64,000 bases of DNA, taken from Pseudanabaena yagii GIHE-NHR1. GTDB lineage: Bacteria > Cyanobacteriota > Cyanobacteriia > Pseudanabaenales > Pseudanabaenaceae. Each line of letters begins with the position of its first letter. Positions within the stretch are counted from its first letter, which is position 1. The notes beneath the pieces are model-generated. The model was given only the letters and a program-made list of their open reading frames with translations, made no database searches and was not told the DNA's origin. The translations under genes and the position numbers were made by a program. The stretch lies in assembly GCF_012863495.1 (NCBI RefSeq), contig NZ_JAAVJL010000001.1, forward strand, positions 3,157,501 through 3,221,500, in the 5' to 3' direction. Below, in pieces: positions 1 to 64,000 of the stretch.

Positions 1-2
1 TC

Positions 3-65
3 AGCACATCCGATCACGAAAACAGTAATTTTTTACCCGCCTTACAAGAATTTGACTTAATTTGA
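3..65 (+). CDS. C-terminal end of an unidentified gene (partial)
   Basis: The window opens inside what may be the last 20 codons of a plus-strand gene. The frame starting at base 3 reads without interruption to a TGA at 63-65, ending in LPALQEFDLI. The other two plus frames stop at 25-27 and 58-60, so the open frame could also be chance. The product cannot be identified from so short a tail. Confidence 0.35.
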   Translation, partial: STSDHENSNFLPALQEFDLI

Positions 66-69
66 TAAG

Positions 70-148
70 TAGCTAGGCATAATTGAAACCCCAACCGTAG
101 AGCACGCTGCGCGTGCTCTACGGTTGGGGTTTTATATTTAATTGCACC
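70..148 (+). repeat. Dispersed hairpin element, copy 1
   Basis: A perfect 22-bp stem (86-107 with 111-132) closed by a TGC triloop sits between the arms AGCTAGGCATAATT (71-84) and TATATTTAATTGCACC (133-148). The same arms, inverted, surround a different stem at 49606-49693. The conserved arms with a changed stem mark a mobile or structured repeat rather than a simple terminator. Confidence 0.7.
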
Positions 149-187
149 TAATTTGATACAAAAAGCTTGCTTTTCGTATCAAATTAG
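148..187. repeat. Inverted repeat abutting element copy 1
   Basis: Arms of about 19 nt (CTAATTTGATAC and its complement) pair with one mismatch around a short loop. It directly follows the element at 70-148. There is no T-run, so it is a repeat rather than an obvious terminator. Confidence 0.5.
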
Positions 188-212
188 CCTGACAAGAATT
201 TGGTATTGCATA

Positions 213-243
213 AAAAAAGGGAGTGCATTGCACTCCCTTTTTT
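213..243 (-). terminator. Intrinsic terminator of the response regulator gene
   Basis: A 15-bp perfect stem (213-227 with 229-243) has GC-rich inner pairs and A/T tracts at its base, so it yields a T-tract on either strand. It overlaps the stop codon of the minus-strand response regulator and could also end transcripts from the left. Confidence 0.75.
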
Positions 244-919
244 ATGAAAGTTGACTTAAGCGATAGCCAACACCATGAATTGTCTCGATCAAGTTGTGGG
301 GAGCACCTGCACCCTTCAACTTGTTCCGCAGACTCTTAATCGTGGCATTGATCGTATCTTCTCTAGGTGGATCAGTCAGCGACCAGACATGCTCGACAAT
401 TGTGATCCGTTTCAATACTTGACGACCATGATGTAGCAACAACTCTAGGATGTTGTACTCCTTAGGTGTTAAATGCACAGATTGACCTGTATAGGAAACC
501 TCATGCATTCCTGGATCAAGCTGCAATTCCCCCCAACGTAAAACAGTGGGTTCTGCAACCTGAGCACGACGTGACAACGCACGGATACGAGCCATTAACT
601 CAGGTGGATCGATGGGTTTGACGAGATAATCGTCAGCACCAGCGTCTAGACCCTGAACCTTGTCAGAACTCATATCAAGAGCTGTGACCATCAAAATCGG
701 GATATTGTTGCCATGGGCACGCAGACGACGACATAGGTTAATGCCATCTAACTTGGGCAACATGACATCTAGCAAAATGAGGTTGTAATCATCAGCTTGA
801 GATTTCTCCCAGCCTTCTTCCCCATCTCTAGCAATATCTACAACACAATGCTGACCTGTTAACACTTCGGCTAAAGTGTCAGCTAAGTTGGCATCATCTT
901 CTACAAGGAGAATTCTCAT
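242..919 (-). CDS. OmpR/PhoB-family response regulator
   Basis: A DNA-binding response regulator of 225 residues, expected to be phosphorylated by an unlinked sensor kinase. The receiver domain covers about residues 1-118, with acidic pocket E7/D8/D9, phospho-acceptor D51 in LILLDVMLP, switch T79 and K101 in YLVKPID. A C-terminal winged-helix domain (about 128-222) has the family ending IHGVGYRL. The ATG at 919 was chosen because MRILLVEDD is the usual start; a TTG at 931 would add four residues. No kinase gene is adjacent, so the stimulus cannot be inferred. It resembles the cyanobacterial ManR/RppA type, but I cannot assign which one. The gene is separated from hemL by about 480 bp of divergent promoter DNA. 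Confidence 0.93.
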   Translation of the reverse strand: MRILLVEDDANLADTLAEVLTGQHCVVDIARDGEEGWEKSQADDYNLILLDVMLPKLDGINLCRRLRAHGNNIPILMVTALDMSSDKVQGLDAGADDYLVKPIDPPELMARIRALSRRAQVAEPTVLRWGELQLDPGMHEVSYTGQSVHLTPKEYNILELLLHHGRQVLKRITIVEHVWSLTDPPREDTINATIKSLRNKLKGAGAPHNLIETIHGVGYRLSQLS

Positions 920-1400
920 TGGATCGAACAATTTTTAATTATTTTAAGCTGGGATAGGTGCTTGCTTATATGCTAACGACTACCTTTGCAGGTTTATGAA
1001 GAATATGAACTTTATAAATCTCGTTAACACGATTCACCCCTATCTATTTGCATCATATACGAAACGTCGAATGGTTTTTCAGAAATACAAAAATTTTAAG
1101 TATTATTGCGATAAAAGTACTTTTAATCAGCTATAAATCATTATTTTTTTATAAAAATGTTCGGTATTAATACTTATCCACCACATTTTGTTTGCAAAAA
1201 GTATACAAAAGATTTTTTAGCGCCTTTAGAGCTATGGGATCGATCGCCTTGGACAATCTCCAGCAAAACTCAGAGCAAAATTCAAGGCAAAACTAAAAAC
1301 AGTTGCAACTTTTATGCTATTTGCGTGACGCTTGCATCGTTGCTAAGTTAAATTGAGTTGAGAAAGAGTTACAAAATCTAAAAAAAATCTTCGTTAAAAA
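920..1400. other. Divergent intergenic region, no gene recognised
   Basis: An AT-rich gap between the divergent response regulator and hemL genes that must carry both promoters. A 64-codon frame at 1157-1351 exists but has no recognisable protein character. I see no hairpin, repeat or convincing operator. Confidence 0.6.
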
Positions 1401-2711
1401 ATGACTGCGAATTTATCTACTTTTAAAACAACGGCATCTCAAGAAATTTTTGCCAAAGCTAAAGAACTAATGCCTGGTGGTGTGAGTTCCCCCGTCCGAG
1501 CCTTTAAATCCGTTGGTGGTGAACCCATCGTCTTCGATCGCGTCAATGGTGCATATGCATGGGACATCGACGGCAATAAGTATATTGACTATGTTGGCTC
1601 ATGGGGACCTGCGATCGTTGGGCATTCACACCCCGAAGTCATCGAAGCACTACATAAAGCATTAGAAAAAGGCACAAGCTTTGGTGCGCCCTGCGTCCTC
1701 GAAAATATCCTCGCCGAAATGGTGATCGAAGCCGTACCTAGTGTGGAAATGGTACGCTTTGTGAACTCTGGTACTGAAGCCTGTATGTCCGTCTTGCGCT
1801 TGATGAGAGCCTTTACAGGTCGCGACAAAATCATCAAGTTTGAAGGTTGCTATCACGGTCACGCTGATATGTTTCTTGTCAAGGCAGGTTCGGGTGTCGC
1901 AACCCTCGGTTTACCTGATTCCCCTGGGGTTCCTAAATCCACAACCGCCAATACTCTTACAGCTCCCTACAATGACCTTGAAGCGGTCAAACAGTTATTC
2001 GTCGAAAATCCCGATCAAATTTCTGGTGTGATCATCGAGCCAGTAGTCGGTAATGCTGGCTGTATAGTACCTAAGGACGGATTCCTGCAAGGCTTAAAGG
2101 ATCTCTGTCATGCCAATGGCGCATTGTTAGTATTTGATGAAGTAATGACAGGCTTCCGTCTTTCCTATGGCGGTGCACAGGCTCGTTTTGGCATTACACC
2201 CGACTTGACCACAATGGGCAAAGTCATCGGCGGCGGTTTACCTGTAGGCGCATATGGTGGTCGCAAAGAGATTATGTCCCTCGTTGCGCCTGCGGGTCCC
2301 ATGTATCAGGCAGGTACATTGTCGGGAAATCCTTTGGCGATGACCGCAGGCATCAAGACGATGGAAATCCTCAAGCGTGCTGGTTCCTATGAATATCTAG
2401 AGCAGATCACTAAAAAGCTAGCTGATGGCATGTTAGCGATCGCCCATGAAACTGGACATGCTGCTACGGGTAACATTGTTGGTGCGATGTTCTGTATGTT
2501 CTTTACCAATCAAAAGGTATATAGCTACGAAGATGCCAAAACTAGCGATACTGCCAAGTTTGCCAAATTCCATCGCGCCATGCTAGAGCATGGTGTTTAC
2601 CTTGCTCCATCACAGTTTGAGGCTGGTTTTACCTCCCTTGCCCATACTGATGCTGATATTGAGGCAACTCTCACCGCAGCTCGCACTGTATTGTCACAAA
2701 TCCCTGCCTAG
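1401..2711 (+). CDS. hemL: Glutamate-1-semialdehyde 2,1-aminomutase
   Basis: A PLP enzyme that converts glutamate-1-semialdehyde to 5-aminolevulinate, the last step of the C5 route feeding heme, chlorophyll, bilins and the cobalamin genes of this window. The 436-residue length fits the family. Visible landmarks are [11 protein letters not shown] near the N-terminus, [20 protein letters not shown], the PLP-aspartate motif [10 protein letters not shown], and the Schiff-base lysine in [18 protein letters not shown]. The ATG at 1401 gives the usual short N-terminal extension. It appears monocistronic: the next gene starts 180 bp later and is unrelated. No specific regulatory site was recognised upstream. 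Confidence 0.97.
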
Positions 2712-2893
2712 ACTGGGTTTGATGAGATGGGCAAGGCTCATCTCATCAAAAAAACTGCATTCAGTGGCGGCTTTCTCAAAAATTCATTTACAATGTTCAT
2801 TAAACTTTCTAGGTTTGTCTACTAGCGAACCACGCTAGCTTGACTTATATCCTTAGAATATCGAAGCATTGAACTTTCCCTTAACTAAATCCG

Positions 2894-3520
2894 ATGCTGA
2901 CAGAAAATTCAACTGCTAGTACCAAATCTAATAATGGTAATTACAACGGCTCGATTGCACCTGTACAGAGAGCTGATTACTATATGAGCTTGCACAAAGA
3001 GTTAGACCATCTTGAAGAAATGGTGCTAGAAAGCGGTCCCCGTGTGATGGGTCATACGGTGATCGACGAAGAAAAGTTGTGTCAGCAAATCGATCGCGTC
3101 AGGTTATCAGTGCCCGAATCGATCGCTAAGGCAGAAGAGATCCTCCTTTACAAGCAAGATTTAATCGCTGAAGCACAACAATATGCAGAAGATTTAATCA
3201 AGTCTGCCGAGTTACGCGCTAGTCAACTCCTCGAAGAATCATTGATTATCCGCCAAGCTGAACAAGAGGCAAATCAAATCCGCCGCGAGATCCAAGAAGA
3301 ATGTGAGCAAATGCGATCGCAAACCCTCAACGAGGTCAACCAAATGCGTCGCCAAGCCCAAAAGGATCTCGATAGCCTGCATCAGCGTGTGACTAGTGAA
3401 GTCCAAGACATGCAGCGTGGGGCAGATGAATATAGCGATCGTGTGTTAGGCAATCTTGAATCACAACTAATTGACATGATCAAAATTGTCCAAAACGGAC
3501 GCAAAGAACTACGACTTTAA
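2894..3520 (+). CDS. DivIVA/Cdv3-like coiled-coil protein
   Basis: A 208-residue soluble protein. After a low-complexity N-terminus (about residues 1-25, rich in S, T, N) come a short helical segment (LHKELDHLEEMVLES) and then a long, highly charged coiled coil (about 85-200) with E, Q and R in heptad-like spacing. It lacks membrane segments. The architecture and the VPESIAKAEEILLYKQDLI segment resemble cyanobacterial DivIVA-like Cdv3 proteins, which act at the division site; the coiled coil also gives superficial similarity to ATP synthase subunit b. Assignment to Cdv3 is by memory of the family, not by search. The gene stands alone between hemL and the RRM gene. Confidence 0.6.
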   Translation: MLTENSTASTKSNNGNYNGSIAPVQRADYYMSLHKELDHLEEMVLESGPRVMGHTVIDEEKLCQQIDRVRLSVPESIAKAEEILLYKQDLIAEAQQYAEDLIKSAELRASQLLEESLIIRQAEQEANQIRREIQEECEQMRSQTLNEVNQMRRQAQKDLDSLHQRVTSEVQDMQRGADEYSDRVLGNLESQLIDMIKIVQNGRKELRL

Positions 3521-3894
3521 AAATTCTTCTGTCTTCTTCCTAAAATAGCTAAAACCAAGATAGGGTAAGACATATACCACTATTTATTCTCATCTAGATT
3601 GCGATCGCCAAGGCTGATATCTAGGAATAAGGTAGCTATAAAATTAATGTAAAGTGATCAAGTTTTGATACTTTCATTACATTTCGTTTGGAAGATGAGC
3701 ATTTTGTATGTTATGTTGTTACATGGCGCAAGAGTGCCACTTTAAACATTAAATTAAATTGATCGCAGGTAGCACGTAATCAATAGCTCCAATTTAAGCT
3801 AGCAAGTAGCAAACAAGTTTTTTAAACAAGTTTTTTGTAGCGGCTGCTCTAGTCACCTGCTGAAGATTTCATAGCGTAGAGGTTTTCTATTATC
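3521..3894 (+). promoter_or_regulatory. Long leader/intergenic region upstream of the RRM gene
   Basis: A 374-bp gap with no gene. Just upstream of the RRM start it holds a 12-nt direct repeat AACAAGTTTTTT and a GTAGCGGCTGCTC segment. Cyanobacterial rbp genes are often cold-regulated through long 5' leaders, so an extended untranslated leader is plausible here, but no defined element could be recognised. Confidence 0.35.
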
Positions 3895-4407
3895 ATGTCC
3901 ATCCGCCTTTATGTTGGCAACCTGCCAGCAGAATTAGATCGCCAAGCTCTAGAAAAAATTTTCAATGAATCAGGTGATTCAGTATCTTTGAAAGTTATAA
4001 CTGATCGCAAAACTGGCAAATGCCGTGGTTTTGGATTTGTGACCGTCGGATCTGATGAAGTTGCCGATACAGTCATTGAAAAATTTAATGGTTATGACTT
4101 CAACGGTGCTGTGTTAAAACTGGAAAAAGCTCTTCCTCGCACTAAAGGTAAGGGAGAAGACGGCTCTGACGAGGAAGGATCTAATGACTCTGTAAAATCA
4201 GAGGCTGAATCTTCATCTACCGCAGTTGCCGCACCAGTTAAGGCTGCCGCCAAACGCAAAAAACGTAACAACAATAAAAAATCCACTGGAAGTTCATCTT
4301 CTAGCTCTAGTAGTTCGACTGAAGCACATCAACCCGATCCACGTTGGGCTTCCGATCTTGAGCGTCTCAAGCAACAGCTTCTAGAAGCACAAGGCGCAGC
4401 TAAGTAA
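3895..4407 (+). CDS. RRM-domain RNA-binding protein (cyanobacterial Rbp type)
   Basis: A single RNA recognition motif spans about residues 1-80, with RNP2 as LYVGNL and RNP1 as CRGFGFVTV, both containing the aromatic residues that stack on RNA. The tail (about 85-170) is low complexity: an acidic stretch, then a lysine/arginine/asparagine patch, a serine run and a helical end. Cyanobacterial Rbp proteins bind RNA and are frequently induced by cold. Most have a short glycine-rich tail or none, so the basic plus poly-serine tail here is distinctive. The gene ends 8 bp before a strong bidirectional terminator. Confidence 0.93.
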   Translation: MSIRLYVGNLPAELDRQALEKIFNESGDSVSLKVITDRKTGKCRGFGFVTVGSDEVADTVIEKFNGYDFNGAVLKLEKALPRTKGKGEDGSDEEGSNDSVKSEAESSSTAVAAPVKAAAKRKKRNNNKKSTGSSSSSSSSSTEAHQPDPRWASDLERLKQQLLEAQGAAK

Positions 4408-4415
4408 AATAAACA

Positions 4416-4460
4416 AACCCATAAAAAAGCCCTTGCGAAGCAAGGGCTTTTTTATGGGTT
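4416..4460. terminator. Bidirectional terminator between convergent genes
   Basis: A 21-bp perfect stem (4416-4436 with 4440-4460) closed by a GAA triloop contains A6 and T6 tracts, giving a T-tract in both directions. It serves the RRM gene on the plus strand and touches the stop codon of the convergent membrane protein gene. Confidence 0.85.
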
Positions 4461-5801
4461 TCATTTGGGGGCAGGAGTGGTTTCGACTGCTGGCTTAGGA
4501 TAGTAAGGACTCTCGTCAGTTAAGGGGGGGCGTAGCCAGAATCTTAATGTGTAAAAAATTAGTTCTTTGAGTTCTGTCCATGCGCGTTCCGATCGCACAA
4601 AAGATGTGGCATTAAACAGAAAATATCGATATTGGATCTGAAACTGTTTACCAATCGGCCAAGGGCATTGTTTGGCTAAATCTGTATGACTATCTGAAGG
4701 ATATCCAGCAGTAGTTAGAGAAGCATTAAGCTCTTGATTCCTAAAAGATAAAAATGCTCGGGTTGCTTCAATGGGAGAAGTGATGAGTAACATCCTTCTA
4801 CTGTTACGCTGGTCTTCTCGTAATAATTTATTTTTTTCTAAGGTTTTGATAAGTTTAGCAATTTCATCACCGCTACTCCGTATCGTCAATCCCGATGGCT
4901 CAATAATAATAAAAGGACGAATACCTGAAAAATTGGGTAAATTCGTCAAGACCGCACACATTCGATCAGCTTCAGTTAAATCAACTTGAGGAAGAGCGTC
5001 ACTAGGACTAGCAGGATTCGTAAAATAGCCTTCATAACGAGGATCGTAACGCAACCCAATGTTAGTTACTTCAGCGCGACTAGCGATCTCATTTCTGACA
5101 TTTTCCTTTGTCCGAATTGGTGGAGATTCTGGCGCAGTAAGGCAGGGATATCCTTTAGTTGGAGGATGAGTTGTATGTCTGCCACCACTCAGAAGAATAT
5201 AGGGCTTTTGTTGTGGATTAGCCGCATTCCATAGTCTGATTGCTTCTTGAAGACGTGGTTCATAGGGAGGATTTTCAGCAAGTACAACAATAAGATCGTA
5301 AACACCCCGCCTAAAATCTAAGAGTTCCTGTTCTGATAAATTGCGTACTGGACGACGATAAGACTGTTCGATCGCATTAGCACCTTGCTGCTCTAAGTAA
5401 CAAGTAAATAGTTCTGATGTCGCATTATTTGTAGATACTGCAAATAGAATTAGAACGATTAATATTTCCTTTGTGACAATAGCGACCTTATCCGCAGCGC
5501 CTTTGTTATCAACCTTGTCACCACTTTTGATCTTTAAATCTTTTAGCCTTAACCAAAAATTGAAAAATAGTAATAGTAAGATGATTCCAGTTAATGTAAA
5601 AGGGAAGGATAGAAACTCAACAACAATTTTGGGAACTGGATCTTCAACAAATCTGAAACTTGCGAAAATAATAACAACTAATGCTGTAAATATCACCAGT
5701 CCAAAGATGCGAAACCAATCTTTGGGAATGGCTCTAAACAGAATAATAAAGACTGGGATTGCAATAATCCAAATTAGAATATTGGTTAATAGATCGAACA
5801 C
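4461..5801 (-). CDS. Membrane protein with a DUF218/YdcF-like domain
   Basis: A 446-residue protein with three or four N-terminal membrane segments (about residues 5-25, 30-50, 65-85 and 110-130) and a large C-terminal domain. That domain carries signatures of the DUF218 family (YdcF/ElyC/SanA): LIVVLAENPPYEPRLQEAIR, ILLSGGRHTT, a KENVRNEI helix where the family has its conserved E/N, and MLLITSPIEATRAFLSF in the position of the usual TSxxHxxRA. The catalytic-looking histidine of the last motif is absent and the domain contains long insertions, so it is divergent and its activity is uncertain. The gene diverges from lipA across 158 bp. Confidence 0.6.
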   Translation of the reverse strand: MFDLLTNILIWIIAIPVFIILFRAIPKDWFRIFGLVIFTALVVIIFASFRFVEDPVPKIVVEFLSFPFTLTGIILLLLFFNFWLRLKDLKIKSGDKVDNKGAADKVAIVTKEILIVLILFAVSTNNATSELFTCYLEQQGANAIEQSYRRPVRNLSEQELLDFRRGVYDLIVVLAENPPYEPRLQEAIRLWNAANPQQKPYILLSGGRHTTHPPTKGYPCLTAPESPPIRTKENVRNEIASRAEVTNIGLRYDPRYEGYFTNPASPSDALPQVDLTEADRMCAVLTNLPNFSGIRPFIIIEPSGLTIRSSGDEIAKLIKTLEKNKLLREDQRNSRRMLLITSPIEATRAFLSFRNQELNASLTTAGYPSDSHTDLAKQCPWPIGKQFQIQYRYFLFNATSFVRSERAWTELKELIFYTLRFWLRPPLTDESPYYPKPAVETTPAPK

Positions 5802-5959
5802 GATCCCTCCAAAATTCTCTAGTAGTCCTCGTGCTGGACTGACGATAAATGTGTCAGTGCAATATGCTAGTCAATAGAGTCACATCTGTAAAGGGCTTTA
5901 TCAGGTTTTATCTGACTTTTTCTGCCAAATTTATGACTACTTTGTAAAATTCAAACCAT

Positions 5960-6820
5960 ATGCCCGCGAAAGAAGAGTTACGTTTACCCAGTTGGTTGCG
6001 CCCAAAAATTGGTAATGCTAGCGAAATCTCCGAAGTTCAGAAAATTATTAAACAACGCGGGATTCATACCATTTGTGAGGAGGGTCGCTGTCCCAATCGG
6101 GCGGAGTGCTATTCCCAGAAGACGGCAACTTTTTTGTTAATGGGACCAACCTGTACCCGTGCCTGTGGCTTTTGCCAAGTTGATAAGGGACACCAGCCCA
6201 TGCCCCTTGATCCTGAGGAAGCTAATAAGGTTGCCGAAGCGGTGGAATTATTAGATTTAGATTATGTGGTATTAACTTCAGTGGCACGGGATGATTTAGC
6301 GGATCAGGGCGCTAGTTGCTTTGTAGAAGCCATGCAATCAATTCGCCGATCGCGCCCAAATGCGAAGATCGAAGTATTAACGCCCGACTTTCGGGGCGAT
6401 CGCCATTGCATCGAAACGGTGGTTGCGGCTGAGCCTGTTTGCTATAACCACAATATCGAGACAGTGCGACGTTTGCAGGGTAAAGTGCGACGTGGTGCAA
6501 AATATGAGCGATCGCTCTCGGTGTTACAAATAGTCAAAGAACTTGATCCCCGCATTGTTACCAAGTCGGGCTTGATGGTGGGACACGGGGAAACGGTGGA
6601 GGAGCTAACCGAGGCAATGCAGGATTTATATGCAGTGGGTTGCAGTTCCCTCACCATTGGGCAGTATCTGCGCCCATCCCTTGAGCATTTGCCTGTCCAG
6701 AAATATTGGACTCCTGAGGAGTTTGACCAATTAGGGGCGATCGCTCGGCAAATTGGATTTACCCATGTGCGATCGGGAGCCTTGGTGCGGAGTTCCTATC
6801 ACGCTAGCCAAACTTCGTAA
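5960..6820 (+). CDS. lipA: Lipoyl synthase
   Basis: A radical-SAM enzyme that inserts sulfur at C6 and C8 of protein-bound octanoyl groups on 2-oxoacid dehydrogenase E2 subunits and on glycine cleavage H protein. The 286 residues contain the auxiliary cluster motif [12 protein letters not shown], the radical-SAM motif CTRACGFC, and the C-terminal RSSYHA whose serine ligates the auxiliary cluster. Cyanobacteria often carry two lipA copies; I cannot say which this is. The start lies at CATATG. The gene is monocistronic, followed within 4 bp by a strong terminator. Confidence 0.97.
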
Positions 6821-6823
6821 TCC

Positions 6824-6858
6824 CAAAACTAAAAATGGCTACGCCATTTTTAGTTTTG
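6824..6858 (+). terminator. lipA terminator hairpin
   Basis: A 16-bp stem (6824-6839 with 6843-6858) with a TAC triloop begins 4 bp after the lipA stop codon. Its 3' arm contains TTTTTAGTTTTG, which serves as a weak T-tract. Confidence 0.7.
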
Positions 6859-6887
6859 AAAACCCTTAATGATTAGGACTTACGCAT

Positions 6888-6930
6888 TGAGGAGATGTAG
6901 TGCGGGCAAAGCCCACACTACATCTCCTCA
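6888..6930. repeat. Hairpin repeat following an AGGACTTACGCA motif
   Basis: Arms starting TGAGGAGATGTAGTG (6888) and ending CACTACATCTCCTCA (6930) pair around GGGC-AAA-GCCC. The motif AGGACTTACGCA at 6875-6886, which I recall from dispersed repeats of many cyanobacteria, lies immediately to the left. Confidence 0.55.
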
Positions 6931-6963
6931 AACCCCAGTAAACTCGTTTTTGGGAATTGCTAT

Positions 6964-7039
6964 AAAACTGCTCCCGCAGGGAGCAGTTTTACAAAAAAAT
7001 AGCGGGTAATGGCAACGTCAGTAAATCCATTTCCCGCTA
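6964..7039 (-). terminator. Minus-strand terminator downstream of purK, next to a second hairpin
   Basis: The arms 7000-7012 and 7027-7039 (TAGCGGGTAATGG and complement, one mismatch) form a stem which on the minus strand is followed by seven Ts (6993-6999). It is a good minus-strand terminator 190 bp beyond purK. A second perfect hairpin, with arms AAAACTGCTCCC, follows at 6964-6990. The spacing leaves room for a small RNA between purK and this terminator. Confidence 0.55.
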
Positions 7040-7181
7040 ACTCTTGTTCAATGAAACAATTGAGACGCATCTATAAGTTCCCACGAAGCGAAAAGGGTTT
7101 TCATCAGCTAAAGTGCTTATTTGAAATGCTTTCTATATCAGCATTTTGGCTTGATCCCTCAAATTAGAAATATCGCTACCC

Positions 7182-7232
7182 AAACTCCAAAGAGAGTTGC
7201 GGTGCGTAGCGCCATAACTCTCTTTGGGGTTT
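7182..7232. repeat. Hairpin overlapping the purK stop codon
   Basis: Arms of 24 nt built on CCAAAGAGAGTT and AACTCTCTTTGG close on GC-GTA-GC, with four mismatched or wobble positions near the tip and base. A similar inner motif is found in the hairpin at 8591-8661. No T-run follows on the minus strand. Confidence 0.6.
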
Positions 7233-8413
7233 TAATTACCGTACCAGATGCTTTCAATGCGATCGCTAAGATCAATGGCAAGATCATGACGCTCTGCCAA
7301 AATTGTGACATGACCGAGTTTGCGCCCAACCGAAGAACTAGTTTTGTTGTACCAATGAATGTGAGTATTTGGGAAATTGGCGATCACCTTGAGCTTCTCT
7401 GCATAGCGAGAATTCTCAATAGATTTCTCTGAACTTGTCCAAGTCGCCTTTTCATATCCTAAAAGATTGACCATCAACGCAACGTTCGCAACCATGGCGA
7501 CATCGCCTAAATCCATTCCACTAACTACACGGAGTAACTGCTCAAATTGGGAAGTACGACAGCCTTCAATCGTGTAATGTCCTGAATTGTGCGTGCGGGG
7601 GGCGATTTCATTCACACTGATTTCGCCTGTTGCGGTTAAAAAGAACTCGATCCCAAATACGCCGATCGCATCCAGAGTCGTCACAATTTGGGTAGCGATA
7701 GTTTCCACCTGTTCCCGAATGCTTGGTGCAATCCGAGCAGGCGCAACTGTACGGCGACAAACTTGATTGGTTTGCAGAGTTTCGACTACAGGATAAATAG
7801 AAATTGCGCCAGATTCCGAGCGAGCAGCTATGACCGCCAGTTCACTTTCAAAGGGAATGAATTTTTCGGCGATCGCAGGGGCTTTGTGCATACTTTCCCA
7901 AGCAGATTGCAGTTCTATTTCATTGGCAATTACCCAAGTACCTTTGCCGTCATAACCATGTCTTCTCGCTTTGAGTACTAAGGGATAATTTAGTTTTGTC
8001 GCTGCGTCTAAAAGTTCCGTTTCTGTTTCTACACTATAAAATTCAGGTGTGGGAATATGGTGATCGCGAAAATGTTGGCGTTGGTTCAGCTTATCAACGG
8101 AAATTGCTAAGGTTTCTAATTTTGGTAAAAACAATAATTGGCGATCGCCTTGATGATCTAGCAATTCCTGTAAAGCGACGAGATCAACAAATTCATTCTC
8201 AAAGGTGATTACTTGACAATGTTCCGCAAGCTGAGCAGTAGCGATTGCATCGGCAACTTTGCCATAAATCACGCGATCAGCTATAGGTACTGCCGATTCA
8301 TCAGGGCTGGATGCCTGTACTGCGAGATGTAGCCCTAGATTTTTGGCAGCGATCGCCATCATCCAAGCCAGTTGACCACCACCAATCACCCCGATTTGTT
8401 GTCGAGTAACCAC
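7232..8413 (-). CDS. purK: N5-carboxyaminoimidazole ribonucleotide synthase
   Basis: An ATP-grasp enzyme of de novo purine synthesis that carboxylates aminoimidazole ribonucleotide with ATP and bicarbonate; PurE then rearranges the product. The 393-residue length fits the family. The N-terminal GVIGGGQLAWMMAIAAKNLG is the PurK dinucleotide-like motif, YPLVLKARRHGYDGKGTWVI is the ATP-grasp strand and loop, and GVFGIEFFL plus NEIAPRTHNSGHYTIEGC carry the metal-binding and substrate residues. It stands alone on the minus strand; the next gene upstream is divergent. Confidence 0.96.
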   Translation of the reverse strand: MVTRQQIGVIGGGQLAWMMAIAAKNLGLHLAVQASSPDESAVPIADRVIYGKVADAIATAQLAEHCQVITFENEFVDLVALQELLDHQGDRQLLFLPKLETLAISVDKLNQRQHFRDHHIPTPEFYSVETETELLDAATKLNYPLVLKARRHGYDGKGTWVIANEIELQSAWESMHKAPAIAEKFIPFESELAVIAARSESGAISIYPVVETLQTNQVCRRTVAPARIAPSIREQVETIATQIVTTLDAIGVFGIEFFLTATGEISVNEIAPRTHNSGHYTIEGCRTSQFEQLLRVVSGMDLGDVAMVANVALMVNLLGYEKATWTSSEKSIENSRYAEKLKVIANFPNTHIHWYNKTSSSVGRKLGHVTILAERHDLAIDLSDRIESIWYGN

Positions 8414-8474
8414 TACAAAATTCCTGAATCAATCTATAAAATTGCCAAATAGCCTCCTAATTATAAGGCATTCA

Positions 8475-8569
8475 TATATAGCAATCCTAAAAGGTTTGTG
8501 GAAGCGCACCCCTTTGGGGTGCGCTTCCACAAACCTAAAAATCTACAAATGATTTAGGACTGCTATATA
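8475..8569. repeat. MITE-like element with terminal inverted repeats and inner hairpin
   Basis: Outer arms TATATAGCAATCCTAAA (8475-8491) and the complementary 8553-8569 differ at one position. Inside lies a long perfect hairpin (8492-8535, tip CCCC-TTT-GGGG). The 95-bp element without a gene is typical of a non-autonomous repeat. It lies in the divergent gap between purK and the GH19 gene. Confidence 0.6.
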
Positions 8570-8590
8570 TTCAGTAGCCAGTTATGTTAT

Positions 8591-8661
8591 GACAAAACCA
8601 AAAAACAGAAGAGAGTTGCGACACGAAGCGCCGTAACTCTCTTCTGTTTTTTGGTTTTGTC
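8591..8661. repeat. Long palindromic repeat
   Basis: Twenty-seven-bp perfect arms (GACAAAACCAAAAAACAGAA at the left end) enclose GCGACACGAAGCGCCGT, closely matching the inner part of the hairpin at 7182-7232 although the outer stems are unrelated. It lies about 105 bp upstream of the GH19 gene. Confidence 0.65.
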
Positions 8662-8766
8662 AAAGTTGCAAAATATTTCCAAAAATCACGAATAATGCGG
8701 CTTGATTTACAAAAATATGGCTAAAAGTTGATAATTATTGCATCTAGTCATTGAGGCGAAAATGCA

Positions 8767-9507
8767 ATGGGAACGATGAAGGCTAAGGTTGCGACCAAAT
8801 TAAAAGTACGTCCAGTAAATTCCTCAGAACTCACAAAACCTAACGAAACTATCGATGTTCCCGTAGGTAAAACCTATGGATTTGATAAATTTGAATCTGC
8901 GGATAATGGACATCTGAAAGTGACATTGGCAGCAAATAGCGGAGTTTATTATGTATATCCTCCCCATTGGGATGGATTAACTCCTGCTCAAATTGTCAGT
9001 AAGCAGCAAGCGGAAGCTCTGTTTGGGAATACAATCACTGATCCCCAATTGCAAGACCTGAATTCCTGTTTAGTTCGCTACAAGATTACTACCGCCCCAA
9101 GACTTCGGCATTTCCTTAGTCAAATTGCCCACGAATCGGGAGGTTTGCAATATACAGAAGAACTTGCCGATGGTTCTGATTATGAAGGTCGTGATGATTT
9201 GGGCAATGTCAATGCTGGGGATGGGCCAAAGTATAAAGGGGCTGGTGTAATTCAGCTAACGGGACGCGCTAATTATCAGGCTTTTAGCAATGCGATCGCT
9301 GATCCCAAAGTCATGGATGGGGTGAGCTATGTTGCGGCTAAATATCCATTTACGAGTGCAGGTTTTTGGTGGGACAACAATCAGATGAATGCGCTATGTG
9401 ATAGTGGCGCAACCGTAGAGCAGGTAACTTTGCGCGTGAATGGTGGTGATAACGGCTTAGAAGATCGCCAACAGTATTATCAAAAAGCCTGTGGCATCTT
9501 TGCCTAA
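8767..9507 (+). CDS. GH19-family lysozyme/chitinase-like protein with SH3-like N-terminus
   Basis: A predicted polysaccharide hydrolase of 246 residues. About residues 1-75 form an SH3-like beta domain (LKVRPVNSS...[12 protein letters not shown]). The catalytic part (about 80-245) has the lysozyme-like fold of glycoside hydrolase family 19: [11 protein letters not shown] with the expected acid glutamate, [15 protein letters not shown] and [14 protein letters not shown]. No signal peptide or membrane segment is visible, so secretion would need another route; phage-type endolysins look similar. ATGs at 8767 and 8776 are both possible starts. A terminator follows immediately and the tRNA gene beyond is convergent. 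Confidence 0.82.
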
Positions 9508-9513
9508 TTGACA

Positions 9514-9548
9514 CATAAAAAAGCACTGCATCGCAGTGCTTTTTTATG
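9514..9548. terminator. Terminator between the GH19 gene and tRNA-Thr
   Basis: A 16-bp perfect stem (9514-9529 with 9533-9548), ATC loop, with T6 on the plus side and A6 on the other. It ends the GH19 transcript, and it lies 8 bp past the 3' end of the minus-strand tRNA gene, so it can serve both. Confidence 0.85.
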
Positions 9549-9555
9549 AAACCTA

Positions 9556-9628
9556 AGCTGGGGACGAGACTCGAACTCGTGACCTACTGATTACAAATCA
9601 GTTGCTCTACCAACTGAGCTACACCAGC
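9556..9628 (-). tRNA. tRNA-Thr (anticodon UGU)
   Basis: The minus strand folds into a full cloverleaf: acceptor GCTGGTG with CCCCAGC, D-arm GCTC/GAGC, anticodon stem ACTGA/TCAGT with loop TTTGTAA (anticodon TGT, reading ACA), variable loop AGGTC, and T-arm ACGAG/CTCGT with loop TTCGAGT. U73 is the discriminator and CCA is not encoded. One oddity is a U6-C67 mismatch in the acceptor stem. Confidence 0.95.
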
Positions 9629-9685
9629 AAATTTAGCGCTAAAGCATAATAACAGAAGTGCGATCGCTTTAGCAATATTAGAAAT

Positions 9686-9728
9686 CAAATAATTGAGCCG
9701 CCTGCGTAGCAGGCGGCTCAATTATTTG
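9686..9728. repeat. Perfect hairpin with GC-GTA-GC tip
   Basis: A 20-bp perfect stem (CAAATAATTGAGCCGCCTGC, GTA loop) in the gap upstream of tRNA-Thr. It has no adjacent gene end to terminate, so it is classed as a repeat of the genome-wide hairpin family. Confidence 0.65.
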
Positions 9729-9838
9729 GAAGTGAGAGCCTAGACTAAAATTAGCCTTGTTTTTGCTTGTCAAGTGGTTGACGCTAATGAAATATCCCTA
9801 CAAAATGCTTAATAGACAAGTTTTTGGCTACTTAGAAA

Positions 9839-9895
9839 AGCGAAGTACAGGTTTGTTTCCCCGCCTTCGGCGGGGAAACAAACCTGTACTTCGCT
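9839..9895. repeat. Perfect 27-bp hairpin with a TTC triloop
   Basis: Arms beginning AGCGAAGTACAGG (9839) pair perfectly with 9869-9895. It lies about 85 bp upstream of the J-domain gene and does not follow any gene on its strand, so a termination role is unlikely. Confidence 0.65.
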
Positions 9896-9981
9896 AGACT
9901 GGTAAACTCTATATCGAGATTCTAAAAATTTGGCATGAAAACATAAATAGTTAGCTTAAACATAGATTTGATCATACGGAT

Positions 9982-10698
9982 ATGGCTAGGACAAGCGATC
10001 GCACCACAAATACCCAACAGGTAAATCACTACAAAACTCTGCGAATTAGCTATAACGCGAATCCTGCTGAGGTCAAGAGTGCTTATCGTGGACTAGTCAA
10101 AGAATTTCACCCCGATTGCAATCACCATCTGGACAATCATGATGATATTGCCTCGATCAATCTCGCCTACGAAGTCCTCAGCAACCCTCAAGCTCGCGCC
10201 CATTACGATCGCAGTTTAGGGATTAAGCATAGTCCGCATAGTAGCTCTCAAGGAGTTAAGCGATCGCCCACCAAGCGCGAAACCCATCTCAATGAAGATC
10301 AAAAAATCGATCGCTGGTGCAAACAAGTCTATGAACCAATTCTTGATCTCCTAGAAGGGATCATCGACAGTCTTGATGAACAGATTGATGCGCTTGCCGA
10401 TGATCCCTATGATGATGGACTGATGGAAGACTTTGAGGACTACATCGATGAATGTCGCGGCTCCTATGCTAAAGCTCAGATTTTCTTTAGGGCAGTTCCC
10501 AATCCTGCCTCCGCCGCAGGCATCGCCAGCTATCTTTATCATTGCCTCAATGCCATTAGTGACGGCATCGAAGAGTTAAATTATTTCACCCTAAATTTTG
10601 ATGATCACCATTTGCATACTGGGCAGGAGCTATGGCGCAGGGCGGAAGAGATGCGCTACTACGCGCAAAGGGCAATGCAGAATTTGCAAACAAGTTAA
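9982..10698 (+). CDS. J-domain protein, possible DnaK co-chaperone
   Basis: A 238-residue protein. The J domain (about residues 15-75) reads HYKTLRISYNANPAEVKSAY, followed by EFHPDCN with the HPD triad that stimulates Hsp70 ATPase, and ends AHYDRSLGI. The remaining 160 residues lack the Gly/Phe, zinc-finger and substrate-binding regions of canonical DnaJ. They form an acidic helical domain (about 105-235, IIDSLDEQIDALADD, FEDYIDECRGSY) that I do not recognise. It lies 310 bp upstream of dnaK on the same strand, separated by two large hairpins, so a shared transcript is uncertain but a functional link with DnaK is reasonable. Confidence 0.85.
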   Translation: MARTSDRTTNTQQVNHYKTLRISYNANPAEVKSAYRGLVKEFHPDCNHHLDNHDDIASINLAYEVLSNPQARAHYDRSLGIKHSPHSSSQGVKRSPTKRETHLNEDQKIDRWCKQVYEPILDLLEGIIDSLDEQIDALADDPYDDGLMEDFEDYIDECRGSYAKAQIFFRAVPNPASAAGIASYLYHCLNAISDGIEELNYFTLNFDDHHLHTGQELWRRAEEMRYYAQRAMQNLQTS

Positions 10699-10713
10699 GG
10701 GCTTCGCAGTAAC

Positions 10714-10845
10714 ATAAGAAACCAGTTTTTTGATGGTGCGGCTTCGCCGCACCATCAAAAAACTGGTTTCTTATTAATTAGATTAAATGAACTACCAGAA
10801 GTTTTGTGAAAGTGTTGCTTTGCAACACTTTCACAAAACTTCTGG
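10714..10845. repeat. Pair of long perfect hairpins between the J-domain gene and dnaK
   Basis: Two palindromes in tandem: 10714-10774 (29-bp stem, GC-TTC-GC tip) and 10795-10845 (24-bp stem, GC-TTT-GC tip). Their stems are unrelated to one another. The first starts 16 bp after the J-domain stop codon and may act as a terminator although its T-run is poor. Confidence 0.7.
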
Positions 10846-11007
10846 GTTTGGGCTTGAGCGCAAAGCGCTATAGAGTACGGTAAACCCTACAGAATTAGGT
10901 AGAGTCCCCCTGATGTGCTAATCGGGAAAAGTAGTTAATCTGGTATGAGATTAAAGGATTAACACAAAAGTTAACTTAAGAAGTAAAGATTAGGAGTTGG
11001 AAGCCTT

Positions 11008-12909
11008 ATGGCTAAAGTAGTTGGAATCGACTTAGGTACGACAAACTCAGTCGTCGCCGTCATGGAAGGGGGCAAGCCAACGGTGATTGCAAACGCCGAA
11101 GGCTTCCGTACCACACCCTCGGTAGTTGCTTACGCAAAGAATGGCGATCGCTTGGTTGGACAAATTGCTAAGCGCCAAGCCGTCATGAACACTGAAAACA
11201 CCTTTTATTCAGTAAAGCGCTTTATCGGCAGACGTTATGACGAAGTTAGCGGCGAATCTAAGCAAGTCGCTTACAAAGTAATGAAGGTCGGCGAAAACGT
11301 CAAAATTGACGCACCTGCCGCTAGCAAGCAATTTGCACCAGAAGAAATTTCGGCTCAAGTACTCCGCAAACTAGTTGACGATGCTAGCAAATATTTAGGC
11401 GAAACCGTCACCCAAGCCGTTATCACCGTTCCTGCATATTTCAACGACTCTCAGCGTCAAGCCACTAAGGATGCTGGCAAGATTGCAGGTGTTGAAGTTC
11501 TCCGTATTATTAACGAGCCAACCGCCGCAGCATTGGCTTACGGCTTGGATAGCAAAACTAACGAAACCATCCTCGTATTTGACCTTGGTGGCGGTACATT
11601 CGACGTATCGATCCTCGAAGTTGGTGACGGTGTATTTGAAGTAATGTCCACCAGTGGCGACACTCACCTCGGTGGTGATGACTTCGACAAGAAGATCGTA
11701 GACTTCCTCGCCAATCAGTTCCAATCCGCCGAAGGCATTGACCTCCGCAAGGACAAGCAAGCTTTACAGCGTTTGACTGAAGCTGCGGAAAAGGCAAAGA
11801 TTGAGCTTTCGAGCGTTACTCAAACTGAAATCAACTTGCCTTTCATCACCGCAACTCAAGATGGTCCTAAGCACTTAGATACCACCTTGACTCGCGCCAA
11901 GTTTGAAGAGCTTTGCTCTGATCTGATCGATCGCTGCCGCATTCCCGTTGAGCAAGCGATCCGTGATGCCAAGATCGACAAGTCGAAGATTGATGAAGTA
12001 GTTCTCGTTGGTGGTTCCACCCGTATTCCTGCGGTACAAGAAGTTGTTAAGAAGATTCTTGGCAAAGACCCTAACCAAAGCGTTAACCCCGATGAAGTTG
12101 TGGCGATCGGTGCAGCAGTTCAAGCGGGTGTACTTGCTGGTGAAGTTAAGGACATTCTCTTGCTCGACGTTACTCCTCTCTCCCTCGGTGTCGAAACCTT
12201 GGGCGGCGTAATGACCAAGATTATTCCTAGAAATACCACTGTTCCTACCAAGAAGTCCGAAGTATTCTCCACTGCGGTTGATGGACAAAGCAATGTAGAA
12301 ATTCACGTTCTCCAAGGTGAGCGTGAAATGGCTAACGACAACAAGAGTCTCGGAACCTTCCGTCTTGATGGTATTCCTCCCGCTCCTCGTGGCGTACCTC
12401 AAATCGAAGTTACCTTCGATATCGATGCTAACGGTCTGCTCTCCGTAACTGCGAAGGACAAGGGAACTGGTAAGGTGCAAACCATCTCGATCTCTGGTGC
12501 TTCCACCTTACCTAAGGATGAAGTGGAACGTATGGTCAACGAAGCTGAGCGTAACTCTGCGGCTGATAAAGAGAAGCGCGATCGCATTGAAGCGAAGAAT
12601 CAAGCTGACTCCCTTGCCTACCAAGCTGAGAAGCAAATCAAGGATCTTGGCGATAAGGTTCCTGATGCTGACAAGACTAAGATCGAAGGTTTGGTCAAGA
12701 CTCTCCGCGAATCAATTGCTAAAGACGATCACGAAGCGATCTCTGCTCAGGCTGAAGAGTTGAAGCAAGCGCTCTATGCTCTTAGCTCTTCTGTCTATCA
12801 ACAAGGTGGTGCGGAAGCTCCAACTGGTGCGGCTCCTGAAGATGGAACCCGTGATGCGGCAAGTGGCGATGACAATGTGATTGACGCTGACTTCACTGAA
12901 TCGAAGTAA
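11008..12909 (+). CDS. dnaK: Chaperone protein DnaK (Hsp70)
   Basis: An ATP-driven chaperone of 633 residues working with J-proteins and GrpE. The nucleotide-binding domain (about 1-385) shows [17 protein letters not shown], the [13 protein letters not shown] phosphate-2 loop and [14 protein letters not shown]. The interdomain linker is [15 protein letters not shown], followed by the substrate-binding beta-domain, the helical lid, and the acidic tail ending [12 protein letters not shown]. It is full length. Codon use is strongly biased toward C-ending codons, as expected for a highly expressed gene. The TAA stop is also the first three bases of the repeat that follows. Cyanobacteria carry several dnaK paralogs; this is a standard full-length one, probably DnaK2-like, but the paralog is not assigned firmly. 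Confidence 0.97.
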
Positions 12910-13044
12910 GCTGGCAAACTTTAAAGCCCCAAAACTAAAAGCCTTGCGTAGCAAGGCTTTTAGTTTTGGGGCTTGAGAGAGAGAGTTTGCGTAGCACTCC
13001 CTCTCTCAAGCCCGTTTCAAATTATCCCGAACTCGCGTTACTTA
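12907..13044 (+). repeat. Two-hairpin dispersed element, copy 1
   Basis: Begins TAAGCTGGCAAA at the dnaK stop codon, followed by a 23-bp hairpin (12925-12973, GC-GTA-GC tip), a second hairpin (12972-13010) and the tail CGTTTCAAA...TATCCCGAACTCGCG. It aligns over its whole length with 30467-30606. The stem differences between copies are compensatory. The first hairpin probably doubles as the dnaK terminator. Confidence 0.8.
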
Positions 13045-13098
13045 ATGGGAAAAGTCAAGTATTAAATGAGAGAGATTAGCTCGCAAACTGAAGTTCAG

Positions 13099-13178
13099 AG
13101 ATTAAGATCCCCGACTTTTTTTGTGGACTTGAAACCCACTTTTGATGGTAAAGAAAAAGTCAGAGATCTGAGCATTTA
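13099..13178 (+). repeat. 80-bp inverted-repeat element, copy A
   Basis: Ends AGATCCCCGACTTTTTT and AAAAAGTCAGAGATCT are imperfect inverted repeats. The whole 80-bp unit, including the centre CACTTTTGATGG, matches 14386-14465 in the same orientation. The rest of the gap between dnaK and the next gene (13179-13363) shows nothing I can name. Confidence 0.75.
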
Positions 13179-13363
13179 TTAGGTTGCTTGTCCTGACCTA
13201 ATTATTTAATTTGATCATATTTTATATATCTGCATCTAGCATAAGTTCGTGATCGCTTATTAGCCTCTCATTTAGTAAGCAAAGTTTGGCGATCGCTGAG
13301 CATCTATCATTGCAAAACTTTTCCTAACTCTTCATTCTCTTTGGCTTGACACAAGATTTCGTT

Positions 13364-13984
13364 TTATATTTCTTTTTCCTCTAAAATTCCAATCAAGCTT
13401 GTTACTAAATCAGCGAGATCTTCAGGTACTCGATACAAACTGACATCTTGAGTCATCTGCTTAGATTGACGATCTAATTTTGCAAATTGCCAGATTTTGC
13501 CGATTGAGACAATCCCATAAAGTGTAGAGCAATCACTGACTTCTGCTTTATCCACAGCAATTAGTTCTACTGCTAGCTGCTTAAATCCCCGCTCAAGGTT
13601 CTCATCCTTTGCTTCGATAATCAATAATTGTTGAGATGCTTCTAGGTAGTAGTCTAGAGAGCCTTTTAACTGTTCAGTAACCATTAATGGATAGGACACA
13701 AATAGCTGTGTATCAATGTAATCCATAACTTCCATGAGGACTGGAGCAATCAAAAATTCGCGTCTAGCTAGTTCACTATCAAAGGCAATTCTCAGTAAGT
13801 TACGTTCTATCCGATGTTGCAAATCAGTTAGAGAAGTAATTATTTGTGAGGTTTTAGGTAAGGTGAGCTTAGCAACCTGCCATTTATAACCAAAGTATGC
13901 CAAAAGGTCTTTGGGGTAATAGTTGAGTTTGAAATAGTCTGAGAAGTAACAGGATGCTGGTAACTCGATCGCTTTGTGACTCAT
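13364..13984 (-). CDS. PD-(D/E)XK nuclease-like protein, uncharacterised
   Basis: A 206-residue protein of a type common in cyanobacteria. The core of the restriction-endonuclease fold is visible: an N-terminal helix with E71, then G-S-L-D111 followed by LLIIEAKD, which supplies E124 and K126, and the helix FKQLAVELIA with the conserved Q136. These match motif II (D), motif III (E-x-K) and the following helix of PD-(D/E)XK enzymes. Whether it cuts DNA or is an inactive sensor is unknown. No methyltransferase or specificity gene is nearby. It lies between two copies of an 80-bp repeat and beside a broken antitoxin-like gene, which suggests accessory DNA. Confidence 0.6.
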   Translation of the reverse strand: MSHKAIELPASCYFSDYFKLNYYPKDLLAYFGYKWQVAKLTLPKTSQIITSLTDLQHRIERNLLRIAFDSELARREFLIAPVLMEVMDYIDTQLFVSYPLMVTEQLKGSLDYYLEASQQLLIIEAKDENLERGFKQLAVELIAVDKAEVSDCSTLYGIVSIGKIWQFAKLDRQSKQMTQDVSLYRVPEDLADLVTSLIGILEEKEI

Positions 13985-14159
13985 TGCTATGTTTCCAAGA
14001 AGCTAGGCTGATATGAGCTTATGATAGTCTAAACTCCAATGAAATAGAGCGATCGCTTTTTTATGGATATTGAGCAGCGATCGCTACAAAAATATCGAGC
14101 TTAGGTTAATATACAAGTAGCTAAAATTCTGTATCAGCAGAAGTTGCGATTTAAAATCA

Positions 14160-14385
14160 ATGAATTATCGCGATCGCATTACTATTGAATCTGGTAAACG
14201 TAGTGGCAAGCCTTGTATTAGAGGAATGCGAATTACTGTTTATGATGTTTTGTCCTATCTTGCGTCTGGTATGACCTATCAGGAGGTTCTTGAAGATTTT
14301 CCTTACCTTACTCAAGAAGATATTTTTGCTTGTCTTAGCTATTCTTAGCTATGCTGCTGATCGCGATACTGAATCTTGTTGGTAG
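14160..14385 (+). pseudogene. DUF433 antitoxin-like gene, frameshifted by a 10-bp tandem duplication
   Basis: The open frame encodes a DUF433 (VapB-like antitoxin, HTH fold) protein: GKPCIRGMRITVYDVLSYLASGMTYQEV is not quoted in full, but its key parts GKPCIRG and VLEDFPYLT are intact. It stops after 62 residues at CLSYS. The decamer TCTTAGCTAT occurs twice in tandem (14333-14342 and 14343-14352). Removing one copy restores the family ending CLSYAADRD and a 71-residue protein with stop TAG at 14383-14385. The usual partner, a DUF5615 PIN-like toxin, is not found downstream, where an 80-bp repeat begins immediately. The shortened protein may still fold. Confidence 0.8.
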
Positions 14386-14465
14386 AGATGAAGATCTCCG
14401 ACTTTTTTGGTGAACCTGAAAGTCACTTTTGATGGCGAAAAAAAAGTCGGGGATCTGGGCATTTA
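14386..14465 (+). repeat. 80-bp inverted-repeat element, copy B
   Basis: Matches 13099-13178 at roughly four of five positions; the ends AGATCTCCGACTTTTTT and AAAAGTCGGGGATCT are inverted repeats. It begins exactly after the restored stop codon of the DUF433 gene and ends 8 bp before the stop codon of the convergent WD40 gene. Confidence 0.75.
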
Positions 14466-14472
14466 CATACAT

Positions 14473-17400
14473 CTATCCAGATTTGTTTTCCTGTTCTAAT
14501 TGTTCTTTCGCCTGCTTTCTCCATTCTGATAATTTTTCGGGAGTAAATGGATTTTTGCCTTGTTGTAGAGCATCTAACCAAACTTGCTCGTCTCCATTTT
14601 TGAAGATTTTAGAAAGTAATAAGAAAGATTTAGGTTGGTCACTTTGCTGTTGATATATATATTTTCTTAAATCTTCAATCGCACCTTTTTTATTGTTGGT
14701 AATTGTTCTAGCTATGGCTCTACTGCGAAGAATATTGAGATTGTTTGGCTCAAGATTAATGGCGTTATCGCAAGCAAATATTACTTGACTTGCAGAGTTG
14801 TATATAGCTCCATACCAGCAAAGGGTAAGCCATGAATCGGCTGAAATTTTGAGGATGGGAGCATTTTTCAGGGCTTGTTTATAGGCAACTACAGCATCTT
14901 TGATTTCCCCCTTTTGCGCTAACTTCTTCCCTTTGGTAATAAAGTAAGGTGCAACTTCTAGTTCGGGATTGAAATCAAGACTATTATCAAGCTTCTTAGA
15001 TTCTTGAAATAATGACAGAGCAACTTCAGGTTGACCATTCATCCCTTTAGTTCTGGCTTCAGCAACTAGGGCAGGAGTCGCAGCTTTGAGAGTTTGGGGA
15101 TCGCGGCAAGTTGCTAGCTTTTGCTTTAGATCTGGTTGATTGATGATATATTCTTGGAGCCAATTACAAGCTAGTCCCTTCAATCTATCAATATCAATAC
15201 TCCATAGCTTTACAGTATTATCCTCGCTAGCAGTAGCAAGTTGCTTACCATCGGGAGAGAAGGTGACGCTATTCACACCACCACTATGCCCCTTGAGCGT
15301 TTGGAGTTCCTTGCCATCAATATTCCATAGCTTTACGGTATTATCTCCGCTAGAAGTCGCTAAATACTTACTGTCAGGAGAAAAAACGACGCTATAGACA
15401 CCACTACCATGACCCTTGAGCGTTTGGAGTTCCTTGCCATCAATGCTCCATAGTTTTACAGTTTTGTCATTGCTAGCAGTAGCAAGTTGCTTACCATCGG
15501 GAGAGAAAGCGACGCTATTGACGATACTATTATGTCCTTTGAGAGTTTGAAGTTCCTTGCCATCAATGCTCCATAGTTTTACAGTATTGTCAAAGCTAGC
15601 AGTAGCAAGTTGCTTACCATCGGGAGAGAAAGCGACGCTATTGACGATACTATTATGTCCTTTGAGAGTTTGAAGTTCCTTGCCATCAATGCTCCATAGT
15701 TTTACAGTTTTGTCAAAGCTAGCAGTGGCAAGTTGCTTACCATCGGGAGAGAAAGCGACGCTATTGACGATACTATTATGTCCTTTGAGAGTTTGAAGTT
15801 CCTTGCCATCAATGCTCCATAGTTTTACAGTTTTGTCAAAGCTAGCAGTGGCAAGTTGCTTACCATCGGGAGAGAAAGCGACGCTATTGACATTATCACC
15901 ATGCCCTTTGAGAGTTTGAAGTTCCTTGCCATCAATGCTCCATAGTTTTACAGTTTTGTCAAAGCTAGCAGTGGCAAGTTGCTTACCATCGGGAGAGAAG
16001 GCGACGCTATTGACACCACTATTGAAACCAATGCTATGCCCCTTGAGAGTTGGAATTTCTTTGCCATCAACGTTCCATAGCTTTACAGTATTATCATAAC
16101 TAGCAGTGGCAAGTTGCTTACCATCAGGAGAGAAGGCGGTACTAGAGACACCACTACCATGCCCTTTGAGAGTTTGAAGTTCCTTGCCATCAATGCTCCA
16201 TAGCTTTACAGTATTGTCCTCGCTAGCAGTGGCAAGTTGCTTTCCATTGGGAGAGAAGACAACGCTAAAGACAGGGCTGCTATGCCCCTTGAGGGTTTGG
16301 ATTTCTTTCCCATCAATGCTCCATAGTTTTACAGTCTTATCATAGCTAGCAGTGGCAAGTTGCTTACTATCGGGAGAGAAGACAACGCTAAAGACAGGGC
16401 TGCTATGCCCCTTGAGGGTTTGGATTTCTTTCCCATCAATGCTCCATAGTTTTACAGTAGTATCCTCGCTAGCAGTGGCAAGTTGCTTACCATCGGGAGA
16501 GAAGACAACGCTACGGACAGGACTGTTATGCCCCTTGAGGGTTTGGATTTCTTTCCCATCAATGCTCCATAGTTTTACAGTCTTATCCTCGCTAGCAGTG
16601 GCAAGTTGCTTACCATCGGGAGAGAAGACAACGCTATTGATGCCATCACTATGCCCTTTGAAAGTTTGAATTTCCTTGCCATCAATGCTCCATAGTTTTA
16701 CAGTAGTATCCTCGCTAGCAGTGGCAAGTTGCTTGCCGTCGGGAGAGAATACAACACTATAGACACGGCTGCTATACCCCTTGAGGGTTTGGATTTCTTT
16801 CCCATCAATGCTCCATAGCTTTACAGTATTGTCCTCGCTAGCAGTAGCTAGTTGCTTACCATCGGGAGAAAAGGCAACACTATAGACATAACTACTATGC
16901 CCAATCAATCGATTCTTTTCTTGCGTCGCATAGATAACTTCTTGCATTGAGGCAGCGACACGCATTTTGACATCAGAGGAGACGATCTGACTTTTTTGCA
17001 ACCGATCTGCTGTATCTACCGCCTCAATGAGAGCCTCAAGTTGCAGCCCATTATTCACCAGAGATATCATCTTGTAACTATCAGAAACAAATTGTGCATC
17101 AACACTACTTTTCCAAGCAAAGAATCCCGTCAGTACTGCGCCAACTGCCATCACACTCGCCACAATCCCCACCCCAAAAGCCAGCCGACTCCGTCCCCTA
17201 GCCTTAAACTTCGCCGCCTCTTCCTCCTTCACCGCCACACTCAACCGATCCACAGTTTCCCTCAAAGTCTCCCTAGTCTCTGCCAACTCCTGCTGCAACT
17301 TCGCCATCTCAGGCGCTTGCGACGCACGGATAAATTCCGCAAGATAGTCATGCACTAACTGATACCTATCCAAAGGTGACTCAGGGATTAACACCACCAA

Positions 17401-20019
17401 ACCCGATCGCACAAAAATCTCCAACACCAAATCCAACGCTGAAGTATCCCCTTGCATCTCCGTCAGCAAATCATGCAAATCCTTCTCTAACTCCACGCGA
17501 GTCTTTAACGGACGAGTTCCGCGCTCATCCGTCATCATAAACAGCAAAAACTTCGCCAAGCGCTCATTCTCTTCCCCACAATCCACAATCACATCATTCA
17601 AATAACGCTCTACCAAGATCGCCTTTGGATTCGCACCCAACAGGCGATAGTTAGCAAGAGTCTTAATTCCCTCCTGTTGCAACTGCGCCCCGATCACCTG
17701 AAGCTCAATTGGACGCACCTCACCTAGCTCATCCTTGAGATCATCTGCGATCGCCCCAATCAACTCAGGCTCCAAATAAAAACGTGACTTCTCCGTAAGT
17801 GTTTGAATCAAAGCCTTAGCCGCCTCTACCTTGAGATTTCCTACCCGATACAGCACATTCTTACTGAGAATGTCTTGGTCGATCGCTGCCATGCTCTCAA
17901 TCTGATTACATTCCAATAAATAATGCAGATAGTCCTCCCGCAACGACAAAACCACCTTCAACGAAGATAGATTTTGCGAATCATTTAGCAAACTTCCAAT
18001 AAATTCAAAAAAGCGCCGCCGCTCAGTCGGTTGATTGTAATAAACAAAAAAGAACTCCTCAAACTGATCGAAAATCAAAACTATTCGTAGGTTTTGTGAT
18101 TCTTTTTCCCGCAGTTTTGAGATGATGCCCTCACCGTTCGTCTGAGCTGAGCCTAAGCCCCCAGCCTCTCTCCCAGAAGGCGAGGGGAGCAAGAGAGAAT
18201 CCGACTCCCCCTCTCCCATTGGGAGAGGGGGCTGGGGGGTGAGGGCTTTTTCCAATGGGAGAGAGGGTTGGGGGGTGCGGGTCTTTAAAGCCTTCTCCAA
18301 CTCCTCTTCCCAATTCGTATATACCCGCAAGGCGATCGCACAAACATCCCTACCCTCAAACGATGTATGCTGCAACTGTGGAATCAATCCCGCATTTACC
18401 AGCGAACTCTTACCCACACCTGACTTGCCATAAAGCACAATCAGCTTATAACTAGGCTTAGCAATGCGCGTAATCAACTCATCGAGATCATGCTTCCGTC
18501 CCGAAGCCTCGATTTCTGTCGCCACATCGGTTTGCGATTTACCAACCGACTTCTTACCCTGCAATCGCCCCGCACCGATAAACGCCCGATATCCATATTG
18601 CTGCTCAACAGCATACTGTTCCTGCTTCGTGACATAGGCTTCGAGATATTGCTTTTGTTTTGTGTAAAGCGATCGCAATTCATTTAAAAGCTGGATATAA
18701 ACATGTGGATGTCCAGTATCTCCTAACTCCTTTGCTTCCAGAAGTAGTTTTAATCCCTCTTGATTATGGTTGAGTTGGATTTCTGCTTGAGCAATAGTAA
18801 ATAGATATAAATTGCGCCATTTTTGATAATCTTGAGGAGCTTGATCCAAAAAAGACAGTGCCATTTTTCCGTAATTTCTGGCAGTTCTCCATTCTTGTTT
18901 TTGAAGTGCGACCTCCGCTAAATATCGATAGTCTAATGAGAGATGATAAGGTTCGTGAAACTCTTGATGTAAAGGTAATGCTTTTTGGACAATTGCCTCA
19001 ACAGCATCCCAATCAGACATACGATAGGCAGTAACGAAAAGGCGAATAATGATATTGGCTACAAAATCGGAACGGTTTATCTTTTCAAAAAATTCAATGG
19101 CAGATTGAAAGCCTGCTCTCGCCAATTCCCAATTTGGAGTACGATATTTTTCAGCATCAGCAATTGTGTAATTTACTTGACCAATTTGATTGATTAATAG
19201 ACCACAGCGCTCAATATCTTTAACTTCTTGCCAATAGTTAAAACTCGCTTGCAAATATTCCAGAGCCTTAGCGGGTGAATTATTAGGCGGCAGTGTGTCT
19301 AACCCGCGAATAAAGTTAAGATTTGCTTGCAGTCTTGGCTCAAGATTTAATCCGCGATCGCTAATTTCTTTAAGAGCCGTTTCTAATTCCGCACATTGAA
19401 TCGAACCGAGCTGATGAATTTGTCCTAACTTTTTGAAAAAAGGAATCTCACTAGGCGCAAGTACGTGACTAAATAGAGCCTCACTACCATCATGTAGAGA
19501 AGTTAGTAACTCATCGGTATCAATAGGAAACTCCAGTGTTGTCGTCCAACTCTCAAAGTCTGGTGCAGTCCGAATAATCCGCTTATGGGTACTATCAGAA
19601 ATCCACCAGACAATTGGATAGGGACAATGATTGCGAAACATCTCACGATTGAGATTAATGTCTAAAAGTGCGGCGTGCAAATCCTCTAGTTCATCTAGCC
19701 CCATGATCGTCAATACTTTGGGAGTCTCCGATCGCACCTGAGCAATGATGTAGTTATATAAATCCTTTTGCGATCGCGGCAACTTTATTTCATAAATCGG
19801 TTGGGGATGAATTTCCTTGAGGCGAGTAATTAGGCGATCGCGCAAATCCTGATAGTTGCATCGCGCCAGTAGGAGCTTAAACTCACCTTCGTACATATCT
19901 AGAGTCATCGAAAGCTCTTGCAATAAATCCTCATTCTCTGGAGAAATATTTGCTGATGTCAGCTTAGAATCATCGCTCATCGCCTTGTGACCTAGATTTT
20001 GGATTGCTACATTATTCAC
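14473..20019 (-). CDS. Giant nSTAND NTPase with 14 WD40 repeats and TPR ends
   Basis: A 1848-residue STAND-type signalling protein. About residues 40-170 form an N-terminal domain of the kind seen in nSTAND proteins (NREMFRNHCPYPIVWWISD, APDFESW), followed by helical TPR-like repeats to about 500. The NTPase has its P-loop GKSGVGKSS near residue 535 and Walker B IVLIFDQFEEFF near 650, and a single membrane helix follows near 950-970. Fourteen WD40 repeats (about 1033-1610) of 41 residues make two seven-bladed propellers; repeat 8 carries a four-residue insertion. The C-terminus has TPR-like helices. Such proteins sense a ligand through the propeller or TPR and oligomerise; roles range from signalling to phage defence, and none can be chosen here. 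A repeat is inserted in frame after the P-loop. ATG at 19977 (MSDDSK) is an alternative start. Confidence 0.88.
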   Translation of the reverse strand: MNNVAIQNLGHKAMSDDSKLTSANISPENEDLLQELSMTLDMYEGEFKLLLARCNYQDLRDRLITRLKEIHPQPIYEIKLPRSQKDLYNYIIAQVRSETPKVLTIMGLDELEDLHAALLDINLNREMFRNHCPYPIVWWISDSTHKRIIRTAPDFESWTTTLEFPIDTDELLTSLHDGSEALFSHVLAPSEIPFFKKLGQIHQLGSIQCAELETALKEISDRGLNLEPRLQANLNFIRGLDTLPPNNSPAKALEYLQASFNYWQEVKDIERCGLLINQIGQVNYTIADAEKYRTPNWELARAGFQSAIEFFEKINRSDFVANIIIRLFVTAYRMSDWDAVEAIVQKALPLHQEFHEPYHLSLDYRYLAEVALQKQEWRTARNYGKMALSFLDQAPQDYQKWRNLYLFTIAQAEIQLNHNQEGLKLLLEAKELGDTGHPHVYIQLLNELRSLYTKQKQYLEAYVTKQEQYAVEQQYGYRAFIGAGRLQGKKSVGKSQTDVATEIEASGRKHDLDELITRIAKPSYKLIVLYGKSGVGKSSLVNAGLIPQLQHTSFEGRDVCAIALRVYTNWEEELEKALKTRTPQPSLPLEKALTPQPPLPMGEGESDSLLLPSPSGREAGGLGSAQTNGEGIISKLREKESQNLRIVLIFDQFEEFFFVYYNQPTERRRFFEFIGSLLNDSQNLSSLKVVLSLREDYLHYLLECNQIESMAAIDQDILSKNVLYRVGNLKVEAAKALIQTLTEKSRFYLEPELIGAIADDLKDELGEVRPIELQVIGAQLQQEGIKTLANYRLLGANPKAILVERYLNDVIVDCGEENERLAKFLLFMMTDERGTRPLKTRVELEKDLHDLLTEMQGDTSALDLVLEIFVRSGLVVLIPESPLDRYQLVHDYLAEFIRASQAPEMAKLQQELAETRETLRETVDRLSVAVKEEEAAKFKARGRSRLAFGVGIVASVMAVGAVLTGFFAWKSSVDAQFVSDSYKMISLVNNGLQLEALIEAVDTADRLQKSQIVSSDVKMRVAASMQEVIYATQEKNRLIGHSSYVYSVAFSPDGKQLATASEDNTVKLWSIDGKEIQTLKGYSSRVYSVVFSPDGKQLATASEDTTVKLWSIDGKEIQTFKGHSDGINSVVFSPDGKQLATASEDKTVKLWSIDGKEIQTLKGHNSPVRSVVFSPDGKQLATASEDTTVKLWSIDGKEIQTLKGHSSPVFSVVFSPDSKQLATASYDKTVKLWSIDGKEIQTLKGHSSPVFSVVFSPNGKQLATASEDNTVKLWSIDGKELQTLKGHGSGVSSTAFSPDGKQLATASYDNTVKLWNVDGKEIPTLKGHSIGFNSGVNSVAFSPDGKQLATASFDKTVKLWSIDGKELQTLKGHGDNVNSVAFSPDGKQLATASFDKTVKLWSIDGKELQTLKGHNSIVNSVAFSPDGKQLATASFDKTVKLWSIDGKELQTLKGHNSIVNSVAFSPDGKQLATASFDNTVKLWSIDGKELQTLKGHNSIVNSVAFSPDGKQLATASNDKTVKLWSIDGKELQTLKGHGSGVYSVVFSPDSKYLATSSGDNTVKLWNIDGKELQTLKGHSGGVNSVTFSPDGKQLATASEDNTVKLWSIDIDRLKGLACNWLQEYIINQPDLKQKLATCRDPQTLKAATPALVAEARTKGMNGQPEVALSLFQESKKLDNSLDFNPELEVAPYFITKGKKLAQKGEIKDAVVAYKQALKNAPILKISADSWLTLCWYGAIYNSASQVIFACDNAINLEPNNLNILRSRAIARTITNNKKGAIEDLRKYIYQQQSDQPKSFLLLSKIFKNGDEQVWLDALQQGKNPFTPEKLSEWRKQAKEQLEQENKSG
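15190..16920 (-). repeat. Tandem 123-bp repeat array encoding 14 WD40 blades
   Basis: Fourteen units of 123 bp (one of 135 bp) within the giant gene are nearly identical in DNA, especially those at about 15430-15980. The recurring coding pattern is SPDGKQLATAS and TVKLWSIDGKE. The near-identity of adjacent units implies recent duplication or gene conversion; unit number may vary between strains. Confidence 0.9.
18141..18300. repeat. Palindromic repeat cluster inserted in frame in the WD40 gene
   Basis: Several units of a GC-rich palindrome (for example CCCCTCTCCC, ATT, GGGAGAGGGG at 18207-18229, followed by CTGGGGGGTGAGGG) lie inside the coding region and are read as a proline/glycine-rich segment (LTPQPPLPMGEGE, LLPSPSGREAGGLG). 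The unit matches 45250-45287 in cobG. Confidence 0.8.
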
Positions 20020-20028
20020 TAATTAAAC

Positions 20029-20057
20029 AAAAAAGGCTTGCTAAGCAAGCCTTTTTT
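20029..20057 (-). terminator. Intrinsic terminator
   Basis: A 13-bp perfect stem (AAAAAAGGCTTGC, TAA loop, complement) with T and A tracts on both sides, lying between the 3' end of pepA and the start of the WD40 gene, both on the minus strand. Confidence 0.75.
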
Positions 20058-20083
20058 TATTTTTACTTAATCTAATTTTTACT

Positions 20084-20151
20084 TAATAGTTCTGCGACTT
20101 AATAAAGAACTAGATTTTTTGTGGCGCGGCGAAGCCGCGCCACAAAAAATC
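20084..20151 (+). repeat. Dispersed hairpin element, GTGGCGCGGC family, copy 1
   Basis: TAGTTCTGCGACTTAATAAA leads into an 18-bp perfect hairpin (20113-20151, GC-GAA-GC tip). The same leader and stem occur at 61234-61301, where the triloop is TTC. Located between pepA and the WD40 gene. Confidence 0.75.
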
Positions 20152-20198
20152 TTTGCTGTGCTTTAGATTCGGTGTGGGCAAAGCCCTCACCAAATCAA

Positions 20199-21737
20199 TT
20201 AATTGATAATTAAATTCACCAAAGTGCGGACTGCAAAACCAGTACCACCAGCATTGTTATAACCCGACTCACGTTCAGTCCAGACTGGCCCCGCCACATC
20301 AAGGTGCGCCCATGCCTTAGTCTTTTCCACAAATTGCTTCAAGAACAAAGCACCCGTAATCGCACCACCTGCGCGAGAACCTGTATTTTTGAAATCTGCC
20401 ACCACCGACTTCAACTGATCGAAGTAGGGATTTTCGAGGGGCATCCTCCAGAACTTCTCACCTGCATCCTTAGCAGCTTTAGCGATCGCCTCGGCAAAGT
20501 CATCATCAATCGACCACATACCTGCAATGTCTTCCCCAAGGGCAACCACACAAGCACCTGTGAGTGTGGCAAGATCGACGATCGCATCAACACCTAACTT
20601 ATCGGCATAGACCAGCGCATCGGCAAGGGTCAAGCGACCTTCCGCATCGGTATTATTCACCTCGATGGTTTTGCCATTGGAAGCTGTGAGGATATCCCCC
20701 GGACGCATGGCGCTACCATTGACCATATTTTCGCAAGTAGCGACGATGAAATGGACTTCGATATCGGTGGGTTGCAGATGGGCTATCACTTTCGCTGCAC
20801 CTAATGCGGCGGCGGAACCTCCCATATCGGTTTTCATCAGTTCAATGCTGCTACCGATGCCCGTTTTCAGATTCAAACCACCAGAGTCAAAGGTTAAGCC
20901 CTTACCGACGATCGCTAATTTGCGCTTCGGTGTACCGTTGCTGTAGGTGAGGTGAATAAATTTGGGCGGAATATCCGAAGCTCTAGCCACACCGAGAAAT
21001 GCGCCCATGCCCAGAGCTTCACATTCAGCTTGTTCGAGGATTTTGGCAGTGAAATGCTCGGATTCAGAGGCGATCGCTACGGCAGTTTCCGCCAATGTAA
21101 TTGGGGTCACGATATTGGCAGGAGCCGATACGAGTTCCCGCGCCAATATTACACCATCAACGATCTGCTGTGCTTTGGCGATCGCAGGATCGGCGATTTC
21201 AGGTTTCGTTTCCACAATCTCCACCTGTTCGACGCGCCAAGGTTGATTGTTTTTGGACTTAAAGCGCTTATCTTGGTGCGCCGCCAGTAACAATCCTTCG
21301 GCGATCGCCTGAGTTGTCGCACTGACATCTTGGTTATATTCAGGAAAAGCGATCGCTAAACTGGGGGCTTTTTCCTTATTTGCCCATTTGACGGCTGTAG
21401 CAGCAGCTTTGCGCCATTCATCCGCATTTGCCTTCGCAGGATCACCTAAGCCGATCAAAATTACCTTACGCACCGCATAGTCAATGCCTACACGACCGCT
21501 AACCGATGTCCCACTTTCTCCCGTAAACTCTCCCTCTGCAATCAAATCAGTTAAGGTACAAGCTAAAACCTTTATGTCTAACTGTTTGAGTGTTTCGGAT
21601 AGTTCTAAGGTTTTAACTACTTGCCCCTCTGCTTGAGCAGTTTTCTCATTAGGATCTTTGGGTTTTGCAAAAACAGCGATCGCAAGGGCATCTCCTCGCC
21701 AAAATTGGGTCGCAGTTTCCGATGTAAGAATTTTCAT
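20199..21737 (-). CDS. pepA: Leucyl aminopeptidase (M17)
   Basis: A cytosolic two-metal aminopeptidase of family M17, normally a hexamer, releasing N-terminal residues from peptides. At 512 residues it is full length. Residues about 1-170 form the variable N-terminal domain. The catalytic domain shows [18 protein letters not shown] (metal-binding lysine and aspartate), [14 protein letters not shown] and the family signature [14 protein letters not shown] with the metal ligands and catalytic arginine. It is monocistronic; a palindrome lies 31 bp upstream of the start. Confidence 0.97.
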
Positions 21738-22139
21738 TGTATGGGCAGTCTATAAATTTTTTGGCTATACAGCGCTTTTCAATCTTTTTTCCGCCGAAGG
21801 CGGAAAAAAGATTGAAAAGCGCTGTATTACATTTAAATATATCGCCTAAATATATCGCTCAACTGTCAGGAGCAACACGAAGCGAGAGTTGAACAAAAAA
21901 CTGTGGCGCACGCTTCGCGTGCGCCACAGTTTTTATTTAAAAATTTAGTGGAAATTCATTAACCAATTCTGCATATCTGGTCTTATACTACAATCTCTAA
22001 CAATTTCTAATACATTAAGGGCATACTTTCAGATCTTTAACCCAATTGGATGATGATTGTGATCCATGCACTATCAGAATATGCCCTAAGTAAGTTATTT
22101 TGGCTGCTGTTTAAATCTGAGGAGTTGTAAACTAAGATT
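21738..22139. other. Divergent gap between pepA and the TolC-like gene, with two palindromes
   Basis: Contains perfect hairpins at 21768-21826 (28-bp stem, GAA loop) and 21896-21934 (18-bp stem, GC-TTC-GC tip). Closer to the TolC-like gene an 8-bp inverted pair, AGGGCATA at 22018-22025 and TATGCCCT at 22080-22087, encloses 54 bp. It may be an operator or leader structure, but nothing confirms that. Confidence 0.55.
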
Positions 22140-23702
22140 ATGCGAATTTCTTCCAGTTGGTTGACGCTTGGTGCGAGTTTATCGCTTCTGATTCCAGCTT
22201 GGACAGCCAATGCTCAAGAATTTACACCATTACAAGTAAAAGTGGCTGCCGCTTCTGAAGCCACTACCCCAGAGACTACCAAATCTCCCATCACCCCAAC
22301 AGTGGTAGAAGATATTAAGCGATCGCAGCCTCAACTCATCAGTTCCACAGAACCTGCAAGAGTTTTGCCTAGTGCATCCGTATCTACCCCCGGACAACTA
22401 GACCCAGAGCAAACGTTAGTTGTTCCCACTACGCCTAGTCAAGTCAAGCTAGAAATCACTAAGCCCGTTACCCTCGAAGAAGTCCTTGATTTAGCAGAAA
22501 AGACTAACTCGGATTGGATTCAAGCCAGAATTGCTGTAGATAAGGCTCGCGCAGCATTACAAGGTGCTGAAGCAGGGCGATCGCCAACAGTATCAGGAAC
22601 AGTTCAATATAGTTATAACGATTCGGCACAAACTCGGCTGAGTAATATCAATAATCCCTTACCAGCTCCATTACCACCACGTAATACCATCAGTAATCCC
22701 CTCACGGGTACAGTGGGAATTAACTACACTCTATTTGACTCTGGTGTAAATGACGCGACGATCGCCGCCGCCGAGAATAACCTCCGCATTGCCGAGTCAA
22801 ACCTTAATCAAGCTCGACAAACAGTGCGCCTCAATATTGTTACGGCATACTACAACCTCCAAAATGCCGATGAAACGATCCGCATTCAGCGTCAAGCTGT
22901 TAAAAATGCTGAAAAAAGCTTAAAAGATACTCAAGCCAGAGAACGTGCAGGTGTAGGTACAAAATTTGATGTCCTCCAATCGGAAGTATCCCTTGCGAAT
23001 GCTAAGCAGGATTTGCTTAATGCTGAAGCATCTCAACTAGTGGCAAGACGGGAGCTAGCGCGTCAGCTTAACTACCCACCTACGGTAGAAATTACGGCTG
23101 CGGATAAAATCGCCCCCGTAGCTGAGTGGAAGATGCCTTTAGAAGAATCGATCCTACTCGCAGTAAGAAATCGTGCTGAACTAGATACCCAGAAATTACA
23201 AAGAGAGGTGGCTCGGAGTAATGCCAATGCTGCCCTAGCCAAATTAGGTCCGCAGGTCGGTGTATTTGCTAACTTCAATACGGCTTCCGAATTTACGGCT
23301 GGTGGAGGGCTTGGTACTGGCTATCAGATCGGCGCAACCTTAAACTGGAATCTTTATGATGGTGGCAAAACGGCTGCCCAAGTTGACCAATTTAAAGCTG
23401 ATCAAGCTACTGCCGAAAGTAAATTTGAGCAGGCAGCCCGTCAAGCCCGTTTTGATGTGGAGTCGGCATATATCAACCAGCGATCGCGCTTCCAACAAAT
23501 TGACACCGCCACAAAAGCTGTCAAACAGGCTGAAGAAGCCCTGCGCTTAGCACGTTTGCGTCTGGATGCAGGTGTGGGTACACAGCTTGAGGTACTTACG
23601 GCTGAGTCCGACTTCACCCGTGCCGATGTTAACCGTGTGCAAGCAATTATTGGTTATAACCAAGCGCGGGCAAATCTCGAACGTGCGGTAGCGGGGCTAT
23701 AG
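22140..23702 (+). CDS. TolC-family outer membrane efflux protein
   Basis: A 520-residue protein expected to trimerise as an outer-membrane channel used by efflux pumps or type I secretion. An N-terminal signal peptide (about 1-25, WLTLGASLSLLIPAWTANA) is followed by a low-complexity Pro/Thr linker to about 110. The outer-membrane efflux repeats come next, starting with ITKPVTLEEVLDLAEKTNSDW and including NYTLFDSGVNDATIAAAENN and the second-half counterpart NWNLYDGGKTAAQVDQFKAD. Two repeats of long helices separated by strands match the TolC fold. No inner-membrane pump or adaptor is adjacent, so the substrate is unknown. In cyanobacteria TolC/HgdD-like proteins often serve several pumps. Confidence 0.92.
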   Translation: MRISSSWLTLGASLSLLIPAWTANAQEFTPLQVKVAAASEATTPETTKSPITPTVVEDIKRSQPQLISSTEPARVLPSASVSTPGQLDPEQTLVVPTTPSQVKLEITKPVTLEEVLDLAEKTNSDWIQARIAVDKARAALQGAEAGRSPTVSGTVQYSYNDSAQTRLSNINNPLPAPLPPRNTISNPLTGTVGINYTLFDSGVNDATIAAAENNLRIAESNLNQARQTVRLNIVTAYYNLQNADETIRIQRQAVKNAEKSLKDTQARERAGVGTKFDVLQSEVSLANAKQDLLNAEASQLVARRELARQLNYPPTVEITAADKIAPVAEWKMPLEESILLAVRNRAELDTQKLQREVARSNANAALAKLGPQVGVFANFNTASEFTAGGGLGTGYQIGATLNWNLYDGGKTAAQVDQFKADQATAESKFEQAARQARFDVESAYINQRSRFQQIDTATKAVKQAEEALRLARLRLDAGVGTQLEVLTAESDFTRADVNRVQAIIGYNQARANLERAVAGL

Positions 23703-23738
23703 GATTAGAAATTTGCCTTAGGCAAATTTCTAATCCTA
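23700..23738 (+). terminator. Terminator overlapping the TolC-like gene stop codon
   Basis: An 18-bp perfect stem (TAGGATTAGAAATTTGCC, TTA loop, complement) whose first base is the first base of the stop codon. It also lies beyond the 3' end of the convergent gene at 23766. Confidence 0.6.
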
Positions 23739-23765
23739 TTTCTGATCAAATTTCTAATTCTCTGA

Positions 23766-24308
23766 TCAGTCTGTACCGCCCCAAGTCCAGATGGGATTGC
23801 CGTTTTTAACATCTTTTTTCAAAATTACTGCTGTTAGGGAATTGGCATCACGCATCCCCGTCATATCCAAAATCAGATAGACCTTGCCGTCCATAAAGCG
23901 TGCTCGTAAATAGGAATGCTCCCGAAATGGTTCAGCATTGATTTTGGTGATCTTGGCTGTGGCAATGCAGTTGTGATACTTAGTCTGGAGCTTAGCTGCC
24001 CAAGTCACACTAAAGCGATCGCTAGTTTCAATCTTAAATTGTTTCGCAAACCAGCCCAGCGAGGCTGATCCATCGATGGTATAGCCACCTTCGTAATAGG
24101 GCCGTGGGGTTTCGGTGAGGCTAAATTCGCTGGGGCAGATGGGGAATGCTGCGCCTGAATCGGAGGGATAAACGCTAAAAGTAATTTGACGAGGATTGGC
24201 AAAACTCGGATTGGCAAATAGCGATAGTTGCGTGATCGCCGCCGCCCCAAATCCTAAACATAGCTGCGGCAAATTTTTCTTGACCGTTGGAAACCTAAAA
24301 CTTTTCAT
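23766..24308 (-). CDS. Secreted hypothetical protein
   Basis: A 180-residue protein when started at MKSFRFPTVKK (24308), which begins a clear signal peptide: basic start, then LCLGFGAAAITQLSLFANPSFA with likely cleavage at AFANP-like SFANP. An upstream start at 24335 would add nine residues. The mature part is rich in beta-type sequence (ITFSVYPSD, GYTIDGSASLGWFAKQF, YLILDMTGM) and contains two cysteines that could pair. I do not recognise the family. It is convergent with the TolC-like gene. Confidence 0.7.
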   Translation of the reverse strand: MKSFRFPTVKKNLPQLCLGFGAAAITQLSLFANPSFANPRQITFSVYPSDSGAAFPICPSEFSLTETPRPYYEGGYTIDGSASLGWFAKQFKIETSDRFSVTWAAKLQTKYHNCIATAKITKINAEPFREHSYLRARFMDGKVYLILDMTGMRDANSLTAVILKKDVKNGNPIWTWGGTD

Positions 24309-24348
24309 ATAATTTCTGCGCTTGCTCGTTGGCATTAGGTAATTAAAC

Positions 24349-24424
24349 GTAGGATGGGTTAGCGATCGCGTAACCCATCATTGCTGCGTAATAGATGCGT
24401 TACGTTGCACTAACGGCATCCTAC
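24349..24424. repeat. Inverted-repeat element (GTAGGATGGG type)
   Basis: GTAGGATGGGTTAGCGATCG opens the element and GGCATCCTAC closes it; an inner GGGTTAGCGATCGCGTAACCC palindrome is centred near 24365. Repeats beginning GTAGGATGGGTTA are widespread in cyanobacteria and other bacteria. It sits between divergent genes. Confidence 0.6.
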
Positions 24425-24576
24425 ATTTCATCCTTATTACTTATCTATTAACTCAGAACCCCAAAGTAGATTGATGGTTCCCTAAAAATGGCTAAGCCAT
24501 TTTTAACGTTGGTATTACATCAGGTACTGGAAAAACGTTATATTGATCGACCTATGCTCAAAGCAATTATTAACCC

Positions 24577-26334
24577 ATGACCACTTCTGTTTTATCCGAT
24601 CTGAAAATTCGCTTCTCTAAGGCGATCGCCTCTGCCTTTGGTGAAGAATATACCAACCATGATCCTGCTGTTGCCCCTTCTAAGGATGCAAAATTTGGGG
24701 ATTATCAATGTAATGCGGCTCTGGGATTGACCAAGAAGCTAAAACAAAAGCCGCAAGATGTAGCTGCAAAAATTATTGAAAATTTACTAGCCGACACATC
24801 GATAAATGAAATATTTGAACCACCTACGATCGCGGGGGCAGGCTTTATTAACCTAAAGCTAAAACTTAGTTACTTAGAAAACCAATTAGCAAAAATGCAA
24901 AAAAGCGATCGCTTAGCGATCGCTAAAGTTGATCAACCTGAGCGTGTAATTGTCGATTTCTCTAGCCCAAATATTGCTAAGGAAATGCATGTCGGACATT
25001 TGCGATCGACGATTATCGGTGACAGTATTGCGCGGATTTTAGAATTTCAGGGGCATGAAGTTCTCCGTCTTAACCATGTCGGTGATTGGGGAACCCAATT
25101 TGGGATGTTGATTACATACCTGCGTGAGGTCTATCCCGATGCGTTGACGAAAGCTGATGCGATCGCGATCGGTGACTTAGTAGAACTCTATCGCGCCGCC
25201 AAAAAACGCTTTGATGAAGATGAAGCCTTCAAGGAAACTTCGCGGAATGCCGTTGTGGAGTTACAAGCAGGTGAACCATCGGCAAAACTGGCATGGCAAT
25301 TACTTTGCGAGCAGTCTCGCCGCGAGTTCCAAAAGATTTATGATGCCCTGAATATCCAAGTTACTGAACGTGGCGAATCTTTTTACAATCCCTTTCTCTC
25401 AGATGTAATTACTGATCTGCGTGAAACTGGATTATTGCAAGAAGATCAAGGTGCATTATGTGTGTTCTTAGAAGGATTTACCAATAAAGATGGTCAGCCT
25501 TTACCCCTGATCGTCCAGAAATCCGATGGCGGCTATAACTACGCCACTACTGACCTCGCAGCCCTGCGTTATCGCATTCGTGAGGACAAAGCCACGCGCA
25601 TTATTTACGTTACCGATATCGGTCAATCGGGACATTTTGCCCAAGTCTTCCAAGTCGCTAAACGTGCCAATTGGATTCCTGAAACGGTGCAGACTACCCA
25701 TGTTCCCTTTGGTTTGGTGATGGGTGATGATGGCAAAAAGTTTAAAACGCGATCGGGAGATACCGTTGCCCTCAAGAGTCTGCTCGAAGAAGCAATTACT
25801 CGCGCCCGTGCCGACATCGAAAGCCGCAATCCTGATGCCTCAGAGGAGTTTAAGCAGGATGTCGCTGAAGCCGTTGGGCTCGGTGCAGTCAAGTATGCCG
25901 ATCTCTCCCAAAATCGCACCAGCAACTATATTTTCAGCTTCGATAAGATGTTGGCTCTGCAAGGCAACACGGCTCCCTATATGCTCTATGCCTATGTGCG
26001 AGTGCAGGGCATTGGACGCAAAGGCGAGATCGATTTTGCTAGTTTAAATGTGGACGCAGTCAAGCTCACGCAAGAGCCAGAGATTGTCTTGGCTAAGCAT
26101 TTGTTGCAATTTGCGGAAGCGATCGATGCAGTGGCGGAAGAACTCTATCCTAATCGTCTTTGCCAATATCTCTTTGAACTCAGCCAAAAGTTCAATCAAT
26201 TCTTTGAGCAATGCCCTGTGCTACAAGCTGAAGAATCTGAACGTATCTCCCGCTTGAGTCTCTGCGACATTACCGCCAAGACCCTTAAGCTTGGTTTAAA
26301 TCTACTTGGTATTCGTGTTTTAGAACGCATGTAA
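24577..26334 (+). CDS. argS: Arginyl-tRNA synthetase
   Basis: A class I aminoacyl-tRNA synthetase charging tRNA-Arg; 585 residues, the usual length. The N-terminal additional domain (about 1-110) precedes [19 protein letters not shown], where HVGH is the HIGH motif. The active-site region continues through [26 protein letters not shown] and [20 protein letters not shown], which replaces KMSKS as usual for ArgRS. The C-terminal anticodon-binding domain ends in the expected [12 protein letters not shown]. It is followed by its own terminator. Confidence 0.98.
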
Positions 26335-26337
26335 AAT

Positions 26338-26370
26338 GTAAAGAGGTCGTAACTAGCACGACCTCTTTAC
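26338..26370 (+). terminator. argS terminator hairpin
   Basis: GTAAAGAGGTCGT pairs with ACGACCTCTTTAC around a seven-base loop, 3 bp after the argS stop. Only 17 bp separate it from the next gene, so that gene may be expressed by read-through or its own promoter. Confidence 0.65.
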
Positions 26371-26387
26371 AGATAGGAACTCAAAAA

Positions 26388-26612
26388 ATGACTTTAGAAA
26401 AAACTGATAGTGTTTGGAATCATAAGCCTTTCTGGTGTCAGCCTTGGTCAATTATTTTAACTGGGTTTTCAATTATTACTGGTAGTTGGCTATTGTTTAA
26501 AATAGTTTGGCTCACAATTATCGTGGCAATTCCTATATCTGCATGGATGGGCTTCTTCGTGATTCTATTTCCTAAATTAGCCCTTCAAGAAATAAATCAA
26601 GAAGTTAACTAA
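26388..26612 (+). CDS. Small membrane protein, DUF6737-like
   Basis: A 74-residue protein with two hydrophobic helices (about 22-42 and 44-65) after the conserved-looking segment HKPFWCQPWSIILTG. The pattern, with WCQPW before the first helix and a Phe/Leu-Pro-Lys ending, resembles a cyanobacteria-specific small protein family I recall as DUF6737. Its function is unknown. It begins 53 bp after argS and may be co-transcribed with it. Confidence 0.7.
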   Translation: MTLEKTDSVWNHKPFWCQPWSIILTGFSIITGSWLLFKIVWLTIIVAIPISAWMGFFVILFPKLALQEINQEVN

Positions 26613-26636
26613 GTATCTCAGCATAGTTGTAAAACC

Positions 26637-26689
26637 AACCCCAGATTACCATGCCGTTCGCATAGCGAACGGCATGGTAATCTGGGGTT
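26637..26689. repeat. Perfect hairpin with a GC-ATA-GC tip
   Basis: A 25-bp perfect stem (AACCCCAGATTACCATGCCG at the left) between convergent genes. A degenerate relative of the GTGGCGCGGC-family element, ATTTTTTGTAGTCCAGTG, follows at about 26715-26765. Confidence 0.6.
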
Positions 26690-26769
26690 TCAAGTTACTT
26701 ATACTTAGGTACAAATTTTTTGTAGTCCAGTGAATCCGTACTATCAAAAATTTGGTTCCTTTTAGGAAG

Positions 26770-27051
26770 TTAGAGAATGCCAGATTCAAGTTGTTCTAGA
26801 TAAATAAAATCAGGCGATTTGACACCTGCTTCTGCTCTGATCTTGACTAACTCAGGTGATTCAAAAAATCTCTTTGCATCAGCGATCGCAGTCCATGCTG
26901 AGAAATGGACAATTTTGTTAGGTTCATGCTCATATTTGAGAACTTGATAGGAGCGTTCGCCAGCTTCCTTGCGAATTTTGGCAGCAGCATCAAAAACTTT
27001 TTTCCAAGCTGGATAATCTGCGACTTCGTGAATGATTAAAACATATTGCAT
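26770..27051 (-). CDS. Small dimeric alpha-beta barrel protein (ABM/DUF1330-like)
   Basis: A 93-residue protein when started at MQYVLIIHEV (27051); a start at 27093 adds a poorly fitting 14 residues. The pattern VLIIHEVADYPAWKKVFDAA ... HFSAWTAIADAKRFFESPE is that of small ferredoxin-like alpha-beta barrel proteins such as antibiotic biosynthesis monooxygenase-like and related stress proteins. The aromatic/His positions fit but give no substrate. It is a single gene, convergent with the DUF6737-like gene. Confidence 0.7.
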   Translation of the reverse strand: MQYVLIIHEVADYPAWKKVFDAAAKIRKEAGERSYQVLKYEHEPNKIVHFSAWTAIADAKRFFESPELVKIRAEAGVKSPDFIYLEQLESGIL

Positions 27052-27257
27052 TGCTATCTTAAACTCTAAGTTGAATTTTTTTGATTGGAACATGGGATAC
27101 AGGCAAGGGGCTTAAGCCCCTTGTTCTAGGCTCTTGGTAAAATTGCGACTGCACCAAAGTGAGATGCTCCCAAAAGTCTAGACTAAAATATTGTTATGGT
27201 AATGCGAAAAATCTATCCTTAACCTATATCAGCACAAGGCGCTGCAAGAATGCAAGC

Positions 27258-28223
27258 ATGATTAGCGGAATTTTTGAAAATTGCATTGGGACAAGAGATC
27301 TAGAAGGAACCCTAAAGTATTGGGCAGAGTTTGGCTATCGTGAAGTGCAGCGAGGTCAATTGAATGCAGAGCATACCGAGCTACTTTATGGTCATGCTTC
27401 AAATCTCCAATCAATTCGACTGCAAAATGGCAACTCATCTACGCATGGTTTATTACGGATAATGGGCTGGGAGAATCCCCGCAATCAAGGACTAGCAAAT
27501 ACCTTACCAATGGTTGTTGGTAGTCGTTGGTTTGCTTCGTTGGTACAAGACATTTATACGATCGCAGATGCTTTTGTTGATGAAAATGCTAATGGAGGTA
27601 ACTGGATTTTTACTGACCCTGTTCGCGGCATTGAAGGCATTGGTCATCAAGGGACTGGACTTTATAATCGGTTTACTGGTGTTCGAGAAATGTTTGTCAT
27701 TGGTGCAGAAACCAGACAAGCCTTTTTCCAGCGCTATAACTACACCCGTGCAGGCTATGGCACAATTCCTCTAGAGTCACCCTTGGCAGTTAGTGAGGGC
27801 ACACATTCTAGCTTTGTTACTTCCGATCATGCGATCGCTACTTTCTATGGAGAAGTATTTGGCTTAGAAACATTGGTAAATGGTAAAAGATCGGGATACC
27901 AAAATACGGCAACTCGCCAAATTTTGATGTTGGAAGATGGACAAGAATTTTGCTATTCGTCTTTCGCGGCAACAGGGGCGATCGCAGGAGTATTTCAGGT
28001 CTATACACCGCTCTATCCTACTGTGGACAAACGCGAGTTCTCTCAACCTGGTTCTTTAGGTATCAGTCTATTCACCTATAAAGTGGATGACATTTACGCT
28101 TTTCGCGATCGCCTTCTTAGTAGTAATGCTTATAACGTGAGTGCTGTAGTCCCTAACGAGTTCGGGGAACCTTCCGTTGGTTTCATTGCGCCAGATGGGA
28201 TGTATTGGGTGATGATTGGATAG
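27258..28223 (+). CDS. VOC (glyoxalase/bleomycin-resistance) family protein, two-module
   Basis: The ATG at 27258 (MISGIFENCIGTRDLEG) gives 321 residues; the open frame extends 33 codons upstream without similarity to the fold. Two VOC modules are visible: the N-terminal one at about 1-130 (FENCIGTRDLEGTLKYWAEF) and the second at about 190-320 (FVTSDHAIATFYGEVFGLET ... VGFIAPDGMYWVMIG). VOC proteins use paired beta-alpha-beta-beta-beta units to bind a metal and act as lyases, dioxygenases or binding proteins; the substrate here is unknown. The gene overlaps the convergent SMI1-like gene by 41 bp. Confidence 0.72.
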   Translation: MISGIFENCIGTRDLEGTLKYWAEFGYREVQRGQLNAEHTELLYGHASNLQSIRLQNGNSSTHGLLRIMGWENPRNQGLANTLPMVVGSRWFASLVQDIYTIADAFVDENANGGNWIFTDPVRGIEGIGHQGTGLYNRFTGVREMFVIGAETRQAFFQRYNYTRAGYGTIPLESPLAVSEGTHSSFVTSDHAIATFYGEVFGLETLVNGKRSGYQNTATRQILMLEDGQEFCYSSFAATGAIAGVFQVYTPLYPTVDKREFSQPGSLGISLFTYKVDDIYAFRDRLLSSNAYNVSAVVPNEFGEPSVGFIAPDGMYWVMIG

Positions 28224-28794
28224 TGGCAGCTTCGATAACCCCTCCATATTCCTCTGAAAAAATAAACTTTCCTGAGGCTAAACCTTCGGCGTAATTTTGT
28301 AGCCATGCCCGAAAACTAGGTGCAACGATCTTTCTTTCGCTATCATCATGCCACATTGTGATGATCTGCCCTAAAGTCCCTGATGCGTCAGGAGCTAAAT
28401 CTAGGCAATCATGATTACCGCAACCATCATAGGTTAGTGGAATCCACTTGTCACTCCACCAGAGATTACGAATGCCTAAGTCGGGATCGCAGCCTTGATC
28501 CTGTCCATTGCTATCTTGAAAAGTGCCATTATCTAGAAGCTCTTTCCAGATTTGCCATTCATCTTTAATTCTATGAAGAGAGAGAAACTCTCTTCCATCA
28601 AAGAAACTGTAAGTATAATCGGATTGCCCATTATGAATCCGATACAAAGCCTTGACATCTTCAGGTAGCTGAATGGCAAGGAATTCTTCTAATTCTGCTA
28701 TTTCAGTATCAGAAGCACCTATCTGCAATGATTCAAGAACCTGCGGAGCATTAGCTCTGAACCAATTTTCTATTTGTGCCCAAATTTTTTCCAT
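28183..28794 (-). CDS. SMI1/KNR4-family protein
   Basis: A 203-residue protein. The N-terminal part has the SMI1/KNR4 signature: IENWFRANAPQVLESLQIGA, then DTEIAELEEFLAIQLPEDVK and LYRIHNGQ, with a later WIPLTYDGCGNHDCLDLAPD segment typical of the superfamily. In bacteria these proteins are often immunity proteins to polymorphic toxins, but many are free-standing housekeeping proteins of unknown role. No toxin gene is adjacent. Its 3' end overlaps the VOC gene. Confidence 0.8.
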   Translation of the reverse strand: MEKIWAQIENWFRANAPQVLESLQIGASDTEIAELEEFLAIQLPEDVKALYRIHNGQSDYTYSFFDGREFLSLHRIKDEWQIWKELLDNGTFQDSNGQDQGCDPDLGIRNLWWSDKWIPLTYDGCGNHDCLDLAPDASGTLGQIITMWHDDSERKIVAPSFRAWLQNYAEGLASGKFIFSEEYGGVIEAATIQSSPNTSHLAQ

Positions 28795-28836
28795 CGTCAG
28801 AACATTATCTGTAAGTTACTAAAATTATTGATTGGG

Positions 28837-30285
28837 CTAACCACCACAGCCGCCACAACCACCACAACCGCCGCCGCCACAGCCGCCACCTCCTCCATCG
28901 CCACCGCCGCCGTCACTACTACCATCACCACTACTACTACTAGATACTGGTGTCAGCAGGCTTTTTAAGTCAGCAAATGCATCATTTGGCAAAATTACGA
29001 TACTCAAAAGTGCAACGATGAGAGGGAGTTGAACATCATTAAGGCTAAAGACCTTATTAGGTATACGGTTACGCAGATTACTGAGAAAGCGATCGCCATA
29101 ACGACTACGATGAACTGCTTTCTGACTAAAAATTAGCCCAATGATTGCAACAATCACACACATTGCAATCAAAATACCAACAGGCTTACCACGGGAGAGT
29201 CCTACTAAAATCTTAGCAATTCCCAATCCTAATAAGCAAGCGATTAAAATTGCTGGGTAGATTTTGGCGATAAATGCTTGTTGTGGCTTGACGAGCAGAT
29301 CCCAATTTTGTAGGCGATCGCGAATTGCTTGGGTTGCAGATAACTTTGATTTAGGAATGCTGTCAATGTAGGTATAGGATTGCAGCATTTCTGCAACTGC
29401 CTTTTCGATTGGATGGGATAATTTCTCGATTGAGCCTGTCCAATATATCCTACGGAGTTTGGATTCTATGGTGATATAGCCTTTCTGAAAAAGACTAGCG
29501 ATCGCAGTATCAAAAACCCGTTTATTGCCATCAACCAGATAGGCGACTTCATAAGCATCAAGATTTTTAGGTGGTTGCATAGGACTCTCACTAGGTAGCC
29601 GTAGATAATAGCGAAGACCACAGGCTAAGAGAATTACCAATATTGATAGTTGAAAGTAGAAAGATAAAAATTCCGAACCATTGTAATTTAATGGATTGGC
29701 ATTGTTAGAGCCTGATTGACAACTGACAACAGCGATCGAGGTAATGCATAAAAGAGAGAAGGTAATTAGCTGTTTTGGCTGTAATTTTGGGAAATGGGGT
29801 AGAGACAACTTGGGGATCACCCAATTCTGTTGTGTATTAATGCGGACAAAATGCAGATCTTTGCTAAATCGATCTTTTGGGGTAGACCAGATATCACGGG
29901 GTGGTATCCCAAAAAATTGTTGATAGCTAGCTAAGGTCTTGCTATACCAATCCTCAAATTTTACGCCTTCTGCTAAGCCGCCACGGGTTGGATTGTGATG
30001 GAGAGGGGTTTGTAAAATATGGGGACAAAACTCCTGCCAGTACGATCGCGTATAGCTCAGATGCAAATGCCAAACTTGATCAACTTGGTCAGAGGGTGTG
30101 ACGGGATGCCCCGCTACAACTGCGAGAAACGCAAACTTTTTATATTCAGCGATCACCCTTTGGGCATAACTCAATGACCAGCCATTGTCTCTGGCTAAGC
30201 GCTTGCTAAAAGATAATTGAGATTCAGGTTCGTCTAAGGAGAACTCCTGAATTCTCTGATATAGGGCTATTTGGTGGGAGTCCAT
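28837..30285 (-). CDS. TIGR04222-type membrane protein with Gly/Cys-rich tail
   Basis: A 482-residue membrane protein. The N-terminal cytoplasmic region (about 1-150) contains VDQVWHLHLSYTRSYW and related histidine/tryptophan motifs of glycine-rich-domain proteins. Membrane helices follow at about 175-190 and 212-228, then a soluble segment (AYLVDGNKRVFDTAIASLFQKGYI), two more helices near 345-395 and a final one near 420-440. The tail is a serine/glycine stretch ending in repeated GGCGG units. This layout matches the family named TIGR04222, whose function is unknown; the Cys-rich tail could bind metal or be modified. It is followed by the SMI1 gene on the same strand, 42 bp away. Confidence 0.75.
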   Translation of the reverse strand: MDSHQIALYQRIQEFSLDEPESQLSFSKRLARDNGWSLSYAQRVIAEYKKFAFLAVVAGHPVTPSDQVDQVWHLHLSYTRSYWQEFCPHILQTPLHHNPTRGGLAEGVKFEDWYSKTLASYQQFFGIPPRDIWSTPKDRFSKDLHFVRINTQQNWVIPKLSLPHFPKLQPKQLITFSLLCITSIAVVSCQSGSNNANPLNYNGSEFLSFYFQLSILVILLACGLRYYLRLPSESPMQPPKNLDAYEVAYLVDGNKRVFDTAIASLFQKGYITIESKLRRIYWTGSIEKLSHPIEKAVAEMLQSYTYIDSIPKSKLSATQAIRDRLQNWDLLVKPQQAFIAKIYPAILIACLLGLGIAKILVGLSRGKPVGILIAMCVIVAIIGLIFSQKAVHRSRYGDRFLSNLRNRIPNKVFSLNDVQLPLIVALLSIVILPNDAFADLKSLLTPVSSSSSGDGSSDGGGGDGGGGGCGGGGCGGCGGCGG

Positions 30286-30466
30286 AAATCCTAATCCTTA
30301 TGAAAAAGATATTTATAACCTTATATCTCCCACAATAGTTGCAATATGCATAATGTCCAGTCAAAACCCAAATAAGTGAAGGCGGCACTTCGTGCCGCCT
30401 TCACTTATTTGGGTTTATATCCTAAGCAAAACTTACATTGCTATATGAAGTAACGTTAGTTTGGGT
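30286..30466. repeat. Gap with a 25-bp palindrome upstream of the two-hairpin element
   Basis: The perfect hairpin 30364-30416 (AAACCCAAATAAGTG... with tip CAC-TTC-GTG) fills the centre of this gap between divergently arranged repeats. No gene is visible. Confidence 0.6.
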
Positions 30467-30606
30467 TAAGCTGGCAAATTTTAAAATCCCAAAAGTAAAA
30501 GACTTGCGTAGCAAGTCTTTTACTTTTGGTCTTGGATAGAAAGGGTTTGTATACCAAACCCTCTATCCAAGACCGTTTCAAACTATCCCAAACTCACATT
30601 ATCCTA
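30450..30606 (+). repeat. Two-hairpin dispersed element, copy 2, with terminal inverted repeats
   Basis: GTAACGTTAGTTTGGG at the left end and the inverted CCCAAACTCACATTAT at the right are imperfect terminal repeats. Inside are TAAGCTGGCAAA, a 19-bp hairpin (30489-30529, GC-GTA-GC tip) and a second hairpin (30528-30574). It aligns with 12907-13044, and stem changes between copies preserve pairing. Confidence 0.8.
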
Positions 30607-30610
30607 AAAA

Positions 30611-30656
30611 TTAATGAAATCAGAGTTTTGCCAAGGCAAAACTCTGATTTCATTAA
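30611..30656 (-). terminator. trpE terminator hairpin
   Basis: A 22-bp perfect stem (TTAATGAAATCAGAGTTTTG at the left) with a two-base loop overlaps the trpE stop codon at 30653-30655. Confidence 0.65.
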
Positions 30657-32152
30657 CCTAAGCAGCGTAATGACTCCAGCATTCCCTTTGCCTTGTTTAA
30701 GGTTTCTTGATATTCCTTCTCAGGATCGGAATCAGCAACCACACCAGCACCAGCCTGTACGCTTGCCTTGCCATCCTTGACTACCATCGTGCGAATGGTA
30801 ATGGCAGTATTTAACTGTCCTTCAAAATCATAGTAACCATAGGCTCCTGCATAAGTACCTCGGCGATCGCCTTCTAAGTTATGGATAATATCCATCGCAC
30901 GAATCTTAGGCGCACCGCTAACCGTACCCGCAGGGAAACAGGCTTGCAGTAAGTCCCAAGCATTTTTTTCGGGGCGAATTTCTCCGACGACATTGCTGAC
31001 GATATGCATGACATGGGAATAAAGCTCAATGGACATTAGCTCATCGACTTTGACCGTACCACTTTTGCAAACGCGACCCAGATCATTTCTGCCTAAGTCC
31101 ACAAGCATGACATGCTCAGCAACTTCCTTAGGATCGGCAAGTAAATCCTTGGCAAGTTCTGCATCCTCTAGGGAGTTTGCGCCTCTAGGTCTTGTACCTG
31201 CGATCGGGCGGAGTACAGTCTTTGATACCCCATTAATTACTTCTGCCTTCACCATGATTTCAGGGCTAGATCCAATGAGCTGCCAATCCTTAAAGTTAAA
31301 GAATGCCATATAGGGCGAAGGATTAACTACGCGCAAGGAACGATACAGACTGAATGGCTCACCTTTAAATTCTGTCGTCAAACGTTGCGAGAGGACTACT
31401 TGGAAGATATCACCAGCCTTGATATGCTCTTTACCCTGTTCAACTCCCTTACAGAATTTTTCACGGGTGACATTGCTCGTAAAGTTCACAGGCGGCTGTA
31501 ATCGAGGATTTGTCCATTTGATCGCGGTCTTCTGCCGATCTAGGGGCGATCGCAATTTATCCACTAATATCGTCAAGCGATCGCTAGCGGATTTATAGGC
31601 AGCTTCAGGATCATTGCCATTACTCAAGTCGGCATAGGCGATCGCCCAGATCTTGCGCTTGACCTGATCAAATACCAACAGACTATCCACCTGCATCCAT
31701 ACACCATCAGGGGTATCTCCCTCCTGACAGGGAAACACAGGTACTTTCGGTTCGATCCAATTAATTAATTCATAGCCCCAATAGCCAAATAGTCCCCCCA
31801 GACTCGGTGGCAACTGTGGCAAATGCACAGGCTGAATCGGTGCAAGGCATTCACTCAAATGCTGAAAGGGATTACCAATAAATTCTTTGACATTGCCATC
31901 ACGAAATGTCTGCGTTGTGCGATCGCCCCTTGCTTCTAATACCCATAGGGGATCGCAACCTAATAAACTATAACGCCCAATTCTCTCGCCACCTTCGACT
32001 GACTCTAACAAAAAGCTATAGGGTTGACCTTGACAGACACGATACCAAGCCGACACAGGGGTATCCAGATCCGCTACCAGTTCCATATATACAGGTACAA
32101 AGTTGCCCTGCTCAGCAAGCTTAATAAAGTCAGAATACTCAGGGAAAATCAT
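30653..32152 (-). CDS. trpE: Anthranilate synthase component I
   Basis: Converts chorismate to anthranilate with ammonia delivered by a TrpG subunit, the first committed step to tryptophan. Its 499 residues include an N-terminal regulatory domain (LLESVEGGERIGRYSLLG carries the Leu-Leu-Glu-Ser tryptophan-binding motif) and the chorismate-binding domain with GSSPEIMVKAE, RPIAGTRPRGA, LVDLGRNDLGRVC and CFPAGTVSGAPKIRAMDII. The N-terminal LLES motif and full length favour TrpE over the paralog PabB. It is monocistronic, with no trpG in the window. No attenuator-like leader was recognised, although 32243-32271 is a small hairpin upstream. Confidence 0.93.
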   Translation of the reverse strand: MIFPEYSDFIKLAEQGNFVPVYMELVADLDTPVSAWYRVCQGQPYSFLLESVEGGERIGRYSLLGCDPLWVLEARGDRTTQTFRDGNVKEFIGNPFQHLSECLAPIQPVHLPQLPPSLGGLFGYWGYELINWIEPKVPVFPCQEGDTPDGVWMQVDSLLVFDQVKRKIWAIAYADLSNGNDPEAAYKSASDRLTILVDKLRSPLDRQKTAIKWTNPRLQPPVNFTSNVTREKFCKGVEQGKEHIKAGDIFQVVLSQRLTTEFKGEPFSLYRSLRVVNPSPYMAFFNFKDWQLIGSSPEIMVKAEVINGVSKTVLRPIAGTRPRGANSLEDAELAKDLLADPKEVAEHVMLVDLGRNDLGRVCKSGTVKVDELMSIELYSHVMHIVSNVVGEIRPEKNAWDLLQACFPAGTVSGAPKIRAMDIIHNLEGDRRGTYAGAYGYYDFEGQLNTAITIRTMVVKDGKASVQAGAGVVADSDPEKEYQETLNKAKGMLESLRCLG

Positions 32153-32242
32153 GCGATCAGGATTGCTAAATAATTTGGTTCAACTAATTAAGATCTTATC
32201 GTGGTTTTTCACACTGCTTAACAAAAAGCTACAGATATAAAG

Positions 32243-32271
32243 ATTTTCATTTTGCTTACGGCAAAATGAAA
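32243..32271. repeat. Small hairpin upstream of trpE
   Basis: TTTTCATTTTGC pairs with GCAAAATGAAAA around TTACG. It lies about 90 bp upstream of trpE and could belong to its leader, but there is no tryptophan-rich leader peptide to suggest attenuation. Confidence 0.4.
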
Positions 32272-32406
32272 ACTCAAAATCCTTACTAAGCTTGACTTTT
32301 ACATATCCATAGATAAAATCTTGCTCAATTCTATGCTCGTATTAGTAAATGCTGGCAAGGCGATCGCTTGATGGGCAAGAACATATTTTCTTTGGATATA
32401 GTTGAA

Positions 32407-32467
32407 AACAAGGAACCGATTTTTTGTAGTGCAGCGAAGCCACACTACAAAAAATCGGTTCCTTGTT
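32407..32467. repeat. Hairpin related to the GTGGCGCGGC family
   Basis: AACAAGGAACCGATTTTTTG pairs with its complement; the inner part GTAGTGCAGC-GAA-GCCACACTAC has one mismatch. The outer GGAACC/GGTTCC segment matches the flanks of the family members at 20084-20151 and 61234-61301. Confidence 0.6.
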
Positions 32468-32489
32468 AAATTGAATCCCTCTTACCTTG

Positions 32490-32720
32490 GGCATTACGAT
32501 AAGTCTATCTACTATATTAAATAGCCATTAGTTCTCAATTCCCACTTCTGCATAAAGTGAGCTTTTAATATTGCGATCATGATTAAGAGAAGAATCAGCA
32601 ATTTCAATGACTAGCAAAATACCATCTCATTTCATCTTTTGGAATAATTCAAGAAGCGATCGCTATGTAGCATTTCTCAGCCTAGTGAATCTGCCACTTG
32701 CGGCGAAAAGACGACCAGTT
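32490..32720 (-). pseudogene. Uma2-family (DUF820) nuclease remnant
   Basis: Minus-strand translation gives a recognisable Uma2 core split over frames. One frame reads DRFLNYSK, the next PKDEM, and a third ILLVIEIADSSLNHDRNIK followed by SSLYAEVGIEN. The third frame then meets a TAA (32528-32530) exactly where the family has the tyrosine of its E-Y-W motif, and resumes with WLFNIVD. A TGA at 32627-32629 precedes the core in the same frame. At least one frameshift and several stops make it dead. Uma2 proteins are PD-(D/E)XK-like and highly expanded in cyanobacteria, so loss of one copy is unremarkable. Confidence 0.6.
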
Positions 32721-32788
32721 GTACCTCTCTTACTTGAAAAGCAATATATACTGAGATTAAAATCAGTCGTTCCTATAGAGTTTAGAAA

Positions 32789-33427
32789 ATGGATATCCAT
32801 GCGCTAAGAGAAGATTATAAAAAGGGGGAACTAAGACGCAAAGATCTACATGATGATCCCTTTAAGCAGTTTGAAAAATGGTTTCAGCAGGCATGTAATG
32901 CTGAGTTGCTAGAACCTAATGCCATGACGCTATCAACTGTTAATGCCGATGGTCAACCATTTATGCGGACAGTATTACTAAAATATTTTGATGAGAAGGG
33001 ATTAGTATTTTTTACTAACTATGAAAGTCGTAAGGCGAAACAGATTGAGAATAATCACAAGGTTTCAATTCTGTTTACTTGGCTACCGCTACAGCGTCAA
33101 GTTCATATCACAGGAACTGCTGAGAAGGTAAGCACTACCGAATCCTTACAATACTTTAGCTCTCGTCCTCGCGGTAGCCAGCTAGGAGCATGGACTTCTC
33201 AACAAAGCTCTATTATTTCTTCTCGACAACTTCTACTGATGCAATTTGAACAGATTAAACAGAAATTTATGGATGGGGAAATTCCCTTGCCTGATTTCTG
33301 GGGAGGATATCGCGTAGTTCCGAATAGCTTTGAATTTTGGCAAGGATGCACTAACCGCTTGCACGATCGCTTTTTATATACCCATAAGGATGATCAAACT
33401 TGGGATATTCACAGGCTAGCTCCATAA
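32789..33427 (+). CDS. pdxH: Pyridoxamine 5'-phosphate oxidase
   Basis: An FMN flavoprotein that oxidises pyridoxine or pyridoxamine phosphate to PLP, the cofactor of HemL in this window. The 212-residue protein has the family core: MTLSTVNADGQPFMRTVLLK, VFFTNYESRKAKQIENN, LLPLQRQVHITG-like LPLQRQVHI, SRPRGSQLGAWTS and the C-terminal signature WGGYRVVPNSFEFWQG ending RLHDRF. The ATG at 32789 matches the family N-terminus (DIHALREDYKKGEL). Its last 19 bp overlap the convergent glk gene. Confidence 0.96.
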   Translation: MDIHALREDYKKGELRRKDLHDDPFKQFEKWFQQACNAELLEPNAMTLSTVNADGQPFMRTVLLKYFDEKGLVFFTNYESRKAKQIENNHKVSILFTWLPLQRQVHITGTAEKVSTTESLQYFSSRPRGSQLGAWTSQQSSIISSRQLLLMQFEQIKQKFMDGEIPLPDFWGGYRVVPNSFEFWQGCTNRLHDRFLYTHKDDQTWDIHRLAP

Positions 33428-34452
33428 AGCATTGCGCCAATTAGCCCCACTTCAGGATTCAGCACAATGTGAATGGGAATATCCTCTAATACAGGACTAA
33501 CTCTGCCCTTACTTTTGAGTATCCGCAGAAATGTGCCATCCTGAAGTAAGGGTAAGATTTTGGGAGCAATGCCTCCTGCGATGTATAAGCCGCCATTCGG
33601 AATTAACTTTAAAGCTAAATTCCCAACCTCGGCAGCATAGGCTTCCACAAACATTTGCATTGTCTTTGTGGCGAGATGATCGACATTAGTTTCACTATTG
33701 ATTCCACAATTTGCTAAAGCAGCATTAGCGATCGCGGCGGCGGCTCCTGACTCCACATCTCCCGATTCCCATTGACGCACCTTTTCGGCAATATCTGAAG
33801 ACTCAGGTGCAGCTTGGCGATCGCGCAGAAATTGATAAATTGCCACAATCCCCATTCCTGAGACTACCCGTTCTACAGATACGCGTTCGTGACGCTTTTG
33901 TAGATGTTTTAATAATTCAATTTCTAACTCGTTTCTCGGCGCAAAATCAGTATGTCCACCCTCAGTGGCATAGACCTCATAGCGATCTCCATTCCATCCT
34001 AAATATGCCTCACCTAATCCCGTGCCTGCCCCAATGACTCCAATTGGAGATCGTTCTACCACATTCCCATCTTGTAAAGTATGCAAATCATGGGGCTGCA
34101 ACCCTAAAACTCCATAACCAACCGCAACAAAATCATTAATCAAGCTGACCTTGGGAATATTAAATTCCTCAGCAAGGCAATCACTATCAAACGACCAGCC
34201 TAAATTAGTTAATTGCGATTGGCGATCGCGCACTGGTCCCGCAATCCCAAAACAAGCCGCCGACAAAGTTGGCAGATCACCTAAATGCTGCTTTGCCTGA
34301 GTAAGAAATTCGCGTAAAACATCTGAGAAACTGGCATAGTTAGCGCTAGCAAAGCGCTGTTCATAGAGCGATCGCCATTCTGTCCCATCAGATTTTGCTA
34401 GACGTAAAAGTGTCTTAGTCCCGCCAATATCACCAGCTAAAACTATTGTCAT
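33409..34452 (-). CDS. glk: Glucokinase
   Basis: Phosphorylates glucose with ATP. The start at MTIVLAGDIGGTKT (34452) gives 347 residues; the open frame runs 16 codons further upstream but those overlap the HEAT-repeat gene. Motifs are GDIGGTKTLLRLA (phosphate 1), ACFGIAGPV, LTNLGWSFD, LINDFVAVGYG with the catalytic aspartate, GVIGAGTGLGEAY, EGGHTDFAPRN and GGLYIAGGIAPK. These identify the bacterial Glk family rather than ROK kinases. The gene follows a HEAT-repeat gene by 16 bp on the same strand, so they probably share a transcript. Confidence 0.95.
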   Translation of the reverse strand: MTIVLAGDIGGTKTLLRLAKSDGTEWRSLYEQRFASANYASFSDVLREFLTQAKQHLGDLPTLSAACFGIAGPVRDRQSQLTNLGWSFDSDCLAEEFNIPKVSLINDFVAVGYGVLGLQPHDLHTLQDGNVVERSPIGVIGAGTGLGEAYLGWNGDRYEVYATEGGHTDFAPRNELEIELLKHLQKRHERVSVERVVSGMGIVAIYQFLRDRQAAPESSDIAEKVRQWESGDVESGAAAAIANAALANCGINSETNVDHLATKTMQMFVEAYAAEVGNLALKLIPNGGLYIAGGIAPKILPLLQDGTFLRILKSKGRVSPVLEDIPIHIVLNPEVGLIGAMLYGASL

Positions 34453-34468
34453 TATCTTGATCCTGATA

Positions 34469-35152
34469 TTACGTATTGGTCTCATATGCATCAAGCGCAT
34501 ATCTTGCGGCTGTTACCACTTGAGGATGGGGATCTTTAACGAGATAGTTTAAAGCTGACAAACTCTTATCGCACTTGAGATGTCCTAAAGCCTCAGCTAA
34601 ACGTTGTCTGGTTAACCAATCATCAGACTGGGCAAATTTTAAGATCTTATCTACACAGCGCAAATCACCAACCTCTCCCAAAGCCGAGATTGCTGCCTGA
34701 TGTAACATCGTTTCTTCACTATCCAAGGCTTGAATCAAGGCATCGTAAGCACGTACATCACCTAAATTCCCTAAAGAGACTGCCGCACTAAAGCGCACTA
34801 GCCATTCCGTATCTTCATAGAAGGCTCTTAGTAATGGTTCAACTGCACGATTATCTTGTAAATAACCCAAGGCTCCTGCCGCGTCAGCACGAATCCCGTA
34901 ATCATCTTCTGTTTCAAGAATTTTTGATAACACAGGAAAACAATCTTCTGTATGTTTTAGTCCTAAAGCAAATATTGCCATTGAACGAATTTGTAAGTTA
35001 TCGTCATCAATCACTTTTAAGATTAAAGGCACAGCATCCTCAGGAGATAAATCGCGTAGAGACACTAAGGCACGAAGGCGATCGCGAGAATTTTCACTCT
35101 CTAATTGCTGGGCGATATTGGGTAAATTTAGGTTCTGATCGATAGAAGACAT
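34469..35152 (-). CDS. HEAT-repeat protein
   Basis: A 227-residue all-helical protein made of about six HEAT/PBS-lyase-like repeats of roughly 31 residues: LRSMAIFALGLKHTEDCFPVL, IRADAAGALGYLQDNRAVEPL, VRFSAAVSLGNLGDVRAYDAL, LHQAAISALGEVGDLRCVDKI and so on. Such proteins include phycobilin lyase subunits and NblB-type factors, but they also serve as general scaffolds. No phycobilisome gene is nearby to favour the lyase role. It lies directly upstream of glk. Confidence 0.88.
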   Translation of the reverse strand: MSSIDQNLNLPNIAQQLESENSRDRLRALVSLRDLSPEDAVPLILKVIDDDNLQIRSMAIFALGLKHTEDCFPVLSKILETEDDYGIRADAAGALGYLQDNRAVEPLLRAFYEDTEWLVRFSAAVSLGNLGDVRAYDALIQALDSEETMLHQAAISALGEVGDLRCVDKILKFAQSDDWLTRQRLAEALGHLKCDKSLSALNYLVKDPHPQVVTAARYALDAYETNT

Positions 35153-35242
35153 AAAACAATTATAAAAAGTATTTTAGCTGTTAATTTAAAAGAATTTCAG
35201 GATGCGAAATGACCTAACTGGGTGACTGAACATCAAATACGT

Positions 35243-35285
35243 GTATGCTATGATACATGTATGATTTTATGTATGTAGCTAACTT
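35243..35285 (+). promoter_or_regulatory. Candidate NtcA-type promoter upstream of the porin gene
   Basis: GTATGCTATGATAC (35243-35256) fits the NtcA consensus GTA-N8-TAC and is followed after 23 bp by TAACTT (35280-35285), fitting the TA-N3-T -10 element of class II NtcA promoters. It lies about 190 bp upstream of the porin start. This is sequence match only; such short motifs also occur by chance. Confidence 0.4.
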
Positions 35286-35441
35286 ATCAGTATCCGTAGT
35301 CATGAAAGAGTAATTTGAATAAATCTACTCCCATAGATTGACCTAATGTTTCATTAGAAGTCAGTTCATATGTCATCCCGACGGAATACATACATATCAG
35401 AAATGCATCAAACCGAAATTTACTCTCGTGAGGAGTGGAAT

Positions 35442-37073
35442 ATGAAAAAAGTATCTTTGAATTTGGCTGGTAGCCTTGGCTTGCTAAGTGTTATTGGCGC
35501 AGTAGCCGCAAGTCCAACTTTTGCAGAAACCACTACCGTTTCGCAAATCAACCAAACTATGAGCAATGATCCAGTTGCTCAGAATGTAACTTCTGTATCT
35601 CAACTCAGCGATGTTAAGCCTACTGATTGGGCTTTTACCGCATTGCAATCCTTGGTAGAGCGCTACGGTTGTATCGCTGGCTATCCCGATCGCACTTTCC
35701 GTGGTAAGCAAGCAACTAGCCGTTACGAGTTTGCAGCTGGTTTGAATGCTTGTTTAGACAAAATCAACGAAATTATTTCCGCAGGTCTAGCTGACAAGGT
35801 TAGCAAAGAAGACCTCGCCACTTTGAAAAAGCTCCAAGAAGAGTTTGCTGCTGAACTAGCAACCCTTCGTGGTCGTGTTGATGCTCTTGATGCCAAAGTC
35901 ACCAAACTTGAAGCTCAACAGTTCTCCACCACCACCAAACTGACTGGTGAAGCAATCATGGCGGTAACAGGTGCAAGTGGTAATGCCCTTGCGCCAACAA
36001 ATACTAATGTTTTTGTAACTAGCCGTGTTCGTCTCAACCTCAACACCAGCTTTACAGGTAGCGACTTGTTACTAACAAGACTAGAAGTTGGTAATGGTGG
36101 TACTAGCATCCCAACAGCATTTGGTGCAGGTTCTACGATTCAGAATGCTTCCAGTGTTAATAACTCCAGCAACATTGGCTTTGGAACCTATGGTCAAGAC
36201 TACGCAGGATTAACTGCTGGTTCAACCTTCACTCTCGCCAAACTGCGCTATGACTTCAATATTGGCAATGATGCCCGTGTATCTATTGGTCCTGTGATGC
36301 ATGCATATGATCACATTGACGTAAACACCTATGCCAATAATGAAGCTTACGACTTTAGCTCTACATTCTTCATCAATAACCCTCTCCATGTTTTGATCAA
36401 TGGTCAAAATGGTGGTGCTGGTGCTGCATTTGATTGGAATATTGCAAAGAGTGCTTTCACATTGCGCGGTCTCTACCTAGCTGGTAACGGTAACCAACCA
36501 GCCGCAGCTACGGGTGTCAATCGTGGTTTGTTTGGAGATCCTTACCAAGCAACTGCTGAGTTAGAGTTTGCACCTAAAAATGCTGACGGTGATAAGCCAT
36601 TTGCGATCAAACTGCTTTACACCAATGGTGCAGTAAACAATGCAACTATTAACAGTGGCGGTGTAAACGTTGAGTGGAAGTTTGCTAAAGGTGCAGCTTT
36701 GTTCGGTCGCTATGGCTTCGGTACGATTGACAATCGTGGTGTTGCTATTAGTACTGTCCCTAGCTTTACTTCTGGTCTCTTTACTGGTGGAGCTACCTCT
36801 ACAGATACAAGCTTGAGTCCTCAAACTTGGATGTTTGGTTTTGCTTTCCCAGATCTATTTAAAGAAGGCGCTTTGGCAGGTATTGCTGTTGGTCAACCAT
36901 TGATCACAAGCGCTATCGGCAATGCAACTCAAACTAACTTGGAATTGTTCTACAACTTCCCAGTATCGAGCAATATTCGTATTACTCCTGATGTTCAGTT
37001 TGTCTTTAACCCTAATAACGTATCTGGAAGCACCATTTTCGTTGGTACTTTGAGAACTGTATTCTCGTTCTAA
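35442..37073 (+). CDS. Outer membrane porin with SLH domain (OprB/iron-uptake porin type)
   Basis: A 543-residue cyanobacterial major outer-membrane porin. The ATG at 35442 follows GAGGAG by a suitable distance and opens a signal peptide (MKKVSLNLAGSLGLLSVIGA... cleaving after TFA), which rules out the longer open frame from 35370. The SLH segment (about 55-115) reads LSDVKPTDWAFTALQSLVER and contains CIAGYPDRTFRGKQATSRYEF. A coiled coil (about 120-170, LATLRGRVDALDAKVTKLEAQ) precedes a beta-barrel of the OprB-like family ending in phenylalanine (LRTVFSF), as required by the barrel assembly machinery. Related proteins transport small ions including iron. Confidence 0.92.
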   Translation: MKKVSLNLAGSLGLLSVIGAVAASPTFAETTTVSQINQTMSNDPVAQNVTSVSQLSDVKPTDWAFTALQSLVERYGCIAGYPDRTFRGKQATSRYEFAAGLNACLDKINEIISAGLADKVSKEDLATLKKLQEEFAAELATLRGRVDALDAKVTKLEAQQFSTTTKLTGEAIMAVTGASGNALAPTNTNVFVTSRVRLNLNTSFTGSDLLLTRLEVGNGGTSIPTAFGAGSTIQNASSVNNSSNIGFGTYGQDYAGLTAGSTFTLAKLRYDFNIGNDARVSIGPVMHAYDHIDVNTYANNEAYDFSSTFFINNPLHVLINGQNGGAGAAFDWNIAKSAFTLRGLYLAGNGNQPAAATGVNRGLFGDPYQATAELEFAPKNADGDKPFAIKLLYTNGAVNNATINSGGVNVEWKFAKGAALFGRYGFGTIDNRGVAISTVPSFTSGLFTGGATSTDTSLSPQTWMFGFAFPDLFKEGALAGIAVGQPLITSAIGNATQTNLELFYNFPVSSNIRITPDVQFVFNPNNVSGSTIFVGTLRTVFSF

Positions 37074-37076
37074 TCT

Positions 37077-37135
37077 AAAAAGGGACGCAAAGCGTCCCTT
37101 TTTAATTCTAGGGGTGGTGCATAGCACTACCCCTA
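37077..37135. terminator. Porin terminator and adjacent hairpin
   Basis: AAAAAGGGACGC-AAA-GCGTCCCTTTTT (37077-37103) ends the porin gene 3 bp after its stop. A second hairpin at 37109-37135 (TAGGGGTGGTGC-ATA-GCACTACCCCTA) lies before the convergent gene's end. Confidence 0.8.
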
Positions 37136-37146
37136 TTTTCATTTGA

Positions 37147-37563
37147 TTATCTGATCCCAATTAGGGTCTTTGCCATTGGGAAATAAGTTGCCCATACTTT
37201 GGGATCAGGACGACTTGACCACTCATTGCGGGAAACAATCAGCTGCAAAATAATAGCGGCTTGATCTTGATATGGATTTTGGGCTGTCACTTTCACAGAT
37301 ACATCAGATACTAGAACTTCGCGATCAAAGGCGCGTTGAGCCGCCGATCGCGCAAGTGTCTCAGCCTTACGAGTCATAACCTCAAAACCTTCATCTTGAT
37401 TGACGAGCATCCGAATATCGACCTCACGACGTTCAGCCACAGCACTGCTAGCGATCGCCAGCGTTGATAAAGTTGCGATCGCTGAGACCAACAAGTAGTT
37501 AGTAAATCTACGCAAGTGCTTTACCACGGGAAAAATCGGAGAAACATGCGAGTTGTTTTTCAT
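37147..37563 (-). CDS. Exported hypothetical protein
   Basis: Started at MKNNSHVSPIF (37563) the protein has 138 residues; the open frame begins 20 codons earlier at 37623. A signal-like hydrophobic segment (about 18-42, YLLVSAIATLSTLAIASSAVA) is followed by a mature domain of about 95 residues with EVDIRMLVNQDEGFEVMTRK and VSVKVTAQNPYQDQAAIIL. I do not recognise a family with certainty. It diverges from the giant Hsp70-like gene across about 230 bp. Confidence 0.65.
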   Translation of the reverse strand: MKNNSHVSPIFPVVKHLRRFTNYLLVSAIATLSTLAIASSAVAERREVDIRMLVNQDEGFEVMTRKAETLARSAAQRAFDREVLVSDVSVKVTAQNPYQDQAAIILQLIVSRNEWSSRPDPKVWATYFPMAKTLIGIR

Positions 37564-37793
37564 AGTTATCTTCGCCAGAAACTCACAAAAAAATTTATAG
37601 AAAAATCGCCAAGATATTAGCAAAAAACTGGGAAAGATGTGTGCTATTGTCTGCTAACAAATTTGGCTTTAAAGTTTAGCTCATTCGAGAGCAAATTTAA
37701 CTGCCAATTTATTTCTTTCACTCGCCTTTCACTTTTCCATTGTTATTAAACATTGTTTATTTGTGTCGTCATGGAGGTCATCTAGGGGGCGTT

Positions 37794-40700
37794 ATGTCAA
37801 AAGTTCTGATTAGTAGTTTGATCGATGAAATTAATACATTGCTGAGCCGCCCTGTTGGATCAGTATCTAGGAAAGCATCTCCAGATACAATTCATCAAAG
37901 AGAGCAGCTAAAGCAATTGCGATCGCATCTTGAGGGTCTAACCGATGACTCACAGCTAGGGAACTTAGACAAACAATGCCAAGCATTGGTCACGCGCTTG
38001 CAAAAAAGCCATACAGATATTGATAGCCCCACATCTAACCCTCAATCGGCTAGAACAGATAAACTAGAAACATTGCCAACCCTATTAGTCAGCCCAGTAG
38101 TTAGCAACTCATTTGGTGCTGAATCTGACTTGATACAGGAGACTAGCACAATGACGAATGGTACACCTGAATCCAATTCATTTGTCAACGATCGCATGAT
38201 TGCCGCACTCCAGCAAGCAATTCAACAAACATTGCAGCAGGTGGTCAAAGAGTCAGTTCAGCTATCTGTGCAACAAGTTGTTAGCCAAACCTTTGCCGTA
38301 GAACGTGCCCTCATGGTGGGTGAAATTTCGGCAAGCATAAATAAACTGGTCGAATCGCAACAGCGATCTCAAATAAGTCAGGAATTAATAACCTTAAATC
38401 AACAAAAGCAAAAGTTAAGCGCTGAAATCTCGCAGTTAGAATCTGATCGTGCGGCTTGGATGCAACAGTTTCAAGAATTTCAAGCCTCACAACAGGAATC
38501 GTTAGACCATTCTTTGCGATCGGTAAAGACCTACCTACAGGATCAAATTCGCGATCAAATTACTGATACTGTCCAGCAGACTGTTACAGGAACTGTTAAC
38601 CAAACCGTAGCACAAACGCTGCAAGAGACGCTACAGGATAATTTAGGTAGCTTACCATCTGCTACAAATCCAGATATTGACTCCCAACGTGAGCAAGAAT
38701 TTGCGGATAAGGTGCAAGAGCAAACAGATCGTTTTTTACTGCATCTAGATCAAATGTTTAGCTCTACTTTTCGATCGCTAGAGCAGGATATCCAAGAGTA
38801 CCAAAACTCAATCGAAGCGAAACTCGGTCACATAGAGACCCTAGAGCAAAAAGGAGAAGCTTTAATTAATGCCTTAGTTGATCGGATTAGCCAACAGAAA
38901 GAGAATCCAGTTGAGCAGATTGCACCAGAAACCATATTGCCTGAATTACCAGATGATATTCCACCCCAATATCTAGAAACTGCTGCTGAACCTGCTGACG
39001 AAAATCTTATCAATGCCTTGTTAGCTGGTAATGAATTTGGAGAGCCAATTGTCGAGCCAGTTGAAGCACAAGTTATTGAGGTGTCTCCTCTCGATATTGT
39101 CCTTTCTCAAGATGAAGTAGTTCATGAAGATATTAATCATGAAGATAGCAATATAGAAGCATTAGATTCTCTGTTGGAGCAAGAAGATTCTGCTGAAAAT
39201 GAAATAGCCAATGATAGCAGCATTAATAGCTCTGATGACGATGACTCAGAAATTACGGAAATAGAGGTTGTCTTAGGTGCACCCTCCGATACTCTATTCG
39301 AGATTCCTGATGTCAGTACAACCTCTGAATCATTATCCGAAGCTCTAGGTGACATAGAAAATTTAGACCTAGATACGAGTGCGATCTCCGATCACCAAAG
39401 TGCTCTTAATGCTCTTCATCTCAATCCCGACTTTGATGTAGAAGCTGAGACCCAATTAGTTGAAACCTTTGATCAGCAAGGCAATAGAGGCACAGAAATT
39501 GATGAAATTGATTTGCAAGCATTAAATACTTCCTCCGCATTAGCCAGTGAAGCAGGACAAACAATTGATGAACCTGCTGAACTTTTGCAATGGCTAGATG
39601 AAACTAGCAATCGTCCTAATTCAGCAACAAACATCGCTGAGGTTTCTGCTGATCAGGATTTGTTATCGTGGTTGGGGAATGATGCCCTCGACATGGCAAA
39701 ATTGCCAATGCAACCGCCGCCAACTCAGCCATCTATTCCTACTAACTCAATATCGGATTTAGCAATCCTAAATGATAGCGCTATTGATTCCCTAGATAGC
39801 CAAGGTGTCCCCCATGAGATGCCAGAAAATGACATTCTAGATCATGGTATAGAAAATGGAATTGATCAGTTTTTTCATAATTCCTTTAGTGATCAAGCCT
39901 CTGATTCAGAAGAATCCCTAATATTATTGACTAACAAAACTGTCAGTAATGTTGAATTTCCTGAATGGGAGGATTCCTTAGTTAATGAATTGAGTTCTGA
40001 TCTAGAGCGTCTTGATGCGGGTTTAGGTGCGGATCTCAATATTGCAAATAGTCTAGATCAATTTATTCGGAATACTCCCTATTCAGCAACGAACTGGCAG
40101 ACTGACGAGTCACATGCTTATCCCACAATTATTGATGTCTCCGCTAAAGCATCATCATCACCCACACAGCAGTCGTTAACTGATGTATCAGAAATTCCTG
40201 ACATCATTGATAATCCCGATGATTTATTTGCTGCTGAAGCCTTAGGCAATACTCAAGATAATTTGCCATTTAACCGACTCAGTGAGAAGTCAGAAATAGT
40301 TATTGATCCAGCATTGCAGTCATCTCCTTTTAGTAATGACTCTAGTGAAATTCCTGAAATTTTCGATGATCCTGAATCTCTATTTTCCCAGACATCTGAA
40401 GAAGACCAATCTCAAGGAGAAAAATCTTCTGCTAATGATGAAGATATGGATGCGATTTTTGCTGACATAATTGCGGAAACTGCTGCAAAGTATGCCCCAC
40501 CGACTCCATTTGAGAGCAATGATGAAATTGATGCCTTGTTTCAAGCAACTGGACAGGCTAATCAAACTGAATCATCTAGTAATGTTCATTCTGAAACTGA
40601 TGTTTCCACTAGTTCTCAAGGATTTGTTGATCGCAATAGAGACAAATTAGATGAAAGTAGACTTGATACGCTTTTATTTGGATTCGATCCTGATACTGAG

Positions 40701-43196
40701 ATAGAGCATGTTTTTATTAATCAATTTGAGCGCTCAGATATCTCATCTGGCTCTCAGCCTCCTACCAATAAAAATGATGCGCGTATTCAAGAGCTAAATG
40801 AAATTGATACAGTCATGCAAGAGTGGCAGCGTGATGAGTATGCTGAAATAGATGTTGGTGCTGTTACCATGCAAGGATCTTTCGACTTTGCTGAGCCTAT
40901 TGAGGTTGTTGAAGAACTCGATACAATTTTGCAAGGTTTTGCGGGGACAGAAACCTCTGATCTCACAGGTTCTTCAGAGGAAACTAACTTTGCGCCGATT
41001 GAGGATATGGCAACGGTTTTAGAAGATCCGATTGGCAATGTGACCCAAGATGATGAGTGGAGTGCAGCTCTAGAGGCTTTGGAGGCAAAATTAACTCAAC
41101 CGATCGCTTATGACCGTAAGCCTGAAGTTGGAGAACTATCCGCCGATGAGTTTTTTGCATCCCTCGAAAATAGTAAGCTCAATGTATTTGCTAATGAGAT
41201 AGAGGAATCTCCGTTATCTCCTGATTGGGACTCAACATCATCTACAGGAGCAAGTTTAGAAGATTTAGTCAGCGATGCTGAGGATGACTCAGATGACTTA
41301 TTGCTCAATGAGTTTGCGGATACTCAAGATCAAGTCGTTGAAAATGATTGGGACAATCTCCTCCACGATTTAAATGCTTTTAATTTTCGTGAGCCTTTGC
41401 TAGATGATCGCCGCGAGCAGCTTGGACTATCATCAGTCGCACCGATTACGGACAGTCTTGACAATGTTTTAGATATTGATTCACTAGTCGTAGAATCTCG
41501 CAGTGCCGCACTCATACCTCCTCCATCTGAGAAGGAAGTATATAGCCTAGATGATACTTGGGTTATTGGTATAGATTTTGGTAGTACCGCACTGCGTACT
41601 AGCTTACTGAATGCTAATACAGGTAAGGTTTATTCTTTGTATTTAGATGATGTTGATGAACTTCCCTGTCGGCTAGTCTGGACTGAAGATCACAGTCTGG
41701 ATGATCCGATAACTAAGGATATTCGGGTGCTTCTTAAGAAATCCCAGATATCGGATTTAGAAAATGGGGAAGTGGCAATCACCCATTTTAAGCAGTTCTT
41801 GAAACTGGGATTACCCTATCGTGGAGTTAGTACTTGGCAGCCAATTATTCAATGGTCGGATAGTCATCAGGCAAATTTGCGCTGGTTGATCGCTGCACTT
41901 AAAAATCTGATTGAACAAATTCAAACCCGTGCCAATCATCCGAAACTGCCTGATCTAGGCTTGATTTTATTAAAGCTCAGTGGTGTGGTATTTGGATATC
42001 CAGCGAGTTGGTCAGATACCTATGTACTGAATATACGCGAATCAATTCTCAAATCAGGACTAGTTGCACAACCAGAGCAGGTAATGGCAGTTGATCAAGC
42101 GATCGCTCCAGTGTTGGCTTTGATCCATGAGCAGAAAACTTCCCAAGAAATTACGCTCCTCATAGATGCAGGGGCAGTCACAACCAGTCTATGTTTAATC
42201 AAAGGCAGTCTGGATCGGAAAACGAGCGATCGCTCAAAATTACATATCCGCAGTCTGGACTATGCAGGTAATAGCTTGAGCCAAGATATTATCGTGCAGT
42301 TGTTCTATCCCCATTGGCAATTAATTACTAACCCCAATCGTCATCTTTGCAAGTTTGATCATCTCACTTTGCCAGAAGTCGCCACAGAGTCACCACAACA
42401 ACGGATTCCCCTACAACAGTACTTACTAGGTTCTAATGTTGGTCAACAGATGTTGGAATTAGCCGATCGCCTTAAGGTCACCTTTGGGCAAGACATTAGT
42501 GTTGATAGTTGGAATGAGGATTTGCTGGGGCAGCCGATTGTGGTGTTACGCCGTGAAGTGGAAAACTTGATTTTGCAACCATTTATCCAACGCATTAATC
42601 GTGAACTTAATGCCATTATTAGCAATGCGGGTATTTTAGGAGAAGATGTGCGCCAAGTGCTGCTCCTTGGCAATACTATGAATATTCCATTGCTGTCCCG
42701 TTGGTTAGCCCAAAAACTGCCTAATGCCAAGATCGATCCCTTGGGTGCATCGGTTGTCGCCAATGGTTTAGCAGTTGCTCCCCTATATGCAAACTTACAT
42801 GATGTGGCACGCCAGCAATATTCCGATTATTTCCTATTGCAAGAGATTTGCCGCCTCAACCTCACCCAATCTGTCAATCCTAACCAATTGCTGAAGCAGT
42901 TACAAATGCGGGGTGTCAATATTAAGGCTTGTCGCGATCGCATCCTCAGTATTTTGCAAGGTGATTTGCCAGAAGGAATTTTCCCTTGGCAAGAGCCTGA
43001 ACATGGAGCCGTCTTAGAAGATCCAACCCTTAGCAGTGATCTATTCGCAGGTCGGTTGTTTGAGCTAGAGACCGATGGAACCTATCAGCCAAATGTGACT
43101 AAATTCCAGCAATTACGAGTCTACTTACAGGCGATTATTGGCAACATGAGTCAAACGCTCAATGAGCCATTAGTATTTCCTGAAGTCAAAGTCTAA
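37794..43196 (+). CDS. Giant protein with C-terminal Hsp70/actin-like ATPase domain
   Basis: The start at MSKVLISSLIDEINTLL (37794) follows a GGAGG/GGGGG stretch and gives 1800 residues. About 1-110 are mixed helical; about 120-300 form a Gln-rich coiled coil with repeats such as QQTLQQVVKESVQLSVQQVV and TDTVQQTVTGTVNQTVAQTL. About 340-1250 is acidic and largely disordered, with recurring motifs (SEIPDIIDNPDDLF, SEIPEIFDDPESLF, IDALFQATG). The C-terminal domain (about 1255-1790) is an Hsp70-like ATPase: WVIGIDFGSTALRTSLL (phosphate 1), FGYPASW (connect), ITLLIDAGAVTTSLCLI (phosphate 2) and VLLLGNTMNIPLLSRWL (adenosine). There is no DnaK substrate-binding domain. It is monocistronic with a strong terminator. 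The role is unknown; a structural or scaffold function is possible. Confidence 0.85.
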   Translation: MSKVLISSLIDEINTLLSRPVGSVSRKASPDTIHQREQLKQLRSHLEGLTDDSQLGNLDKQCQALVTRLQKSHTDIDSPTSNPQSARTDKLETLPTLLVSPVVSNSFGAESDLIQETSTMTNGTPESNSFVNDRMIAALQQAIQQTLQQVVKESVQLSVQQVVSQTFAVERALMVGEISASINKLVESQQRSQISQELITLNQQKQKLSAEISQLESDRAAWMQQFQEFQASQQESLDHSLRSVKTYLQDQIRDQITDTVQQTVTGTVNQTVAQTLQETLQDNLGSLPSATNPDIDSQREQEFADKVQEQTDRFLLHLDQMFSSTFRSLEQDIQEYQNSIEAKLGHIETLEQKGEALINALVDRISQQKENPVEQIAPETILPELPDDIPPQYLETAAEPADENLINALLAGNEFGEPIVEPVEAQVIEVSPLDIVLSQDEVVHEDINHEDSNIEALDSLLEQEDSAENEIANDSSINSSDDDDSEITEIEVVLGAPSDTLFEIPDVSTTSESLSEALGDIENLDLDTSAISDHQSALNALHLNPDFDVEAETQLVETFDQQGNRGTEIDEIDLQALNTSSALASEAGQTIDEPAELLQWLDETSNRPNSATNIAEVSADQDLLSWLGNDALDMAKLPMQPPPTQPSIPTNSISDLAILNDSAIDSLDSQGVPHEMPENDILDHGIENGIDQFFHNSFSDQASDSEESLILLTNKTVSNVEFPEWEDSLVNELSSDLERLDAGLGADLNIANSLDQFIRNTPYSATNWQTDESHAYPTIIDVSAKASSSPTQQSLTDVSEIPDIIDNPDDLFAAEALGNTQDNLPFNRLSEKSEIVIDPALQSSPFSNDSSEIPEIFDDPESLFSQTSEEDQSQGEKSSANDEDMDAIFADIIAETAAKYAPPTPFESNDEIDALFQATGQANQTESSSNVHSETDVSTSSQGFVDRNRDKLDESRLDTLLFGFDPDTEIEHVFINQFERSDISSGSQPPTNKNDARIQELNEIDTVMQEWQRDEYAEIDVGAVTMQGSFDFAEPIEVVEELDTILQGFAGTETSDLTGSSEETNFAPIEDMATVLEDPIGNVTQDDEWSAALEALEAKLTQPIAYDRKPEVGELSADEFFASLENSKLNVFANEIEESPLSPDWDSTSSTGASLEDLVSDAEDDSDDLLLNEFADTQDQVVENDWDNLLHDLNAFNFREPLLDDRREQLGLSSVAPITDSLDNVLDIDSLVVESRSAALIPPPSEKEVYSLDDTWVIGIDFGSTALRTSLLNANTGKVYSLYLDDVDELPCRLVWTEDHSLDDPITKDIRVLLKKSQISDLENGEVAITHFKQFLKLGLPYRGVSTWQPIIQWSDSHQANLRWLIAALKNLIEQIQTRANHPKLPDLGLILLKLSGVVFGYPASWSDTYVLNIRESILKSGLVAQPEQVMAVDQAIAPVLALIHEQKTSQEITLLIDAGAVTTSLCLIKGSLDRKTSDRSKLHIRSLDYAGNSLSQDIIVQLFYPHWQLITNPNRHLCKFDHLTLPEVATESPQQRIPLQQYLLGSNVGQQMLELADRLKVTFGQDISVDSWNEDLLGQPIVVLRREVENLILQPFIQRINRELNAIISNAGILGEDVRQVLLLGNTMNIPLLSRWLAQKLPNAKIDPLGASVVANGLAVAPLYANLHDVARQQYSDYFLLQEICRLNLTQSVNPNQLLKQLQMRGVNIKACRDRILSILQGDLPEGIFPWQEPEHGAVLEDPTLSSDLFAGRLFELETDGTYQPNVTKFQQLRVYLQAIIGNMSQTLNEPLVFPEVKV

Positions 43197-43225
43197 AAAA
43201 GTGGTCGCTTAGCGACCACTTTTTT
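43195..43225. terminator. Bidirectional terminator
   Basis: AAAAAAGTGGTCGC-TTA-GCGACCACTTTTTT: a 14-bp perfect stem with T6 on both strands, between the convergent Hsp70-like gene and cobI. It overlaps both stop codons. Confidence 0.88.
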
Positions 43226-43955
43226 ATTGAGGATTAGTTTGGCTGGGAATCATCACGATTGCCCAATAGGGAACGTTATCGGGATCAACTTCAGCGATTG
43301 GCTTAATTACTTGATTGGGCAAAGTTGCCCGTTCGATATACAAAGCCCTTTCAAAGAGATTTAATTCTTGCAAAATCGTTTTGATTTTTGCAAAATGTCT
43401 GCCAAGTTTAATAATTACAGCCGCATCAGCAACCGCTAGGCGATCGCGTAAAGTCTCTGCTTCCAAAGTCGCAGGCATAATGCTCAATACGTCATTGCGA
43501 AAAGTGAGAGGCGCACCGAGCATGGCAGCACTGGCAAAGGTGGAAGATATGCCGGGGATGACTTCGGTATGAAAGCGCTTAGAAAGACGATTAAAAATAT
43601 ACATAAATGAGCCGTAAAGCATTGGCTCGCCTTCGCACAGCACAGCAACATCGCGCCCAGCTTCTAAATGTTCGGCGATTTTCTCAGCGCCGATATCGTA
43701 ATAAGGTTGTGAAGATCTTTCTACGCTAAAGGGAAGAGGCATCGGTACTTCGATCTGATCAGGACGGATAAAGTCAGCAACGATCGCCCTCGCAAAAACC
43801 TTGCCGCTTTCCATCGTCGGATAGGCGATTACGGGAACTGAGGTTAAGATGCGATGTGCCTTAATGGTCAATAGCTCTGGATCGCCAGGTCCAATGCCTA
43901 GCCCATATAAATTTCCTTTTTTGACTTCATTCTCAACTGGTTCAACGGGTTTCAT
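43224..43955 (-). CDS. cobI: Precorrin-2 C20-methyltransferase
   Basis: An S-adenosylmethionine-dependent tetrapyrrole methylase adding the C20 methyl group to precorrin-2 (CobI) or its cobalt form (CbiL). The 243 residues contain the family N-terminal loop LYGLGIGPGDPELLTIKA and the SAM-binding VAVLCEGEPMLYGSFMYIF and VIPGISSTFASAAMLGAPLT, distinguishing it from CobJ/CobM-type paralogs by length and order. It is the last gene of the minus-strand cob cluster and overlaps cobH by 4 bp, so the two are translationally coupled. Confidence 0.92.
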   Translation of the reverse strand: MKPVEPVENEVKKGNLYGLGIGPGDPELLTIKAHRILTSVPVIAYPTMESGKVFARAIVADFIRPDQIEVPMPLPFSVERSSQPYYDIGAEKIAEHLEAGRDVAVLCEGEPMLYGSFMYIFNRLSKRFHTEVIPGISSTFASAAMLGAPLTFRNDVLSIMPATLEAETLRDRLAVADAAVIIKLGRHFAKIKTILQELNLFERALYIERATLPNQVIKPIAEVDPDNVPYWAIVMIPSQTNPQ

Positions 43956-44581
43956 AGCTCATTCTCCATAGCTAAAGCATTCAAGGCGGCGGCGCACATC
44001 GCACTTCCCCCACGCCGACCGTGAATGGTCAAAAAGGGGACACCACGACTATTTTCCGCTAAAGCTGCTTTTGACTCGATCGCACCGACAAAACCAACGG
44101 GGAATCCTAGTATAACGGCTGGCTTCGGAAAACCGTCATCAAGCAATTCTAAGAGTCGAAATAGTGCTGTAGGCGCATTACCGATCGCTATAATCGATCC
44201 TTCAATATGCGATCGCCAAAGTTCCATCGCTGCTGCCGATCGCGTATTACCAATTTGTTTGGCAAGGTCGGGAACTTCAGGTTCATTGAGAGTGCAAATT
44301 ACCGCATTATTCGCTGGTAAACGCTTACGAGTAACTCCATTAGCCACCATTTGTGCGTCACAGAGAATATTTGCGCCATTTTTCAATGCTTCTCTACTGA
44401 TTTTAACCACATCTTCAGAATAGGCGAGATCGTTAACAATATCGGTCATCCCACAGGAATGAATGAGGCGCACCGCCACCACTTCTAAATCCTGTGGCAA
44501 GATTGATAGATTTGCCTCAGAGCGAATTGTAGCAAAGGATTTACGATAGATTTCATTACCATCACGAATGTAATCAAGCAT
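43952..44581 (-). CDS. cobH: Precorrin-8X methylmutase
   Basis: Moves the C11 methyl group to C12, turning precorrin-8X into hydrogenobyrinic acid (or the cobalt counterpart in the CbiC route). The 209 residues show VAVRLIHSCGMTDIVNDLAYS with the catalytic histidine, ILCDAQMVANGVTR, AIGNAPTALFRLLEL and PAVILGFPVGFVGAIESKAAL, all typical of CobH/CbiC. It overlaps cobG by 8 bp upstream and cobI by 4 bp downstream, consistent with an operon. Confidence 0.94.
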   Translation of the reverse strand: MLDYIRDGNEIYRKSFATIRSEANLSILPQDLEVVAVRLIHSCGMTDIVNDLAYSEDVVKISREALKNGANILCDAQMVANGVTRKRLPANNAVICTLNEPEVPDLAKQIGNTRSAAAMELWRSHIEGSIIAIGNAPTALFRLLELLDDGFPKPAVILGFPVGFVGAIESKAALAENSRGVPFLTIHGRRGGSAMCAAALNALAMENEL

Positions 44582-46070
44582 GGCTGATCACTTCCCTTAA
44601 TTCTTGCAAATTACACTGATTCACAAATTCACGAAAACTCTGATCAGGATTCTGGCGTTGGTTTTGATAGATATTGATCAACCGTTCCATTAGTTGCGGT
44701 AGCTCATCAGCCGCATATTCTGCATAGAGTTCTCTTCCGAAATTAATTTCGCCATCACCAACATAAACTTTGTAAGTTGCAGAGGCTTGTCCTACAATCG
44801 CAATATCGCTTACATGATGCTGAGCGCAAGATTTATCGCATCCTGAAACATGCAAATTAATTGGATAATCCAGTTGAATACATTTCTCTAGGTGGGAGGC
44901 GATCGCTTTGGCATCAGCTTGTGTATCCGTAAAGGCTGACTTGCATCCTTTATAGCCAGAACAAGCTGCGATCGCGGCATAGGGATGATGAGCTGAAATA
45001 TACAATCCCAAGTTCAAAATCTCTTGCGTTACCTGCTCAAGATCAGCTTCCGCAATATCCGTAATCAATAAATTTTGCCAAGGTGTTAATCGCAAAGCCC
45101 CACCACCATATTGTTTAGCAAGCTTTGCTAATCCTTGTAATTGACGGGAAGTTAATCTTCCTAATGGAATGACAACACCAATATAGAAAAGTCCCGATTG
45201 CTTTTGTGCATGAATTCCTAAATGCTCATAAACCTCAAACGCTCTTGTTCCCCTCTCCCTTAATGGGAGAGGGGCTAGGGGTGAGGGTTTTAATGTGTAA
45301 CCTAGTTTCTCTGCAACTAGCTCTAAATACTTTTTCACGCCCCAATCATGAAGCAAATCTCTCAATCTAGGTGGACGCGATCGCAAATGGATTTTCTGCT
45401 CTAGCTGTTGCTGGGTATATTGTCGATAAACTTCTGCTAGCGCCGCAAGAACTTCCAAGACTTGGTTGTGAGGGATTAAAACACCAACTAGTGCTGGCGA
45501 ATCGCCGCGATCGCCTAAGCCTAAATGCAAATCAAAATAAATCTCGCCATTAATTTCAACAGCTACCAAACAAATATCATTGGGGCGATCGCTTACTCTA
45601 ATCGCTTCGCCGCCATCAAAACAAATGCTAAATTTATTAGAAAGAATCGCTAATTCAGGATGCTGTAATAGATAGAAATTCCATGCTTTAACCAATGGAA
45701 TTATATTTATTTTGGCATGGGTATCGATCCCCGCACTGGGACTAGCCATCATATTCCGCAAACCATCAGTACTTTCAGCACTAGATGCAAGTCCATAGTC
45801 TTGAAAATCTAGCAGCACTTCTTCAGGCAAAGCTCGACTAGTGCGGATTTGCAGATTTGCGCGATTGGTAATTTGGATTTCACCATTACCAAATTGATTG
45901 ACAACCTGTACGAGAACTTCACATTGAGTAGAGGTAATTAATCCCGCAGGTAAACGGATACGCGAAAGAATGCCATCTTGAGCAGTGGTGGCATTAAAGA
46001 GACTGGGACAAATAGCTGTAGTAGATTGCAATTGAGAAAATTCCAAAAATAACTTATTTTGCAGGCGCAA
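44574..46070 (-). CDS. cobG: Precorrin-3B synthase (nitrite/sulfite reductase-like)
   Basis: A siroheme/Fe4S4-type oxygenase that makes precorrin-3B in the aerobic cobalamin route. Two ferredoxin-like half-domains lie at about 1-130 and 275-350. The cluster ligands are visible in ACSGYKGCKSAF and VSGCDKSCAQHH. The length of 498 is longer than most family members, partly because of an in-frame repeat read as PSPLAPLPLRERGTRAF (about residues 260-275). CobG needs oxygen, while cyanobacteria often mix aerobic and anaerobic enzymes, so its presence is informative but not decisive. It lies 16 bp downstream of cobW. Confidence 0.88.
   Translation of the reverse strand: MRLQNKLFLEFSQLQSTTAICPSLFNATTAQDGILSRIRLPAGLITSTQCEVLVQVVNQFGNGEIQITNRANLQIRTSRALPEEVLLDFQDYGLASSAESTDGLRNMMASPSAGIDTHAKINIIPLVKAWNFYLLQHPELAILSNKFSICFDGGEAIRVSDRPNDICLVAVEINGEIYFDLHLGLGDRGDSPALVGVLIPHNQVLEVLAALAEVYRQYTQQQLEQKIHLRSRPPRLRDLLHDWGVKKYLELVAEKLGYTLKPSPLAPLPLRERGTRAFEVYEHLGIHAQKQSGLFYIGVVIPLGRLTSRQLQGLAKLAKQYGGGALRLTPWQNLLITDIAEADLEQVTQEILNLGLYISAHHPYAAIAACSGYKGCKSAFTDTQADAKAIASHLEKCIQLDYPINLHVSGCDKSCAQHHVSDIAIVGQASATYKVYVGDGEINFGRELYAEYAADELPQLMERLINIYQNQRQNPDQSFREFVNQCNLQELREVISHA
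45250..45287. repeat. Palindromic repeat inserted in frame in cobG
   Basis: CCCCTCTCCC-TTAAT-GGGAGAGGGG followed by CTAGGGGTGAGGG matches the unit at 18207-18245 in the same orientation. It is translated as part of LAPLPLRERG without disturbing the frame. Confidence 0.8.
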
Positions 46071-46086
46071 CGTGCCTGCAAAATTT

Positions 46087-47127
46087 TTATAAACTTAGCG
46101 CCGCTTCAATTTGCGATCGCTCTAGACCTTGACCGATAAATACCAACCGAGTTTGGCGAGGTTCATCACTAGACCATAGGCGATCATAAGATGTTTCGAG
46201 GCGATCGCCTACGCCTTGTAGCACCATTCGCATTGGCTTGTTCGGGACATTGACAAAGCCCTTAATCCGATAGATCTCTTGATCGGCGATCGCTTGTTTT
46301 AGCGATGTTAATAACTGCGTCGGCTCAAAGGCGCGATCGGTCACGATATTAATCGAATTAATATCATCATCATGCTCATGTTCTTCTTCATGGTCGTGAT
46401 GGCTTGGACGCGAATCTAAATTATCCTCAACCGCCTCATTAAAGCCTAAGAGAATCTCCGAGCTAATTTTGCCTTCATCGCAAGCAATCACCTTAACGCC
46501 ATCGCGCAATTCCTGCTTAAGCCATGAATGGACTTTGTTTTGAGCTTCAACATCCACCAAATCCGTTTTAGTCAATAAAACCAGATCCGCACAGGCTAAC
46601 TGATCTTCAAATAGCTCTTCAATGGGAGTTTCATGATCGAGATTGGGATCTTCTTGACGCTGAGCATTGAGCACGTCCAAATCGCCTACCAATTTGCCGC
46701 TAGCCACTGCTTCACAATCGACTACTGCAATCACACCGTCAACCGTCGCCCCATTGCGAATTTCTTGCCAACGGAAGGCTTGGATTAAGGGTTTGGGCAA
46801 TGCTAAGCCAGAGGTTTCGATGAGAATGCAATCAATGCGATCGCGCCTTTTTAGCAACTCCTGCATCGTTGGCAAAAATTCCTCTTGCACCGTGCAGCAA
46901 AGACAGCCATTGGTCAATTCCACAATATTGGGCGTAACCTCTGTGCCATCTTCATCGCAAACGCGACAAGAACGCAGCAAATCGCCATCTATGCCGATCT
47001 CGCCAAATTCATTCACCAGTACAGCAATGCGCCGACCTTGGTTATTTTGTAACTGCTCTCGAATGAGGGTAGTTTTACCACTACCCAAAAAACCAGTAAT
47101 CACAGTTACAGGTATTTTCGCTGCCAT
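46087..47127 (-). CDS. cobW: CobW-family GTPase metallochaperone
   Basis: A COG0523 GTPase that loads or handles metals; members linked to cob genes are thought to support cobalt supply to cobalamin synthesis. The 346 residues show the P-loop TGFLGSGKTTLI, the ELTNGCLCCTVQEEFLP metal motif CxCC, ETSGLALP, the Walker B-like VVDCEAV, LLTKTDLVD (G4), and a His/Asp-rich loop (PSHHDHEEEHEHDDD) near 245-260. The C-terminal CobW domain has FVNVPNKPMRMVLQGVG. Position between hupE and cobG in one direction supports the cobalt role. Confidence 0.93.
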   Translation of the reverse strand: MAAKIPVTVITGFLGSGKTTLIREQLQNNQGRRIAVLVNEFGEIGIDGDLLRSCRVCDEDGTEVTPNIVELTNGCLCCTVQEEFLPTMQELLKRRDRIDCILIETSGLALPKPLIQAFRWQEIRNGATVDGVIAVVDCEAVASGKLVGDLDVLNAQRQEDPNLDHETPIEELFEDQLACADLVLLTKTDLVDVEAQNKVHSWLKQELRDGVKVIACDEGKISSEILLGFNEAVEDNLDSRPSHHDHEEEHEHDDDINSINIVTDRAFEPTQLLTSLKQAIADQEIYRIKGFVNVPNKPMRMVLQGVGDRLETSYDRLWSSDEPRQTRLVFIGQGLERSQIEAALSL

Positions 47128-47168
47128 AATTCTCTCTAAAAAACTTTAAAAGCCCATATTGCAAAAAT

Positions 47169-47210
47169 TTCAAAGGTAGGGGCAATTCATGAATTGCCCC
47201 TACCTTTGAA
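47169..47210. repeat. Perfect palindrome between hupE and cobW
   Basis: TTCAAAGGTAGGGGCAATTC pairs with its complement around two bases. It falls inside the presumed operon, so it may attenuate downstream expression or simply be a repeat insertion; the trailing T-run on the minus strand is weak. Confidence 0.6.
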
Positions 47211-47217
47211 AAATGAT

Positions 47218-47892
47218 TTAACCCTTAGGCACTGGGAGAATCAAAGAAGAAAGATTTGATGCAAAAAATGCTGCACCGATTCCGCAAATTACTAAACCTG
47301 CTGACTTGAGGCTAGGCGATACTTGAGAAAAATCACCTTGGAGGACTTTCTGCCCAACAAAGAAAGCAGCACTGGAAATCACTAACTGAATTGTGGTAAA
47401 GCCCACTAAATAAGCCACTAAAGCCGTAGTTTGTGCGCCAAAAATTGCTTCACCGTAAGCATAACCATGAAATAGTCCAGCTACTGCCGACAGAGCAACC
47501 ATGACTAATAGGTTGGGGCTATTCTTAGCTGCCAACAAAATTCCAAATAGCAAAATCGAGCCTGAAACAATCAGTTCAACCACTGGAAGCGAGACACCTA
47601 ACAAATGTATTCCCGTGCCGAGCATTGCCGACAAAACAAAGGATAGGGGAATAAAAATACCTTGAGGCTTAAGTGCGGCAAACAAACCAACGACCACAAT
47701 GAAAGCAAGGTGATCGACACCAATCACAGGGTGCGCCAAGCCTGATAGGAAGCCTTCAAAAAAGTTGCTTGGTGTTTTGCCCCCCATCGCGTGGTGTGCC
47801 GATGCGGGGCTAGCAAATACCAAAAAGCTAAAAGCAAAAGCGATCGCTAATGCTTTAGATTGAACCGAAGCGAAAATTTTAGACAAATTCAT
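47218..47892 (-). CDS. hupE: HupE/UreJ-family metal permease, likely cobalt
   Basis: A polytopic membrane protein of 224 residues. An N-terminal signal-like helix (about 12-32) precedes the family motif HPVIGVDHLAFIVVVGLFA, then five further hydrophobic segments including LVMVALSAVAGLFHGYAYGEA with the family's second histidine motif FHGYAYGE. HupE/UreJ proteins carry Ni2+ or Co2+. Location directly behind a cobalamin riboswitch and ahead of cobW argues for cobalt (CbtE-like use). It leads the riboswitch-controlled cluster. Confidence 0.9.
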   Translation of the reverse strand: MNLSKIFASVQSKALAIAFAFSFLVFASPASAHHAMGGKTPSNFFEGFLSGLAHPVIGVDHLAFIVVVGLFAALKPQGIFIPLSFVLSAMLGTGIHLLGVSLPVVELIVSGSILLFGILLAAKNSPNLLVMVALSAVAGLFHGYAYGEAIFGAQTTALVAYLVGFTTIQLVISSAAFFVGQKVLQGDFSQVSPSLKSAGLVICGIGAAFFASNLSSLILPVPKG

Positions 47893-47925
47893 ACTCTGTA
47901 ACTCGCAGATATGGACAAATTAAAC

Positions 47926-48146
47926 TAGTTCTAGCGGGCATCCTGACTTTGGGAATAGTAATATCATTTTCCTTCGGAAAACGATATTACTGAGGCATCC
48001 TTTACAGTTGCGGTACAGCGTTGGACTTTCACCAAACTTTCCCCATTTGCAATTTTGTATCTTTGAGAATAATTTTGGGCTAAGAAGCTTAGAATCAAGT
48101 CATAGAAACAATTACATCTGTTAACGGCTGTTCCCCGTTAAAACTA
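47926..48146 (-). promoter_or_regulatory. Cobalamin riboswitch
   Basis: Read on the minus strand, the leader contains GGGGAAAGTTTGGTGAAAGT, TGTACCGCAACTGTAA (the B12-box core) and GTCAGGATGCCCGC, which are the order and near-consensus sequence of cobalamin riboswitches. A 13-position P1 stem closes it: 48134-48146 pairs with 47926-47938 with one mismatch and one wobble. An internal stem (GTAATATCATTTTCC with complement, TTCG loop region) lies at about 47957-47990. It precedes hupE by 34 bp and should repress hupE-cobWGHI when cobalamin is present. Confidence 0.9.
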
Positions 48147-48212
48147 GAACAGTCTTTGACTTTACAATAATTTGACTGCCTTGCGAAAAAATACTTAATA
48201 GATTTATAAATT

Positions 48213-49436
48213 GTGTCGATGACCAGTGAAAAATGGCTAAAGATTATTGGTATCGGTGAGGATGGTTTAGGGGGACTAAGCCCAGCCGCCCGATCGCTAA
48301 TTGATCATGCCGAGATATTAGTAGGTGGCGATCGCCATTTAGCGATGTTGCCAGAATTTCCAGAAGATCGGCGATCGCGCATAGTTTGGGCATCGCCGAT
48401 TGAGTCAACCATTCAGCAAATCATTAATTTACGGGGTAAATCGGTATGTATTTTAGCCAGTGGCGATCCCCTTTGGTTTGGGATTGGAACAACTTTATTA
48501 AAGAGAATTCCCATTGAGGAAATAGCGATTATTCCCTCACCTTCTACTTTTAGTTTGATTTGTGCGCGATTAGGTTGGTCATTGAATGAAGTGGAAACCC
48601 TGAGCCTATGCGGTCGTCCATCTTCGCTTTTACAGTCCTATATCTATCCAAATGCTAAACTGCTAATCCTAAGTTCGGGAAAAGAAACACCGCAGATTGT
48701 GGCAAATATGCTCTGCGATCGCCATTTCAGTAATAGCAAAATTACAGTCTTAGAACATCTCAACGGCACGAAAGAACGCATTATTTCTAATGTCGCTAAT
48801 CAATTTCAAAACTTTCCTGAATTTGCCGACCTCAATGCGATCGCTGTGGAATGTATTCCCAATCTTGAAGCAAAAATTCTATCGCGGATGGTAGGACTTC
48901 CCGATGATGCTTTTTGTCATGATGGACAGCTAACTAAACGCGAGGTCAGAGCAATTACCCTATCTACCCTTGCCCCCAATGCTGGCGAATTACTTTGGGA
49001 TGTCGGGGCGGGTTGCGGTTCGATTGGCATTGAATGGATGCGAAGTCATCCCCGTTGTCAAGCAATCGCCATCGAAAAGTCCCGCACCCATTTCATCGCT
49101 GAAAATGCGATCGCTCTTGGTACGCCCAATCTCAAAATTATTGAGGGTAAAGCTCCCGAAGTTTTGCAGGGTTTACCCACACCTGACGCGATCTTTATCG
49201 GTGGTGGTGCAACTGTTCCTGATTTATTCGAGACTTGCTGGGAAAATTTGCGATCGCAGGGGCGCTTAGTTGCTAACGTTGTCACCCTTGAGGGGGAGCA
49301 GAAATTATTTCAATGGCAACAAGAATATGGTGGCACGTTTACGCAGATCTCGATCAGTCGTGCCGAAGCGATCAGTTCTTTTTTAGGTTGGAAACCAATG
49401 CGACCAGTCACTCAATGGCTAGTGATCAAGCCATAG
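48213..49436 (+). CDS. cobL: Precorrin-6Y C5,15-methyltransferase (decarboxylating)
   Basis: A fused enzyme of 407 residues. The N-terminal half (CbiE, about 1-200) is a tetrapyrrole methylase: WLKIIGIGEDGLGGLSPAAR, ILVGGDRHLAMLP and CILASGDPLWFGIG. The C-terminal half (CbiT, about 215-405) is a Rossmann methyltransferase with LWDVGAGCGSIGIEWMR and PDAIFIGGG. Together they add methyls at C5 and C15 and decarboxylate the C12 acetate. The open frame starts with GTG at 48213 and has an ATG two codons in (48219). It diverges from hupE; the riboswitch lies on the other strand and does not act on this gene directly. Confidence 0.94.
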   Translation: MSMTSEKWLKIIGIGEDGLGGLSPAARSLIDHAEILVGGDRHLAMLPEFPEDRRSRIVWASPIESTIQQIINLRGKSVCILASGDPLWFGIGTTLLKRIPIEEIAIIPSPSTFSLICARLGWSLNEVETLSLCGRPSSLLQSYIYPNAKLLILSSGKETPQIVANMLCDRHFSNSKITVLEHLNGTKERIISNVANQFQNFPEFADLNAIAVECIPNLEAKILSRMVGLPDDAFCHDGQLTKREVRAITLSTLAPNAGELLWDVGAGCGSIGIEWMRSHPRCQAIAIEKSRTHFIAENAIALGTPNLKIIEGKAPEVLQGLPTPDAIFIGGGATVPDLFETCWENLRSQGRLVANVVTLEGEQKLFQWQQEYGGTFTQISISRAEAISSFLGWKPMRPVTQWLVIKP

Positions 49437-49605
49437 GAAAATGTACGATACTTTTCATTTCAATTTAGCCAATCTTTAAGAACGCAGGTAGTGGCAATTC
49501 ATTGTCACTACCTGCTTGAATTCACATTGCTATATAAGCCATTTGCATTAAGACATACTCCCCTATTTATGTGTTTATTATGTGCTTTACGTGCAAATAA
49601 GTAGT
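49437..49605. repeat. Intergenic stretch after cobL with a hairpin
   Basis: GCAGGTAGTG and CACTACCTGC (49485-49515) form a short hairpin about 50 bp after cobL, a possible terminator without a good T-run. Nothing else is recognised to 49605. Confidence 0.45.
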
Positions 49606-49714
49606 TGGGCGCAATTAAATATGAAATCCCAAAAACTGTAGCGCGCAGCGTGCGCTACAGTTTTTGGCTCTATTTTTTAATTATGCCTAGCTAGCTTAAC
49701 CCGAACTGACATTA
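49606..49714 (-). repeat. Dispersed hairpin element, copy 2, with an added terminal repeat
   Basis: Inverted relative to 70-148: GGCGCAATTAAATAT (49608-49622) and AATTATGCCTAGCT (49679-49692) are the same arms, and the enclosed stem CCAAAAACTGTAGCGC (49629-49667) is different. Beyond it, 49690-49714 (read on the minus strand as AATGTCAGTTCGGGTTAAGC) matches the left end of the element at 30450. Confidence 0.7.
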
Positions 49715-49807
49715 TTTTAAGATGCTTAAATAATGCAAGACAAGTATTTAAGAAAAAAATCTTATTTTGCAACCAAATCTTAACGCGAAACTTTTTAGCT
49801 CACTAAA

Positions 49808-49837
49808 CTTAACCTCAACTTTAACAGTCCTTAACCT
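49808..49837 (+). promoter_or_regulatory. Pho box (SphR/PhoB-type operator)
   Basis: CTTAACCT at 49808-49815 and 49830-49837 are 22 bp apart with a weaker unit, CTTTAACA, midway at 49819, giving the 11-bp spacing of direct-repeat Pho boxes. It precedes pstS by 88 bp, where phosphate starvation control is expected. Confidence 0.75.
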
Positions 49838-49924
49838 TTGGTTGACGGATGCAGTTTAGTATCAAATTTGTCTAGATTTAAATGCCCAGTCAACCGTAAC
49901 AGATATAATCGCAGTAAGATTTCT

Positions 49925-51028
49925 ATGATGTCCAAAAAGAATATCAATCGTAGTGTCGCAACTTTTGTAGCAGGCGTTACACTAGCCGCAACACTTGCAT
50001 CCTGTAGCGGAAGCGACACCAAACCTAGTACTCCTAGTGCAACTAGCCCCGCAGCAACCACCACAACGGCGGCTAAGGAACCAGCTAAGGAACCAGCTAA
50101 AGCTCCTTCCAACCTATCTGGCAACATCACCGTTGATGGTTCTAGCACAGTTGCACCGATCAGCAAAGCAGTTGCCGAAGACTTTGCAAAATCAAATCCT
50201 GGTGTTAAAGTTCCTGTCGGTACAAGCGGTACTGGTGGCGGATTTAAGAAATTCTGTTCTGGAGATACCGACATTTCTAATGCATCTCGTCCAATTAAGA
50301 AGAAAGAAGCTGAAGATTGTCAAAAGGCTGGCGTAGAGTTTATCGAACTACCTATTGCTGTTGACGGATTGACTGTAGTTGTCAACAAAGAAAATACTTG
50401 GGCAAAGTGTTTGACAGTTGCCGAGCTTAAGAAGATGTGGGAACCTGACGCAGAAGGCAAGATCACCTCTTGGGATCAAATTCGTCCTGATTTCCCCAAA
50501 GAAACAATTGCCCTCTTTGGCGCTGGTGCTGACTCTGGAACCTTTGACTACTTTACCGAAGCTATTAATGGTAAGTCAAAAGTGATTCGTAAGGACTACC
50601 AGCCTAGTGAAGATGACAACATCATCGTTAAAGGTGTTCAAGGCGGCAAGGGTGCGATTGGATTCTTTGGAGTTTCTTACTATGAAGAAAACGCTAAGAA
50701 GCTAAATGCTGTTGAAGTTGATGGTGGTAAGGGTTGTGTATCTCCAACTGCTGAAAATATTAACTCTGGCAAATATGCTCCACTGTCTCGTCCACTGTTT
50801 ATCTATGTCAGCAAGAAAGCGATCGCACGTCCTGAAGTTAAGGCTTTCATTGAGTTTTACTTGAACAAGGATGAAAAGCTCGTCAAGGAAGTAGGTTACG
50901 TTCCCCTTCCCGGTGATGCTCTAACCAAGGTAAAAGAGCGCTTCACCAAAGCTGCTGTAGGTTCAACCTTTATGGATGCTCCTGCTGGGGTTTCTGTAGC
51001 TGAATTGTTGGCTAAAGACTTGAAGTAG
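49925..51028 (+). CDS. pstS: Phosphate ABC transporter substrate-binding lipoprotein
   Basis: The periplasmic phosphate-binding component. The ATG at 49925 (or the adjacent one at 49928) begins a lipoprotein signal whose lipobox LAATLASC ends near residue 24; the longer open frame from 49838 runs into the Pho box and is rejected. A Thr/Ala/Pro-rich linker follows, then the PstS core: [49 protein letters not shown]-type loops ([10 protein letters not shown] binds phosphate) and [14 protein letters not shown]-like [14 protein letters not shown]. It is the first gene of pstSCAB. SphX-like subfamily membership cannot be excluded. Confidence 0.95.
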
Positions 51029-51157
51029 TCTTTTAGATAAATTAGCCCTTCTCTCTAAATTCTAAGTTGGTGATTAGCAATCCTTATCTCTAACTTAGAA
51101 TACACAACTAGACGAGGGGGGCTTTAATTGTTTATTTGTATGGTTAGGAAACTTTAA

Positions 51158-52120
51158 ATGTCAAATTCTGTGAATAGTCCTGAACCAGATTCATTAGATA
51201 TCTATCAAAGATCCGATCGCAATATTCGTGAAAATGCAATTGGCTATGCATTGCTTTTTTGCGCTTTTATTTCTGTACTAACAACTCTAGCGATTGTTTA
51301 TGTACTTGCCTCAGAAACCATCAGCTTTTTTAGTAAGGCAAGTATCACCGAATTTTTATTTGGTAAGACCCTAGAAAATGGGAGTTATAGCTGTAGCTGG
51401 ACACCTCAATTTGCCGAAAAAAGTTTTTGTGTATGGCCGACTGTTAACGGCACAATGATGGTGGCGCTGATCGCCATGATTGTCGCAACCCCTCTAGGGC
51501 TGGCTACAGCCATTTACTTGTCGGAATACGCGACCCCCAAGTTAGGGAAATTTTTGCGCCCAGTGATTGAGCTACTTGCAGGTGTACCAACAGTAGTCTA
51601 TGGCTACTTTGCCCTTACATTTATTACGCCACTGTTAAACAAAATTATTCCCGGACTTCAAGGTTTCAACGCTCTCAGTGCGGGTTTGATTATGGGGGTA
51701 ATGATTATCCCGACAATCGCTTCAATTAGTACTGATGCAATGATCGCGGTTCCTAGATCCCTACGGGAAGCCGCCTATGGACTTGGATCAACTAAAAAGG
51801 AAGTATCGACAAATGTTGTGCTGCCTGCCGCCTTATCAGGTATTTGTGCGGCGATCATTCTGGGCATATCCCGTGCAGTTGGGGAAACGATGATTGTCGC
51901 GATCGCGGCAGGACAAAGACCGATCTTGACCCTCGATCCTAGGCAAACAGTTGGTACGATGACCGCATATATCGCTCAAGTTGCCAAGGGTGACTCACGA
52001 GTTGGGAGTGTGGAATACGAAGCCCTTTTTGCGGTTGGCATGACCCTATTTCTGATTACGCTCCTTCTAAATATTATCAGTAAGCAAATTAGCAAACGTT
52101 TCCAAGAAACCTATGAGTAA
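51158..52120 (+). CDS. pstC: Phosphate ABC transporter permease
   Basis: An inner-membrane permease of 320 residues with six membrane segments. The family loop [16 protein letters not shown] and the EAA-type motif [16 protein letters not shown], followed by [24 protein letters not shown], identify PstC. It begins 129 bp after pstS and overlaps pstA by 8 bp, indicating one operon. Confidence 0.96.
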
Positions 52121-53084
52121 CGGTTCAGACATATTAGATACATTTGATGGACAATCAGGCGAATCGAAATTTGACCCAAAGTTAGAATCTAGACAGCTAT
52201 GGGGCAAAATTTTTGCAGGATTTTGTATCTTTGCAACTTTACTTGGTTTACTTGTCCTCGCCGTATTAATCTTCAATGTAGTTAATGACGGTTCTAGTCG
52301 TCTCAATACGGAATTGTTTCAGCTATACCCATCGCGCCGACCTTCAGAGTCTGGGTATAGGGCTGCGATTTTGGGATCTATTGCGATGCTTTCCTATGTA
52401 TTGCTCTTAGTAATTCCCCTTGGCGTTTGCTCAGCAATTTATTTAGAAGAGTATGCTAAGAAAAATTGGTTCACCGAGTTAATCGAGTTGAATATTTATA
52501 ACTTAGCTGGTATTCCCTCAATTATCTATGGACTATTGGGATTAGGTCTATTTGTTCGTGGCTTGTATAGCGGTCGAGCAGTATTGGTTACAGGTATTCT
52601 AACGATTACCTTACTAATTTTACCGCCCGTAATCGTGATTTCCAGAGAGGCTATTAGGGCAGTGCCTCAATCAATACGGCAAGCTTCCTACGGAGTGGGC
52701 GCAACTAAGTGGCAGACGATTCGCCATCATGTTTTACCTGCGGCATTACCAGGCATTTTGACTGCGGTGATTATCTCTACTTCTAGAGGTATCGGTGAGA
52801 CTGCACCGATTGTTGTTCTTGGTGCTGGTACGGTTCTATTCGATCCCAAAGCTTCCCCCATCAACTTTGGAGCTTTGTTCAGTGGTAAGATAGGAGATGT
52901 ATTTACTGATACATTGTGGTCAAACGATAACTTCTTCTCAGTGCTGCCTTACCAAATCTATGAATGGGTGGGTGATCCTAAGGCAGAATTTCAGATACTA
53001 GCTTCGGCTGGGATTGTAGTGCTTTTGGTTTTGGTTTTAGGTATGAATTTGATCGCAATCTTTCTACGCAGTCGGGCAAAGTAA
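52113..53084 (+). CDS. pstA: Phosphate ABC transporter permease
   Basis: The second permease, 323 residues and six membrane segments. It shows [18 protein letters not shown], the cytoplasmic EAA loop [20 protein letters not shown], and [22 protein letters not shown]. PstA and PstC form the phosphate channel energised by PstB. The start overlaps the pstC end, implying translational coupling; 48 bp separate it from pstB. Confidence 0.96.
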
Positions 53085-53132
53085 TTCAGAGTATTTGATG
53101 AAAGATAAATCTAACGAATTTGGTTTTTTACA

Positions 53133-53948
53133 ATGAACTTAAGCAACAGCATTTCCGACAATCAGGCAGTTTTAAAGGTTGAAGACGTTAATGTTTTCTA
53201 TAGCTCCAACTCACCAGCAGTAGCGGGTGTTAACTTAGAAATCGCCAAAAATCAAATTACCGCATTTATTGGACCTTCGGGATGTGGTAAGAGTACAATC
53301 CTGAGATGTTTTAATCGTCTCAATGATTTAATCGAGGGGGCAAAAGTTAGGGGGAAAATTACCTTTAATGGACATAACCTTTACGATCCTAAAATCGATC
53401 CCGTAGCAGTTCGTCGTCATATTGGGATGGTATTCCAACGTCCTAATCCTTTCCCAAAGTCTATCTATGAAAATATTGCCTTTGGCCCTCGAATTAATGG
53501 ATTTAAGGGTTCTAAAAACGATATGGCTGATTTGGTTGAAAAATCTTTGCGATCAGCCGCGATTTGGGATGAGGTAAAGGACAAACTAAATGAAAGTGGT
53601 TTAGCTCTTTCTGGTGGACAGCAACAACGGCTATGTATTGCTAGAGCAATCGCCGTCGAGCCACAGGTAATCTTAATGGATGAGCCTTGCTCGGCTCTTG
53701 ATCCAATCTCAACCCTTCGCATTGAAGAATTGATGCAAGAGCTAAAGCAGAAGTATACACTGGTAATTGTGACTCACAATATGCAACAAGCTTCGCGATC
53801 GGCAGATATGACTGCGTTCTTTAATACTGAACTCAGCGAAACTGGTAAGCGTACTGGTAAATTGGTGGAAATCGATCGCACTTCCGTAATTTTTAGCAGT
53901 CCCAAGCAAGTCGCTACCGAAGAGTACATTAGCGGTAGATTTGGTTAG
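53133..53948 (+). CDS. pstB: Phosphate ABC transporter ATPase
   Basis: The ATP-binding subunit of the Pst transporter, 271 residues. Walker A is GPSGCGKST, the Q-loop is in [21 protein letters not shown] (a PstB hallmark), the signature is [16 protein letters not shown], Walker B is [13 protein letters not shown], and the switch histidine is in [10 protein letters not shown]. It is the last gene of pstSCAB, followed by a palindrome and a terminator. Confidence 0.97.
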
Positions 53949-53963
53949 AATTTTGCAATTTGA

Positions 53964-54020
53964 TACAGAGACAATTGTTTGTGTTACGGCAAAGCCGTAC
54001 TACAAACAATTGTCTCTGTA
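53964..54020. repeat. Palindromic repeat after pstB
   Basis: TACAGAGACAATTGTTTGTG pairs with its complement; the tip is GGC-AAA-GCC. It is a member of the GC-NNN-GC hairpin family inserted between pstB and its terminator. Confidence 0.65.
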
Positions 54021-54030
54021 CTTCAACAAA

Positions 54031-54057
54031 GAAAAGGACGCTTTGCGTCCTTTTCTT
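54031..54057 (+). terminator. pst operon terminator
   Basis: AGAAAAGGACGC-TTT-GCGTCCTTTTCT followed by TTTTTGG: a 12-bp stem with a T-rich tail, 83 bp after the pstB stop. Confidence 0.8.
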
Positions 54058-54136
54058 TTTGGCTTTTTTAGGAAATGTTTCTGAAAAAATGTTAGTTTTT
54101 TGTAGAGCTATCTTTCTTAATCAGCAATAAATACCG

Positions 54137-54970
54137 ATGGAGCCAGTTAGATCTCTGACCAAAAACAGTAGCAATGTGGTTACACCCTTGCTAGAACTGC
54201 GTGGGATTCATAAGAGCTTTGGGCAAAACCCTGTCCTTAACGGTGTTGATCTGGCTGTACATTCTGGAGAAGCGATCGCCATTATTGGTCCTTCTGGTAC
54301 AGGTAAATCAACAATTTTGCGGGTAATTTGTGGATTGCTGACTGCCGATGCTGGTGAAGTTTATATCAATGGCAACCTTGTTGAGTCTGAGGAAGATATT
54401 CAAGAAGGTAACTATGGTCTCAACATTGGCATGGTATTTCAGAATGCAGCGTTATTTGACTCGCTGACGGTGGCTGAAAATGTAGGCTTTTCCTTATTTG
54501 AGCATTCACGATTATCCCGCCGTGAAATTTATCGACTGGTTGAACAAAAATTAGCTTTGGTGGGACTAGAAAATATTAGCGATCGCTATCCGAGCCAACT
54601 ATCGGGAGGGATGCGAAAACGGGTGAGTTTTGCCCGTGCGATTATGGACGATCCCACTGCCAAGAATCAAGCGAAAAAAGTACTGCTCTACGATGAACCG
54701 ACCGCAGGACTTGATCCTGTGGCTTCGACAATTATCGAGGACTTGATGCGATCGCTCAGGGAGCAACAGGTATGTGATAGTTACATTGTGGTGACACACC
54801 AAGACAGTACGATCCGTCGTACCGCCGATCGCCTGATGGTTTTATATCGCGGATCGGTACGCTATGCAGGAAACGTGAGTACAATTGATACGGCAGATAA
54901 CCCGTATGTTAGACAATTCTTTAGTGGCAGTACTGAAGGACCAATTCAACTTTTGACTAAGGAGGTATAA
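54137..54970 (+). CDS. Mla-type ABC transporter ATPase (lipid trafficking)
   Basis: A 277-residue ATPase like MlaF, which powers movement of phospholipid or other lipids between membranes. It shows Walker A IGPSGTGKSTIL, Q-loop MVFQNAALFDSLTVAENVGF (the LFDSLTVxENVxF wording is characteristic of MlaF/TGD3), signature LSGGMRKRVSFARAI, Walker B LLYDEPTAGLDPV and switch VVTHQDSTIRRTADR. The next gene encodes the MCE partner 5 bp downstream. The MlaE-like permease is not in the window and is probably elsewhere, as in many cyanobacteria. Confidence 0.93.
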   Translation: MEPVRSLTKNSSNVVTPLLELRGIHKSFGQNPVLNGVDLAVHSGEAIAIIGPSGTGKSTILRVICGLLTADAGEVYINGNLVESEEDIQEGNYGLNIGMVFQNAALFDSLTVAENVGFSLFEHSRLSRREIYRLVEQKLALVGLENISDRYPSQLSGGMRKRVSFARAIMDDPTAKNQAKKVLLYDEPTAGLDPVASTIIEDLMRSLREQQVCDSYIVVTHQDSTIRRTADRLMVLYRGSVRYAGNVSTIDTADNPYVRQFFSGSTEGPIQLLTKEV

Positions 54971-54975
54971 GGCTT

Positions 54976-56298
54976 GTGCAGCGAAAAACATTACGCGACG
55001 GTGCGCTTGGCTTATTTATCATCGGTGGAGTAGTTGCTCTTGGCGGTGCATTGTTATGGTTGCGCGGGCTGCAACTAAATAGTTCTAAGTTTACATTTAC
55101 GATTAAATTGCCTGATGCTAGTGGGTTAAATACTGGCTCCGTAGTGAGGTTTCGTGGTGTCGAAATCGGAAGGGTCGCATCCTTAACTGCTCAAGCTGAA
55201 GGCGTTGATGTACTGGTAAGCGTTGAAAACTCCAAATTAATTATCCCGAAACAGTCCGTAGCCGAGACTAACCAGAGTGGTTTTTTGGGAAATACCAATA
55301 TTGATATTTTTCCACCTAAGGATAAGGTGACACTTGAGCCAAACCTTAATCCCTTAGCCAAGGACTGCAACAATGATCTGATCATTTGCCAAGGCGGACA
55401 AATTGAAGGCTCAAGGGGCGTGAGCTTTACGGCGCTTCTCAAGGATATGAGCGCCACCCTCCGTAAAATCAATGACCAAAGTCTGATCGACAATCTCAAT
55501 GACACTTTAATTTCGGCAAAAGCGACCGCAAAAAGTATCCAAAAATTGACTGATTCGGCTAACCGCGTAGTCGGTACGTTTGAAAACCAGATCGTGAAGT
55601 TTGGCGATACGGCTGATGCGATTAGTGGTGCGGCGAATAAGGTGGGCAGTGTTGCCAATAGTGCTCAAGATTTAATCGAGGTCAATCGCGAGAAATTAGC
55701 GCAAACTCTAGATGGGATTGCGGCAGCTTCGCGAGAGGCACGATCGCTCTTGGCTAGTGCGAAACCCCTCCTCAATGACGGTAAACTGATCGCTAATTTG
55801 CAAAAACTCGCAGACAATGCGGCGGAAACATCGGCAAACCTACGGAAGGTCACAGGAGAATTGAGCGATCCTGCAACCATTGCCTCCCTGCGAGAAACCC
55901 TAGATTCAGCGCGGGCAACCTTTGCTAATGCCAAGAAGATTACGGCGGATTTGGATGAACTAACGGGAGATCCCAAGCTGCGGAGCAATATTCGTAATTT
56001 GATTAATGGTTTAGGAGGTTTATTATCTACGGCTCCTAATCTTGATAACTTACCGACAGCCAGCAATTCGCGTCCTAGTGAAACTGCGACCGAGAAATTA
56101 CCAACTAATGTCGAAGTTGCGCGCAGTAAAGTGATTAAGCCTGCTACCGATGATCGCGAAAGGCGCGAAAAGTCTTTGGACAAAGAGAAGGTCAAAATTA
56201 ATAGCCCTACCCCCAGTACAACCATTAGTAAAACAACTAAATCTGGAGCTAGCTCCTTAACAGAGGGTTCTAATTTTGATAGCTCAAGCGATCAATGA
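54976..56298 (+). CDS. MCE/MlaD-family lipid-binding protein
   Basis: A 440-residue membrane-anchored protein. An N-terminal helix (about 12-30, GLFIIGGVVALGGALLWL) precedes one MCE domain (about 38-120) containing FTIKLPDASGLNTGSVVRFRGVEIG in outline. A long helical region (about 150-360) follows and a low-complexity Ser/Thr/Lys tail. MCE proteins bind lipids and bridge envelopes with an Mla-type ABC transporter. It starts with GTG at 54976, preceded by GGAGG overlapping the ATPase gene's end, and overlaps the NfeD gene by 4 bp. Confidence 0.9.
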   Translation: MQRKTLRDGALGLFIIGGVVALGGALLWLRGLQLNSSKFTFTIKLPDASGLNTGSVVRFRGVEIGRVASLTAQAEGVDVLVSVENSKLIIPKQSVAETNQSGFLGNTNIDIFPPKDKVTLEPNLNPLAKDCNNDLIICQGGQIEGSRGVSFTALLKDMSATLRKINDQSLIDNLNDTLISAKATAKSIQKLTDSANRVVGTFENQIVKFGDTADAISGAANKVGSVANSAQDLIEVNREKLAQTLDGIAAASREARSLLASAKPLLNDGKLIANLQKLADNAAETSANLRKVTGELSDPATIASLRETLDSARATFANAKKITADLDELTGDPKLRSNIRNLINGLGGLLSTAPNLDNLPTASNSRPSETATEKLPTNVEVARSKVIKPATDDRERREKSLDKEKVKINSPTPSTTISKTTKSGASSLTEGSNFDSSSDQ

Positions 56299-56726
56299 AC
56301 TTACCACCTAGTCAAGTTTGGCTAATTATTGGGATGGCACTATGCGCGATCGAGTTGCTAGTGCCTTTGCCAACTTTTTTGATTGCGGGCGCGATGGGGA
56401 TTGCCGCTTTATGTGTCGCCGCGATCGCCTTAATTATTTCCTTGCCTGCCCTGCAAGTATTAGCTTGGATGCTGATCTCAGGGCTTTTGGTCATGGTTTC
56501 ACGACGATTTATTCCCAGAGATTCCCATCAACTGCAAGAAGCGCGTGAGGGGATCACCATTACGGCAATTCCCGCAGGGGTAACGGGACGAGTGCGCCAT
56601 GAGGGAGTTTCATGGAAAGCTAGATGTGATGATCCCCGAATTGAGATCGCTGCTCAACAAAAAGTAATTGTTTTACGCAGAGAAGGCACAACCCTGATTG
56701 TTGTACCTGAAAATTGGCTGCAATAG
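56295..56726 (+). CDS. NfeD-family membrane protein
   Basis: A 143-residue protein with two or three hydrophobic helices (about 8-70) followed by a small OB-fold domain (about 85-143) with GVTGRVRHEGVSWKARCDD and QKVIVLRREGTTLIVVPE, the NfeD C-terminal pattern. NfeD proteins usually partner with SPFH/stomatin-type proteins and act in membrane organisation; here the neighbour is the MCE lipid system. It starts at ATGA overlapping the MCE stop codon, so coupling is clear. Confidence 0.88.
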   Translation: MNLPPSQVWLIIGMALCAIELLVPLPTFLIAGAMGIAALCVAAIALIISLPALQVLAWMLISGLLVMVSRRFIPRDSHQLQEAREGITITAIPAGVTGRVRHEGVSWKARCDDPRIEIAAQQKVIVLRREGTTLIVVPENWLQ

Positions 56727-56784
56727 TACAGGAATAGCCAGAAAATGTCGTTTAAAACTATGTCGTTATATTCATGTAAAAGCC

Positions 56785-56903
56785 CTACAAATATTAAAAA
56801 AAAATAATTTTAAATAATTTTAAAATTACTAAATCAAAAGTTTTCCACAGAGTTTTCCACAGATATCGAGGCTTTTTCCACAGATATCGGGGAGTTTTCC
56901 ACA
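56785..56903 (+). other. Origin-like region: AT-rich tract and DnaA-box cluster
   Basis: A highly AT-rich stretch (about 56791-56840, runs of A and TTTTAAATAATTTT) is followed by four exact TTTTCCACA boxes on the same strand at 56841, 56853, 56874 and 56895. The last three are 21 bp apart. TTTTCCACA is the DnaA-box consensus of cyanobacteria. The rest of the 463-bp gene-free gap (to 57189) contains a GTGATGTC/GACATCAC inverted pair. No dnaA or dnaN gene is in the window, so the origin role is inferred. Confidence 0.6.
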
Positions 56904-57189
56904 GGTGATTTTATCGATGGTGATGTCTTTGCCTTACTGGTTAAGGATTCATTAATAGGCGGATGACATCACTTGGGAAAACTTTTTGAAACCTGAGCCA
57001 TATGAAGAAAGGTAAAGAAAAATGGTCTAAAATGCTCATTCTTTTAAATTTGATTCGTTTATTTATCACTAGTATTGCTCTTTTCGTTACGTTGACAAGA
57101 TCTGCTAGTTGAACGCACAATTAAGTCCCGACCTCTGAAAAATGGTTGCGGCATTCCTATCAAACTTGTTTAAAAGTTGAGGTTTCAGC

Positions 57190-57417
57190 ATGAATACAAC
57201 TGTCAGCATCCTTGCCGAAATTCCTGAAGAACTGCACGAAACCCTCAAAAATTATCTAGAATCCCACCCCGATTGGGATCAGGATCGCGTATTTGCTGCT
57301 GCTTTGTCTTTGTTCCTATTGCAAAATGGTGGTAGCGATCGCCTTGGTGGTGCATCCCATAGCTATCGCAGCACCGCTAAAGTCTATTTGAATGCCTTAT
57401 TTCATCACTCAGTTTAG
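57190..57417 (+). CDS. DUF2811 small protein
   Basis: A 75-residue soluble protein, VSILAEIPEELHETLKNYLE at the start and a conserved ending TAKVYLNALFHHSV. It matches the cyanobacterial DUF2811 family as I recall it; function unknown. It appears to be monocistronic, preceded by the origin-like gap and followed by a hairpin 5 bp after its stop codon. Confidence 0.85.
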   Translation: MNTTVSILAEIPEELHETLKNYLESHPDWDQDRVFAAALSLFLLQNGGSDRLGGASHSYRSTAKVYLNALFHHSV

Positions 57418-57421
57418 GCTT

Positions 57422-57455
57422 GCTAAATAAGGGTGCTTTATCCCCCTTATTTAGC
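57422..57455 (+). terminator. Hairpin after the DUF2811 gene
   Basis: GCTAAATAAGGG pairs with CCCTTATTTAGC around a short loop 5 bp after the stop codon. It lacks a T-run, so termination would be weak. Confidence 0.5.
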
Positions 57456-57570
57456 GAACTGCTATTTAGATATCCAAACTTTTAGAACTTATACCAATCT
57501 ATAAGCCTCAACAAGAAGAGCTTAGTGTATTAGACTGAGAGTTGCTCAATTGACTTAAAACTCCCCCGCT

Positions 57571-59010
57571 ATGACTTCTGCTCAACCCACCGAAGTTAAT
57601 CAACCCTTAGATGTTCTTGTCGTTGGTGCAGGAATTTCTGGTTTAGCGATCGCCCATGAACTAGCGATCGCCAAAAATTACCGTGTATTAGTGGCAGAAG
57701 CTCAAGATCGCGTGGGTGGTGCAATTACCAGTAATCGTAATGATGAAGGCTATCTCTGGGAAGAGGGACCCAATAGCTTTCAACCAGCACCAGAGTTATT
57801 ACGTCTAGCCGTACAGGTGGGTCTCAAGGATGAACTGGTGCTTGCCGACGGTAAATTACCAAGATTTGTATTTCTCAATGGCAAGTTAAATGCTTTGCCG
57901 ATGAGTCCTCCAACAGCGATCGCCTCCAAAATCTTGACTTGGGGCGGCAAAATCCGTCTAGCCCTAGGTGCATTAGGTTTTGCGCGTCCTGCAATGAGTG
58001 GTGAAGAATCCGTTGATCAATTCTTTTCGCGCCTACTAGGTAAGCAAGCTGTTGAGCGATTAGTTGCGCCTTTTATCTCTGGAGTCTATGCGGGTGATCC
58101 TAAACGCCTCAGTGCTAGAGCCGCATTTTCTAAAATTTTCCGTCTAGAAAATGGCTATGGAGGTTTGCTCTCAGGGGCAATCCTGACGGCAAAAGAACGC
58201 AAAGCCCAAAAGCTGAACGATCCTAATATTCCCAAGGTGAAGTCGGGCGAACTGGGTTCTTTCCGCCAAGGTATTAAAATGCTGCCCGAAGCGATCGCTA
58301 CCAAACTTAGAGATCAAGGTACGGCTGTCAAACAACAATGGACTTTGCGATCGCTAGAAAAGCAAGGCGAAATCTACATTTCTCAGTTTGATACGCCTAC
58401 GGGTGCAGAAACAATCACTTCGCGATCGGTGGTTCTGACCACTCCTGCCTATGTGAGCGCTAAGTTATTGCAAGACTACTTACCTGCGGCGAGCCAAGCC
58501 CTGAGCGAGATTTTCTATCCAACCGTTGCCTGTGTCGTACTTGCCTATCCCAAAAGCGAATTTGCCTATGACATGAAGGGATTCGGCAACTTGATTCCGC
58601 GCACGCAAGGCGTAAGAACCCTCGGTACAATCTGGTCATCTAGTCTATTTGCAGGACGTGCTCCTGAAGGTTGGCAATTACTACTTAACTTTATTGGCGG
58701 CACTCTCGATCCTCAATTGGCAAAACTCTCAGAAGCTGAGATCGTTCAAACGGTGCATCAAGATCTCAAGAAAACGATTCTGCGTCCTGATACGAAAGCT
58801 GAACCTAAAGCGATCGCGGTGCATGTGTGGGACAAGGCAATTCCTCAGTATGAAATTGGACATTTAGATCGTCTGGCGACGATAGAAGCCGAATTGCAAA
58901 AATCACAAGGTTTGTATGTCAGTGCAAATTTTATTGGTGGTGTTTCGCTTGGTGATTGCATTAAGCGCGGTCTTCAAGAAGCAGATAAAATCGCTGCATT
59001 TTTAAAGTAA
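57571..59010 (+). CDS. hemG: Protoporphyrinogen IX oxidase, HemY/PPOX type
   Basis: An FAD enzyme that oxidises protoporphyrinogen IX using oxygen, at the branch to heme and chlorophyll. The 479 residues show the dinucleotide motif VVGAGISGLAIAHELA, GGAITSNRNDEGYLWEEGPNSF, the FISGVYAGDPKRLSARAAF motif, and the C-terminal FAD segment LYVSANFIGGVSLGDCIKRG. This is the plant-like oxygen-dependent enzyme (also called HemY); many cyanobacteria use the unrelated HemJ instead. It stands alone, convergent with proB. Confidence 0.93.
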   Translation: MTSAQPTEVNQPLDVLVVGAGISGLAIAHELAIAKNYRVLVAEAQDRVGGAITSNRNDEGYLWEEGPNSFQPAPELLRLAVQVGLKDELVLADGKLPRFVFLNGKLNALPMSPPTAIASKILTWGGKIRLALGALGFARPAMSGEESVDQFFSRLLGKQAVERLVAPFISGVYAGDPKRLSARAAFSKIFRLENGYGGLLSGAILTAKERKAQKLNDPNIPKVKSGELGSFRQGIKMLPEAIATKLRDQGTAVKQQWTLRSLEKQGEIYISQFDTPTGAETITSRSVVLTTPAYVSAKLLQDYLPAASQALSEIFYPTVACVVLAYPKSEFAYDMKGFGNLIPRTQGVRTLGTIWSSSLFAGRAPEGWQLLLNFIGGTLDPQLAKLSEAEIVQTVHQDLKKTILRPDTKAEPKAIAVHVWDKAIPQYEIGHLDRLATIEAELQKSQGLYVSANFIGGVSLGDCIKRGLQEADKIAAFLK

Positions 59011-59023
59011 TTCGGCTCGAATT

Positions 59024-60181
59024 TTACAAGCTCACCAAATTATCGCGATGAATTACTGTCTCTTCGCCATCAAAGCCTAGCAATTTGGGAATGTCTTCCG
59101 ATTGGGAACCGAGGATGCGAACAATATCACTGCTACTGTAATTTGAGATGCCTCTGGCGATTTCTTTACCATCGTGATCGCATAGACTCACTGATTCATT
59201 TGCCTCAAATTTCCCTTCCACTTGCGTAATTCCCGCAGGTAAGAGCGATCGCCCTTTATTGATCACTGCATTTACAGCTCCATCATCGAGAAAGAGTTTC
59301 CCTAAGGGAACCATCCCATAGGCAATCCAGCGTTTACGGGCATTGACAGTTTTCGGTTGAGCGGCAAACTGTGTCCCGAAGTTCTCACCATTGAGAATCG
59401 CCGCAATGCGATCGGGGAAAGCTCCTCGCGTAATCACTGTACGCACTCCTGCTGCCGAAGCAATTCTCGCCGCATCGAGTTTGGTAGTCATACCACCAGT
59501 TCCCCATTGTGTACCACCACCTTGAGCACCTAAGGCTTGCTTTTCGCCGATCGCTTCGCGGAGTCCCTGAAGCTGCTCATATTCCACAAACTCAATGGGC
59601 TGAGCATCGGGATTTTGTCGTGGATCGTCGGAATAAAGGCGATCGACATCGGTTAAAAGAAATAGCCAATCTGCTTCGATTAAACTGGCGACGAGAGCTG
59701 AAAGCGTGTCATTATCGCCAAACTTCAATTCATCGACAGCGACCGTATCATTCTCATTCACAATTGGCACAACGCCTAGTTCTAGCAACTCATGGAAGGT
59801 AGCATGAACATTCATGTAATGCTGACGTTGGATGAGATTGCCACGTGTTAATAAAACTTGAGCTACAGGTTGTTGAAGCGAACCAAAAAAGTCATCATAA
59901 ATCCTGATCAAACGACCTTGACCAACGGCTGCAACCGCTTGTTTTTTTGAGATTTTGCGCGGACGTTGCTTCAGTCCTAGTCTGCCGCAGCCAATCCCCA
60001 CTGCACCCGAAGAGACTAAAACGACACTATGACCTTCTCGCCGCAAATGCACGATCGCTTCTACGAGTTTGGCGATCGTCGCTAGCTGGAGATCCCCTGA
60101 TTCAGGATGACTAAGACTAGAAGTACCAATTTTGATGACAACGATCTGCGGTGGAATCTGGGGCGGGATCTGCGGTGGCAT
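59024..60181 (-). CDS. proB: Glutamate 5-kinase
   Basis: Phosphorylates glutamate for proline synthesis. The 385 residues contain the kinase domain with [49 protein letters not shown] and [16 protein letters not shown], and a C-terminal PUA domain (about 290-385) with [19 protein letters not shown]. The Pro/Ile-rich extreme N-terminus ([11 protein letters not shown]) is an unusual extension from ATG 60181; the next residue block VVIKIGTSS could also be reached from a start just downstream if one exists. No proA lies nearby. Confidence 0.95.
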
Positions 60182-60234
60182 TTGCTCTAAAGGTGGGGAT
60201 AAAAATCGCTAAGCGGTTTTTTATCCTATCATTT

Positions 60235-61059
60235 TTAATAGCCTACTGCTGCGAGATCAGGATGGAAACTACCTACTTTGAGGCGATGCACTTCCGTTTC
60301 CATTGTGCTATTAGGATAAAGGCACAAGTGCCGAAATCCAGGGGGCTGACTATCAATTTGGAACTTATCATTTTGAGGTTCAAACTGAATACATGTCGAT
60401 GGAGTTACGAGGCAGCGAACGGAATTATGAGGAGTTTCATAGATTTGATCAAAGGCTTGATGGGCATGACCATTTAAAACTATTTCGATCTGAGGATGGC
60501 GATCGCATATTGCCCAAAACTCATCTTGATTTTCTAAACAAATACCATCGATCCATTGCGAACCGAGAGGGACAGCAGGGTGATGAAAGGCAATGATGGT
60601 AGGACGATCAGGGTAGGTATTGAGACTATTCTCTAGATATGATAATTCCTCACCTGAGAGGTATCCATGTACGGCATCAACGACAACAGAACTAAGTAGC
60701 AAAATTCTCCATTTACCAACATCTAGAGAATGGCTAAGATGCACATATTCACTGGGTAAATGGGCTTTCATTAGTGGGATGTCATCATGATTCCCTGCTA
60801 AGCAGTAAGCATGAACTCCGAAATCATCTAGAGATTGACGCAATCGTTCATAGGATTCGATGCTGCCATCTTGGGTGAGGTCGCCTGTTAATAAGAGTAA
60901 ATCAATCTGAGGTAAAGTTCTTTTTATTTGTTTGAGAACTTCTTGAAAAGAGAATTCAGTTTTAATACCCACTAAAGAACGATTAATATCCGCAAATAGA
61001 TGGATATCGGTTAACTGTGCGATGGAAACAAAACTACCGTAATTTATTACGCCTTTCAT
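60235..61059 (-). CDS. CpdA-like metallophosphoesterase (class III cyclic nucleotide phosphodiesterase family)
   Basis: A calcineurin-like phosphoesterase of 274 residues when started at ATG 61059 (MKGVINYGSFVSIAQLTDIH); a TTG at 61095 would add 12 residues. The metal motifs are complete: TDIHLF, LLTGDLTQDG, LAGNHDD, AFHHPAVP and LNGHAHQAF. This set, with D-x-H near the N-terminus, matches the class III 3',5'-cyclic-nucleotide phosphodiesterase CpdA family; the same fold also hydrolyses other phosphoesters. A perfect CRP-type site lies about 300 bp upstream, closer to the divergent HD gene. Confidence 0.83.
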   Translation of the reverse strand: MKGVINYGSFVSIAQLTDIHLFADINRSLVGIKTEFSFQEVLKQIKRTLPQIDLLLLTGDLTQDGSIESYERLRQSLDDFGVHAYCLAGNHDDIPLMKAHLPSEYVHLSHSLDVGKWRILLLSSVVVDAVHGYLSGEELSYLENSLNTYPDRPTIIAFHHPAVPLGSQWIDGICLENQDEFWAICDRHPQIEIVLNGHAHQAFDQIYETPHNSVRCLVTPSTCIQFEPQNDKFQIDSQPPGFRHLCLYPNSTMETEVHRLKVGSFHPDLAAVGY

Positions 61060-61233
61060 ACTACCTATGCCTGTACAAATAAGCTTTAGTAGCAACTATA
61101 TGTTCCGAGGATTTCTACTTTTTAATGATAGAAAAATAACAACCACTCAGCCCATTGAATGGTAAGATTTTGTCCTATTTTTAGCTTAATAAATATTTGT
61201 AGAAATATTGTCAAAAAGCTTAAATCTGTCTAT

Positions 61234-61301
61234 TAAGGGTTCTGCGATTTAATAAAGAACCAAATTTTTTGTGGCGCGGCTTCGCCGCGCCACAAAAAAT
61301 T
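61234..61301 (+). repeat. Dispersed hairpin element, GTGGCGCGGC family, copy 2
   Basis: GGTTCTGCGATTTAATAAAG followed by an 18-bp perfect stem (61263-61301, GC-TTC-GC tip) repeats the sequence at 20084-20151. The triloop is the reverse complement of the first copy's GAA. Located between divergent genes. Confidence 0.75.
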
Positions 61302-61354
61302 GATTCCTTATTTTCTTGCATGTCCCTAACTTATGATAGCTGTAACCGATGCGA

Positions 61355-61370
61355 TGTGATTTGTATCACA
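61355..61370 (+). promoter_or_regulatory. CRP/SyCRP1-type operator
   Basis: TGTGATTTGTATCACA is a perfect TGTGA-N6-TCACA palindrome, 42 bp upstream of the HD-domain gene start. Cyanobacterial SyCRP1 binds this class of site when loaded with cAMP. It may control the HD gene, the CpdA-like gene or both. Confidence 0.7.
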
Positions 61371-61412
61371 ACCTTAACTGATTAAAAGCTAATTAAAACC
61401 TAGCAAAAAGCT

Positions 61413-62648
61413 ATGAATACTATGCTTTTAGGCAAGTCTCGTACTTATCATGACCCAATTCATGGAGCGATTACGCTGAATGGTAGCGATCGCACTGAGG
61501 CGTTATTGATTCAACTAATTGATACACCTGAGTTTCAACGCTTAAGACGCATTCATCAATTAGATATTGCCTACTTTACCTTTCATGGGGCAGAGGGGTC
61601 GAGGTTTACGCATTCTTTGGGAGTCATGGCGTTAACTCGTCGCGCTTTTGAGACGATCGTGATCAAATATCCTTATCTGGAAATCCATCGCACCGTGGTT
61701 TTAGTGGCTGCCCTGCTGCACGATCTCGGACATGGGGCTTATAGTCATGCGTCTGAAGAAGTTTTTGGGAGTAACCATGAAATCTGGACTTTGCGATTAA
61801 TTAAGTTTGGCAAAATTGCCGAGGTTCTCGACAGGTTCTCCCCGAATTTAATAAATGATTTAGCAAAAGTATTTACGAAAAAATATCCAGTCCCATTTAT
61901 TTATCAATTAATTTCTAGTCAAATTGATTGCGATCGCCTTGATTATTTAGAGCGTGATAGTTATTTCACGGGAGCAAAGTATGGACAGTTAGATTTAGAT
62001 CGCATTTTGTTAGCACTAAGGTTTGATCCGATTTCCCAAAATTTAGTGATTGGTCGCAAGGGAATCGTGGCGATCGAGCATTATTTAACGGTGCGCTATT
62101 TTATGTATTTACAGGTTTATAACCATGCGAAAAACTTAGCCGCCAGATTTGTTTTAGAAAAGATTTTTCATAGAGCCAAAGCCTTAATTTCTGCAAATCT
62201 TTCTCCAAATCAAATATTTGCCGATCGCACCATTACCGCTTGGCTCACCCAAGATCCGCAAACTCTTACCTGTGAGGAATATCTTGCCTCCGATGATATA
62301 GTTTTTGCCTATCACATCCATCGCTGGCTCGATAGTGAGGATGCAATTCTCGCGGATTTATGCCGACGCTTTCTAGATCGCGAGCTATTCCACGCCACTG
62401 AAATCTCACACCTCGATGACATTCAGCAACAGGAACAACTGGATATTTGGTACGCAAAATTGCAAGCTCAGGGACTAGAGCCAAAATACTATTGTGGTAT
62501 CCGTGTATCGAGGACTAAGGGCTATAGCATTTATCGCCAAGGCATTAATATTCAAACGGAACAGGGCTTGCAGGATATAGCCCGACTTTCGCCATTAGTG
62601 CAAGCGATCGTGCATCCAATTCAAAGAGCTTGGTTGGTGCATCCATAA
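61413..62648 (+). CDS. HD-domain phosphohydrolase
   Basis: A 411-residue protein of the dGTPase/SAMHD1-like HD family. It opens with SRTYHDPIHGAITLNGSD, then the recognition segment TPEFQRLRRIHQLDIAYFTF, H67 in GSRFTHSLGVMAL, the metal pair H103-D104 in LLHDLGHGAYSHASEEV, and the later metal ligand in SQIDCDRLDYLERDSYFTGA. Proteins of this family hydrolyse dNTPs or act as nucleotide sensors. The substrate here is not known. A CRP-type site precedes the gene. Confidence 0.88.
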   Translation: MNTMLLGKSRTYHDPIHGAITLNGSDRTEALLIQLIDTPEFQRLRRIHQLDIAYFTFHGAEGSRFTHSLGVMALTRRAFETIVIKYPYLEIHRTVVLVAALLHDLGHGAYSHASEEVFGSNHEIWTLRLIKFGKIAEVLDRFSPNLINDLAKVFTKKYPVPFIYQLISSQIDCDRLDYLERDSYFTGAKYGQLDLDRILLALRFDPISQNLVIGRKGIVAIEHYLTVRYFMYLQVYNHAKNLAARFVLEKIFHRAKALISANLSPNQIFADRTITAWLTQDPQTLTCEEYLASDDIVFAYHIHRWLDSEDAILADLCRRFLDRELFHATEISHLDDIQQQEQLDIWYAKLQAQGLEPKYYCGIRVSRTKGYSIYRQGINIQTEQGLQDIARLSPLVQAIVHPIQRAWLVHP

Positions 62649-62672
62649 AGGGGCTTAAGCCCCTTTATGGAT
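62641..62672. terminator. Bidirectional terminator
   Basis: ATCCATAAAGGGGC pairs with its complement around TTAA; A3/T3 tracts flank the stem. It overlaps the end of the HD gene and abuts the convergent alkene reductase stop. Confidence 0.65.
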
Positions 62673-62673
62673 A

Positions 62674-63762
62674 TTAGCCTTGCCAAGTGGGATAGTCGGT
62701 ATAGCCTTTTTCATCACCACCGTAGAAGGTATTGCGATCTGGCTTATTCAATGGCGCATTTGCTGCGAAACGTTCTACGAGATCGGGATTAGCGATGTAG
62801 AGACGACCAAAGGCAACGAGATCGGCAGAATCTGAGGCGATCGCTTGATTACCAGTTTCAAAGCTATAACCACCTGCGGTAATAATCGTGCCGTTATAAA
62901 TAGGTCTGAAGAACTCTGCACCGAGATCGGGTTGATCTTCAGCAGAGCCAAACCCTTCGACTCTGGGTGCGACCAAATGCAAATAGGCAAGATTAAAGCG
63001 ATTTAGTTTCTTCACAGCATAGCCAAAGATCGCGGCACGATTGGAATCATACATACTGTTGAATGTGCCACTAGGAGAGATTCTCACCCCAACGCGATCG
63101 CTACCCCATACATCTACTACTGCCTCGGTGACTTCCAATAATAGACGAGTGCGATTCTCTACTGAGCCGCCATAGATATCGGTACGAAGATTGGTGTTGT
63201 CTTGCAAGAATTGATCGAGGAGATAGCCATTAGCACTGTGAATCTCTACACCATCAAATCCTGCTTCTAGAGCATTCTTTGCACCAATGCGATATTGCTC
63301 GATGATTTGGGGAATTTCCTCTAGTTCCAAAGCGCGAGGTGTGACAAAGGGCTTCATCCCCGTATAGGTAGCGGCTTCACCTTCTGGGGCGATCGCTGAT
63401 GGTGCAACGGGCAATTTGCCATCGGGCTGTAAATCTGGATGCGAGATTCTACCTACGTGCCAAAGTTGTAAGAAGATTTTGCCGCCCTTGGCATGGACCG
63501 CATCCGTGACTAGTTTCCAACCTGCAACCTGCTCAGGAGAATGAATGCCGGGGGTATTGGGATAGCCTAAGCCTTCGGGAGAAATCTGTGTAGCTTCAGT
63601 AATTAATAATCCTGCTGAAGCACGCTGTTCGTAATGTAATGCGTTTAATGCTGTCGGCACGTTACCAGCAGCAGCCCGATTGCGCGTTAAGGGAGCCATC
63701 ACGATCCGATTAGGCAATGTATAACGACCTAGCTTAACTGAAGAGAGAAGAGGTGCGCTCAT
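62674..63762 (-). CDS. Old Yellow Enzyme-type alkene reductase
   Basis: An FMN-dependent ene-reductase of 362 residues. It shows MAPLTRNRAA (FMN-proximal), LQLWHVGRISHPDLQPDGKLP, the active-site H-x-x-N in FDGVEIHSANGYLLDQFLQDN, TDIYGGSVENRTRLLLEV and AFGRLYIANPDLVERF. OYE proteins reduce activated double bonds or nitro compounds with NADPH and are often induced by electrophiles. The start region is divergent to a probable HTH regulator gene at the window edge, a frequent arrangement for such enzymes. Confidence 0.94.
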   Translation of the reverse strand: MSAPLLSSVKLGRYTLPNRIVMAPLTRNRAAAGNVPTALNALHYEQRASAGLLITEATQISPEGLGYPNTPGIHSPEQVAGWKLVTDAVHAKGGKIFLQLWHVGRISHPDLQPDGKLPVAPSAIAPEGEAATYTGMKPFVTPRALELEEIPQIIEQYRIGAKNALEAGFDGVEIHSANGYLLDQFLQDNTNLRTDIYGGSVENRTRLLLEVTEAVVDVWGSDRVGVRISPSGTFNSMYDSNRAAIFGYAVKKLNRFNLAYLHLVAPRVEGFGSAEDQPDLGAEFFRPIYNGTIITAGGYSFETGNQAIASDSADLVAFGRLYIANPDLVERFAANAPLNKPDRNTFYGGDEKGYTDYPTWQG

Positions 63763-63953
63763 GGGTTTAATTGTTATGTAAGAAGGTTTGGATTTCTGAT
63801 GTTCGATTATAGGCGAACAATAAAACTTTATGCAATAATGTAATGGTATCCTTTCTAAAATTTATTTCTTTTGAGATACTAAGCATGATGCACTGCACCA
63901 AGCTTAGTTCGTTATCAAAATGATTTGGATAGATTTGTTTAAAGTTGTCTGTG

Positions 63954-64000
63954 ATGCGTCAATATCAACATCCCGATCGCGAAAATATTTCTCTCACTGG
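63954..64000 (+). CDS. Start of a probable ArsR-type regulator (partial)
   Basis: The last 47 bases open an ATG frame reading MRQYQHPDRENISLT and continue past the window. Regulators of the ArsR/HTH_20 type often begin with a similar short His/Pro/Asp-containing segment before the winged helix. The gene is divergent to the alkene reductase. The assignment rests on memory of the family start only. Confidence 0.4.
   Translation, partial: MRQYQHPDRENISLT

Follow-up and report, generated by a model that had tools for sequence, protein, structure and literature searches.

The window, a stretch of 64,000 nucleotides (C1:3157501-3221500) of the 5.57-Mb genome G000 (9 contigs), carries a compact cluster of DnaA boxes at a site where dnaN is absent. 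This raises the question of what such a cluster serves: the opening of a replication origin, the titration of DnaA or the control of the gene that follows it. The features of the locus, numbered within the window, are listed below.

56787..56839, no strand: AT-rich tract of 53 bp, 94% A+T, with a conservation limited to the genus
56841..56849, + strand: DnaA box 1, TTTTCCACA, exact match
56853..56861, + strand: DnaA box 2, TTTTCCACA, exact match, 12 bp after box 1
56874..56882, + strand: DnaA box 3, TTTTCCACA, exact match, 21 bp after box 2, position kept in relatives
56895..56903, + strand: DnaA box 4, TTTTCCACA, exact match, 21 bp after box 3; nearest to the gene, most conserved, and the anchor box in relatives
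57092..57121, + strand: predicted sigma-70-type promoter, TTGACA-N18-CACAAT, core conserved across the class
57190..57417, + strand: DUF2811 gene (PF10929), 75 aa, E 1.3e-27, the gene accompanied by the array

An NfeD-like gene (56295-56726) and the DUF2811 gene leave between them a gap of 463 bp, in which the array is located. The sequence-only reading had described four exact boxes on one strand, preceded by an AT-rich tract, in a gap free of genes, and this description was accurate: positions and spacings (12, 21 and 21 bp) were recovered, and no credible gene was found at 56727-57189. TTTTCCACA is the established cyanobacterial DnaA box (PMC4674748). It occurs in exact form 76 times in G000, versus 37 times for a reversed control pattern; the 21-bp-phased double box (at most 2 mismatches) was found 8 times versus 0 for the control, which places the cluster far beyond chance. 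As the repeats of the array resemble a 21-bp direct repeat with spacers GATATCG(A/G)GG, the boxes of the window are partly non-independent within G000, and it is the class-wide conservation reported below that settles the matter.

The replication origin beside dnaN

Cyanobacterial oriC has been described beside dnaN (PMC4674748). In G000, dnaN, whose absence from the site the earlier reading had remarked, is 1.14 Mb away from the array, and an oriC-like cluster with boxes on both strands, denser than the array, lies directly upstream of it (C1:2078114-2078636). A sampling of GC skew over 42 stretches, each of about 20 kb and together covering about 23% of C1, placed the cumulative minimum at about 2.12 Mb, beside dnaN, and not at the array (3.21 Mb); the skew is weak, so this minimum is supporting evidence only. 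The dnaA gene is found at C1:3310709-3312115, 96 kb from the array. The sequence-only reading had proposed a relocated oriC as one possibility and had itself named a denser TTTTCCACA cluster beside dnaN, together with a GC-skew switch elsewhere, as the observation that would speak against it; such a cluster is what the genome contains, with the sampled skew minimum next to it.

The same reading had seen in the AT-rich tract the layout of an unwinding element. This was not borne out in the relatives: in 107 of them, the 52 bp before the first box had a median A+T content of 56%, equal to that of the surrounding loci. That the array would be a relocated or secondary origin with an oriC-like unwinding site is therefore extremely improbable, even though its phased boxes adjoin a tract of 94% A+T and several origins are used by some cyanobacteria (PMC7198777), since a denser cluster lies beside dnaN at the sampled cumulative skew minimum, the AT-rich tract is missing in relatives and the array keeps a fixed place within a promoter region. 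The array and the cyanobacterial oriC share the TTTTCCACA box and the 21-bp phasing. In contrast to oriC, the exact boxes of the array are on one strand only, with a promoter downstream and with neither a conserved AT-rich element nor dnaN.

Two inverted pairs of identical geometry, TTTTCCACA-N14-TGTGGAAAA, were also observed in G000 (C1:1577166-1577197 and C1:2075310-2075341), one of them about 3 kb before the oriC cluster.

Boxes and promoter upstream of DUF2811

A search for phased pairs in relatives, the close named ones being Pseudanabaena, led repeatedly to loci of two kinds: the oriC next to dnaN, and the region upstream of DUF2811. Loci of the second kind reached families far from the genus of the window. 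From 110 DUF2811 loci, 106 had at least 500 bp of upstream sequence. All 106 contained at least one DnaA box on the strand of the gene, 230-650 bp upstream; it was an exact TTTTCCACA in 103 and part of an exact 21-bp pair in 58. Box density per locus was 8.0/kb in the bin from -500 to -250, versus about 0.06/kb elsewhere within 5 kb, an enrichment of about 100-fold. The spacing of neighbouring boxes was 21 bp in 80 of about 120 cases and mostly 12, 22 or 11 bp in the remainder. Furthermore, the genes upstream of DUF2811 fell into more than 40 unrelated clusters and those downstream into several; since the neighbours change while the array stays, the array travels with DUF2811.

Alignment of the loci revealed a series of weaker boxes ahead of the exact ones and, in most DUF2811 loci, a conserved predicted promoter core, TTGACA...ACAAT. 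Between the last box and TTGACA (-35), the spacing was 182-184 bp in 57 of 103 loci, distant families included, and exactly 183 bp in 38 of them; in the window it is 197 bp. The fixed strand and the near-fixed distance to the promoter argue for a control of DUF2811 transcription by DnaA. Against such regulation, the array stands ahead of the -35 element by about 180 bp, a long way for an activator or repressor of the classical sigma-70 type.

The E. coli elements datA, DARS1 and DARS2 are non-coding clusters of DnaA boxes outside oriC, and the DUF2811 array resembles them in both respects. It could thus be a titration or nucleotide-exchange site of this kind that sets the amount of free or ATP-bound DnaA and lies upstream of DUF2811 by chance, an explanation that would suit a non-coding array of several boxes and the inverted TG(T/G)GGA box-like element that 62 of 108 loci show 44-45 bp beyond the last box. 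We consider it unlikely, as it explains less than a regulatory locus does. The array is always oriented with DUF2811 at a near-fixed distance from its promoter, which leaves it no independence from that promoter, and it remains with DUF2811 while the other neighbours change. In addition, its distance to oriC differs between genomes, amounting to 31% of the chromosome in G000 and to about 10% of the contig in G027, whereas the E. coli sites are position-dependent; the array is linked with the promoter of one gene and not with a place on the chromosome. A literature search for datA or DARS in cyanobacteria found no paper.

Several lineages displayed variants of this arrangement, the first two of which weigh against a regulation by DnaA. 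Nostocales-like loci often kept a single exact box. In the genus f27-g34 (G127, G131, G143 and G069; loci L209, L206, L210 and L192), dnaA is present but the boxes have shifted to TTTTCCCCA, none being an exact TTTTCCACA, while the promoter core of DUF2811 persists; this is perhaps a lineage with a reduced use of DnaA. The small-genome cyanobacteria of family f2 have 2-5 DUF2811 paralogues, for instance L203, L215, L221, L222 and L223 in G374 or L181, L213 and L220 in G163. Nearly every one of these copies is preceded, at about 250-300 bp, by a DnaA-box-like site of its own, which is often followed at 44-45 bp by an inverted box. A conserved motif, TTTGYAATTCTTAT, precedes the array in several families (e.g. 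L185, L190, L183, L192 and L206); among genomes without dnaA, it is still found in G106 and, as TTCGCAATTCTTAG, in G417.

Between array and promoter, the best score for an HLR1-like site, the target of RpaB, was above that of shuffled sequences (mode of 14 vs 12, out of 16). The best matches gather some 90-110 bp past the last box, on the minus strand, and are weak in the genus of the window. The site would precede the presumed start by about 110-130 bp, a distance that the published windows do not include. The presence there of an RpaB (HLR1)-like site is a possibility that we regard as a lead only. If true, it would tie the DUF2811 locus to the photosynthetic redox state; in S. elongatus, the binding of DnaA to oriC depends on photosynthetic electron flow (PMC6478999). 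An Rfam search for a known RNA in the DUF2811 leader gave one sub-threshold match only.

Joint loss of dnaA and DUF2811

DUF2811 and DnaA were scored in the 186 Cyanobacteriia genomes of a 386-genome sample of the phylum. Genomes with no DnaA match, or only matches with E above 1e-6, were taken as lacking dnaA (n=19). DUF2811 was present in all 167 genomes possessing dnaA. In the 19 others, it was absent from 13, a pseudogene with internal stops in two (G350 and G196) and intact in four (G106, G417, G230 and G314). Fisher's exact test for this association gave p of about 8e-16, a value uncorrected for phylogeny and obtained on genomes that are not independent. By family and genus labels, dnaA was lost about 9 separate times, and DUF2811 was also lost or broken in at least 6 of these cases; the losses extend across at least 6 families (f27, f28, f29, f30, f31 and f38).

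Another sample of the class, with 390 genomes, some overlap with the first and dnaA scored in only part of it, contained 15 genomes with no DUF2811 detected: the same 13 and two draft genomes possessing dnaA, G015 (460 contigs) and G430 (380 contigs). These two are exceptions unless they reflect assembly gaps, which is possible.

The boxes were also affected. In G106 and G417, no box (at most 1 mismatch) was found within 900 bp of the intact DUF2811 gene, versus 2-3 in relatives of the family that have dnaA. G230 and G314 keep one exact box, versus three box-like copies, two of them exact, in G192, which belongs to the same genus and has dnaA. In these four genomes the TTGACA core is still readable. 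Overall, boxes were erased or reduced in 6 of the 6 loci examined in genomes without dnaA, and phased arrays are nearly absent from such genomes as a whole. The only exact phased pair, in G158 (C2:18150-18200), belongs to a perfect 21-bp tandem repeat with identical spacers and is probably unrelated to DnaA.

The decay of the array without dnaA would be expected of a titration site too, but such a site leaves the joint loss of a protein-coding gene unexplained. That the coding gene disappears along with dnaA speaks for a DUF2811 protein acting where DnaA acts. At the same time, four genomes without dnaA keep DUF2811 intact, two of them with no box, so that DUF2811 can persist without DnaA.

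The same genomes bear on the idea that a factor other than DnaA, DUF2811 itself for instance, binds the boxes, whose likeness to DnaA boxes would then be accidental. The binding of DnaA to the array is deduced here from its motif, and DUF2811 has a short strand-helix-helix-like sequence, two points which would leave room for such a factor. However, motif and 21-bp phasing match those of the oriC of the same genome, and the boxes are gone or reduced where dnaA is missing and DUF2811 is kept. We hold this explanation to be very unlikely.

A putative DnaA-responsive gene

Among the possibilities that the sequence-only reading had left side by side, a second DnaA-binding regulatory locus is the one to which the conservation of boxes at DUF2811 throughout the class, the predicted promoter and the joint loss with dnaA point. 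Boxes conserved upstream of the orthologues (106/106 loci) and dependent on the presence of dnaA are what a DnaA-regulated gene would display. On these comparisons of sequences, we think it likely, with some reserve, that the array is a DnaA-bound cis-regulatory element controlling DUF2811 and that DUF2811 acts in a DnaA-dependent pathway. DnaA would bind the 21-bp-phased boxes, probably as an oligomer on one face of the helix, and the bound protein would act on the conserved TTGACA promoter, by activation or by repression. The expression of DUF2811 would thereby be coupled to the level or the activity of DnaA, and its product would then work in a DnaA-dependent process, most likely the control of replication initiation or of chromosome copy number.

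A bolder proposal is that DUF2811 is an unrecognised core part of the cyanobacterial DnaA system, controlled by DnaA through the class-wide array and feeding back on DnaA or on initiation. We put it forward tentatively, as somewhat less probable than its contrary. If true, DUF2811 would be a reason for keeping dnaA where DnaA is no longer needed for replication.

SirA, YabA, Hda and SeqA are small regulators of DnaA, and DUF2811 could likewise be a lineage-specific small protein in DnaA control, although no sequence relationship between it and any of them was found. The gene product matches the PF10929 profile with 96.3 bits (curated cut-off, 26.6), and no relatives beyond the DUF2811 family were found in PDB, Pfam or NCBIfam. 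The AlphaFold model (pLDDT 57.8; helices 13-25, 31-47 and 55-72) is of too low a quality to be searched for similar folds. The sequence, with a strand followed by two helices, hints at a ribbon-helix-helix fold, for which no profile or PDB match was obtained.

Clusters of DnaA boxes which regulate genes are already known. In Bacillus subtilis, according to the account of Ishikawa 2007 in PMC7198777, clusters outside oriC do so; like the DUF2811 array, they are intergenic, away from oriC and linked to the transcription of a gene. The DUF2811 locus differs from them in its target gene and phylum, and in being kept class-wide with a fixed orientation and phasing and lost with dnaA. No earlier mention of DUF2811 and no description of its upstream locus were found in a literature search confined to freely accessible journal papers.

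Cyanobacteria differ in their need for DnaA, which is essential in Synechococcus elongatus PCC 7942 and dispensable in Nostoc PCC 7120 and Synechocystis PCC 6803. They are the group whose free-living members lose dnaA, and DnaA is dispensable in several species that possess it; its role in the DnaA-independent ones has been called unclear (PMC7198777). A conserved array and a gene that tends to be lost with dnaA offer a concrete, testable target for this role, and the region upstream of DUF2811 a second DnaA locus to measure beside oriC. They also provide a lead to the function of a protein family found in nearly every cyanobacterium.

Finally, a protoporphyrinogen oxidase gene often follows DUF2811 on the same strand (57571-59010 in the window; in relatives, e.g. 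L123:5531-6124 and L082:5380-6822). By cluster, this oxidase is of two unrelated types, HemY in 26 loci and HemJ in 21, whose representatives were confirmed by TIGR00562 and TIGR00701, respectively. The presence beside DUF2811 of two non-homologous enzymes for one step suggests a functional tie or a conserved place of insertion.
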